Counted from the stretch's first letter, positions 1-34,629 are shown. The stretch is DNA of 34,629 nucleotides from a virus (IMGVR_UViG_3300023174_000405:1-34629); one strand, 5' to 3'. Numbers and translations: made by a program. The notes: a model not told the origin generated them from the sequence alone.

Positions 1-61
1 TATTAAATGTGATAAACATATAAAAGAATCTATATTTTTCTTAAGTTATAAAAAATAATAT

Positions 62-244
62 ATGAAAAGTCACAAACAATACTACTTCGAACCATTAGAA
101 GATCACCCCGAATTACATCGTATTGTTATGATATGGCGTAATCCAAAGAAACGTTCACGTATACGTACGTGTATGTATTGGGCGTGGCAATATCAATCCG
201 ACAAACAATATATTAAAAAATATTTTAACGATGAAACCAATTGA
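62..244 (+). CDS. Small hypothetical protein (60 aa)
   Basis: I do not recognise this protein. It is basic and aromatic-rich, with several Tyr and Trp residues and a cluster of Lys and Arg around residues 28-36, which could suit nucleic-acid contact. There is no signal peptide or membrane segment. The ATG follows a very A/T-rich leader with no Shine-Dalgarno sequence, as elsewhere in the window. Its 3' end overlaps the next start by 14 bases, which suggests the two are translated together. Codon use is richer in CG-containing codons than in the tail genes downstream. Together with the next two genes it may be part of a small, separately acquired patch. Confidence 0.5.
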   Translation: MKSHKQYYFEPLEDHPELHRIVMIWRNPKKRSRIRTCMYWAWQYQSDKQYIKKYFNDETN

Positions 245-413
245 TCTATTTTTAACTAAAGAAGCATTCGAACAATATGCTATACGCTTGCGTGAAGAAA
301 AAGCACGGGAATATGGTATGACGCTGGAACAATGGGATGAAGCCGTGCGAACGGGCGCGACCATTAGCCCTAATACCCAGCCATCTTCCTCATTACCTAA
401 TAATAAACCATAA
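231..413 (+). CDS. Small hypothetical protein (60 aa)
   Basis: I do not recognise this protein. Residues 1-45 are predicted to be helical and highly charged (EAFEQYAIRLREEKAREYG, then EQWDEAV), and the tail is a disordered Ser/Pro/Asn stretch. The ATG lies inside the 3' end of the preceding gene, and the stop is 3 bases before the next ATG, so all three genes look like one translation unit. The opposite-strand reading frame over this region is longer but lacks this packing. Base composition resembles the neighbouring GIY-YIG gene rather than the structural genes. Confidence 0.5.
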   Translation: MKPIDLFLTKEAFEQYAIRLREEKAREYGMTLEQWDEAVRTGATISPNTQPSSSLPNNKP

Positions 414-416
414 TAT

Positions 417-896
417 ATGCTAAAATACGTTACACCCGAAGAGTCACATTACTACATTAAATTATCCTATAAACACTCTCACAAAGCGGATGCGTTTACT
501 CGCATAGACGAGGGAGACGGATGGGATAGCGTATATTATTTAGCCAGCGCTGTTTTGGATCCTTCAGGCGCTGTTAGAGCCACTGAGTACGTGTACGTAC
601 TAGTGAATAAGAGTGTGCCTAATATGGTTAAAATTGGTATGACTACTAATACACCCGATCAACGCGCTAGGCAAATATCGGCTGCTACTGGTGTTGCTAC
701 TCCATGGATACCTGTATATTCGTTTCAATGCTATCGCTCCGATTTACTAGAGGCCGAATTACACGAGCATTTTCACTATTGCCGTGTCAATACTAGTCGT
801 GAAATGTTTGCGATTGATTCGCATACCGCGCAAAAGGCGATTGAAGAGTTGGGATATAAGTATTCTAGTGCGTTGTGGGATCATAACAGGCAGTAA
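417..896 (+). CDS. T5orf172/MUG113-type GIY-YIG nuclease-like protein
   Basis: The C-terminal two thirds match the T5orf172 branch of the GIY-YIG fold. A VYVL strand at residues 59-62 stands in for the GIY motif. VKIGMT at 71-76 stands in for YIG, followed by the conserved Arg of the DQRARQ helix. LEAELHEHF at about 111-119 and SREMF at 128-131 supply the Glu/His residues typical of the family. The first 50 residues are an extra region I cannot assign. Family members are phage and bacterial proteins, presumed DNA nucleases and sometimes mobile. The gene is clearly richer in G+C and CG-containing codons than the sigma and tail genes, which fits later acquisition. Nuclease activity is inferred, not shown. 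Confidence 0.75.
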   Translation: MLKYVTPEESHYYIKLSYKHSHKADAFTRIDEGDGWDSVYYLASAVLDPSGAVRATEYVYVLVNKSVPNMVKIGMTTNTPDQRARQISAATGVATPWIPVYSFQCYRSDLLEAELHEHFHYCRVNTSREMFAIDSHTAQKAIEELGYKYSSALWDHNRQ

Positions 897-903
897 TAGT
901 TAA

Positions 904-910
904 TATTTAT
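904..910 (+). promoter_or_regulatory. TATTTAT motif upstream of the 915 gene
   Basis: One of nine copies of TATTTAT found just before + strand genes. Here only 4 bases separate it from the ATG. A start site downstream of a -10 element would therefore fall inside the gene, so a translation-start role is as likely as a promoter. Confidence 0.3.
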
Positions 911-914
911 TATC

Positions 915-1154
915 ATGAAAATATATAAGATTAAATTAGAAGATAAAGCCGCTTTTTTAAATCGTTTAGATAAAGCCGGTACCCCCGCAGATAGTTATGA
1001 TATTGTTGATAATAAATTTGAAGGTTATTTTAAATTTAATACAGATGATCCAGTAACAAATAAAATGGTTAGTACCATATTAAGACAATCCCCTAAAATT
1101 AATAGATTAAAAGAAATATTACGTACTATTGTGCGCGAAGAGCTTAAAAAGTGA
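915..1154 (+). CDS. Small hypothetical protein (79 aa)
   Basis: I do not recognise this protein. The first 55 residues are a mixed alpha/beta segment. The last 20 (INRLKEILRTIVREELKK) form a strongly amphipathic basic helix of the kind seen at the ends of many phage proteins. That helix resembles the capsid-targeting helices later in the window, but it sits at the C-terminus with nothing after it, so I do not call it a targeting signal. A TATTTAT element lies 4 bases upstream. The gene is followed by the longest intergenic gap in the window, so it probably ends a transcription unit. Confidence 0.6.
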   Translation: MKIYKIKLEDKAAFLNRLDKAGTPADSYDIVDNKFEGYFKFNTDDPVTNKMVSTILRQSPKINRLKEILRTIVREELKK

Positions 1155-1156
1155 AT

Positions 1157-1186
1157 TTGGTTTCTAGATTTTTCTTACGTAGCTTC
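1157..1186 (+). promoter_or_regulatory. Bacteroidota-like promoter candidate (TTG-N20-TAGCTTC)
   Basis: The 127-base gap 1155-1281 holds no gene. TTG at 1157-1159 is followed after exactly 20 bases by TAGCTTC at 1180-1186. This resembles the Bacteroidota primary sigma consensus (TTG, 17-23 bases, TAnnTTTG), with the last G missing. The same arrangement and several of the same spacer bases recur at 1769-1799. The predicted start near 1193 would give a leader of roughly 90 bases to the 1282 gene. Confidence 0.35.
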
Positions 1187-1259
1187 AAAATACCATTTGA
1201 TTAAATGTTTGATTGAATGGGAAATGAGAAATAAGAATGAGGGAACGGAAATAAACGTA

Positions 1260-1266
1260 TATTTAT
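1260..1266 (+). promoter_or_regulatory. TATTTAT motif upstream of the 1282 gene
   Basis: TATTTATA followed by ATAAAC and then the ATG, with 15 bases between the 7-mer and the start codon. The arrangement TATTTAT...ATAAAC recurs at 2612 and 32580. The reverse complement of TATTTATA is the T4 late-promoter box TATAAATA, but here it reads on the opposite strand from T4 usage. Confidence 0.35.
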
Positions 1267-1281
1267 ATATAAACATATATT

Positions 1282-1482
1282 ATGAGATACAAAAACAATG
1301 TATTAGATAAATTAGGACAAATAGATGCTATCGCTAATCGTCTTCATGTTCAAGCAAATAGAGGTGGAACTCAAGATCAAGTTCTTGAATCTATCGAAAT
1401 GTTAAAAGAAGCAATTGAATCTACTAGAGAGATAGTTTCTGTTGAAGCAGATGATTTTGATCAACAATTTAGACCACAATAG
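1282..1482 (+). CDS. Small hypothetical helical protein (66 aa)
   Basis: I do not recognise a function. The protein is almost entirely helical and acidic, with heptad-like spacing (LDKLGQIDAIANRL, then LESIEMLKEAIESTREIV), so it may be a short helical hairpin or an oligomerising protein. It begins a unit that includes the membrane protein at 1489 and the late sigma factor at 1821. Small genes of this kind beside gp55 are common in T4-like phages, but I cannot equate this one with the gp33 co-activator. A TATTTAT motif and a possible host-type promoter lie upstream. The start is the first ATG after them and there is no Shine-Dalgarno sequence. Confidence 0.65.
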   Translation: MRYKNNVLDKLGQIDAIANRLHVQANRGGTQDQVLESIEMLKEAIESTREIVSVEADDFDQQFRPQ

Positions 1483-1488
1483 TAATTT

Positions 1489-1767
1489 ATGCAAACAGTT
1501 TTATGGGTTATATTAGTTCATGTAATTGAGGTAATCGGTATTGCCGGTTATCTAATAATTAGAAAAAATACTAAACTTGAGAAAGCATTAGTCGAACAAC
1601 AACAATATATCGATGCTATTAGTATCGTTATTGAGGATTCGGCTAATACTATTCAAGAATTAGATAATCGTGGTGCTTTTGAAGCGGATGATGAAGTAGG
1701 TACTTTCTTTAGAAGTTTAAAAGAAATACAAACTGTTCTAAATCAATTTAATACTCGTAAAAACTAG
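1489..1767 (+). CDS. Small membrane-anchored coiled-coil protein (92 aa)
   Basis: Residues 4-24 (LWVILVHVIEVIGIAGYLII) form one hydrophobic transmembrane or signal-anchor helix, followed by positive charges (RKNTK). The remaining 65 residues are helical and probably a coiled coil facing the cytoplasm. The ending (EADDEVGTFFRSLKEIQTVLNQF) is conserved-looking, and I recall similar small proteins in marine T4-like phages, without a known function. It lies 6 bases after the preceding gene and 53 before the late sigma gene. A holin/spanin-type accessory or a membrane tether are both possible, and I cannot choose between them. Confidence 0.6.
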   Translation: MQTVLWVILVHVIEVIGIAGYLIIRKNTKLEKALVEQQQYIDAISIVIEDSANTIQELDNRGAFEADDEVGTFFRSLKEIQTVLNQFNTRKN

Positions 1768-1768
1768 T

Positions 1769-1799
1769 TTGGTTCCGATATTTTTTGTTCATACATTAT
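1769..1799 (+). promoter_or_regulatory. Bacteroidota-like promoter candidate (TTG-N20-TACATTAT)
   Basis: TTG at 1769-1771 and TACATTAT at 1792-1799 are separated by exactly 20 bases, the same geometry as at 1157-1186. The spacers also share the beginning TTTGGTT and a following T-run. The predicted start near 1806 would give a short leader to the late sigma factor gene. A host-sigma promoter would make sense here, because the late sigma must be made before late transcription starts. Confidence 0.4.
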
Positions 1800-1820
1800 A
1801 GGTTATAAACAAGAATTATT

Positions 1821-2603
1821 ATGTCAACTTACTATGAAAACGACGATCTAGATATATTTTTAGATAGTGAAAAATCAATTGCGTTAAATAAACGCGGACA
1901 ACCTCGTAAACGCAAACCTAAAGAACCTCGCATTTATTTTACTACTGATACTGAAGAAGCTATTGTTGAATACTTAGCTTCTGATGATCAACCTTTTAGA
2001 GATAAGATCTATAGGGATCGTATTGAATATGCTTTTTATAAGTTATCTGAAAATATTATTCATACATTTAAGTTCTATTATACTGACTCAGATACAATTG
2101 AGGAACTTAAACATGAGGTAGTAACATTTCTACTTGAGAAACTTCACTTATATAATCAGGATAAAGGTAAAGCATTTAGTTATTTCGGTACAATAGCTAA
2201 ACGCTATCTTATTGTTTATAATAATAATAACTATAAGAAATTACAAGAACGTGCTGATATAGATGAATTAGATGAGGATCATGGATTTTTATCTGATAGT
2301 AATAAGGAAGCTGAAGATCAAGAAGATCCAAACACATTTATTGATCAGTATGTTCGATATGTAGACAAATATATTCATCAATTATTTCCTAAAACCCAGG
2401 ATGCTCGTACGGCTGACGCAATAGTTGAATTATTTCGTAAACGTGAAACGTTAGAAATATTTAATAAAAAGGCATTATATATCTACATTCGCGAAATGAC
2501 CGATACATCTACTCCTCACATTACTAAAGTAACTAAAAAACTAGATACATTACGTACCAGACTATATAATGAATATTATAAGCACGGGTATATAAAAATC
2601 TAA
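1821..2603 (+). CDS. 55: Late-transcription RNA polymerase sigma factor (T4 gp55-like)
   Basis: This protein would direct host RNA polymerase to phage late promoters, as T4 gp55 does together with gp33 and the sliding clamp gp45. The key sign is the segment around residues 112-130 (NQDKGKAFSYFGTIAKRYLI). It matches the sigma region 2 core-binding/-10 recognition helix found in gp55 proteins (compare D-x-D-K-G-K-x-x-F-x-Y-F in T4). The 260-aa length is somewhat above T4 gp55 (about 185 aa). The extra part is an N-terminal basic/charged region and a C-terminal helical region ending in THITKVTKKLDTLRTRLYNEYY, which could be a DNA-binding helix-turn-helix. The upstream site at 1769-1799 may provide host-sigma transcription. 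The assignment rests on motif recognition, and no alignment was run. Confidence 0.75.
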   Translation: MSTYYENDDLDIFLDSEKSIALNKRGQPRKRKPKEPRIYFTTDTEEAIVEYLASDDQPFRDKIYRDRIEYAFYKLSENIIHTFKFYYTDSDTIEELKHEVVTFLLEKLHLYNQDKGKAFSYFGTIAKRYLIVYNNNNYKKLQERADIDELDEDHGFLSDSNKEAEDQEDPNTFIDQYVRYVDKYIHQLFPKTQDARTADAIVELFRKRETLEIFNKKALYIYIREMTDTSTPHITKVTKKLDTLRTRLYNEYYKHGYIKI

Positions 2604-2611
2604 GTATATTA

Positions 2612-2618
2612 TATTTAT
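2612..2618 (+). promoter_or_regulatory. TATTTAT motif upstream of the tail gene cluster
   Basis: TATTTATTG followed by ATAAAC, 15 bases before the ATG at 2634. It lies at the head of the 3-kb hub block, directly after the late sigma gene, where a late promoter would be expected. Confidence 0.4.
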
Positions 2619-2633
2619 TGATAAACGCAAGCT

Positions 2634-3029
2634 ATGGCTAATTTTGATGACGTTACCTTATTTGGTAATACGTCACTATCCGATATATTTAAACAAATTC
2701 ATCGTAACAATAAGGATACTGACAAACAGATTAATGAATTAATTGATGCTCTTAAACCATTAGCATCATCTAATGCTGGATCGGCAGTAATGCTAATGCC
2801 TACTGTTAAAGATTTAATTGATGTTAATGTAAAAAATAACGAGCAATTAATTAAAATGGCAGGTATTGCACAACGTGCATCAACTGCTAGCGCATCTAAT
2901 AATCAAGAATTATTATTTGACCCATCAGAAATACAACAATTATTAGAAGAACAACGGGCTGTACAGGTTGAAGGTCAAAAATTATTAGATCAAACAGAAA
3001 CTATTCAGCACCAAATAGAGAATAAATAA
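2634..3029 (+). CDS. Conserved T4-like phage protein, possible tail-associated (131 aa)
   Basis: The function is unknown to me. The protein begins MANFDDVTLFGNTSLSDIFK and is helical throughout, ending in a coiled-coil-like segment (PSEIQQLLEEQRAVQVEG). I recall proteins of this length and N-terminus in marine T4-like phages immediately before the gp5-like hub gene, as here. Its stop overlaps the hub ATG by one base (TAATG), so it is probably translated with the hub protein. A hub chaperone or a small baseplate component is possible from position alone. Confidence 0.65.
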   Translation: MANFDDVTLFGNTSLSDIFKQIHRNNKDTDKQINELIDALKPLASSNAGSAVMLMPTVKDLIDVNVKNNEQLIKMAGIAQRASTASASNNQELLFDPSEIQQLLEEQRAVQVEGQKLLDQTETIQHQIENK

Positions 3030-4210
3030 TGGTAATTAAAACAGGCCTATCATCATTTTCATCTGGTATAGCTAATACCTATAATTCTAGTGGTGGAAGT
3101 ATCTTCCAACCTCAGATAGGTAAAGTATATGGGATAGTTACTACTGAAAATACTCCTACAAAAGAAGCTTTCAAACGAGCAGGAGGATTTAGCGGGATTG
3201 GAACCATATTTTATATGGATTATAATCAAGCAAATAAAAATATAGATACTACAGATGATATTCTTAATAAATGTAGTACAGCAAAACCATTTTTTGCCTT
3301 TATTCAAGATTATCCTTTAATAGGAGAAGTAGTATTAATAACAGATGGACCTAATCCAGATTCTCAAATCACAGCAGCTGGTGGACAGAAATATTACTTA
3401 GGTACTATCAATTTATGGAATAATAGTCAACAAAATGTTCCATCAGGGGATTTTTTAGGAAAAACATTTGTTGAAAAAGCAGATTTAAGAAATTTACTTT
3501 GTTTTGAAGGTGATAGAATAATTCAAGGTAGAAAAGGAAATGGAATACGATTTGGCAGTACAGTAAAGTCAAAATCAAATGTCAATGAATGGAGTTCAAT
3601 AGGGGGTGATGGTGATCCTATTACTATATTAGTAAACGGATATGTAACTACAGATACAGGCTCATTAGCTCCTAATATTGAAGAAATAAATAAGGAACAA
3701 TCATCTATTTACTTAACAACATCACAAGTATTACCATTAAAACCAGGAGCTAGTATAGTTAATCCTAGAGTTAATACAATAAAACCAAATGATTATAACT
3801 CAGCTCAATTAATAGCTAATAGTGATAGAATTACTCTTAATGCTAGAAAAGATGAAGTATTATTATTTGCTAAAGGCAATATTGAATTAAGTACAGATAA
3901 TATAATTAATATAAATGCTGGTAGAGTAGCTCATATTAATTCACCTTCTATTGCTTTGGGGATTAAAAAAGATGGTACTTATCCAACTGAACCAGTAGTA
4001 TTAGGAGGTCAAATGTCATATGCTTTTGATTTATTAATAGCAGCTTTAGATAATTTAGCGGCAAGTCTATCAACAGCAACTGTACCTACAACAGAAGGAG
4101 CAATGTCTATTCCATCTTGTAATAATGCTGGTGCTCAATTATTTGCTGATTTAAAGCGTTTATGTGACCAAGTAGAAAAATGTTTTTCAACTAACGTATA
4201 TACAATATAA
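3029..4210 (+). CDS. 5: Baseplate hub/spike protein, gp5-like OB-fold (no lysozyme domain)
   Basis: This is a structural protein of the central baseplate hub. Residues from about 30 to 135 look like an OB-fold (IGKVYGIVTTENTP, then PLIGEVVLITDGPN and the YYLGTINLWN strand). They are followed by the EGDRIIQGRKGNGIRFGS segment typical of gp5-like hub proteins of marine T4-like phages. From about residue 265 a repetitive beta segment (DRITLNARKDEVLLFAKGNI) resembles the gp5 C-terminal needle precursor. T4 gp5 is 575 aa and carries a lysozyme domain between these parts. Here, at 393 aa, there is no room for one, so cell-wall cutting must be done elsewhere. It is joined by TAATG overlaps to the genes on both sides. 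Confidence 0.7.
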   Translation: MVIKTGLSSFSSGIANTYNSSGGSIFQPQIGKVYGIVTTENTPTKEAFKRAGGFSGIGTIFYMDYNQANKNIDTTDDILNKCSTAKPFFAFIQDYPLIGEVVLITDGPNPDSQITAAGGQKYYLGTINLWNNSQQNVPSGDFLGKTFVEKADLRNLLCFEGDRIIQGRKGNGIRFGSTVKSKSNVNEWSSIGGDGDPITILVNGYVTTDTGSLAPNIEEINKEQSSIYLTTSQVLPLKPGASIVNPRVNTIKPNDYNSAQLIANSDRITLNARKDEVLLFAKGNIELSTDNIININAGRVAHINSPSIALGIKKDGTYPTEPVVLGGQMSYAFDLLIAALDNLAASLSTATVPTTEGAMSIPSCNNAGAQLFADLKRLCDQVEKCFSTNVYTI

Positions 4211-6237
4211 TGTCTGATATAAACATACCAAATAATCCTAATTCACCTAAGACACCACCAGTTCCTGGTAATGTGGGATCGTTAGCTAATCCTAATGCGT
4301 TATCCAATTTAAGTAATTCGAAACCACCTACTACCTTTGGAAATCAAATACAAGACCAAGCTAAACAACAAGTAATTAAAGCAGCTACTAATAATCCTTT
4401 AGCTAATTTATATAAAGAGAAAGCAGCTTTAATTCAAGAAGGAATACAGTTAGATATAAATTATAAATTAGAATTATTTAAACTTGACCAACAACACCAA
4501 TTATATCAAAAATTATCTCAGGCTAATACTAATAAATCTAATGTAACATCTGATACGTCAGCTGCTCCACCCCAATTAACAGGAAATGTAACTAATGAAG
4601 ATACTACCTATGTTGGTGATACTAGTTGGAAAGGACAAACCCCAGATAAAGATCATGGTTTAAGACAATGTAAGTCAAATTATAATGGGCCTTGTGATGT
4701 AATTTGGGATGGATATATTCATAATTATGTATCACAAGCTTTATGGAAACAAAAATTTCAAACATCAGTTCCTAGTAGTATAGATGGTAATGATAATACA
4801 GATCCAAACCCACCTTCAAACAAATCTACTCCCTCCGTAGGTATATCAGATGAACAATATAAAAAGGATGTTAATACTGCAAATAATAATTATAAAGAAG
4901 ATCAAGCTAAATTAACAATACGAAAGGAAGCAAATCAAAAATCAATTGATGATTTATTAAAAGATCCTTTTAAAAAACAAAAAGACGAAATTAAAAAAAT
5001 AAAAAATCGTTTAAAAAAACGTAGAAAAAAACTTACAGAAGACGAAAGAAAAGCAAAAAAAGAAAAAAATAAACAAGTATTTGCAAATAGTAAAAAAAGT
5101 TTAGTAGCTATTTTAACTTTAACTTTAACTAATCAAATAGCTAATATAATAGCTCAAAATGGTAAAATAGGAAAATTAGTAGATGATACTAATGAAATAA
5201 TAACGGCAGCTAATGAATCTGGAGACGCAACAAAATTACAAAATGCTAAAGTAGCTAGAGATAATGCTATACGAATAATTCAAGATAATGAGAATAAAAT
5301 AATAAAAATTAGAGATCAAATTAATAGGATTAGTATATTCATTAATATATTTAATATTATAGTTAATGCATTAGGTCCTATTTTATTAGGGATACCAACC
5401 CCTTCTCCTGCTCCCGATCTAGTAACACCACCAAAAGAAATATTTAGAAGAAAAGTATATGAACCTGCTTTAAGATTATTAAATACATTAAGTGCATTAT
5501 TACCAATAATTTCAGTTACCTTAGATCAAGCAATTTCTATATTAGAAGATTATAAAACCCAATTATTAGATATAAATGGTCAATTAGAGGAATCAGCTAA
5601 CTTTTCAACTTTAAGTGGACCTGGTGGATTAAGTGGTGGTGGGTTTGGTACTATAAGTGAAACATATAAAGGATTTAGATTTGCTATAAGAGAAGATAAT
5701 AGTTTTGGTGGAGTACATATAGGAAATTTTAAACGTCATTACGCTGTGGCTATAGATATCAATAATGTAGATGTATTAAAAAGTGAATTATCATTTACGT
5801 TAGACCCAGATGATTTAATAACTCAGTTAAAATTAGTAATAGATCAACAGGGACTATTTACAGGTGATGGTAATTCATCTCTTGATGGAAATCCTAATAG
5901 TTCTAATACTTCCACCCCAAAATCACAAACCCAATCTAATAATCCTAATATACCATCATCAATAGTTCCTTCTGTAGGTTCAATAAATACTCTTCAAAAT
6001 ACATCATCAACTCCTCCAAAATCATTAGTAGTAGTGGCTCCTGGGGGAACAACAGCAAAAATTCCGTTATCTCCTATAGATAAGGCAAAAATTACTGCGG
6101 CCGCCGCTGCTTCCGGTCCTAATCCACAACCTAAAATAGATTTGGCTTTTTTATTGGCGGCAGATAAAAAATGGAAGAATGAATATAAAGCATGGCAGAG
6201 TAAATTATCAAGTGGAATATCAGGAATAAAAAGTTAA
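4210..6237 (+). CDS. Putative tail/baseplate structural protein with central coiled coil (675 aa)
   Basis: I do not recognise a named family. The N-terminal ~90 residues are Pro/Asn-rich and then helical. A middle section (about residues 150-180) contains two Cys residues and aromatic residues. A very Lys-rich helix follows (about 255-300, with KKIKNRLKKRRKKL). Next come a long coiled coil and two hydrophobic helices (INIFNIIVNALGPILLGI near 380, and LLNTLSALLPIISVTL near 420). A Gly-rich linker near 480 precedes a beta-rich segment (GFRFAIREDNSFGGVHIGNF), and the end is a low-complexity Ser/Asn/Pro tail. The position between the hub and gp25 genes indicates a baseplate or tail role. The hydrophobic helices raise the possibility of membrane contact during infection. 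The Lys region is encoded by many A-runs. Confidence 0.6.
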   Translation: MSDINIPNNPNSPKTPPVPGNVGSLANPNALSNLSNSKPPTTFGNQIQDQAKQQVIKAATNNPLANLYKEKAALIQEGIQLDINYKLELFKLDQQHQLYQKLSQANTNKSNVTSDTSAAPPQLTGNVTNEDTTYVGDTSWKGQTPDKDHGLRQCKSNYNGPCDVIWDGYIHNYVSQALWKQKFQTSVPSSIDGNDNTDPNPPSNKSTPSVGISDEQYKKDVNTANNNYKEDQAKLTIRKEANQKSIDDLLKDPFKKQKDEIKKIKNRLKKRRKKLTEDERKAKKEKNKQVFANSKKSLVAILTLTLTNQIANIIAQNGKIGKLVDDTNEIITAANESGDATKLQNAKVARDNAIRIIQDNENKIIKIRDQINRISIFINIFNIIVNALGPILLGIPTPSPAPDLVTPPKEIFRRKVYEPALRLLNTLSALLPIISVTLDQAISILEDYKTQLLDINGQLEESANFSTLSGPGGLSGGGFGTISETYKGFRFAIREDNSFGGVHIGNFKRHYAVAIDINNVDVLKSELSFTLDPDDLITQLKLVIDQQGLFTGDGNSSLDGNPNSSNTSTPKSQTQSNNPNIPSSIVPSVGSINTLQNTSSTPPKSLVVVAPGGTTAKIPLSPIDKAKITAAAAASGPNPQPKIDLAFLLAADKKWKNEYKAWQSKLSSGISGIKS

Positions 6238-6246
6238 AAAGTTAAA

Positions 6247-6253
6247 TATTTAT
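6247..6253 (+). promoter_or_regulatory. TATTTAT motif upstream of the 6258 gene
   Basis: AATATTTATATATATG, only 4 bases before the ATG, in a 20-base gap that interrupts otherwise overlapping genes. The spacing is too short for a normal promoter leader unless the transcript is almost leaderless. Confidence 0.3.
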
Positions 6254-6257
6254 ATAT

Positions 6258-6620
6258 ATGAATGTCAAATTATTCAAAAAATTAATTAGAGAAGCAGTAA
6301 TCGAGGCTCTTCATGAAGAATTGCCTGATATTATTAATGAAACATTAGCTAAACAAAACAAACAAACATTACGTGAAAATCAATCATTTAATTTCACTAG
6401 TGCTGATATAGCTCCATTACCCGGAGATGTACGTAGTTCGTTAATGGCTAAAATGGGTGCTGAATTTGGTTTTCAACAACCACAACGTACTGATTTAAAA
6501 GTAATCGATAAGGTTGATGAATCAACAGGAGAAAAAATAAACCCATATTTGAATTTTATTGCTGATGCAGCAGCTAATATGTCACCAATGGATAGATCAG
6601 GACTAAGACAATTAGACTAA
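6258..6620 (+). CDS. Hypothetical protein between hub block and gp25 (120 aa)
   Basis: The function is unknown. Residues 1-30 form a strong amphipathic helix (KLFKKLIREAVIEALHEELP), and the rest is loosely structured with a Pro/Asp-rich middle (DIAPLPGDVRSSLMAKMG). The I-R-E/A in the first helix fits the [LI]-x-E pattern discussed for the head-protein island. However, the gene sits within the baseplate cluster one base before gp25, so a baseplate accessory role is at least as likely. The end (SPMDRSGLRQLD) is compact and conserved-looking. There is no Shine-Dalgarno sequence, and a TATTTAT element is just upstream. Confidence 0.6.
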   Translation: MNVKLFKKLIREAVIEALHEELPDIINETLAKQNKQTLRENQSFNFTSADIAPLPGDVRSSLMAKMGAEFGFQQPQRTDLKVIDKVDESTGEKINPYLNFIADAAANMSPMDRSGLRQLD

Positions 6621-6621
6621 T

Positions 6622-7035
6622 ATGCCTATACCACAAGTAGTAAAAATAGATCCATTAGATTTGCGAAAAAATATCGCAATTGGGGTATCTTTACCTTTTA
6701 ATGGACCTGCAGGACCATTTAATAAAACATATAGCACACAAGAACAAGCTAAATCAGATTTAATTAATCTATTACTCACTAATAAAGGAGAAAGAGTATT
6801 TAATCCTGATTTTGGAACTGATCTTAGACTAGTATTATTCGAACCTATAACAGAAGATATAATACCTATAATAAAAGATTTAGTTACTACTAGTGTTAAT
6901 ACTTACGTTCCAGCTGTAATAGTATCAGATATAACAGTAAAAAAAGACGAAGATCAAAATACCATATCAATAGTAGTTACGTATAGAATGAGAGTATCAG
7001 GACAATCAGACCAAATAACAGTACAATTTATATAA
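6622..7035 (+). CDS. 25: Baseplate wedge protein gp25 (GPW/gp25 lysozyme-like fold)
   Basis: This is a small baseplate wedge protein that connects the wedge to the tail tube and sheath start. Residues about 45-75 carry the family signature (SDLINLLLTNKGERVFNPDF followed by GTDLRLVLFEP). It contains the conserved K-G-E-R, the P-D-F-G turn, and the Leu/Phe/Glu strand found in T4 gp25 and phage P2 W. The length of 137 aa matches the family (about 130). It lies 1 base before the gp6-like gene, the same neighbour relation seen in many myoviruses. The start is the ATG directly after the previous stop. Confidence 0.9.
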   Translation: MPIPQVVKIDPLDLRKNIAIGVSLPFNGPAGPFNKTYSTQEQAKSDLINLLLTNKGERVFNPDFGTDLRLVLFEPITEDIIPIIKDLVTTSVNTYVPAVIVSDITVKKDEDQNTISIVVTYRMRVSGQSDQITVQFI

Positions 7036-7036
7036 A

Positions 7037-8878
7037 ATGGCAGAAAATAGAGTATCATATTTAAATAAAACCTTTAGTGATTTTAAAAGTAGTTTAATAA
7101 ATTATACAAAAACTTACTTTCCAAACACATATAATGACTTCTCAGATGCCAACCCTGGAGCTATATTTATTGACTTAGCAGCATATGTTGGTGATGTTTC
7201 TTCATTTTATATTGATACTCAAATTCAAGAAGGATTTTTATTATATGCTAAAGAAAGACCAAATTTATTTGCTCTTTCATATATGTTTGGATATCGCCCT
7301 AAAGTATCATATGCTTCAACAACTACAGTAGAAATATATCAATTGATACCTTCTATTAATATAGGAGGACAATTACAACCTGATTACACTTATGCTATAA
7401 TAGTTCCTGAAAATACAGTAGTAACATCGGCTAGTACGGGTATTAAATTTTTAACTATACAAAAAGTTGATTTTAATGATACGGCTAATACAGAAGTAAC
7501 ATTAGCTAATAATAATTTTTTCCTATTAAAAAAATCAGTTAAAGTAATATCTGCTGAAATTAAATCCACAACATTCACATTTACGGGACCACAAAAATTT
7601 CAAGTAGAAAATATTACAGATACTAATATATTAAATATACTGGATGCTACTGATAGTGATGGAAATAAATGGTATGAAGTACCATACTTAGCTCAAGCTA
7701 GTATGTTAATGCCTATTACTAATCCAAATGCTGCATCAGATGGTGTACCTTATTTAGTTAACTATCAAAGAGTACCTCTCCGTTTTGTATCTAGATTTAT
7801 AACAGATAATACATTACAATTAGAATTTGGAGCAGGGTTATCAAACGCTTCAGATGATACTATACTACCAACTCCAGATAATATTCAATTAGGTTTAGTA
7901 CCTGGTATATCTACTTTATTAAATGATTATAATAAAGCTACTCCATTTATTACTCAAGAATATGGTTTAGCTCCAAGTATGACTACCTTAACAGTTAGAT
8001 ATCTTGTAGGTGGTGGTGTTGAATCTAATGTTCCTTCAAATGATATAGTTACTATTGATAAAATAGGTATTAAAGTTGGTTTAGGTAATTTAGGTGGACC
8101 CTTAGCACAACAAGTATTAAATAGTATAGTGTGTGCTAATCCTAACCCAGCATCCGGTGGTAAAGGTGGAGATGAAGTAGAAGAAATTCGCAATAATGCA
8201 TTATATGCTTATCAATCTCAATTACGTGCTGTAACTAGAGAAGATTATATAGTACGGGCTTTATCATTACCAACTGATTATGGTTCTATAGCTAAAGTAT
8301 ATGTTACACAAGATGTAGCTCGTGAAATGATAGCTACACCAACAGTAGCTCGTACTGAAGAACGTAATCCTCTTTCATTAGATATGTACACACTAGCTTA
8401 TGATTCTAATAAAAATTTAACCACATCATCACCTACATTAAAGCAAAATTTAGCTACATATCTTAATCAATATAGAATGGTTACAGATGCCATAAATATT
8501 AAAGATGCGTTTTATATTAATATAGGTGTTAATTTTGATATAGTAGTACAAAGTGGATATAACAACAATGATATTGTAACTAATTGTATATTAGCATTAA
8601 AGAATTTCTTTAATATAGATAATTGGACAATTAATCAACCCATTATTTTATCGGATGTAACTTCTATTTTATTAAAAACAAATGGTGTACAATCAGTAAC
8701 TAAATTAGAAATATATAATAAATACGATAATACAGGAGTAACATATTCTAAATATGGTTATGATATACCAGGAGCAACACGACAAGGCAACATATATCCA
8801 TCAGTAGATCCTAGTGTTTTTGAAGTTAGATATCCAGATACTGACATACAGGGTCGAGTTGTACCATTTAGACTTTAA
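7037..8878 (+). CDS. 6: Baseplate wedge protein gp6 (Baseplate J-like)
   Basis: This is a structural component of the baseplate wedge; in T4 gp6 dimers form the ring that opens when the sheath contracts. The N-terminus (SYLNKTFSDFKSSLINYTKT, then FPNTYNDFSDANPGAIFIDLAAYVGDVSSFY) is typical of marine T4-like gp6 proteins. A J-like central domain follows, including EVEEIRNNALYAYQSQLRAV and TREDYIVRALSLPTDYGSI (about residues 385-430), which is the conserved baseplate_J signature. The length of 613 aa is close to T4 gp6 (660). It directly follows gp25. A 48-base gap with a TATTTAT motif ends this block. Confidence 0.88.
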   Translation: MAENRVSYLNKTFSDFKSSLINYTKTYFPNTYNDFSDANPGAIFIDLAAYVGDVSSFYIDTQIQEGFLLYAKERPNLFALSYMFGYRPKVSYASTTTVEIYQLIPSINIGGQLQPDYTYAIIVPENTVVTSASTGIKFLTIQKVDFNDTANTEVTLANNNFFLLKKSVKVISAEIKSTTFTFTGPQKFQVENITDTNILNILDATDSDGNKWYEVPYLAQASMLMPITNPNAASDGVPYLVNYQRVPLRFVSRFITDNTLQLEFGAGLSNASDDTILPTPDNIQLGLVPGISTLLNDYNKATPFITQEYGLAPSMTTLTVRYLVGGGVESNVPSNDIVTIDKIGIKVGLGNLGGPLAQQVLNSIVCANPNPASGGKGGDEVEEIRNNALYAYQSQLRAVTREDYIVRALSLPTDYGSIAKVYVTQDVAREMIATPTVARTEERNPLSLDMYTLAYDSNKNLTTSSPTLKQNLATYLNQYRMVTDAINIKDAFYINIGVNFDIVVQSGYNNNDIVTNCILALKNFFNIDNWTINQPIILSDVTSILLKTNGVQSVTKLEIYNKYDNTGVTYSKYGYDIPGATRQGNIYPSVDPSVFEVRYPDTDIQGRVVPFRL

Positions 8879-8900
8879 TTAAAAAAGTTATAGTCTGTCA

Positions 8901-8907
8901 TATTTAT
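8901..8907 (+). promoter_or_regulatory. TATTTAT motif upstream of the distal tail block
   Basis: CATATTTATATG in the 48-base gap after gp6, with 19 bases from the 7-mer to the ATG at 8927. It opens a run of four nearly gapless genes. Confidence 0.4.
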
Positions 8908-8926
8908 ATGTAGTAATTACGTAACT

Positions 8927-10036
8927 ATGGCAGTTTATAAAATATTCCCCCAAAAAAGTACTACGCTTTATTCATATTACCCAACATTAAATGCTGGATT
9001 AGACGAAATATTAGAACTTAGTACTTATGAATCTATTGAAGGTACTTATGAAGTATCACGTCCACTTATCCAATTCCCACAAGATGAAATAGATGACGTT
9101 ATTAATAATAAAGTAAATGGAGCTAATTATGATGCCTATTTAAAATTATCATTAGCGAATGCTTCACAAATTCCCTTAGATTATACTATATACTGTTATC
9201 CATTAACTTCTATATGGAATATGGGTACAGGTAGATTAGCTAATTCTCCAATAACAACTGATGGAGCAAGTTGGGAATATAAAGATCAAGATGGAGGTAA
9301 TGTATGGTTTACAGCTGGTAATTTTCCTGCTTTTACTACAGGATCATACTCAGGTACTAATGTAGGTGGAGGATTATGGTGGAATAATTCATATTATGAA
9401 TGTACACAATCCTTTAGTTACTCTAGTGATAAAGATCTTGAATTAAAAGTTACTAGAATAGTAAGTGACTGGAATTCAACACAAATTCCTTCTAATACCG
9501 GTTTCATATTAAAACATGGTACTGATTTAGAATTTACATCTGCTTCTAAATTTGAATTAAAATATTTCTCATCTACAACTCATACTATATATCCACCTTG
9601 TTTAGAAATAAGATGGAATGATTTTACATATAATACTGGATCTCAAACAGTAATAAATTCAGATCTATATGTTACTAGTTTAGGTAATAATAAACAAACA
9701 TATCAACAAGATTCAGTACAACGTTTTAACATAAAAATTAGACCAAAATATCCACCAAGAACGTTTTCTGCATCAACTTTTTCATTTAACGTATCAAATT
9801 ATGTTTTTCCTTCTTCTTCATATTGGTCACTAAAAGATTTGGATAGTGAAGAAATAGTCGTAGATTACGATACGACATATACTAAAATTAGTTGCAATAC
9901 AAGTGGTAGCTATTTTGATTTATATATGAATGGGTTAGAACCAGAACGTTGGTATCAATTATTATTTAAAACAGTATTAAATAATGGTGAAACAGTAATA
10001 TTTGATGATAATTATTCATTTAAAGTTATAAGATAA
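8927..10036 (+). CDS. Tail structural protein with DNRLRE/CBM-like beta domain (369 aa)
   Basis: The N-terminus (MAVYKIFPQKSTTLYSYYPT, then LNAGLDEILELSTY) and the following VSRPLIQFP resemble DNRLRE-type beta-sandwich domains. These occur in many phage and bacterial surface proteins and often bind or display on carbohydrates. The domain continues through the Trp-rich section around residues 85-160 and the strand FELKYFSSTTHTI near 205. A second beta domain occupies roughly 240-369. I recall similar proteins in structural clusters of marine T4-like phages. A role in the baseplate periphery or as a fibre attachment part is inferred from position after gp6. It is followed after 1 base by a small gene. 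Confidence 0.65.
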   Translation: MAVYKIFPQKSTTLYSYYPTLNAGLDEILELSTYESIEGTYEVSRPLIQFPQDEIDDVINNKVNGANYDAYLKLSLANASQIPLDYTIYCYPLTSIWNMGTGRLANSPITTDGASWEYKDQDGGNVWFTAGNFPAFTTGSYSGTNVGGGLWWNNSYYECTQSFSYSSDKDLELKVTRIVSDWNSTQIPSNTGFILKHGTDLEFTSASKFELKYFSSTTHTIYPPCLEIRWNDFTYNTGSQTVINSDLYVTSLGNNKQTYQQDSVQRFNIKIRPKYPPRTFSASTFSFNVSNYVFPSSSYWSLKDLDSEEIVVDYDTTYTKISCNTSGSYFDLYMNGLEPERWYQLLFKTVLNNGETVIFDDNYSFKVIR

Positions 10037-10037
10037 T

Positions 10038-10379
10038 ATGTCTCAAATCCCTATAGAAAAACAAGTATTCGATAAAAATACTTTTGGTAGAGTAATAAAT
10101 ACTCAGTTTAGTCAATTATTAAATAATATATCTGAAGAAACACCTGAATTTACATTAGAAGATTTTTTTCAACTATATGAAGATTTATTTTATCAAATCC
10201 CAAAAGAAGGAGATGCTAATTCACATAGATATATGCTAGAAAGATCAGCAGATTATTTAGGTGTTATAGTTAACCAAGATGATATTCAAGCATTATTAGA
10301 AGAAATAACTAATTTGAGACAACAAGTATTAGATACACAAACAGCAATTGCTGATATAAGTAAAACAGTTCAAAAATAA
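10038..10379 (+). CDS. Small putative baseplate/tail protein (113 aa)
   Basis: The function is unknown. Residues 15-90 are compact and helical (FGRVINTQFSQLLNN, then FTLEDFFQLYEDLFYQIP). The last ~30 residues form a coiled-coil helix (IQALLEEITNLRQQVLDTQT). It sits between two structural genes with a 1-base gap before and a TAATG overlap after, so it is probably made in proportion to the giant tail protein that follows and may act as its adaptor or assembly partner. No catalytic motif is seen. Confidence 0.65.
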   Translation: MSQIPIEKQVFDKNTFGRVINTQFSQLLNNISEETPEFTLEDFFQLYEDLFYQIPKEGDANSHRYMLERSADYLGVIVNQDDIQALLEEITNLRQQVLDTQTAIADISKTVQK

Positions 10380-13300
10380 TGGCAAATAATATAAAAATAG
10401 TAGGTAGTATTCTTGATACTAGTAAGATTTCTCGTTATGATGCAAAAGATATAAATTTAATTTCATCTCAGAAAATTGCAGAAAATTTTGGTGGAGAAGG
10501 AGATTATATTGAGTATTATACATATGATATTGCTGGAAATTTACTAGATATAAATTATGATTATCTTAGTTACAAATTACCATCAGATATAGGTTTAACT
10601 CCGGGAACATCAAATCCACCAAATACAACGGGTAATATTCAAACTACAGATGTAGGTATTGATTCAACATTAGCATCACCAACAAGTTCATTATACCCTA
10701 TTATTGAAATAGATCCTGTTCAAGATTTACAAGACATAGGTTATTCATCAGGAGAGTTTAATGTTAGATACAATATATTTCATAATAAATTATCCAACTT
10801 TCAAGATAAAGCGTTATTTGTTAAAGAAATTTCACAAGACAGAACGGAGATAAGATTAGCTTCTACTACATTAACAAATGACGAAATTGAATCTACTGTT
10901 TTATCTATTATAGATGAAATAAATAATTCACCTTACTTTGTAGATTATTTATTAAATTTTGGTGTTAATAACCAATATGTAGCCGTTAATGTTGCTTTAA
11001 ATAAAGCACCTGAGGGATATGAAGTATTATTTAAATTATATCAACCCTTACCTTTAACCATACAGGAAAAACAAACATTATGGATTGTAGAAGAAAAAAC
11101 AACTCCATACGTTTTTGATATAAATTTAGATAAATTAATAATAGCAGCTCCTGCTCAACAATTAAGGGGTCCTAATTTTGGAATTGAAATACCAAATCAA
11201 AGTACTGTATCTACACAATATAATACTTATTCTAATTTAGTAACAGGATTACAATCATTACAACAAACATCATATCATCAAATATTAAATTTATTAGCTA
11301 CACAAAGTGTAAATATAAATATTGATTATACTGATTTTAATAATTTTGTATTTTTTGGATCAGCATACCAACGTGTAACTAATTTTTATACTAAAGCACA
11401 ACAAATTGAGGATTACAATAATTTTATTTCAGCTAATTCCTCTTTAACTTCATCAACACCTAGTTTAATAACAGAAATTAATACTTATTCTTCTAGTGTA
11501 AGTACAATTATATCTCAGTTTGATGGATATGAATCATATTTGTATTTTGAATCTAGTTCGTACGCATGGCCTAAATCAGGATCAGCTAAACCATTTAGTT
11601 TATTATCAACAGGATCTGCAGCTGTATTAAGTTGGTATCCTGCCTTAACATCATCAGCTCAAACTTATGATGAAACTAATTATGATAATTTAGAATATGC
11701 TGTACCAACATTTATAAAAGATGATGATACAAATTCTCCATTCTTATTATTTTTAAATATGATTGGTCATTATTTTGATAATATATGGATTTATTTAGGA
11801 GCAGTAACTGATGTAAATTTAGCTAATAATAACTTAAATTATGGTATATCTAGAGATTTAGTATATAATCAATTACAATCATTAGGTATTAAATTATATA
11901 ATAGTCAAGCGGGTGAGTCTGTAGATCAATTTTTAATAGGTGCTAATACGGGTAGTTCAATATGGGATAATAATACCACTATCACAGGTAGTTATTTAAA
12001 TAATATACCACGTAAAGATCTAGTATCTGAATTATATAAGCGTATTTATCATAATTTACCTTTATTATTAAAAACTAAAGGTACAGTTGCTGGACTAGAT
12101 CACCTTACAACAATATTTGGTATTACAGGTAGTATACTAAATGTTAAAGAATTTGGTGGATCATTAAAATCTAATTTAATAAATGGATATAATAATGATA
12201 AAGTAAGAATTGTTGATAATAGTATTGCTGGTCACCCTAGTGGAAGTGTATTATCACCATTTTTAAGTTTACAAACATTTCCTGTTACATCATCTCAATT
12301 TAGAGATAATGACATGAATTATGTTGATATATCATTTTCACCTCAAACACAAATTGACACATATATCTCAGGAGCTATTGCGTCTAATAATCCATCATGG
12401 AGTTTAGATGATTATATAGGTGATCCTAGACAACAATATAGTGGATCATATCCTGATTTAGATACTCAACGTAAATTATACTTTGGAACTGGTGTAAGTG
12501 GATTTCCTCCATTTACAGGATCTTTAATGGATTATAATGGTTTTATTCGTTTAATACAGTATTTTGATAATGCTTTATTTAAAATGTTGAATGATTTTGT
12601 TCCTGAAAGAACAAGTTTATCAACTGGTGTAACGTTTAATTCACCTGTATTAGAACGTAATAAAGCGGTGTATGCTAATCCATCTAACTCAACTACACAA
12701 AGTGTATATGATGCTGAATATTCTGCATCAACTATATCGTCTCAGTATGGTACTTTTTATAATTCATTATCATCATCCAATAATACTATGGGGTGGTTTG
12801 ATGGTGAATTAAGTGGTAGTATAGTAAATGTTAATCAATATTTCTTAGATAATCCAAATCCATATTTAGGTGATTGGAATGTATGGAACGCTCAACATTC
12901 AGCCACACAAAGTATTAATGCAAACTCTTTTGCACACTCAGAATGGAATGTATTATTAAATAACGTATCTAAAAGCGTTGTATCTACTAGAAGAAAAAAG
13001 ATAGAGTATACTGGTAATTATTTACCAACAGGAAGTATTACTAGTAGTGCTGAATTACAAGATTCATATTTAACATTACGCTCATATAATACATCACGTT
13101 ATGAAGGATCAAAAACAACTAGTTTAAAATATAATACATACACATCCTCTTCATACACAGGATCAGATGGTAAAATTCAAGTAGGAGATAAATCGTATGG
13201 TAAAACAGCAGCTATTGATCGTCAATCATATAAAGTAGGTTGGGTAAAAAATATACCATCTCAATCATTAAATTTTTCTGATAAAACACAAATACAGCTA

Positions 13301-15619
13301 AAATATCTAGTTGATGCTAGTCAAAATCTAACAGATCTAACATTAAAAAATAATAACTTATTTGAAGTACAAAATACATTTAAGTCAGGAGATAATGTAG
13401 TATTATCATTATCTGATGCTATTAAACCATCATTCCAAAAAACACTTGATGGTACTAAAACTATTTTTAGAGGAGGATACTCATTTGATCCTATTTTATT
13501 TAGAGAAAATAATGAAACTTTATATTTTAGATCTTTAACACCATTATCATCAAGTAAGGCATATGCTGGTTTAAAATCATATGGGTTAGACTTTTACTCT
13601 TTTACTAATACTGGTGATTCTATATATAAAAATGCTGTGGATCATGGTATTGGTTCATCTCCAATTGATCCTTCTGTATCTTTAGATACATATAATGTAT
13701 TTGGGGTTAGTTATTTTATAAATTACGATGGACGATTTAAAAATAAAACAGATTTTCCTACTATTGGACAATCAGCGGCTAGCCAAGCTTATTCTAAAAC
13801 AGATTGGAATGCATACCTTATTCAAATATCACAGCAAAATAACAGCAAAATAAAGTGGGATTTAACAGCAACAGGATATATAGAATGCCCAGGTGGAAAC
13901 ATACCAGCGTCTGGTCCTAATGGGTTTGATGTAAGTGATGGGGTAAAATATGCTTATATTTTTGATCAAATAAAATTTAATTATACATCTTCATTTTACG
14001 GTGCGTATAATATTGAAGATACGGATGTTATAGGTAATGGACAATATTTATTTCAAGCTCCTAGAAATAGTGACTCATATAATATAAAACTAAAAGTTCC
14101 AATATTCATTAATGTTGAATACTTTAAAGGAGATAATAATGATTGGATATATTATTCAGGTAATGGATCAACAAATAATAATAAGGGATTTTCATTTAAA
14201 ATATTTGGAATTTTAGAAAGTGCTATAAATCCAACATCAACAACACGATGGACTTATAGAGGTTCTACATCAATAAGTACTCAAGTTGGATCATCAATAC
14301 AAGGACAAAATGGTCCTGTTGGTAATGCTAATATAGGTCTTCTTCATTGGGATGGAACAAATGCACAAAGTGGACCAGGCAATGAACTTTCTATACCTAA
14401 TCCATACACTAATAATTTTGCTGGGGTTCTTACTTTATCAAGCGATACGTCATCAACAGAAGAAATTACTATATCTTTACAAAAAGGCGAAATTCTTAGA
14501 TTTAGAGTAGTTTTACTTGATATAGATAGATTTTTCACATATGGTAGAGATTACCGTATAGAAATAGGAAAACCTCAATTACCTCCTTCAGTTAGTCCTT
14601 TTATTAAAACACTTACTGGATTTTCTCCTAGTGCTATATCTGATATACCACCTGCTTCTTTTGAAATAAAAGATTTAAACTATCAAAAAACACTTTATAA
14701 ATATGACACTATAATAACAGGCAGTACAGTATTCTTTCAAACGTCAGATAATTCTATTAATTTTATAGATGATGTAATAACTGTTTTAGCTACAAGTTCT
14801 TTATTTCAACCTACAGCCCCTACAAGTAACTATTATTCTCCTGTAACTGATATTTTATCAATACAAGAAAATGATCTGATTAGACTATCATCTTTTAATA
14901 GTCCAACTCCAGATTATTATACTGTAGTAACTGCAAGTTTATCAAGTAGTCCAATATTATTAACCGCTAGTGCTTCTTTTAATCCTCGGTTTTCATACCA
15001 AGGTGGACTGTATAATATGATTCAATTAAAAAATACAGCAGATACTCGGAATTTCTTTAATACTATATGGAATAGCACGTCTAAACAATTTACTATAAGT
15101 AATATTTCAGGAGTAACAAATCCACTTACAATGTATGCTGCTCCTATATATATTACTATTGATTTTAATGATGTAAATACTAATCCACCAATATTATATA
15201 ATTTTATAAGAATATTAGTATCTTCCCGTACTTTAACAACTCCACCAGCGTATATTCCTCTACAGGGATATTGGGGAATAGATATTAATAATAATTTAAG
15301 ATTATACTCAGATTTTAATCAAACTATAATATCTACTAATTTACCAACGTTTACAGAAAGTAATCCAAAACTAAAATTTAATTGCGTTCTAGATAGATCT
15401 ATAACATTACAAGCTCAATTAAGTCAAAATTTTGCAATACTACGTCCTAAACCAGATGAAACCTCTGTAATTATTAATTTTAAGAAATCACCGGGAGATG
15501 TATCACAAACAATTCTAGTACCACAAGATGCAAATAATGAAATTAAAAGTAAAGTAGGTACTATATTCTCAAGTCTTAACGTAGATTTATCTAATACATC
15601 TCAAAATCTAACTCAATAA
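10379..15619 (+). CDS. Giant tail/fibre-network structural protein (1746 aa)
   Basis: The largest gene of the window is rich in Ser, Thr, Asn and Tyr and predominantly beta, as expected for a virion surface protein. Around residues 550-595 it contains a conserved segment (ELYKRIYHNLPLLLKTKGTV, then AGLDHLTTIFGITGSILNVKEFGG). I recall this helical segment from large structural proteins of Bacteroidota-infecting and marine T4-like phages. The N-terminal half includes a helical section (about 275-460). The C-terminal ~600 residues look like several beta-sandwich domains, some with aromatic patches suited to glycan binding. The position downstream of gp6 suggests a peripheral baseplate or fibre-linking protein (T4 gp7/gp10 territory), but I cannot equate it with a T4 gene. 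No frameshift is visible. Confidence 0.7.
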   Translation: MANNIKIVGSILDTSKISRYDAKDINLISSQKIAENFGGEGDYIEYYTYDIAGNLLDINYDYLSYKLPSDIGLTPGTSNPPNTTGNIQTTDVGIDSTLASPTSSLYPIIEIDPVQDLQDIGYSSGEFNVRYNIFHNKLSNFQDKALFVKEISQDRTEIRLASTTLTNDEIESTVLSIIDEINNSPYFVDYLLNFGVNNQYVAVNVALNKAPEGYEVLFKLYQPLPLTIQEKQTLWIVEEKTTPYVFDINLDKLIIAAPAQQLRGPNFGIEIPNQSTVSTQYNTYSNLVTGLQSLQQTSYHQILNLLATQSVNINIDYTDFNNFVFFGSAYQRVTNFYTKAQQIEDYNNFISANSSLTSSTPSLITEINTYSSSVSTIISQFDGYESYLYFESSSYAWPKSGSAKPFSLLSTGSAAVLSWYPALTSSAQTYDETNYDNLEYAVPTFIKDDDTNSPFLLFLNMIGHYFDNIWIYLGAVTDVNLANNNLNYGISRDLVYNQLQSLGIKLYNSQAGESVDQFLIGANTGSSIWDNNTTITGSYLNNIPRKDLVSELYKRIYHNLPLLLKTKGTVAGLDHLTTIFGITGSILNVKEFGGSLKSNLINGYNNDKVRIVDNSIAGHPSGSVLSPFLSLQTFPVTSSQFRDNDMNYVDISFSPQTQIDTYISGAIASNNPSWSLDDYIGDPRQQYSGSYPDLDTQRKLYFGTGVSGFPPFTGSLMDYNGFIRLIQYFDNALFKMLNDFVPERTSLSTGVTFNSPVLERNKAVYANPSNSTTQSVYDAEYSASTISSQYGTFYNSLSSSNNTMGWFDGELSGSIVNVNQYFLDNPNPYLGDWNVWNAQHSATQSINANSFAHSEWNVLLNNVSKSVVSTRRKKIEYTGNYLPTGSITSSAELQDSYLTLRSYNTSRYEGSKTTSLKYNTYTSSSYTGSDGKIQVGDKSYGKTAAIDRQSYKVGWVKNIPSQSLNFSDKTQIQLKYLVDASQNLTDLTLKNNNLFEVQNTFKSGDNVVLSLSDAIKPSFQKTLDGTKTIFRGGYSFDPILFRENNETLYFRSLTPLSSSKAYAGLKSYGLDFYSFTNTGDSIYKNAVDHGIGSSPIDPSVSLDTYNVFGVSYFINYDGRFKNKTDFPTIGQSAASQAYSKTDWNAYLIQISQQNNSKIKWDLTATGYIECPGGNIPASGPNGFDVSDGVKYAYIFDQIKFNYTSSFYGAYNIEDTDVIGNGQYLFQAPRNSDSYNIKLKVPIFINVEYFKGDNNDWIYYSGNGSTNNNKGFSFKIFGILESAINPTSTTRWTYRGSTSISTQVGSSIQGQNGPVGNANIGLLHWDGTNAQSGPGNELSIPNPYTNNFAGVLTLSSDTSSTEEITISLQKGEILRFRVVLLDIDRFFTYGRDYRIEIGKPQLPPSVSPFIKTLTGFSPSAISDIPPASFEIKDLNYQKTLYKYDTIITGSTVFFQTSDNSINFIDDVITVLATSSLFQPTAPTSNYYSPVTDILSIQENDLIRLSSFNSPTPDYYTVVTASLSSSPILLTASASFNPRFSYQGGLYNMIQLKNTADTRNFFNTIWNSTSKQFTISNISGVTNPLTMYAAPIYITIDFNDVNTNPPILYNFIRILVSSRTLTTPPAYIPLQGYWGIDINNNLRLYSDFNQTIISTNLPTFTESNPKLKFNCVLDRSITLQAQLSQNFAILRPKPDETSVIINFKKSPGDVSQTILVPQDANNEIKSKVGTIFSSLNVDLSNTSQNLTQ

Positions 15620-17406
15620 TGATAAATTTATATTATACCCCCGCTTCAGGATCAATTTCATCTAGTTTATCAGTAATATATGATACTAACAATAATACAT
15701 CATTGTATAACGATGTTACTTTAGAAGTATCAGCGAGCAAATACTTAATATCAGGTTCATCTAATTATTTAGATTATACACGAGTCTATATTAAAAGTGG
15801 TAGTATAACTTATGCTTCTTTTCCAATAGAAGAAACTAATATATATTATTTAAATCCTATTGCTACCCCAATAATATCATCTTCATTCTTAACAAATTGG
15901 AATTTTTCAATTACGTCAGCAACATCATCAGCAAATAATATATTCGCTATATATTCATCCTCATTAGCATCCGCTAGTGTATATCAAACTCAATCTTCTA
16001 ATACTGGTATTACATCATTATTAGCTAATGTGAATTATACAGTATTAGTGTCAGGGAGTGGTTTATTTTATACTTCAAGCATATTAATTACAGATGATTT
16101 ATCAGCCTCAACATCATCTTACGTAACGGCATCAAATACTCCTGTAACAACAAGTATTTCAGGATCATCATCTTTAAGTAAGTATTCTATATATGCTCAA
16201 ACTACCACGTTACCTTATATAACATTAACATATACCTCATCCTATTACCCAGTTGCTAATACAAGTAGTTTAAGTAGTTGGAACTCATATTTAAATATTT
16301 CTGCTTCATCTCTATCCCAATCATCAGCAAATACATTCTATTTAGTAGGTGGAAACCTATCTAGTGTTTTAACATTAGATGGTTTAGGACAAACCTTATC
16401 TAATTTTAGTTCGTTTGGGTTAAGTAATTTACGTACATTTAGAAGTAACGCTAGTTCTTTAACTGATTTCTTTAATATTAGTACTTTACCCTCTTTAACA
16501 ACTCTTGAGTTATATAATAATAAAATAACAGGTAGTATACTATCTTTAAATACAGCGTCTTTAGTTAGCTCTAGTGTAACTACTATTAATATCGGAAATA
16601 ATAAAATATCAGGTAGTATCAGTAATGTATTATCAGTTTTCCCTCAATCTATTCAATATGTTGATTGTTCAATAAATTATCTTACTGGTAGTATACCTAT
16701 TTTATCTCAATCATATGCTTTATCATATTTTGACTGTTCATATAATCAATTATCTGGTAGTATGTCTAGTCTAGATGGTAGCTATAGTTTACAATATTTT
16801 GATTGTAGTGACAATAGGTTAACAGGTAGTATACCCGTATTTACTACTAATAGTATTAGTTTACAATCTTTTGATTGCTCATATAATCAATTATCTGGTA
16901 TTATACCTAATTTAAGTTCTAGTGTTAATTTACAATATTTTAATTGCAATAATAACATTTTAACAGGTAGTATTGATATATCAGGATCAAGTAATTTAAT
17001 AAGTTTTGTTTGTAATAATAATAAACTGTCAGGTAGTATTAATAGTTTAGAGGGATGTGTTAGTCTATCATATTTTGATTATAGCTATAATCACATACTT
17101 GGAGATATTCCTCGTTTAACTAACACTCCAAACTTAACAGACTTTATATGTAGTTATAATGGAGATCTTCAAGATTATATATTTACAACAGATACCCTAC
17201 CTGCTACACTATTGAATTTTCAAGCATATAATGCTAATGTCTTTAAACAATCAGCAATAGATGGTATATTATATGGTTTAGATGCTGCTGGTAATATAAG
17301 TGGATCTGTAAATTTATCTGGATCTTCTAATGCTACTCCATCAACAACAGGATATTCATATACTTCATCTTTAAAAAACAAAGGTTGGATAGTTTACACA
17401 AATTAA
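15619..17406 (+). CDS. Leucine-rich-repeat tail protein, putative receptor-binding (595 aa)
   Basis: The N-terminal ~240 residues are Ser/Thr-rich beta domains. From about residue 290 to 515 there are roughly ten leucine-rich repeats of 21-24 residues. Their pattern is L-x-x-F-D-C-S-x-N-x-L-S/T-G-S-I-P (examples: YFDCSYNQLSGSM, YFDCSDNRLTGSIP, SFDCSYNQLSGIIP). The G-S-I-P turn resembles the plant-type LRR consensus, and Cys replaces a core Leu in many units. A short beta domain and a Trp-containing end close the protein. LRR solenoids bind proteins or glycans, and the place in the distal tail operon makes receptor binding the best inference. The repeat block is also a DNA-level repeat of about 63-70 bases. 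It is joined to the giant tail gene by TAATG. Confidence 0.8.
   Translation: MINLYYTPASGSISSSLSVIYDTNNNTSLYNDVTLEVSASKYLISGSSNYLDYTRVYIKSGSITYASFPIEETNIYYLNPIATPIISSSFLTNWNFSITSATSSANNIFAIYSSSLASASVYQTQSSNTGITSLLANVNYTVLVSGSGLFYTSSILITDDLSASTSSYVTASNTPVTTSISGSSSLSKYSIYAQTTTLPYITLTYTSSYYPVANTSSLSSWNSYLNISASSLSQSSANTFYLVGGNLSSVLTLDGLGQTLSNFSSFGLSNLRTFRSNASSLTDFFNISTLPSLTTLELYNNKITGSILSLNTASLVSSSVTTINIGNNKISGSISNVLSVFPQSIQYVDCSINYLTGSIPILSQSYALSYFDCSYNQLSGSMSSLDGSYSLQYFDCSDNRLTGSIPVFTTNSISLQSFDCSYNQLSGIIPNLSSSVNLQYFNCNNNILTGSIDISGSSNLISFVCNNNKLSGSINSLEGCVSLSYFDYSYNHILGDIPRLTNTPNLTDFICSYNGDLQDYIFTTDTLPATLLNFQAYNANVFKQSAIDGILYGLDAAGNISGSVNLSGSSNATPSTTGYSYTSSLKNKGWIVYTN
16497..17165 (+). repeat. 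Tandem LRR-encoding DNA repeats
   Basis: Imperfect tandem units of about 63-70 bases, with recurrent cores such as TTTGATTGTTCATATAAT / CAATTATCTGGTAGTAT and ACAGGTAGTAT. Near-identical stretches at about 16725-16765 and 16866-16905 suggest recent unit duplication and the possibility of copy-number change by recombination. Confidence 0.6.
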
Positions 17407-17431
17407 TTATATTAAATCTGAATTCTTAACA

Positions 17432-17438
17432 TATTTAT
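17432..17438 (+). promoter_or_regulatory. TATTTAT motif upstream of the 17462 gene
   Basis: CATATTTATAG in the 55-base gap after the LRR gene, 23 bases before the ATG, with AATAAAC in between. It opens the block of three distal tail genes. Confidence 0.4.
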
Positions 17439-17461
17439 AGTATATACAATAATAAACAATT

Positions 17462-18127
17462 ATGGCAATATTAAATCCAACAACGGTAACAGTAGATGCA
17501 ATTTTGACTACAAAAGGCCGTGAATTACTAGCTCGCAACGATGGTTCGTTTCAAATTACACAATTTTCCTTGGCTGATGATGAAGTAGATTATACATTAT
17601 ATAATCCATCCCAACCATCTGGATCAGCATTTTATGGTGAAGCAATTGAAAATATGCCTGTGATTCAAGCATTTCCAAATGATACACAAATAATGCGTTA
17701 TAAATTAGTAACGTTACCTCGTGGAACATCACGCTTACCAGTTGTAAGTTTAGGTTACAATACAATTACACTTAAACAAGGTGCTTCGTTAACAATTACA
17801 CCTCAAACATTGAATTATTTAGGTGCTACAAGTACATTTGAAGCTAATGGATATGTAGCTACAATATCAGATATTAGATTATTATCATCATTCCAAGGTA
17901 CAGGTATTACAACTACAACAGTTGGAGATCAAAACTTAAATACAACTACAGGTGCTGTACTATCTAAGTCAGTAATTGGTACATCATTTACTTTAACTGG
18001 TACAACAGTTAATACTTTATATGGTACTTCATTAACTACATTAGCTACTACAATTACAGTAATTGGTAGAGATAGTGGAGCTAGAATTACTATTCCAGTT
18101 AACATTCAAAAAGTATCAACAACCTAA
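17462..18127 (+). CDS. Conserved tail structural protein with Ig-like C-terminal region (221 aa)
   Basis: The first ~105 residues (ILNPTTVTVDAILTTKGREL, LARNDGSFQITQFSLADDEV, and an ENMPVIQAFPNDTQIMRYKL segment) form a conserved domain. I recall it from T4-like phages of Bacteroidota and other marine hosts, always near tail fibre genes. The C-terminal half is Thr-rich and beta, with an Ig-like strand pattern ending IPVNIQKVSTT. A structural role at the tail tip or fibre is inferred. It is followed after 17 bases by the tandem paralogue pair. There is no signal peptide. Confidence 0.65.
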   Translation: MAILNPTTVTVDAILTTKGRELLARNDGSFQITQFSLADDEVDYTLYNPSQPSGSAFYGEAIENMPVIQAFPNDTQIMRYKLVTLPRGTSRLPVVSLGYNTITLKQGASLTITPQTLNYLGATSTFEANGYVATISDIRLLSSFQGTGITTTTVGDQNLNTTTGAVLSKSVIGTSFTLTGTTVNTLYGTSLTTLATTITVIGRDSGARITIPVNIQKVSTT

Positions 18128-18144
18128 TAAAATAAAATAACAAT

Positions 18145-19134
18145 ATGTCATTTTCAAGATACGCAACAGAAGACTCAGTAATAAGCGCCGAAACAGTAGT
18201 TCGTGGATTATGGAGTGGTGATGTAAATACATTATCTACATTTTTTACAGGTAGTGGATACACTGAATATTATTTAGATATATACCAAGGTAACCCTACA
18301 ACAACAACATCATCAATTCAATTTGATATTCAATATGGTCATTTATATGGATCAGGATCAGTACCTATAAATCCTTTTGTTAAAGGATATTCTCCATCTC
18401 GTATTGTATATGGTCAATATAGAAATTTAGTTTATGGTACTGAAGAAACTAATTTTAGCTTTGATGGAGGTGTGACAACAGCACAACAAATATACGTACT
18501 TAATATATCAAGAGAAAGATACAAGCAAGCATTATTACCTGGTTCATTTAATTTATCTTTAAGAAGTGGAAGTGCTGATATTCAATTAACAGATGATAGT
18601 AATACAACTTCATTAACTAGATTTATTGGTGAAAATAAAATATACTATATTATTAGTGGTAGTAATGGAACACCATATATAGCTGCTGCTTCTTCTTCAT
18701 ATTATGGTATGATGTTACCTGATTTAGGTATAATTATATTAGATGCTTCAGGTTCATTAAAACCATACATATCTGCTTCAAATTTAGCAACAAATTCAAG
18801 AGTAGACAATTCAGTACAATTATTTTACTCTATTTCATCTTCAGCAGCAGCAGTTAAAATTGGTTTTCAATTACAATCACAAGAAGTAGTTTCATCACGT
18901 TATTTCTTTACACGTGTTAAAAATAGCGAATTTAATTATACAACAAACCCATCTATTATAGATGCAAATGGTAACTTATTATTTACTACATTAATTAATA
19001 ATCCTCAAACATATATTACAACTGTAGGTATGTATAATGATAATAACGAATTATTAGCTGTAGCTAAATTAAGTAAACCATTAACAAAAGATTTCACTAA
19101 AGAAGCTCTAATTAGAATCAAATTAGATTATTAA
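18145..19134 (+). CDS. Tail structural protein, paralogue A (329 aa)
   Basis: A beta-rich structural protein with a conserved C-terminus (QTYITTVGMYNDNNELLAVA, then KLSKPLTKDFTKEALIRIKL). I recall this ending from virion proteins of T4-like phages of marine hosts. The next gene encodes a protein of exactly the same length with a matching end, so the two come from a tandem duplication. The middle contains an aromatic/Ser-rich region that could be exposed. The role is probably in the tail fibre or baseplate periphery. The start ATG lies 17 bases after the previous gene, in an A-rich leader. Confidence 0.65.
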   Translation: MSFSRYATEDSVISAETVVRGLWSGDVNTLSTFFTGSGYTEYYLDIYQGNPTTTTSSIQFDIQYGHLYGSGSVPINPFVKGYSPSRIVYGQYRNLVYGTEETNFSFDGGVTTAQQIYVLNISRERYKQALLPGSFNLSLRSGSADIQLTDDSNTTSLTRFIGENKIYYIISGSNGTPYIAAASSSYYGMMLPDLGIIILDASGSLKPYISASNLATNSRVDNSVQLFYSISSSAAAVKIGFQLQSQEVVSSRYFFTRVKNSEFNYTTNPSIIDANGNLLFTTLINNPQTYITTVGMYNDNNELLAVAKLSKPLTKDFTKEALIRIKLDY

Positions 19135-19137
19135 TGC

Positions 19138-20127
19138 ATGTCATCATTCAAAAAGTTATCCAAGGCCGATGTAACAACAGTATCCTACGCTGCTAATAAG
19201 CGATGGGACTTGACTTATAATGGTACTCCTAACGATGATTATGCTGTTGGTTTTTTAGGTAGAAATAGATCATTTAATGATTTTAAAACTACTACTACAA
19301 ATGGTCAATATCAAGCACTAGTATATGCCTCAGTAAACCATTTATTTTATCAACAATATTCTTCTAGTTTAGATACAGGTTCACTAATGTTTAATGTAAA
19401 CACTTATGAATCTGCTTCTCAACAACGTCCTACTGCTTCATATTTTAATTATAATACTAATCCTTTATTTATACCATATTTACTTACAGGTTCAAACCAA
19501 ACTGTAGGAGTATTAAGTATAAATCAAAATATATATGGTTCTAAAATATTACCAAATAGTTTTCAAATATCATCCTCAGCTGGTGATATTATTAAAGATG
19601 ATGGAAATGGAAATTTATATGAAATTTCTCAAGCTCAATCTCAATATGTTGATTTAAATTGGGTAACATTAAATTATATCCAAACTGGTAGTTTAACAGA
19701 ACCTGGAGTATTTTTTATAGGGAATATATTTTATGCTCATGGAATAGCGATTTTTTCATCAGGTAGTTATACAAGCTTTATTACAGGAGGTACTACTAAA
19801 TCAATATCATTTCAAAATGAACATATCATTTATGAAAATGAAGTACGTTGTATTATAAAAGAAAGCGACTATAATTTAACATATAATCCTACCATACTAA
19901 AATACAAAGGACAATATATAACATCAGATAGTAATGGATATACATTAACTGGTTCATTTGATACAACAGTTAAAGATTTTGCTACTGGATCAGCATTTCA
20001 ACCATACGTTACAACAATAGGATTATATAATGATGATAATGATTTATTAATGGTAGCTAAATTAGGTAAACCAATAGTACTATCATCAGACACAGATATG
20101 ACATTTATTGTCAAATACGATACTTAA
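19138..20127 (+). CDS. Tail structural protein, paralogue B (329 aa)
   Basis: A paralogue of the preceding gene with the same length and the same C-terminal pattern (PYVTTIGLYNDDNDLLMVAK, then LGKP). The N-terminal and middle parts have diverged strongly. Such pairs often form hetero-oligomeric fibre or decoration parts, or one copy is free to change specificity. It starts 3 bases after the first copy and ends the structural operon. The following gene is a GIY-YIG nuclease with different base composition, so this is a boundary between modules. Confidence 0.65.
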   Translation: MSSFKKLSKADVTTVSYAANKRWDLTYNGTPNDDYAVGFLGRNRSFNDFKTTTTNGQYQALVYASVNHLFYQQYSSSLDTGSLMFNVNTYESASQQRPTASYFNYNTNPLFIPYLLTGSNQTVGVLSINQNIYGSKILPNSFQISSSAGDIIKDDGNGNLYEISQAQSQYVDLNWVTLNYIQTGSLTEPGVFFIGNIFYAHGIAIFSSGSYTSFITGGTTKSISFQNEHIIYENEVRCIIKESDYNLTYNPTILKYKGQYITSDSNGYTLTGSFDTTVKDFATGSAFQPYVTTIGLYNDDNDLLMVAKLGKPIVLSSDTDMTFIVKYDT

Positions 20128-20137
20128 AAACAGTTTT

Positions 20138-20578
20138 ATGAATTGGTTATATGAATATGTCCCATTACGGGACGACTTTACAACAGACGATTATGGTTTT
20201 ATTTATAAAATCACAAATCTAGAATCCAACAAATTTTATATTGGTCGAAAATCATTCGTCCATAATAAGAAGAAAAAACTCACCAAAAAGGAAATAGCTG
20301 AACAAACTGGTCCTGGCCGTCGCTCAACTACTAAAGTAGAACAAATCGACAGCGGTTGGCGCAAATACTGGGGTTCATCTAAGGAATTATTAGCTGATGT
20401 TAAATTGCTAGGCGAAGATAAATTCGAACGCGAAATATTAAAGTTTTGTCCTACCAAAAAGCAACTCACATTTTACGAAATACAATACCAAATACAACAC
20501 TCAGTATTATTTACTGACACATACAACGATAATATACTAGGTAAGTTCTTTAGAAAAGACTTTGTTACGGCAAAATAA
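20138..20578 (+). CDS. GIY-YIG family endonuclease
   Basis: This is a probable DNA endonuclease. Residues 20-23 (GFIY) and 34-36 (YIG, within KFYIGRKSF) form the family's signature strands, followed by a basic stretch (NKKKKLTKKE). A W-R-K-Y-W-G-S motif comes next, and Glu114 in TFYEIQYQI matches the catalytic/metal Glu helix. The 146-aa length covers the nuclease with little extra. An in-frame TTG at 20108 could extend it by ten residues, but that would overlap the previous gene, and the ATG at 20138 gives a normal gap. Base composition (many CGC, GAC and GGC codons) differs from the tail genes. It may be a free-standing homing endonuclease inserted between the tail and primase modules, or a resident repair nuclease. 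Confidence 0.8.
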   Translation: MNWLYEYVPLRDDFTTDDYGFIYKITNLESNKFYIGRKSFVHNKKKKLTKKEIAEQTGPGRRSTTKVEQIDSGWRKYWGSSKELLADVKLLGEDKFEREILKFCPTKKQLTFYEIQYQIQHSVLFTDTYNDNILGKFFRKDFVTAK

Positions 20579-20596
20579 TTTCATATATTTCAGGTT

Positions 20597-21535
20597 ATGG
20601 AAAATGCTGCTCTTCTAATTTTATTGGAATCTGTACTAGGACAAGGTCACAAGACTAGTCGGGGCAATTATTCATTTAAATGTCCATTTTGTACTCATCA
20701 TAAGAATAAACTAGAAATCAACTGCGTAACAAACGCTAAAAGCGAGAATTTTTGGCATTGTTGGGTGTGTGAGGCGAAAGGTAAAACCGTTAGATCCCTT
20801 TTTAAAAGCGCTAAAGTAGCCGCTAATAAAGTAGCTGAACTAAATATGATTATAGCTCCTGGTAAGGATGTAGATAAAAATATTGTATCTACTGCTTTAG
20901 AGCTACCTAAGGAATTTATATCATTAACTTCAGTTGTTGAAAACAAAATTGCAACTATTGAAGCAAAACACGCTATTAAATTTTTACGTAAGCGTGGTAT
21001 AACCGCTGATGATATTATTAAATACAACATTGGTTTTTGTAATGATGGTCCATATAAAGATAGAGTTATAGTTCCTTCATATGATGAAAATGGTATTATA
21101 AATTACTTTATTGCTCGCGCTTATAAAGAGGGGCCACAAAAATATAAAAATCCTCCTACTGACGCTAAATCAGCTATTGGTTGGGAGTTATATATAAATT
21201 GGGACGCACCAATTGTACTTGTTGAAGGTATATTTGATGCATTAACAATTAAACGCAACGTTATTCCCCTATTTGGGAAAATTATTCACGAGAAACTAAT
21301 GAAAAAATTAGTCCGTTCATCAGTTAATAGAATCTATATTGCACTTGATCCTGATGCTATTAAAAATGCTTTTAAATACTGTGAAGAATTAATGTCATAT
21401 GGTAAAGAAGTATACTTGGTAGAATTAGATGGTAAAGATGCTAATGAAATTGGATTTGAGAGGTTTTTAAACATTATTGAAAATACTGAACCTCTTAACT
21501 TTCAGTCTCTATTGACTAAAAAACTCCAATTATGA
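20597..21535 (+). CDS. 61: DNA primase (DnaG/T4 gp61-like)
   Basis: This enzyme would synthesise RNA primers for lagging-strand replication together with the phage helicase. The N-terminal zinc-binding domain has C29-x2-C32 (KCPFCTHH) and a second pair at C55-x2-C58 (HCWVCEAKG). The catalytic TOPRIM domain follows, with the acidic motif VEGIFDAL near residue 209 and the D-P-D motif (IALDPDAIKNA) near residue 250, then DGKDANEIG. The 312-aa length is close to T4 gp61 (342). Its 3' end overlaps the following nuclease gene by 4 bases (ATGA), which points to coupled translation and a shared role in DNA metabolism. All expected motifs are present. Confidence 0.88.
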   Translation: MENAALLILLESVLGQGHKTSRGNYSFKCPFCTHHKNKLEINCVTNAKSENFWHCWVCEAKGKTVRSLFKSAKVAANKVAELNMIIAPGKDVDKNIVSTALELPKEFISLTSVVENKIATIEAKHAIKFLRKRGITADDIIKYNIGFCNDGPYKDRVIVPSYDENGIINYFIARAYKEGPQKYKNPPTDAKSAIGWELYINWDAPIVLVEGIFDALTIKRNVIPLFGKIIHEKLMKKLVRSSVNRIYIALDPDAIKNAFKYCEELMSYGKEVYLVELDGKDANEIGFERFLNIIENTEPLNFQSLLTKKLQL

Positions 21536-22317
21536 TTGAAAAAAATGTAAATGTTATCAAAGATCCAAAGATTAAACGTATTGTTGAATACAAAGAAGGC
21601 GACAAACAAGTTAATGTTTTAGACACTAGATTTTATCGTCGCGACACAAAATATTACCCATCAGTAACATCCATTTTAAATTACTTTCCTAAAAACCAAT
21701 TCTTCCATAGCTGGCTAAAAGATGTAGGACATAATTCCGATATTATAGCTAATAAAGCAGCAGGCGAAGGTACACAAGTACATAATGCTGTTGAAGCGTT
21801 TTTAAATGGTGAAGAACTTGTTTGGATTGATGAATATGGTAACGCCAAATACAATTTAGATGTTTGGAAAATGATATTACGCTTTGCTGATTTCTGGAAT
21901 ACCCATAAACCAGAATTAGTAGTAGCAGAATACCATCTATTCTCAGATGTACATGAATATGCAGGTACTGCAGATTTAGTTGTAAGATTATTTGGTAACT
22001 TATGGTTATTGGATCTTAAAACATCAAATTCACTCCACACTAGCTATGATTTACAATTAGCAGCATATGCAACGGCATGGAACGAAACACATGATGAAAA
22101 AGTTACTCATACCGGTATATTGTGGGTTAAAGCAAATACACGTAGTGAAGGTAAAGGTGGTAAAATTCAAGGTAGAGGTTGGGAATTAAAGATGGTTAGC
22201 GATATTGAGAGTAATTTCAAAATGTTTAAAAACATTCAAGAAATATATAAAATGGAGAACCCAGACCATAAGCCATATACAGAAATGTTACCAACTTCAG
22301 TTAAGATAGTAAAGTAA
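21532..22317 (+). CDS. PD-(D/E)XK exonuclease, Cas4/RecB-like
   Basis: This is a DNA exonuclease of the RecB/Cas4 nuclease group. Motifs appear in the expected order: GEGTQVHNAVE with H84, AEYHLF with E133, GTADLV with D148, LLDLKTS with D161 and K163 (the D-x-K core), and DLQLAAYA with Q175 (motif QxxxY). The 261-aa length fits a single-domain nuclease. I see no Fe-S cysteine cluster, so it is not a canonical Cas4. Coupling to the primase suggests a role in phage recombination, repair or host DNA degradation. Similar single-domain enzymes are frequent in T4-like marine phages. The start is set by the ATGA overlap with the primase stop. Confidence 0.85.
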   Translation: MIEKNVNVIKDPKIKRIVEYKEGDKQVNVLDTRFYRRDTKYYPSVTSILNYFPKNQFFHSWLKDVGHNSDIIANKAAGEGTQVHNAVEAFLNGEELVWIDEYGNAKYNLDVWKMILRFADFWNTHKPELVVAEYHLFSDVHEYAGTADLVVRLFGNLWLLDLKTSNSLHTSYDLQLAAYATAWNETHDEKVTHTGILWVKANTRSEGKGGKIQGRGWELKMVSDIESNFKMFKNIQEIYKMENPDHKPYTEMLPTSVKIVK

Positions 22318-22319
22318 TA

Positions 22320-22326
22320 TATTTAT
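22320..22326 (+). promoter_or_regulatory. TATTTAT motif opening the capsid-cargo island
   Basis: ATATTTATTGATAT, 9 bases before the ATG of the first gene carrying a capsid-targeting-type N-terminus. Late expression would be expected for packaged proteins. Confidence 0.4.
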
Positions 22327-22335
22327 TGATATATT

Positions 22336-23091
22336 ATGATCAAACTACTAGACCTATTATTAGAAGCATCAGCTCAACCAAAAGCTATATTTTTAGCTGG
22401 TCCTGCTGGCTCTGGTAAAACATTTGTAACTAAACAAATCGTCCCATCCAATTTAACAGTAATTAACGTAGATGATACCTATGAAGAGCTATTAAAAGCT
22501 GCTGGATTAGGTATGAAAATATCTGATTTTAGTCAAGATCAGTTATCACAAGCTGCCAAATTAATGGGTCAAGCTCAAAAAGCTACTAAAGAAAAATTTG
22601 CACAAATGTCTGCTGCTAAAAATAATATAGTAATAGATGGTACAGGTGCTGCTAGTAAACCATTACTTAAGAAAAAACAAGAACTAGAAGCATTAGGATA
22701 TGACACAATGATGTTAATGATTTGGGTTTCACCTTACACATCACTCAAACGTAATGCATCTAGAGATAGAGCATTACCTCCAGGTATTGTATTAAAAACA
22801 TGGGTTGGTGTTAATCAAAATATGGATACATATAAAGATACTTTTGGTGATAAATTTGTATTAGTAAATAATGATCCTGAAGGTAAAGCAGAATATAATC
22901 CTGATTATGTTAAACGAATGTTTTTTAATACTGTGAAAGGCAGTGGTAAAGAATATACTGCTGATGAACGTGCTAAAAAAGAACAAGAAAACCAAATATT
23001 AAACGATACAATAGCTCATTTAATAGAAATAACACCAGAATTTACAACTATAGAAGATGCTAAAGCTAAAATAAATAATTTTGTAAAATGA
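22336..23091 (+). CDS. Zeta-toxin/polynucleotide-kinase-like P-loop kinase with capsid-targeting N-terminus
   Basis: Residues 1-10 (MIKLLDLLLE) followed by ASAQ match the amphipathic targeting peptide and L-x-E/A cleavage pattern of T4 internal head proteins. The rest is a P-loop kinase. GPAGSGKT at 22-29 is Walker A. VINVDD at 42-47 sits where zeta toxins and related kinases have their acidic substrate-binding residues. NIVIDGTG at 97-104 is a Walker B-like strand. An Arg-containing lid (RNASRDRALPPG) lies near residues 136-147. The substrate is unknown; zeta toxins phosphorylate UDP-sugars, and relatives act on nucleic acids or small molecules. If packaged, it would act in the host at the start of infection. 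The stop overlaps the next ATG (ATGA). Confidence 0.78.
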   Translation: MIKLLDLLLEASAQPKAIFLAGPAGSGKTFVTKQIVPSNLTVINVDDTYEELLKAAGLGMKISDFSQDQLSQAAKLMGQAQKATKEKFAQMSAAKNNIVIDGTGAASKPLLKKKQELEALGYDTMMLMIWVSPYTSLKRNASRDRALPPGIVLKTWVGVNQNMDTYKDTFGDKFVLVNNDPEGKAEYNPDYVKRMFFNTVKGSGKEYTADERAKKEQENQILNDTIAHLIEITPEFTTIEDAKAKINNFVK

Positions 23092-25541
23092 ACTTAGGAC
23101 AATACTTAGCTAATATATTATTAGAAGCAGAAGATCAACCAACAATAGCATTATTTCCAGGTGCATTTAAACCACCTCACAAAGGACATGTTGATGTTAT
23201 TGAAAAGCTATTAAAAGCAGCTGATCAAGTAGTAGTACTGGTATCACCATCAACACGTGAAGGTGTTACTGCTGATGAAAGTATTGCTGTATGGGATTTA
23301 TATAAAAATAAATTTAATGGCTCTGTTGAAATAAAAGTATCTGCTGACGCTAGTCCTGTTAAAGAAGTATACAACGTAGTTAAAGATAATCCTGACACTA
23401 ATTTTTTAGTAGCATTTGGTAAAGGTGAAATGGATCGCTATAAGAGCATTGAAAAATATCCAAATGTAAAAGTATTTGATGCTGGTGCAATTGAAGGAGT
23501 TAGTGCAACTAACTTGCGTATGGCTTTAGCTCAAAAAAATGAGGAAGATATAGCAAAATATTTACCTGATGGAATATCAGTAGATGAATTTCTATCTGCA
23601 TTAAATAACAAACCAGAAGCAAAACCAGAAGAAATACCTGCAGAACCTACTCCTGAACAACCATTACAAGAATCACCTCCAATTAATTTTGAAGATGATG
23701 CTTACCAAGATTATGTAACACAAAACCGTCCTAAAATAGAGAAAGCAGCAGCTGTATTCAATCTACCAATAGATGATATGGAATATGCTTTTAATGGTGG
23801 TACTGAAACAGTATTAAATGATGATATATGGTCTAAGCTACAAAATAGCAAATCATATAAAATGAAAACATTGGATGATGCTATTCAACATTCACTGAAA
23901 TTAGGTATAAATCCAAAACCATATATCGATCAAATCAAAGCTGGTAAGGATATGCCATTACCACTTGTATTATGTTATGGTCAGGATAAGTATTATTTGG
24001 TGGGCGGAGAAGTGGTATTATCTTTATTTAGAGCATTAGGTTCAATCCCTACTGTATTGCAGGGTACATTGAATCTACAAACTAAACAATTACATCAACC
24101 AGTTGATCTTGGAGAAGGTTTGATTAGAGAATATTCAGTTGGAGTTATCAATAAATTAATACAAAAATTTAAGCAAGAAGATCCTGAATTAACGGATGAT
24201 GAAATAAAAAAAGTAATAAAGCGCTTTGATCAAATAAAAGATAATGTAGATCAAAAAGACATATTAAAATATTCTTGGGATGATCTAGTAGACACAGTAT
24301 CTTCAATCGAACCTAAACGTATTAAAGCAGGTAAAATAAATGATGGTGAAGTAGATAATGCTGATTTGGTTTATAACCAAAATAATATAAGGGTATATAA
24401 AGCAGGGGATAAAAAAGCATGCATAAAATATGGTCACGGATATACATTCTGTATATCAGCTCGTGGGACAGGAAATGAATATGCTAACTATAGAGTAGGT
24501 GATGAAGATAAGGATGCTTCTATAACTTATTTTGTGTTTGATGATAGTAGACCTAGTGGTAAATCTGAATATGGTAAATTTTTTGATCCAACCCACTTAT
24601 TAGTAGTAATGGTTGGAGAAAATAATAATGGTTATCTTATTACAGAAGCCGATAATTCTCAAGATACTAGTGATTGGTATGAAACTTTTGAAGAAGCCGC
24701 ATCTACATATCCACAACTTAAAGGATTAAAAGATGTATTACAATACGAACCACCATCTGAGGACGATATTGATGTTAAAATTAAATATTTAGACCAGGAA
24801 AAAGATAAAGCTTTAGATAACTATAAGTATAAAAATGAACCAATACCAGGACTTCCGTATGTTGATAAATCACTCGCAATTGCTCTTTTAAAAGGAGATC
24901 AAAAAATATTTTGGTATCAAATGGTTGATCAAACTACTGGCAAATATATAATGCCAAACATGATGGGGTTATATAAGGATGAAAAACAAGCGGCAATTGA
25001 TATGCATAATACAGAAGTAAGATTTAATTACAACCCAGGATATAATGTTAAAATAACATATAAACAACTTCCTGTTGATGAAGAAATGAAAAAATATTTA
25101 CTAGGTCTTATTGAATTATCAAATTCATATGATAAAAAAATAGCTAGAGTAAAATTACAATCATTAAACGAAGGTTTAAATACACCAAACGATAAACAAC
25201 TATTAAAGAAATTTATCGGGTTTGCTATTAAAGAATTAGGAATACAAAAACCACCAACATCTCTTACATTATCAAGAGATAATAACATGGCTAAAGAGAT
25301 GCATTCATTTGGTTCATTTAATCCTAATAACGATAAAATATGGTTGTATGTTAAAAACCGCAACATGGCTGATTTGTTACGTACATTAGCACATGAATTA
25401 GTACATCGTAAGCAAGCTGAAGAAGGTAGAATTGATTATAATAGTGGTGAAACTGGTAGTGAAATTGAAAATGAAGCAAATGCACAAGCAGGTGTATTAT
25501 TAAGAAAATTCGGCAAACAAAACGAAGAAATATATCAATAA
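23088..25541 (+). CDS. Multidomain capsid-cargo polyprotein: nucleotidyltransferase + ParB-like + YGxGxxWC domain + zincin
   Basis: Four modules follow a targeting-type N-terminus (LANILLE/AE, E13). Module 1 (14-195) is a cytidylyltransferase-like nucleotidyltransferase with FPGAFKPPHKGH (HxGH at 31-34) and VSATNLR (138-144). Module 2 (196-348) has a ParB/Srx-like core, LVLCYGQDKYYLVGGEVV then LSLFRALGSIPTVLQG. Module 3 (349-695) contains KYGHGYTFCIS and has a paralogue in the 875-aa protein at 29952. Module 4 (696-817) is a zincin with HELVH at 769-773 and a probable third ligand Glu near 794-796. The junctions carry LQE/S (E195), IRE/Y (E348) and LNE/G (E695), all fitting the prohead protease rule [LI]-x-E. 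Such tripeptides are common by chance, but their coincidence with domain edges is notable. It overlaps both neighbouring genes by 4 bases or 1 base. Confidence 0.75.
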   Translation: MNLGQYLANILLEAEDQPTIALFPGAFKPPHKGHVDVIEKLLKAADQVVVLVSPSTREGVTADESIAVWDLYKNKFNGSVEIKVSADASPVKEVYNVVKDNPDTNFLVAFGKGEMDRYKSIEKYPNVKVFDAGAIEGVSATNLRMALAQKNEEDIAKYLPDGISVDEFLSALNNKPEAKPEEIPAEPTPEQPLQESPPINFEDDAYQDYVTQNRPKIEKAAAVFNLPIDDMEYAFNGGTETVLNDDIWSKLQNSKSYKMKTLDDAIQHSLKLGINPKPYIDQIKAGKDMPLPLVLCYGQDKYYLVGGEVVLSLFRALGSIPTVLQGTLNLQTKQLHQPVDLGEGLIREYSVGVINKLIQKFKQEDPELTDDEIKKVIKRFDQIKDNVDQKDILKYSWDDLVDTVSSIEPKRIKAGKINDGEVDNADLVYNQNNIRVYKAGDKKACIKYGHGYTFCISARGTGNEYANYRVGDEDKDASITYFVFDDSRPSGKSEYGKFFDPTHLLVVMVGENNNGYLITEADNSQDTSDWYETFEEAASTYPQLKGLKDVLQYEPPSEDDIDVKIKYLDQEKDKALDNYKYKNEPIPGLPYVDKSLAIALLKGDQKIFWYQMVDQTTGKYIMPNMMGLYKDEKQAAIDMHNTEVRFNYNPGYNVKITYKQLPVDEEMKKYLLGLIELSNSYDKKIARVKLQSLNEGLNTPNDKQLLKKFIGFAIKELGIQKPPTSLTLSRDNNMAKEMHSFGSFNPNNDKIWLYVKNRNMADLLRTLAHELVHRKQAEEGRIDYNSGETGSEIENEANAQAGVLLRKFGKQNEEIYQ

Positions 25542-26182
25542 TGATAAAGTTAGCTGACATATTAAAAGAATTAAATATCCGCCCCAAACCAGAATTAGGA
25601 CAAGGAGCAGAACAAACTGCGTATCCTTATATAAACAATCCTGATTACGTATTAAAGAAATATAATAGATCTGCACATCGCGGTAAAACTATAGCTGATA
25701 AAATAGAAAAACTTAGAGCATTATCTTTAAAATATCCTGATTTAGTTACTAAAGTCAAAGTAGTAAGTAAAGATGCTTACACACAGGAGAAGTTAGATAC
25801 TAACACGCTAAGTAAAGACATAGATGCTGAATGTATTAAGGTATGGAATCAATTAATAAAGGACTATAAAAAAGCTTATAATTCTAATTTAAAGACTAGA
25901 GTAACGGATTATATAAAACAAAGAATAGATTATGGTTTTTGGGATAAACCTTCAAAGATAAAAACACAGCAAGACTTAGATGATTTAATGGATGATATGA
26001 CATATTATATATATCATACTAAGTTTTTAGTAGATCCATATGTGTATGAAAACTACACAAAAAATTCTGAACTAGTTAAAAAATTAAAACCTATAATGGA
26101 TAATGACGAGCTAAATGACGATCCTCACAATGATAATTTAGGTTATGATAAACAAGGAAATATAAAAGTACTCGATATATAA
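25541..26182 (+). CDS. Minimal protein-kinase/APH-fold protein with capsid-targeting N-terminus (213 aa)
   Basis: MIKLADILKE/L fits the targeting and L-x-E pattern. The kinase fold is read from three elements. LGQGAEQTAY (19-28) resembles a glycine-rich loop. VLKKY supplies the lysine (K39 or K40). D-P-H-N-D-N-L-G (194-201) matches the catalytic loop D-x-H-x-x-N of aminoglycoside-phosphotransferase-type kinases. VLDI supplies the metal Asp (D212), exactly 13 residues after N199, as in that family. The protein stops one residue later, so the usual helical C-lobe after the DFG position is missing. The stop is followed by a non-coding A-rich gap, so no simple frameshift explains it. Either a compact active kinase or a substrate-binding pseudokinase is possible. 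Targets are unknown. Confidence 0.6.
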   Translation: MIKLADILKELNIRPKPELGQGAEQTAYPYINNPDYVLKKYNRSAHRGKTIADKIEKLRALSLKYPDLVTKVKVVSKDAYTQEKLDTNTLSKDIDAECIKVWNQLIKDYKKAYNSNLKTRVTDYIKQRIDYGFWDKPSKIKTQQDLDDLMDDMTYYIYHTKFLVDPYVYENYTKNSELVKKLKPIMDNDELNDDPHNDNLGYDKQGNIKVLDI

Positions 26183-26197
26183 AATAAAAATAAAGTT

Positions 26198-26665
26198 ATG
26201 TATACAATTTACTCTGATATGGATGGGGTATTAGTTGATTTTGAAAAAGGTTATTACGATTTAACAGGTGTTCACACAAAACAATATGTTAAAGGTGATG
26301 CTGCATTTTGGCAACCAATAGAGGAAGAAGGGGCCGCTTTTTGGGCTAATCTACCTTGGATGCCAGATGGTCAAACGTTATGGCGCTATATTAAACGCTA
26401 CAAACCAAACATTTTATCTTCCCCATCACAGGATCCTTCATCTAAAGTAGGTAAGGAAGCATGGTGTAAAATGCATATTAATAATCAATATAAGAAATTA
26501 TATTTCTATCAGCGTGCCTATAAACAAATGTTTGCAGGTCCTAATAGAATATTAATTGATGATATGGAACAAACCATTAGAGAATGGAACGCGGCTGGTG
26601 GTATAGGAATACACCATACATCAGCAGATAATACAATTTCACAACTTAAAAAATTAGGGTTATAA
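26198..26665 (+). CDS. HAD-family 5'(3')-deoxyribonucleotidase-like phosphatase
   Basis: This is a probable 5'-nucleotidase acting on deoxynucleoside monophosphates. Motif I is SDMDGVLVDF with D7 (nucleophile) and D9. Motif II is the ILSSPS segment (S74/S75). The metal-binding motif IV is ILIDDMEQTIREW (D121/D122), followed by a small-domain strand GIGIHHTSA, the arrangement of NT5C-type nucleotidases. The length of 155 aa is slightly below the usual 180. Unlike its neighbours it has no targeting-type N-terminus, as HAD motif I starts within six residues of Met1, so it should act in the infected cell, probably in nucleotide metabolism. It overlaps the next gene by 1 base (TAATG). Confidence 0.8.
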   Translation: MYTIYSDMDGVLVDFEKGYYDLTGVHTKQYVKGDAAFWQPIEEEGAAFWANLPWMPDGQTLWRYIKRYKPNILSSPSQDPSSKVGKEAWCKMHINNQYKKLYFYQRAYKQMFAGPNRILIDDMEQTIREWNAAGGIGIHHTSADNTISQLKKLGL

Positions 26666-27246
26666 TGAGCGATAATTTACTTAAAAAAGAATTTAAAACA
26701 CGCGACGTACAACGTATGCGTAACATTATCAGTAAAAAAGCGGGCGATAAAACCGGAGTACAGGTTGGATACACTGCAGATTATGTTGAACGCAAGGAGG
26801 GTGACGTTTGGGAAAAGCGCGGTAAAAAATGGACTATAAAAAACGGAATCAAACAGACTGTAACACGTTTTGATGCTATTAAAAAGCAAATATTCACACC
26901 TATTACATGTCCTAACTGTAATAAACCAATGACAAAAGGTCATTTTGACAAATATATGTTCAAAATACATCAGAAATGTTCCGATTGTGTGATTGATTAT
27001 GAAACCAAATTAAAAGTTAGAGGCGAGTATAAGGAATATGAACGAAATATGATTAGACAGGGCATTGCGTATCATATTAAAGAAATGGAAGCGGTATTAC
27101 TAGAGCTACTCATGAGCCAATCTGGCGAGCAATACGTTACTGAAGCAGGTGATATTGAAGAATGGAAAGGTAAAAGTCTAGATAATCAATTTATAAAAGA
27201 TATACAAGAATACATCCAAAAACTCAAGGATGCCATGAATGCGTAA
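26665..27246 (+). CDS. Zinc-ribbon protein of unknown function (193 aa)
   Basis: Two Cys pairs at C82-x2-C85 and C105-x2-C108 (CPNCNKP and KCSDC) form a zinc ribbon. The N-terminal section (GYTADYVERKEGDVWEKRGK, then KWTIKNGIKQ) is the part I recall as conserved in many T4-like phages, without known function. The C-terminal part is helical (KEMEAVLLELLMSQSGE). The zinc ribbon suggests contact with nucleic acid or with the transcription or replication machinery. No targeting-type N-terminus is present, so it is not predicted to be packaged. Codon use has more CG-containing codons than the flanking cargo genes. Confidence 0.65.
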   Translation: MSDNLLKKEFKTRDVQRMRNIISKKAGDKTGVQVGYTADYVERKEGDVWEKRGKKWTIKNGIKQTVTRFDAIKKQIFTPITCPNCNKPMTKGHFDKYMFKIHQKCSDCVIDYETKLKVRGEYKEYERNMIRQGIAYHIKEMEAVLLELLMSQSGEQYVTEAGDIEEWKGKSLDNQFIKDIQEYIQKLKDAMNA

Positions 27247-27253
27247 TATTTAT
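27247..27253 (+). promoter_or_regulatory. TATTTAT motif upstream of the 27287 gene
   Basis: AATATTTATTGG directly after the stop of the zinc-ribbon gene, 33 bases before the ATG. This is the longest spacing of the nine copies. Confidence 0.35.
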
Positions 27254-27286
27254 TGGTAATAATTTACACAATAAGTCTTAAGCATT

Positions 27287-27571
27287 ATGGATAGTAACAT
27301 TTGGTCAGTATTAATCACAGCAATAACAGTTTTGGGTGGTACTACAGCTTTCCGCTATTATGAAAAACGAGCAATACATAGAGAACGTGATGATGATTTT
27401 ATTCGTCATGATTGCAAAGATCGTATCTCTAAATTAGAAGCATTACTAGAAGCATCAGCTAGAGAAAAAGACGATCTACGTAATCTAGTATTAAAATTAA
27501 CTGGAGAAGTAGCAGAACTACGTGTTAAAGTTGATTTCTTATCTACTGAAAATGCTAAATTGAAAAAGTAA
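27287..27571 (+). CDS. Membrane-anchored coiled-coil protein, possible holin/spanin-like (94 aa)
   Basis: Residues 5-22 (IWSVLITAITVLGGTTAF) form one membrane helix. They are followed by a positively charged stretch (RYYEKRAIHRER) and a ~55-residue coiled coil (ISKLEALLEASAREKDDLRN, then LVLKLTGEVAELRV). The topology fits an inner-membrane spanin or a small holin-like protein, but no lysis gene is adjacent, so another membrane-tethered role is possible. Internal LLE/A at about residue 56 matches the prohead-protease tripeptide but is probably a coincidence of the coiled coil. It overlaps the next gene by 1 base. Confidence 0.6.
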   Translation: MDSNIWSVLITAITVLGGTTAFRYYEKRAIHRERDDDFIRHDCKDRISKLEALLEASAREKDDLRNLVLKLTGEVAELRVKVDFLSTENAKLKK

Positions 27572-27900
27572 TGTTTAACATGATTAAATTAATTAATTTA
27601 CTAAACGAAGTAAAAGAAACATTTGAAAATTTTGCTGCTACTCGTGGTAAAGGTGCTGCTAAAATAGCAACAACTGCTGAAGAAAAAGGTGGATTAGCAT
27701 TATTAACGTGGCATCATTTTAAAGTAAAAGCTCCATATTATAAAAAAGCCGAAGAAGGTAAATTTGATAAAGAAGCAGCTATAAAAGAGTTTGAAAAAAC
27801 ACTAAAAAGCATATCATTAAATATGACTCAAATTGAATTTCAACGTGAAGTAGGTCGTATGGAAGTATTAGGCGAATTACTAATTCGAGATAAAAAATAA
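27571..27900 (+). CDS. Small putative capsid-cargo protein (109 aa)
   Basis: The N-terminus MFNMIKLINLLNE/V carries the targeting-type peptide with L-x-E. Translation could begin at ATG 27571 (overlapping the previous stop) or at ATG 27580, which would give exactly the MIKL start seen in sister genes. The next gene has the same MFNMIKL arrangement, so the choice is open. The body is a helical domain (GAAKIATTAEEKGGLALLTW, then HHFKVKAPYYKKA) that I recall from other marine T4-like phage proteins of unknown function. It is basic and compact, with no catalytic motif. Confidence 0.65.
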   Translation: MFNMIKLINLLNEVKETFENFAATRGKGAAKIATTAEEKGGLALLTWHHFKVKAPYYKKAEEGKFDKEAAIKEFEKTLKSISLNMTQIEFQREVGRMEVLGELLIRDKK

Positions 27901-27901
27901 T

Positions 27902-28141
27902 ATGTTCAACATGATTAAATTAACCGAATTATTACTGAATGAAGGACCAGCAGAATATCCAGCTGATCATCAACCAGGAATGAGAGTCACTAAAGGTGGC
28001 TCTATGTGTGCTAATTGTGAATATTGGGTTGCTGAAGGTAATAAATGTAACAGTAAATATTGGTTAAAATGGCATGATGGGGATGAAAATATACCTTATC
28101 CTGCTGATGAATATTGTTGTAATTGGTGGCATTCAAAATAA
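27902..28141 (+). CDS. Small Cys-rich putative capsid-cargo protein, metal or Fe-S site (79 aa)
   Basis: After the targeting peptide (MIKLTELLLNE/G) comes a ~60-residue domain with C36-x2-C39, C49 and a C72-C73 pair. It includes MCANCEYWVAEGNKC and ADEYCCNWWHSK. The C-x2-C...C...C layout with aromatic residues resembles small high-potential iron-sulfur-like or zinc-binding domains, but the spacing does not match a HiPIP precisely. It begins 1 base after the previous gene. An alternative start is ATG 27911. A packaged redox or metal-binding protein is an inference. Confidence 0.65.
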   Translation: MFNMIKLTELLLNEGPAEYPADHQPGMRVTKGGSMCANCEYWVAEGNKCNSKYWLKWHDGDENIPYPADEYCCNWWHSK

Positions 28142-28147
28142 ATAATT

Positions 28148-28549
28148 GTGATTAAACTAACCGAAATATTAGACGAATTATTAACTGAAAAGCTCTGTAA
28201 AAAAGGTAGAGCATATTATAATCGTCGTAGAGCTGATGGAGAAAAACCATCAGCTTATCTTTCTGGTCGTGCTGTTAAAGTATGTAAAGGTTTAATGGAA
28301 GAAGAAATAGACGAATCACTTCGTGATTGGTTTAAAAAAGAAGATTGGGTTCGTATTGATACAGCAGGTAACATAACTGGTCCTTGTGGTACAATGAAAA
28401 AAGGTAATAAAACAACACGCTGTTTACCTCGTGCTAAAGCAAATAGCTTAACTAAAGCTGAACGTGCTGCTACATCAAAGAAAAAAGCAGCAGCAGATAA
28501 ACAATTTGTACCAAATACAAAAAAAGCTAAAGTAAAACTTAATAAATAA
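28148..28549 (+). CDS. Basic two-module putative capsid-cargo protein (DUF5872-like C-terminal part)
   Basis: The gene starts with GTG. The N-terminus reads MIKLTEILDELLTE/K, which supports this start because it reproduces the targeting peptide of the neighbours. Module 1 (15-56) is basic (KKGRAYYNRRRADGEKPSAY, then LSGRAVKVCKG). Module 2 (57-133) has LRDWFKKEDWVRIDTAGNIT, GPCGTMKK and RCLPRAKANSLTKAERAATS. I recall this segment as a widespread phage module similar to DUF5872. The junction has I-D-E/S (E56), again [LI]-x-E. The strong positive charge suits a protein packed with DNA inside the head. Two or three Cys per module may bind metal. Confidence 0.65.
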   Translation: MIKLTEILDELLTEKLCKKGRAYYNRRRADGEKPSAYLSGRAVKVCKGLMEEEIDESLRDWFKKEDWVRIDTAGNITGPCGTMKKGNKTTRCLPRAKANSLTKAERAATSKKKAAADKQFVPNTKKAKVKLNK

Positions 28550-28552
28550 AGT

Positions 28553-29299
28553 ATGAAACTTAAAGAATTAATAAAACAAATTATTAAGGAATCAATTAAT
28601 GAAAATGAAGTTGATTATTTTATAGACAGAGATGGAAACGAATTTCAAACTCTTGATGTAAATTATCTACAATACCCAGGCAACGTAACAGTAAAATATG
28701 TCGGTAGTAGTGATCCTATGGAATATAAAGGTAATTTTGAAGCTGATTTAAAAACAGGTATTATTAAGCGTTTAGGTAGTAAAATTAATGAAGCCTTTTT
28801 TATTGGTGAAGGTAAAACTATTGAATGTGGAAAATGTGGATGGAGATGGGATTTAGAAGATGGTGGAGATAATCCATACCTTTGTCATAAATGTAACTAT
28901 GATAATAGCTACAGATATAATGATGAAATAGATGAATATGATGTTGATGAAGATAATTTATATGAAGTAAAAGATTTCATTAAATTTATGAAGGAATATA
29001 AAACATTCTTAACTGAAGCATCATGTGATTGTGTAATGGAAGCCGAATATAAGGGTCGTAAAGTACAATTGGGTAAACCAATGCAAGGCGACATCAAGAA
29101 ATTCAAAGTATACGTTAAAAATAACAAAGGTAAAGTTGTAAAAGTTAATTTTGGATTTGGCGGAAAATCAGCTAAAGGTAAACGTATGGTGATTAAAGCT
29201 AAAAACCCAAAACGCCGTAGCGCATACCGTAAAAGACATCACTGTGATAATCCAGGACCACGTTGGAAAGCAAATTATTGGTCTTGTCGTAAATGGTAA
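28553..29299 (+). CDS. Three-module putative capsid-cargo protein with zinc ribbon and internal targeting-like peptide (248 aa)
   Basis: The N-terminus LKELIKQIIKE/S is targeting-type. Module 1 (14-80) is a small beta domain ending KINE/A. Module 2 (81-155) has a zinc ribbon, C92-x2-C95 and C111-x2-C114 (ECGKCGWRWD, LCHKCNYDN), and an acidic stretch. It ends in MKEYKTFLTE/A (146-156), which closely resembles the T4 IPIII targeting peptide MKTYQEFIAEA. Module 3 (156-248) is very basic, with KGKRMVIKAKNPKRRSAYRK, RHHCD and NYWSCRKW, a domain I recall from many phages right after such peptides. The layout suggests fusion of once-separate cargo genes. Function is unknown; DNA or RNA binding is plausible from charge. 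Confidence 0.7.
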   Translation: MKLKELIKQIIKESINENEVDYFIDRDGNEFQTLDVNYLQYPGNVTVKYVGSSDPMEYKGNFEADLKTGIIKRLGSKINEAFFIGEGKTIECGKCGWRWDLEDGGDNPYLCHKCNYDNSYRYNDEIDEYDVDEDNLYEVKDFIKFMKEYKTFLTEASCDCVMEAEYKGRKVQLGKPMQGDIKKFKVYVKNNKGKVVKVNFGFGGKSAKGKRMVIKAKNPKRRSAYRKRHHCDNPGPRWKANYWSCRKW

Positions 29300-29301
29300 C
29301 T

Positions 29302-29955
29302 ATGATAAAATTAATTGACATATTAAAAGAGGGCGCTTATGATTCTATGACTAGAAAAATAGTCACTGATATCATGAGAGAATGGAAAGACCAATATATG
29401 GATGAGCAAGGTGATTTGACATTTGATACTGATTATAATTTAACAGACGCTAAAGGTCGTGATTATGAATTTGAATTATACGCTGTATTAAGAGTTAAAA
29501 AGTCATCATCACAAAAATATATTGTTGATGGTGGTGTTGATCAATTAGAAGATCCTCCATATATGGTAATTACATTTCAGGTTGATCCAAGAGATTTACC
29601 TCAAAAATGGGAAACAATATATTTTGATTTAACAGATGTTATTAGACATGAATTAGAACATTTTACTCAAGAAGGTATAAATGTTATTCCTTCTAAAGAA
29701 ATGGGTGATGATGAAATAATGCGTAATCTAATTAAGATGAAATTAGCTCCAAATGCTGAATATTTCAAATTAGAAAGAGAAGTAGATGCTATGTTACAAG
29801 GTATGTACTTAAAAGCTAAAAAAACACGTACACCATTTAAAGACGTAATTAACGATTATTTTAATAAAGTAGGATTAAGAAAACAAGAAAGACAAGACAT
29901 ATTAGATGTGTGGTCTACTAGATTAAAAGCACTAAATTTACCTCCTATACAATGA
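29302..29955 (+). CDS. Zincin metalloprotease-like putative capsid-cargo protein (217 aa)
   Basis: I take ATG 29302 as the start because it gives MIKLIDILKE/G, the targeting peptide of the family; an in-frame ATG at 29293 would add three residues and overlap the previous gene. DVIRHELEHFTQEG holds the zinc-protease motif HExxH (H116-E-L-E-H120). YFKLEREVDAML supplies a probable third ligand Glu at 158-160. The family is unassigned, but similar proteins occur in T4-like marine phages. If packaged, it could cut host proteins after injection or act in the head. The stop overlaps the next ATG (ATGA). It is the second zincin of the island. Confidence 0.75.
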   Translation: MIKLIDILKEGAYDSMTRKIVTDIMREWKDQYMDEQGDLTFDTDYNLTDAKGRDYEFELYAVLRVKKSSSQKYIVDGGVDQLEDPPYMVITFQVDPRDLPQKWETIYFDLTDVIRHELEHFTQEGINVIPSKEMGDDEIMRNLIKMKLAPNAEYFKLEREVDAMLQGMYLKAKKTRTPFKDVINDYFNKVGLRKQERQDILDVWSTRLKALNLPPIQ

Positions 29956-32579
29956 GAGCAATAGACAAGTTTATATTACACGTAGTACATAACATTTTTC
30001 CTTTGAATGAATATTCGGAAGGTGAATTGAAACGTTTAATGGCTCAATTTAGAGAAGAAGCAGATGACCTAAATATAAACATTAGTGATGATACACTCAA
30101 AACATATATCCAGCGTTTTGATGCTATAAAAAACTCACCTAAAATACAGGAAAAAGATTTACGCAAATATACTTTATCTAAACTAATTAAGTTAGTAACG
30201 TCATCAGCAGGAGCAGAAGCACCAGATGATGAAGAAGATCAAACACCAGATGTTGTATACCAAGATGGTGGTGTTACTATTTGGAATGGTTCTAAAGAAG
30301 GTAATTGTATTAATTATGGTGCTGGCGAAGCATGGTGTATAACTAGAGGATCATATGGTAGTTATCGTTATGATTCATCTAAAGGTTATCCAACATTTTA
30401 TTTAGCTAAAAATGCTAACATATCAGATAGTGATAAATTAAGCTTTGTTGCTATTCAAGTTAGAGATGTAGAAGATGAAAATAAAAAATATGTCTATACT
30501 AATAGAGAAAATAGACCATATGAATCATCTCCAATGTCTTTTAGCAGATTAACATCTGAAATACCTTGGTTAAATGATATTCCAAATATAAGATCTATAT
30601 TACGTTATATTCCTTTAAATAATAAAGAAAAAGTCACTCAAAAATATAAAAGAGATTCTATTAGTATTAGAGAATGGGTTAAATTACCATTTGATACTAA
30701 AAAACAATATTTAGTTATTAAAAAAGGTGGAACATTCTTTAGTGACGTTACTAATGATGTATTCGTATCTGACTATTTACCAAAATACCCTCAGATAGCA
30801 GAATTTATTGCTATTACTCCTGATATAACAAAACCAGAACTTTTATTAAGAAATTTAGATAAGTTTAGTAATCAAGATAGAAAATCAATAACAGCTAATT
30901 TACAACAACCAGTTAATTTAAAATGGCTCCCATCAGAACTATTTCCATTTGATGTTAAAAAATTACTAACAGTACTAAATAAATGGGATTTACCATCTAC
31001 TGATAGAATATATGTTACAAAAAACGGTGAAGCTATCGTTAAATTAAAATTTGGAGATGACATATCTGTAGGTGTATACACAGCGGAAGACGATTACCCA
31101 AATATTAAGTTAAATCAACGTACAGCAAAATATCTACTTGATTATCCTGAATTAGATAAATTACCCTTTAATAGCTTACTTAAATTAGCTACTGATGGTA
31201 TTGTAAATAAAGAATTTATTAATAAAATTATTGATAAAGCCAAATCAGAAGATAATTCAGCTATTATAGTTAAGAAAGTAGAAGATGGTGAAATATTAGT
31301 TGATGCTAATTCATTCTCGTCATATAAAATACAAGATGGTAAAATAACTAAAGTACCATTTACTGATGAAGATGTACAAGCAGTATTAAGTGCTGAAAAA
31401 GATAATACATCCTTCCAACAGGGTGTTGTTAATATAGTAAAAGACTCAGCAGAAAATTATGATAATTTACCACCTACTATTGATAAAGACGCTTTTATAT
31501 CTATTATAAAATCAACTCCATATGATAATAGAACATTTTTTTCTCGTGCTGTAAGTGGAGTACAAGTAATTCTTATACCTGACGGGGAAAGTGCCTATAC
31601 TTTATTTACAAGAAAAGTAGGAACTGAAGGATTATATAGTTTTACTACAGGACTGGATTATGGAAAAGTGGGTGATTGGAGAGATAGAGATGCTAACGAT
31701 AATATGGACGATGGAGCATGGAGATCATATTTTAATTATTTGAGAAATGAAAATATAGTTTATGAAGGAAATCAATTACAACAATGGTTTAGAGGAGGAT
31801 ATAGTGTAGATGCTAAAAAAGCTTGGTTTAGATCACAACCACCAATGTCTCCAACAGATCGATATGCTGTAGCAATAGGAGCAAATGGTATTAATTATGT
31901 AGTAAATAAAGCTAACCCAAGAGAATCACTTAAATTATCTGATTCAGGTAAATTAGTTAAAGCAAATATACCTACAGCATTGGCTCGCCAATTAACAGGA
32001 GCTACACCAGATGCCGCTACACCAATAGCAGCCGCTGCCGCTACAGGTAGAAGAGGTAGACCAGCAGGTGTACCTAATACTCCACGTGCCGCTGCACCAG
32101 TAGCAGCAGGAGGTGGTAATATAGGTGTAGCTGAAGTGATGGATGAAACGGGATTAACTAATGCTTTTATGCGTTTACCACGTGCTGATTATAGACGATT
32201 AAATGTAGATAATGCAACACGTGTTGCTCCAAATGGTGACAGAGGTGCTGCTCGTCGTAACAATCAATTAGGAGGAGCAGGTAGTGTACAACGAGTTATT
32301 AGTATTGGACCTAGTAAAATATATCTTATTCGTTTAGCAAATCAACAAATAATAGCATCTATAAACATCCAACCTGGTAATAGAAATTATATATTACTAC
32401 CAGATGGTACAGCGGTAACATTAAATTCACCAGCTGAATTAATGCAGGCACTACAACGTCGTAACTTAGCTGAAGTACGTAACTATATGGTGCGTGAATA
32501 CATTACTAATAATCCACAACATTTGGATGAAGTACGTGAATTGATAAGACAACACGTTAATGAAACCACAAATCAATAA
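29952..32579 (+). CDS. Large putative capsid-cargo protein with YGxGxxWC domain and AT-hook-like linker (875 aa)
   Basis: The N-terminus (FILHVVHNIFPLNE/YS, E20) is a targeting-type helix ending in L-N-E. Residues 21-~185 are paralogous to module 3 of the 817-aa protein. Both have Y-S, then a helix with FDAIKN or FDQIKD, then DVVYQDGG or DLVYNQNN, then YGAGEAWCIT or YGHGYTFCIS, then a TFY/TYF strand. A long middle region (about 200-690) is mixed alpha/beta and unassigned. An Ala/Pro/Gly linker holds GRRGRPAG (about 698-705) with the R-G-R-P core of AT-hooks. The C-terminal ~150 residues form a separate basic domain (LPRADYRRLNVDNATRV) preceded by VMDE/T. I do not know the function; injected DNA-associated protein is the working idea. 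Confidence 0.65.
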   Translation: MRAIDKFILHVVHNIFPLNEYSEGELKRLMAQFREEADDLNINISDDTLKTYIQRFDAIKNSPKIQEKDLRKYTLSKLIKLVTSSAGAEAPDDEEDQTPDVVYQDGGVTIWNGSKEGNCINYGAGEAWCITRGSYGSYRYDSSKGYPTFYLAKNANISDSDKLSFVAIQVRDVEDENKKYVYTNRENRPYESSPMSFSRLTSEIPWLNDIPNIRSILRYIPLNNKEKVTQKYKRDSISIREWVKLPFDTKKQYLVIKKGGTFFSDVTNDVFVSDYLPKYPQIAEFIAITPDITKPELLLRNLDKFSNQDRKSITANLQQPVNLKWLPSELFPFDVKKLLTVLNKWDLPSTDRIYVTKNGEAIVKLKFGDDISVGVYTAEDDYPNIKLNQRTAKYLLDYPELDKLPFNSLLKLATDGIVNKEFINKIIDKAKSEDNSAIIVKKVEDGEILVDANSFSSYKIQDGKITKVPFTDEDVQAVLSAEKDNTSFQQGVVNIVKDSAENYDNLPPTIDKDAFISIIKSTPYDNRTFFSRAVSGVQVILIPDGESAYTLFTRKVGTEGLYSFTTGLDYGKVGDWRDRDANDNMDDGAWRSYFNYLRNENIVYEGNQLQQWFRGGYSVDAKKAWFRSQPPMSPTDRYAVAIGANGINYVVNKANPRESLKLSDSGKLVKANIPTALARQLTGATPDAATPIAAAAATGRRGRPAGVPNTPRAAAPVAAGGGNIGVAEVMDETGLTNAFMRLPRADYRRLNVDNATRVAPNGDRGAARRNNQLGGAGSVQRVISIGPSKIYLIRLANQQIIASINIQPGNRNYILLPDGTAVTLNSPAELMQALQRRNLAEVRNYMVREYITNNPQHLDEVRELIRQHVNETTNQ

Positions 32580-32586
32580 TATTTAT
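32580..32586 (+). promoter_or_regulatory. TATTTAT motif upstream of the 32607 gene
   Basis: ATATTTATACATATAAACAT, 20 bases before the ATG, in a 27-base gap. It shares the TATTTAT...ATAAAC arrangement with the copies at 1260 and 2612. Confidence 0.4.
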
Positions 32587-32606
32587 ACATATAAACATAA
32601 AAAACA

Positions 32607-33155
32607 ATGAACCAATTCGCATTACGTCTATTCGTACGTAGCTTAATAAATGAAGCTAAAGAAACTAAAGATAAAGAACCTAAAAAGACAATGAAAAAAG
32701 AAGCTAGTCTTCCAAAAAGCTCTGGCAAATTAGTTGATCTTAAAAAAGAATTAGCTGCATTAGAGCAATACAAAGACGAATTATCAGCTGCTAAATTTGC
32801 TGAAAAAACAGCATCAACTGAGGTTGAATTTGCTGATTTAGATAAATTTGCTAAAGAATTAGATGCTCTTAAAGAAAAAGGTGTTAAGTTAGAACAACAA
32901 GTTGATGATAAAATTGCTGAATTAAAAACTCGTATTTCTGATGAAAAAAATAAAATTAAAGAAATGATGGGTTTAGTTCCTGAAGCTGGACAAGAAAAAA
33001 TGGTAGATGAAGCTCGCTTTAAAAAAGGTACTGATATAGGTAAAAAAGGTAAAGGATTTGCTAAAATTGAAAAGGCAGCAGCTAAAAAATATGGTTCAGA
33101 GGAAGCGGGTAAGAAAGTAGCTGGTGCTATTCTTAAAAAAGTAGTAAAAAAATAA
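32607..33155 (+). CDS. Coiled-coil putative internal head protein (182 aa)
   Basis: The N-terminus FALRLFVRSLINE/A is targeting-type with I-N-E/A. A Lys-rich segment and a long coiled coil (about 45-125, e.g. DLKKELAALEQYKDELSAAK) follow. The C-terminal ~45 residues are a distinct basic module (RFKKGTDIGKKGKGFAKIEK, then AAAKKYGSEEAGKKVAGAIL) that I recall from many phages. It is set off by VDE/A, close to the protease rule but with Val. A scaffold or core protein of the prohead, or a histone-like packaged protein, are both possible. A long open frame on the opposite strand here is a codon-bias shadow. The gene ends 2 bases before the Dps-like gene. Confidence 0.65.
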   Translation: MNQFALRLFVRSLINEAKETKDKEPKKTMKKEASLPKSSGKLVDLKKELAALEQYKDELSAAKFAEKTASTEVEFADLDKFAKELDALKEKGVKLEQQVDDKIAELKTRISDEKNKIKEMMGLVPEAGQEKMVDEARFKKGTDIGKKGKGFAKIEKAAAKKYGSEEAGKKVAGAILKKVVKK

Positions 33156-33157
33156 TA

Positions 33158-33547
33158 ATGGAAAATAACAATCCAATAATAGGACAATTTATATCAACTT
33201 TGTTTGCATCACGCACACAAGCACACGTATTTCATCTTCAAACAACAGGAGAAGGATCGTTTGCTGCACATTCAGCACTAAACGCATACTACGATGAAAT
33301 CGTAGGTATAACTGATGGTATTGTAGAGTCATATCAAGGAAAATATGGTATAATCAGTGGATATGGTAACATAGCACTACAAGAATTTCAAAATTGCGAA
33401 GGTGTAATTGCATACTTTGAAATGCTTTGTATGTATGTTGAAAAAAGTAGACAAATGATTTGTCAAGATTCATACATTCAAAATCAAATTGACGAAGTTG
33501 TTGCTTTAATTAATTCTACACTCTATAAATTACGTTTTTTAAGATGA
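33158..33547 (+). CDS. Dps/ferritin-like protein (129 aa)
   Basis: The segment FHLQTTGEGSFAAHSALNAY followed by YDEIVGITDGIVESYQGK resembles the first two helices of Dps proteins. H26, H38, D53 and E57 reproduce the spacing of the Dps ferroxidase residues (12, 15 and 4 apart, as H51, H63, D78, E82 in E. coli Dps). The further Asp of that site, at H+4, is Asn42 here. The length is short for Dps (about 160) but allows a four-helix bundle. I recall similar phage proteins annotated as DUF5856. There is no targeting-type N-terminus. Possible roles are iron or oxidative protection of phage DNA, or a structural helical bundle. It overlaps the next gene by 4 bases. Confidence 0.6.
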   Translation: MENNNPIIGQFISTLFASRTQAHVFHLQTTGEGSFAAHSALNAYYDEIVGITDGIVESYQGKYGIISGYGNIALQEFQNCEGVIAYFEMLCMYVEKSRQMICQDSYIQNQIDEVVALINSTLYKLRFLR

Positions 33548-34011
33548 TAAAGTTAGTAAATATATTACTAGAGAATCAATTTTCAGAGTATTCAAATAGT
33601 GCTTTAGCAGATATGATTGTTAATCTTTCACGATTTGAAGGCAATGAAGAACTTATTGCTTCTGTAAAAGATGAATTAGAAAGCCGCAAAAACAAAATGT
33701 CTGAAAAATTAGACCCTGTAGGTCACGAAGATAGTGACATCAACAACGATGGTAAGGTAAATAAAACAGATAAATACCTTGCTAATCGTCGTAAAGCAAT
33801 AGCTAAAAATATTAAAGAAGGTGATGATCACGAAGTAGCAATGGCACAAGCTAGTCTAAAATCAATTATTAAATCCTCTGCTCAACTAATGAATAAATTA
33901 GGAAATATGGAGCGTGATATACCAGGATGGATTCAAGATCACATAACAAACGCTGAAAACTATATTGACCAAGCGGCTCAAGGATTCCATGAATTAAATG
34001 ATAATGAATAA
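33544..34011 (+). CDS. Two-module putative capsid-cargo protein with EF-hand-like loop (155 aa)
   Basis: MIKLVNILLE/N is targeting-type. Module 1 contains a calcium-loop-like sequence D-I-N-N-D-G-K-V-N-K-T-D (65-76) followed by KYLANRRKAIAK, resembling dockerin/EF-hand loops. It is bounded by I-K-E/G (E92). Module 2 (93-155) is a helical domain (MAQASLKSIIKSSAQLMNKL, then IPGWIQDHITNAENYIDQAA), a segment I recall as a stand-alone C-terminal module in many marine phage proteins. The start codon overlaps the stop of the Dps-like gene (ATGA), and the end overlaps the next gene by 14 bases. Function is unknown. Confidence 0.65.
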   Translation: MIKLVNILLENQFSEYSNSALADMIVNLSRFEGNEELIASVKDELESRKNKMSEKLDPVGHEDSDINNDGKVNKTDKYLANRRKAIAKNIKEGDDHEVAMAQASLKSIIKSSAQLMNKLGNMERDIPGWIQDHITNAENYIDQAAQGFHELNDNE

Positions 34012-34567
34012 AGAATTATTATTAGAAAAATACATTAAGGTAGCTGTTAAAAAAGCTCTTAAAGAGCAAGAAGAACAACAGCGAAAAGCAGAGAAGGCGA
34101 TGTACATGGTATATCGCTTCCCTGGACTAAAAAAATTAATGGAAGATTTAATGTCTCCAGCTTTTGGTCGTTACGTTAATGGTATTAATATTGTTGCACC
34201 TAAACCAACAACATTTAAAGTTGATTTAATCAACGGACAAGATTTTAGTATTAAATATATTGGTAAAGGTAATTTTGATGTTAAAGTATCAGGTAAGAAA
34301 TATGATCCTGTTAATGTAGGTGAATTAGAGCGTGCTTCACAAGGCATAGCTAATTTATTAGAATTAAATTACGCACCTAAAGAAGGCATTGAAAGCGGCG
34401 GTAGTAGCGGCGGTGGAGCTGAAGCTACACCACCAGAATCACCTGCAGCATCAGGCGCTGAATTAGGCCCTGAATTAGCAGCAGCTGGCCCTGAAACTAC
34501 AGCACCAACAGCAGGAGCGGAAACGCCAGCAACTGAAGAAACACCACCTCCACCAGCAGAAGCATAA
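33998..34567 (+). CDS. Putative internal head protein with Ala/Pro-rich tail (189 aa)
   Basis: The N-terminal helix (LLLEKYIKVAVKKALKE/Q) is targeting-like with L-K-E. The start may be ATG 33998 or ATG 34004 (MNKELLLEK), two codons later. Residues ~30-125 form a compact alpha/beta domain (KVDLINGQDFSIKYIGKGNF, then DVKVSGKKYD). From about 130 the protein is Gly/Ser then Ala/Pro/Glu/Thr low complexity (PETTAPTAGAETPATEETPP), locally raising G+C. Such tails are flexible and common in virion proteins. I see no enzymatic motif. Confidence 0.6.
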   Translation: MIMNKELLLEKYIKVAVKKALKEQEEQQRKAEKAMYMVYRFPGLKKLMEDLMSPAFGRYVNGINIVAPKPTTFKVDLINGQDFSIKYIGKGNFDVKVSGKKYDPVNVGELERASQGIANLLELNYAPKEGIESGGSSGGGAEATPPESPAASGAELGPELAAAGPETTAPTAGAETPATEETPPPPAEA

Positions 34568-34568
34568 T

Positions 34569-34629
34569 ATGAATGTTATAGATAAAATATTACTAGAGTG
34601 GTCATATCGTTGCCACGATGGAATCGTTG
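34569..34629 (+). CDS. Start of a further putative capsid-cargo gene (partial)
   Basis: Cut by the window end; only the first 20 codons are visible. They read MNVIDKILLE/WSYRCHDGIV. This again is the targeting peptide with L-L-E, followed by W-S-Y-R-x-H-D-G, a segment I recall at the start of short phage proteins of unknown function. The ATG lies 1 base after the previous stop. It shows that the cargo island continues beyond the window. Confidence 0.6.
   Translation, partial: MNVIDKILLEWSYRCHDGIV

Follow-up and report, generated by a model that had tools for sequence, protein, structure and literature searches.

A T4-like phage gene for a modular polyprotein with prohead-protease-type sites at its joints, a candidate precursor of several head cargo proteins

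The stretch of DNA analysed here (the window) is a 34.6-kb fragment (34,629 nucleotides) of a T4-like myovirus, in which baseplate wedge, tail, primase and exonuclease genes come before the locus of interest. Judged by the baseplate wedge protein, the closest cultured relatives are immuto-group Flavobacterium phages and Microcystis phage Mel-JY01. At 23088..25541 lies an intact ORF for an 817-aa polyprotein, exactly of the length given in the initial annotation. Translation and homologues resolve it into an N-terminal capsid-targeting-like peptide (CTS) followed by four modules, NT, PB, YG and ZN1; this ORF and the features of the locus described below are all on the + strand. The peptide, MNLGQYLANILLE (aa 1-13, 23088..23126), ends at LLE13/A, and E13 is invariant among 8 homologues. 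NT (aa 14-195, fold 17-173; 23127..23672) is a HIGH-superfamily nucleotidyltransferase that carries HxGH at residues 31-34, as had been claimed, and matches Pfam PF01467, TIGR00125 and, in a PDB fold search, the NMNAT/PPAT fold (Z about 14). No specific enzyme model, whether for NMN or for pantetheine phosphate, is matched above its curated cut-off, and the fold search with the whole protein returned matches to this domain only. A Pro/Glu-rich disordered linker (aa 175-203, 23610..23696) with the site LQE195/S (codon 23670-23672) spans the boundary to PB (aa 196-348, 23673..24131), a module delimited by its profile and by AlphaFold gaps. PB had been called 'ParB-like'. A separate module it is, but Pfam, NCBIfam and PDB sequence searches gave no significant family or PDB match in support of a ParB identity; its motif and secondary-structure order, as read by eye, suggest a possible ParB/sulfiredoxin-like fold.

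The next linker (aa 332-348, 24081..24131) contains two sites, LGE343/G (codon 24114-24116) and IRE348/Y (codon 24129-24131), and is followed by YG (aa 349-695, 24132..25172). The motif for which this module was named is present, in the form YGxGxxFC between two invariant cysteines (C445-IKYGHGYTF-C455) and not in the form YGxGxxWC initially given, which belongs to a paralogous 875-aa gene at 29952. Folded alone, YG gave a confident model (pLDDT 87.6) with no significant match in PDB or BFVD fold searches. Its C-terminal part (aa 561-691, 24768-25160) looks like a separate alpha/beta subdomain with a long helix (665-691) and is unaligned in the 875-aa paralogue. A short gap (aa 694-696, 25167..25175) holds the site LNE695/G (codon 25170-25172), with E695 invariant in 29 sequences. 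The last module, ZN1 (aa 696-817, 25173..25538), is a zincin-like metallopeptidase: HELVH is found at 769-773 as described before and is invariant together with the downstream E794/E796, and phrog_87 metallo-protease is matched at E 0.004. In PDB, ZN1 matched other HExxH proteins at no better than E 0.8, and these weak hits were dismissed as chance.

LLE13/A, LQE195/S, IRE348/Y and LNE695/G, the four sites originally proposed to separate the domains, are all in place, and LGE343/G is a fifth that had gone unlisted and shares its linker with IRE348. Product lengths of 182, 153, 347 and 122 aa had been correctly predicted (computed masses 19.9, 17.1 or alternatively 16.6, 40.0 and 13.9 kDa). The polyprotein contains 8 [LI]xE tripeptides, compared with 9.2 +/- 2.7 in shuffled sequences; as anticipated, several are expected by chance, so the count alone says nothing. 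Five of the eight, in agreement with the claim that sites coincide with domain edges, lie at the helix end or in inter-domain gaps, which make up 7.6% of residues (binomial P about 1e-4). AlphaFold2, run with 29 aligned relatives (mean pLDDT 78.8, pTM 0.42), predicted an N-terminal helix (3-13) and low-confidence gaps (pLDDT <50) at 175-203, 332-347 and 694-696. In this model E13 stands at the end of the helix, and E195, E343/E348 and E695 are inside or adjoin the gaps. The other long predicted gap (408-420) is the only one without [LI]xE, and the remaining tripeptides (520, 676, 716) sit in predicted strands or helices. None of the predicted folds extends across E195, E348 or E695, and the proposal thus withstands the test that the initial annotation had set for it. 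Both motif and predicted location fit the substrate rule of prohead proteases, a cut after L/I-X-E in an unstructured region. Internal translation starts were also considered as a source of separate domains. Just one TTG (aa 345) is near an in-chain joint, and the purine-rich stretch beside it is made of the site codons themselves; this source was judged unlikely, since the genes here have no clear Shine-Dalgarno sites.

Similar N-termini are common in the neighbourhood. A peptide of the type MIKLxx(I/L)LxE, as long as the T4 signal MKTYQEFIAE/A (from the T4 record), opens seven genes of the window and nine of the 124-kb contig G005 of a relative. As in a T4-type CTS, MNLGQYLANILLE/A would be a short helix (3-13) at the N-terminus that ends in [LI]xE. 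Immediately upstream, a P-loop kinase gene (Zeta-toxin/AAA_33-like, 22336..23091) begins with MIKLLDLLLE/A. Downstream, CTS-type genes are found at 25541..26182 (MIKLADILKE/L), 27571..27900 (MFNMIKLINLLNE/V), 27902..28141 (MFNMIKLTELLLNE/G), 28148..28549 (MIKLTEILDELLTE/K) and 33544..34011 (MIKLVNILLE/N). A 248-aa gene (28553..29299) has an internal CTS-like FIKFMKEYKTFLTE/ASCDC ahead of a phrog_7595 module; this is a second polyprotein-like gene, and several relatives have similar joints. A third class of targeting-like peptide, roughly FxKxWWxExLxLxE, occurs both N-terminally and inside fused chains (L037 aa 15-32, L058 aa 188-203, L153 aa 465-480). Elsewhere in the window, ORFs at 417-896 and 20108-20578 are possibly of GIY-YIG/T5orf172 type, as seen by eye in translations only.

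Relatives were collected starting from six close ones (L001-L006) and then by ten module profiles, which were run over all ORFs of 225 sequences. More than 100 related ORFs were obtained, with about 20 architectures of interchangeable modules, including NT-PB-YG-ZN1, NT-PB-ZN1, NT-ZN1, NT-ZN1-HAD, PB-ZN1, YG-ZN1, POLB-NT-PB-YG-ZN1 and POLB-NT-ZN1-ZN2. This establishes the modular architecture. All four modules are kept in L001 and L002, YG is absent from L003, L005 and L006, and L004 has no YG and an added HAD nucleotidase. A 1358-aa polyprotein (L166:3140-7216) has tandem YG modules joined at LINE/TSINE/YSN. In L002, L003 and L006 a Pol-beta-type NTase module (aa 1-299) without an N-terminal signal of its own is placed ahead, and the targeting-like peptide is internal, after TLNE or TLSE/TNLGRYLASLILE. 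This internal peptide goes unexplained by a strictly N-terminal signal and counts against the targeting reading.

Joints were counted in 78 representative multi-module ORFs, in a window from -12 to +8 of the projected module start. [LIM]xE was present at 121 of 134 joints (90%) compared to 18% of matched background windows; as homologues share ancestry and are not independent, P values overstate the case. In mutually dissimilar joint windows the motif was found in about 33 of 39, and most joints counted as misses were near-misses (VAE, VQE, VTE, FNE, LAE). ZN1-HAD joints do not count as evidence, since the IYE/IFE found there is also present in ORFs ending at that point and doubles as a natural C-terminus; when HAD joints are left out, 102 of 113 joints carry the motif. 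A scan of all 20 residues at P1 revealed only Glu as strongly enriched (0.90 vs 0.18). Asp was at 0.10 (background 0.30), and Cys also rose (0.14 vs 0.005), probably owing to a conserved NCGC-type sequence after the site in one family. At P3, Leu, Ile and Met alone stand out. Position and conservation of the sites are seen most sharply in an anchored alignment of 26 distinct sequences of the PB joint: Glu occupies P1 in 26/26, Leu P3 in 25/26 and Ser P1' in 24/26, P2 and P4-P16 are variable, and the linker before the site may consist of Pro/Glu-rich repeats or, at the other extreme, of unrelated sequence. Fixed P1 and P3 positions amid free surroundings are the trace expected if a protease recognising P3 and P1 has been the selecting agent. 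Inside modules, [LI]xE occurs at 0.48 of expectation and in MIKL-type single genes at 1.02; since CTS-type single genes show no depletion, we count this as weak support only. On the level of sequence, the evidence argues very strongly for a precursor built of modules that meet at protease-type sites.

Genes that encode the modules singly, the homologues to which the initial annotation had pointed for comparison, do exist, and their targeting-like N-terminal peptides end at the identical site. The 875-aa gene (29952..32579) has YG as its first module and no zincin; it starts with MRAIDKFILHVVHNIFPLNE/YSEG, and its BLAST match to the 817-aa protein (E 1e-15) begins exactly at LNE/YS, equivalent to IRE/YS. 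MRAIDKFILHVVHNIFPLNE, the first 20 residues, is almost fixed across relatives; it differs from MIKLxxILxE and represents a second targeting-like class. Likewise, a stand-alone metallopeptidase-like module, ZN2 (29293..29955, MVTMIKLIDILKE/GAYDS), corresponds by BLAST to the module at the C-terminus of the immuto polyprotein; there the alignment (E 3e-46) starts at VMAE/GRYDT, equivalent to LKE/GAYDS. The immuto polyprotein, a homologue of 907 aa, follows the same logic, with sites at LAE286/A287 and MAE702/G703 and a joint ahead of its ZN1 module. In PB-first and YG-first ORFs elsewhere, the N-terminal peptide ends at the same alignment position as the joint site. ZN1 stands alone in Synechococcus phage (cyanophage) B23 with the CTS-like start MNYKQFLRE/S, and a HAD-family deoxyribonucleotidase, encoded here by a gene without CTS (26198..26665), in L004 and others is attached to the C-terminus of the polyprotein. 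Modules and genes are thus equivalent. Exchange is visible at the DNA level as well. The near relative L005 misses exactly the YG module and has a single join, GAAGGTTTA, at the site LGE343/G; up to this join its DNA is 89% identical to the window on the PB side (last 300 nt) and 92% on the ZN1 side. Both YG-flanking joints in the window share GAAGGTTT (Glu-Gly-Leu), of which the L005 join contains one copy, YG being excised there from between the two stretches of site codons (GAA-GGT-TTR).

A search of the 34.6-kb window alone found no prohead protease gene, which is attributed to the record being a fragment. In three relatives (G002, G004, G005) and in the immuto phage, the contig with the polyprotein also encodes a gp21-type protease and a gp23-type MCP; the N-termini of MCP and protease bear LLE/S, LLE/G or LTE. 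In T4, the cut by gp21 follows L/I-X-E, and ten N-terminal residues of IPIII (CTS) are enough for packaging (PMC9026906). T4 IP1-3 are injected and inhibit type IV restriction enzymes (PMC12373910). From the T4 precedent and this co-occurrence we infer actual packaging and cleavage; retention, injection and cargo function are inferred as well. The 13-residue N-terminal helix would act like the T4 CTS and draw the whole chain into the prohead core. Once activated, the gp21-type protease would cut after [LI]xE, removing the targeting peptide, and the same enzyme would cut the linkers at E195, E343 and/or E348, and E695. Four separate proteins would remain in the head: a nucleotidyltransferase of NMNAT-like type, a domain that is possibly ParB-like, YG and the zincin metallopeptidase. 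As T4 internal proteins do, the pieces would then leave the head along with the DNA and have an early role, possibly directed against host defence. Between phages, modules would be gained, lost and swapped as cassettes, with the site codons staying at the joint. The initial proposal, one targeting peptide heading multi-domain head cargo that a protease frees, is supported by the predicted structure and by the separate-gene homologues, and we put the probability that a polyvalent, T4-style precursor of head cargo is encoded here and is cut by the prohead protease at about 0.8. That a widespread strategy is involved, in which one targeting peptide loads an effector chain that the prohead protease frees and site codons bound the cassettes, seems reasonably likely. 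NadR unites an NTase and a P-loop kinase, which jointly make NAD+ (PMC9503650); NT and the kinase at 22336 could likewise form a head-delivered NAD+ salvage pair, though this is less likely than not.

We consider it unlikely that the embedded zincin, ZN1, cuts the chain in place of the prohead protease. This is the published model for zincin-containing polyvalent proteins and for DdrB of phage P1 (Iyer et al. 2017, PMC5512222), and the invariance of HELVH and the downstream Glu speaks for it. It fits poorly, however, because the same [LI]xE sites end targeting-like peptides in many genes without a zincin, the YG-first gene at 29952 among them; moreover, ZN1 occurs alone behind a CTS-like start in cyanophage B23, and L/I-X-E is the published specificity of gp21 (PMC9026906). 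Still a little less probable is that the sites are scars of gene fusion, left uncut when genes with their own targeting peptides lost stop and start. Whole remnants of internal targeting peptides do exist (KIFSKEWWKESLGLHE/SPP at E203 of L058, ETFSKEWWTEVLQLHE/SPP at E480 of L153), and the clean loss of a module between two site copies in L005 would suit such an origin. A dead scar, however, should not preserve just the two positions read by the protease, and at the joints P1 Glu and P3 Leu are fixed with P2 free, while the old targeting peptide and linker have diverged beyond recognition. It is very improbable that the protein is simply a multidomain enzyme that acts in the host cytoplasm once expressed, with LLE13 and the linker motifs there by coincidence. 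Known phage enzymes of cytoplasmic NAD+ salvage do include NadM/NadR-like NTases (PMC9503650), and chance LxE is common, as the shuffled sequences indicate; position and conservation of the sites, and the N-terminal peptide shared with many unrelated neighbours, speak against coincidence. Of these readings we prefer that of a head cargo precursor which the prohead protease cuts.

Head-delivered effectors are normally found gene by gene. If joint sites free many effectors per chain, counts of head cargo in T4-like phages of environmental bacteria have been too low, and cargo boundaries could be read simply from sequence by the [LI]xE joint rule. Capsid maturation would then couple head assembly to the arming of the virion. 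The architecture also suggests a natural modular system that loads several proteins into a phage head by one signal, and it makes testable which protease arms polyvalent proteins.

Among enzymes, NT resembles adenylyltransferases of the NadM/NadR/CoaD type in its HxGH and PPAT/NMNAT fold (Z about 14), but has SATNLR (139-144) where these usually have ISSTxxR. Several cuts per chain by a prohead protease are known from T4 gp22 and gp67 and from the SPN3US gp53 propeptide; there, however, the fragments come from scaffold or propeptide, mostly do not stay in the head and are not separate folded cargo. DarA, DdrB and DarB of phage P1 are also head-packaged; the packaging signal of DarB has been shown to be N-terminal, and processing is reported for DarA (PMC9024508). 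The protease of P1 is of a different type, and that text does not describe multi-site release of several cargo domains. Polyvalent proteins (Iyer et al. 2017, PMC5512222), which their authors liken to polyproteins, are similarly large, combine unrelated activities including zincin and NTase domains, and are predicted to enter the host with the DNA. At least two unrelated domains per chain are found here as well (NT, PB, YG and ZN1, up to POLB-NT-PB-YG-ZN1), as is a zincin-like HExxH with a downstream Glu (ZN1). For polyvalent proteins, release by the embedded zincin has been proposed, whereas here the joints carry the prohead-protease motif and exchange takes place at the site codons. The literature searched, with most subscription journals outside its reach, held no description of prohead-protease-cut effector polyproteins. 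T4 IPI-IPIII and Alt share with the present system a short N-terminal peptide ending in L/I-x-E, a gp21-type protease and non-conserved cargo. Each T4 internal protein, however, is one cargo, whereas here one targeting peptide heads several modules with a site at each joint. Since no text found describes multi-cargo chains cut at the joints by a prohead protease, the proposed combination of the logic of T4 internal proteins with that of polyvalent proteins, a multi-cargo chain cut at every joint, appears to be new.
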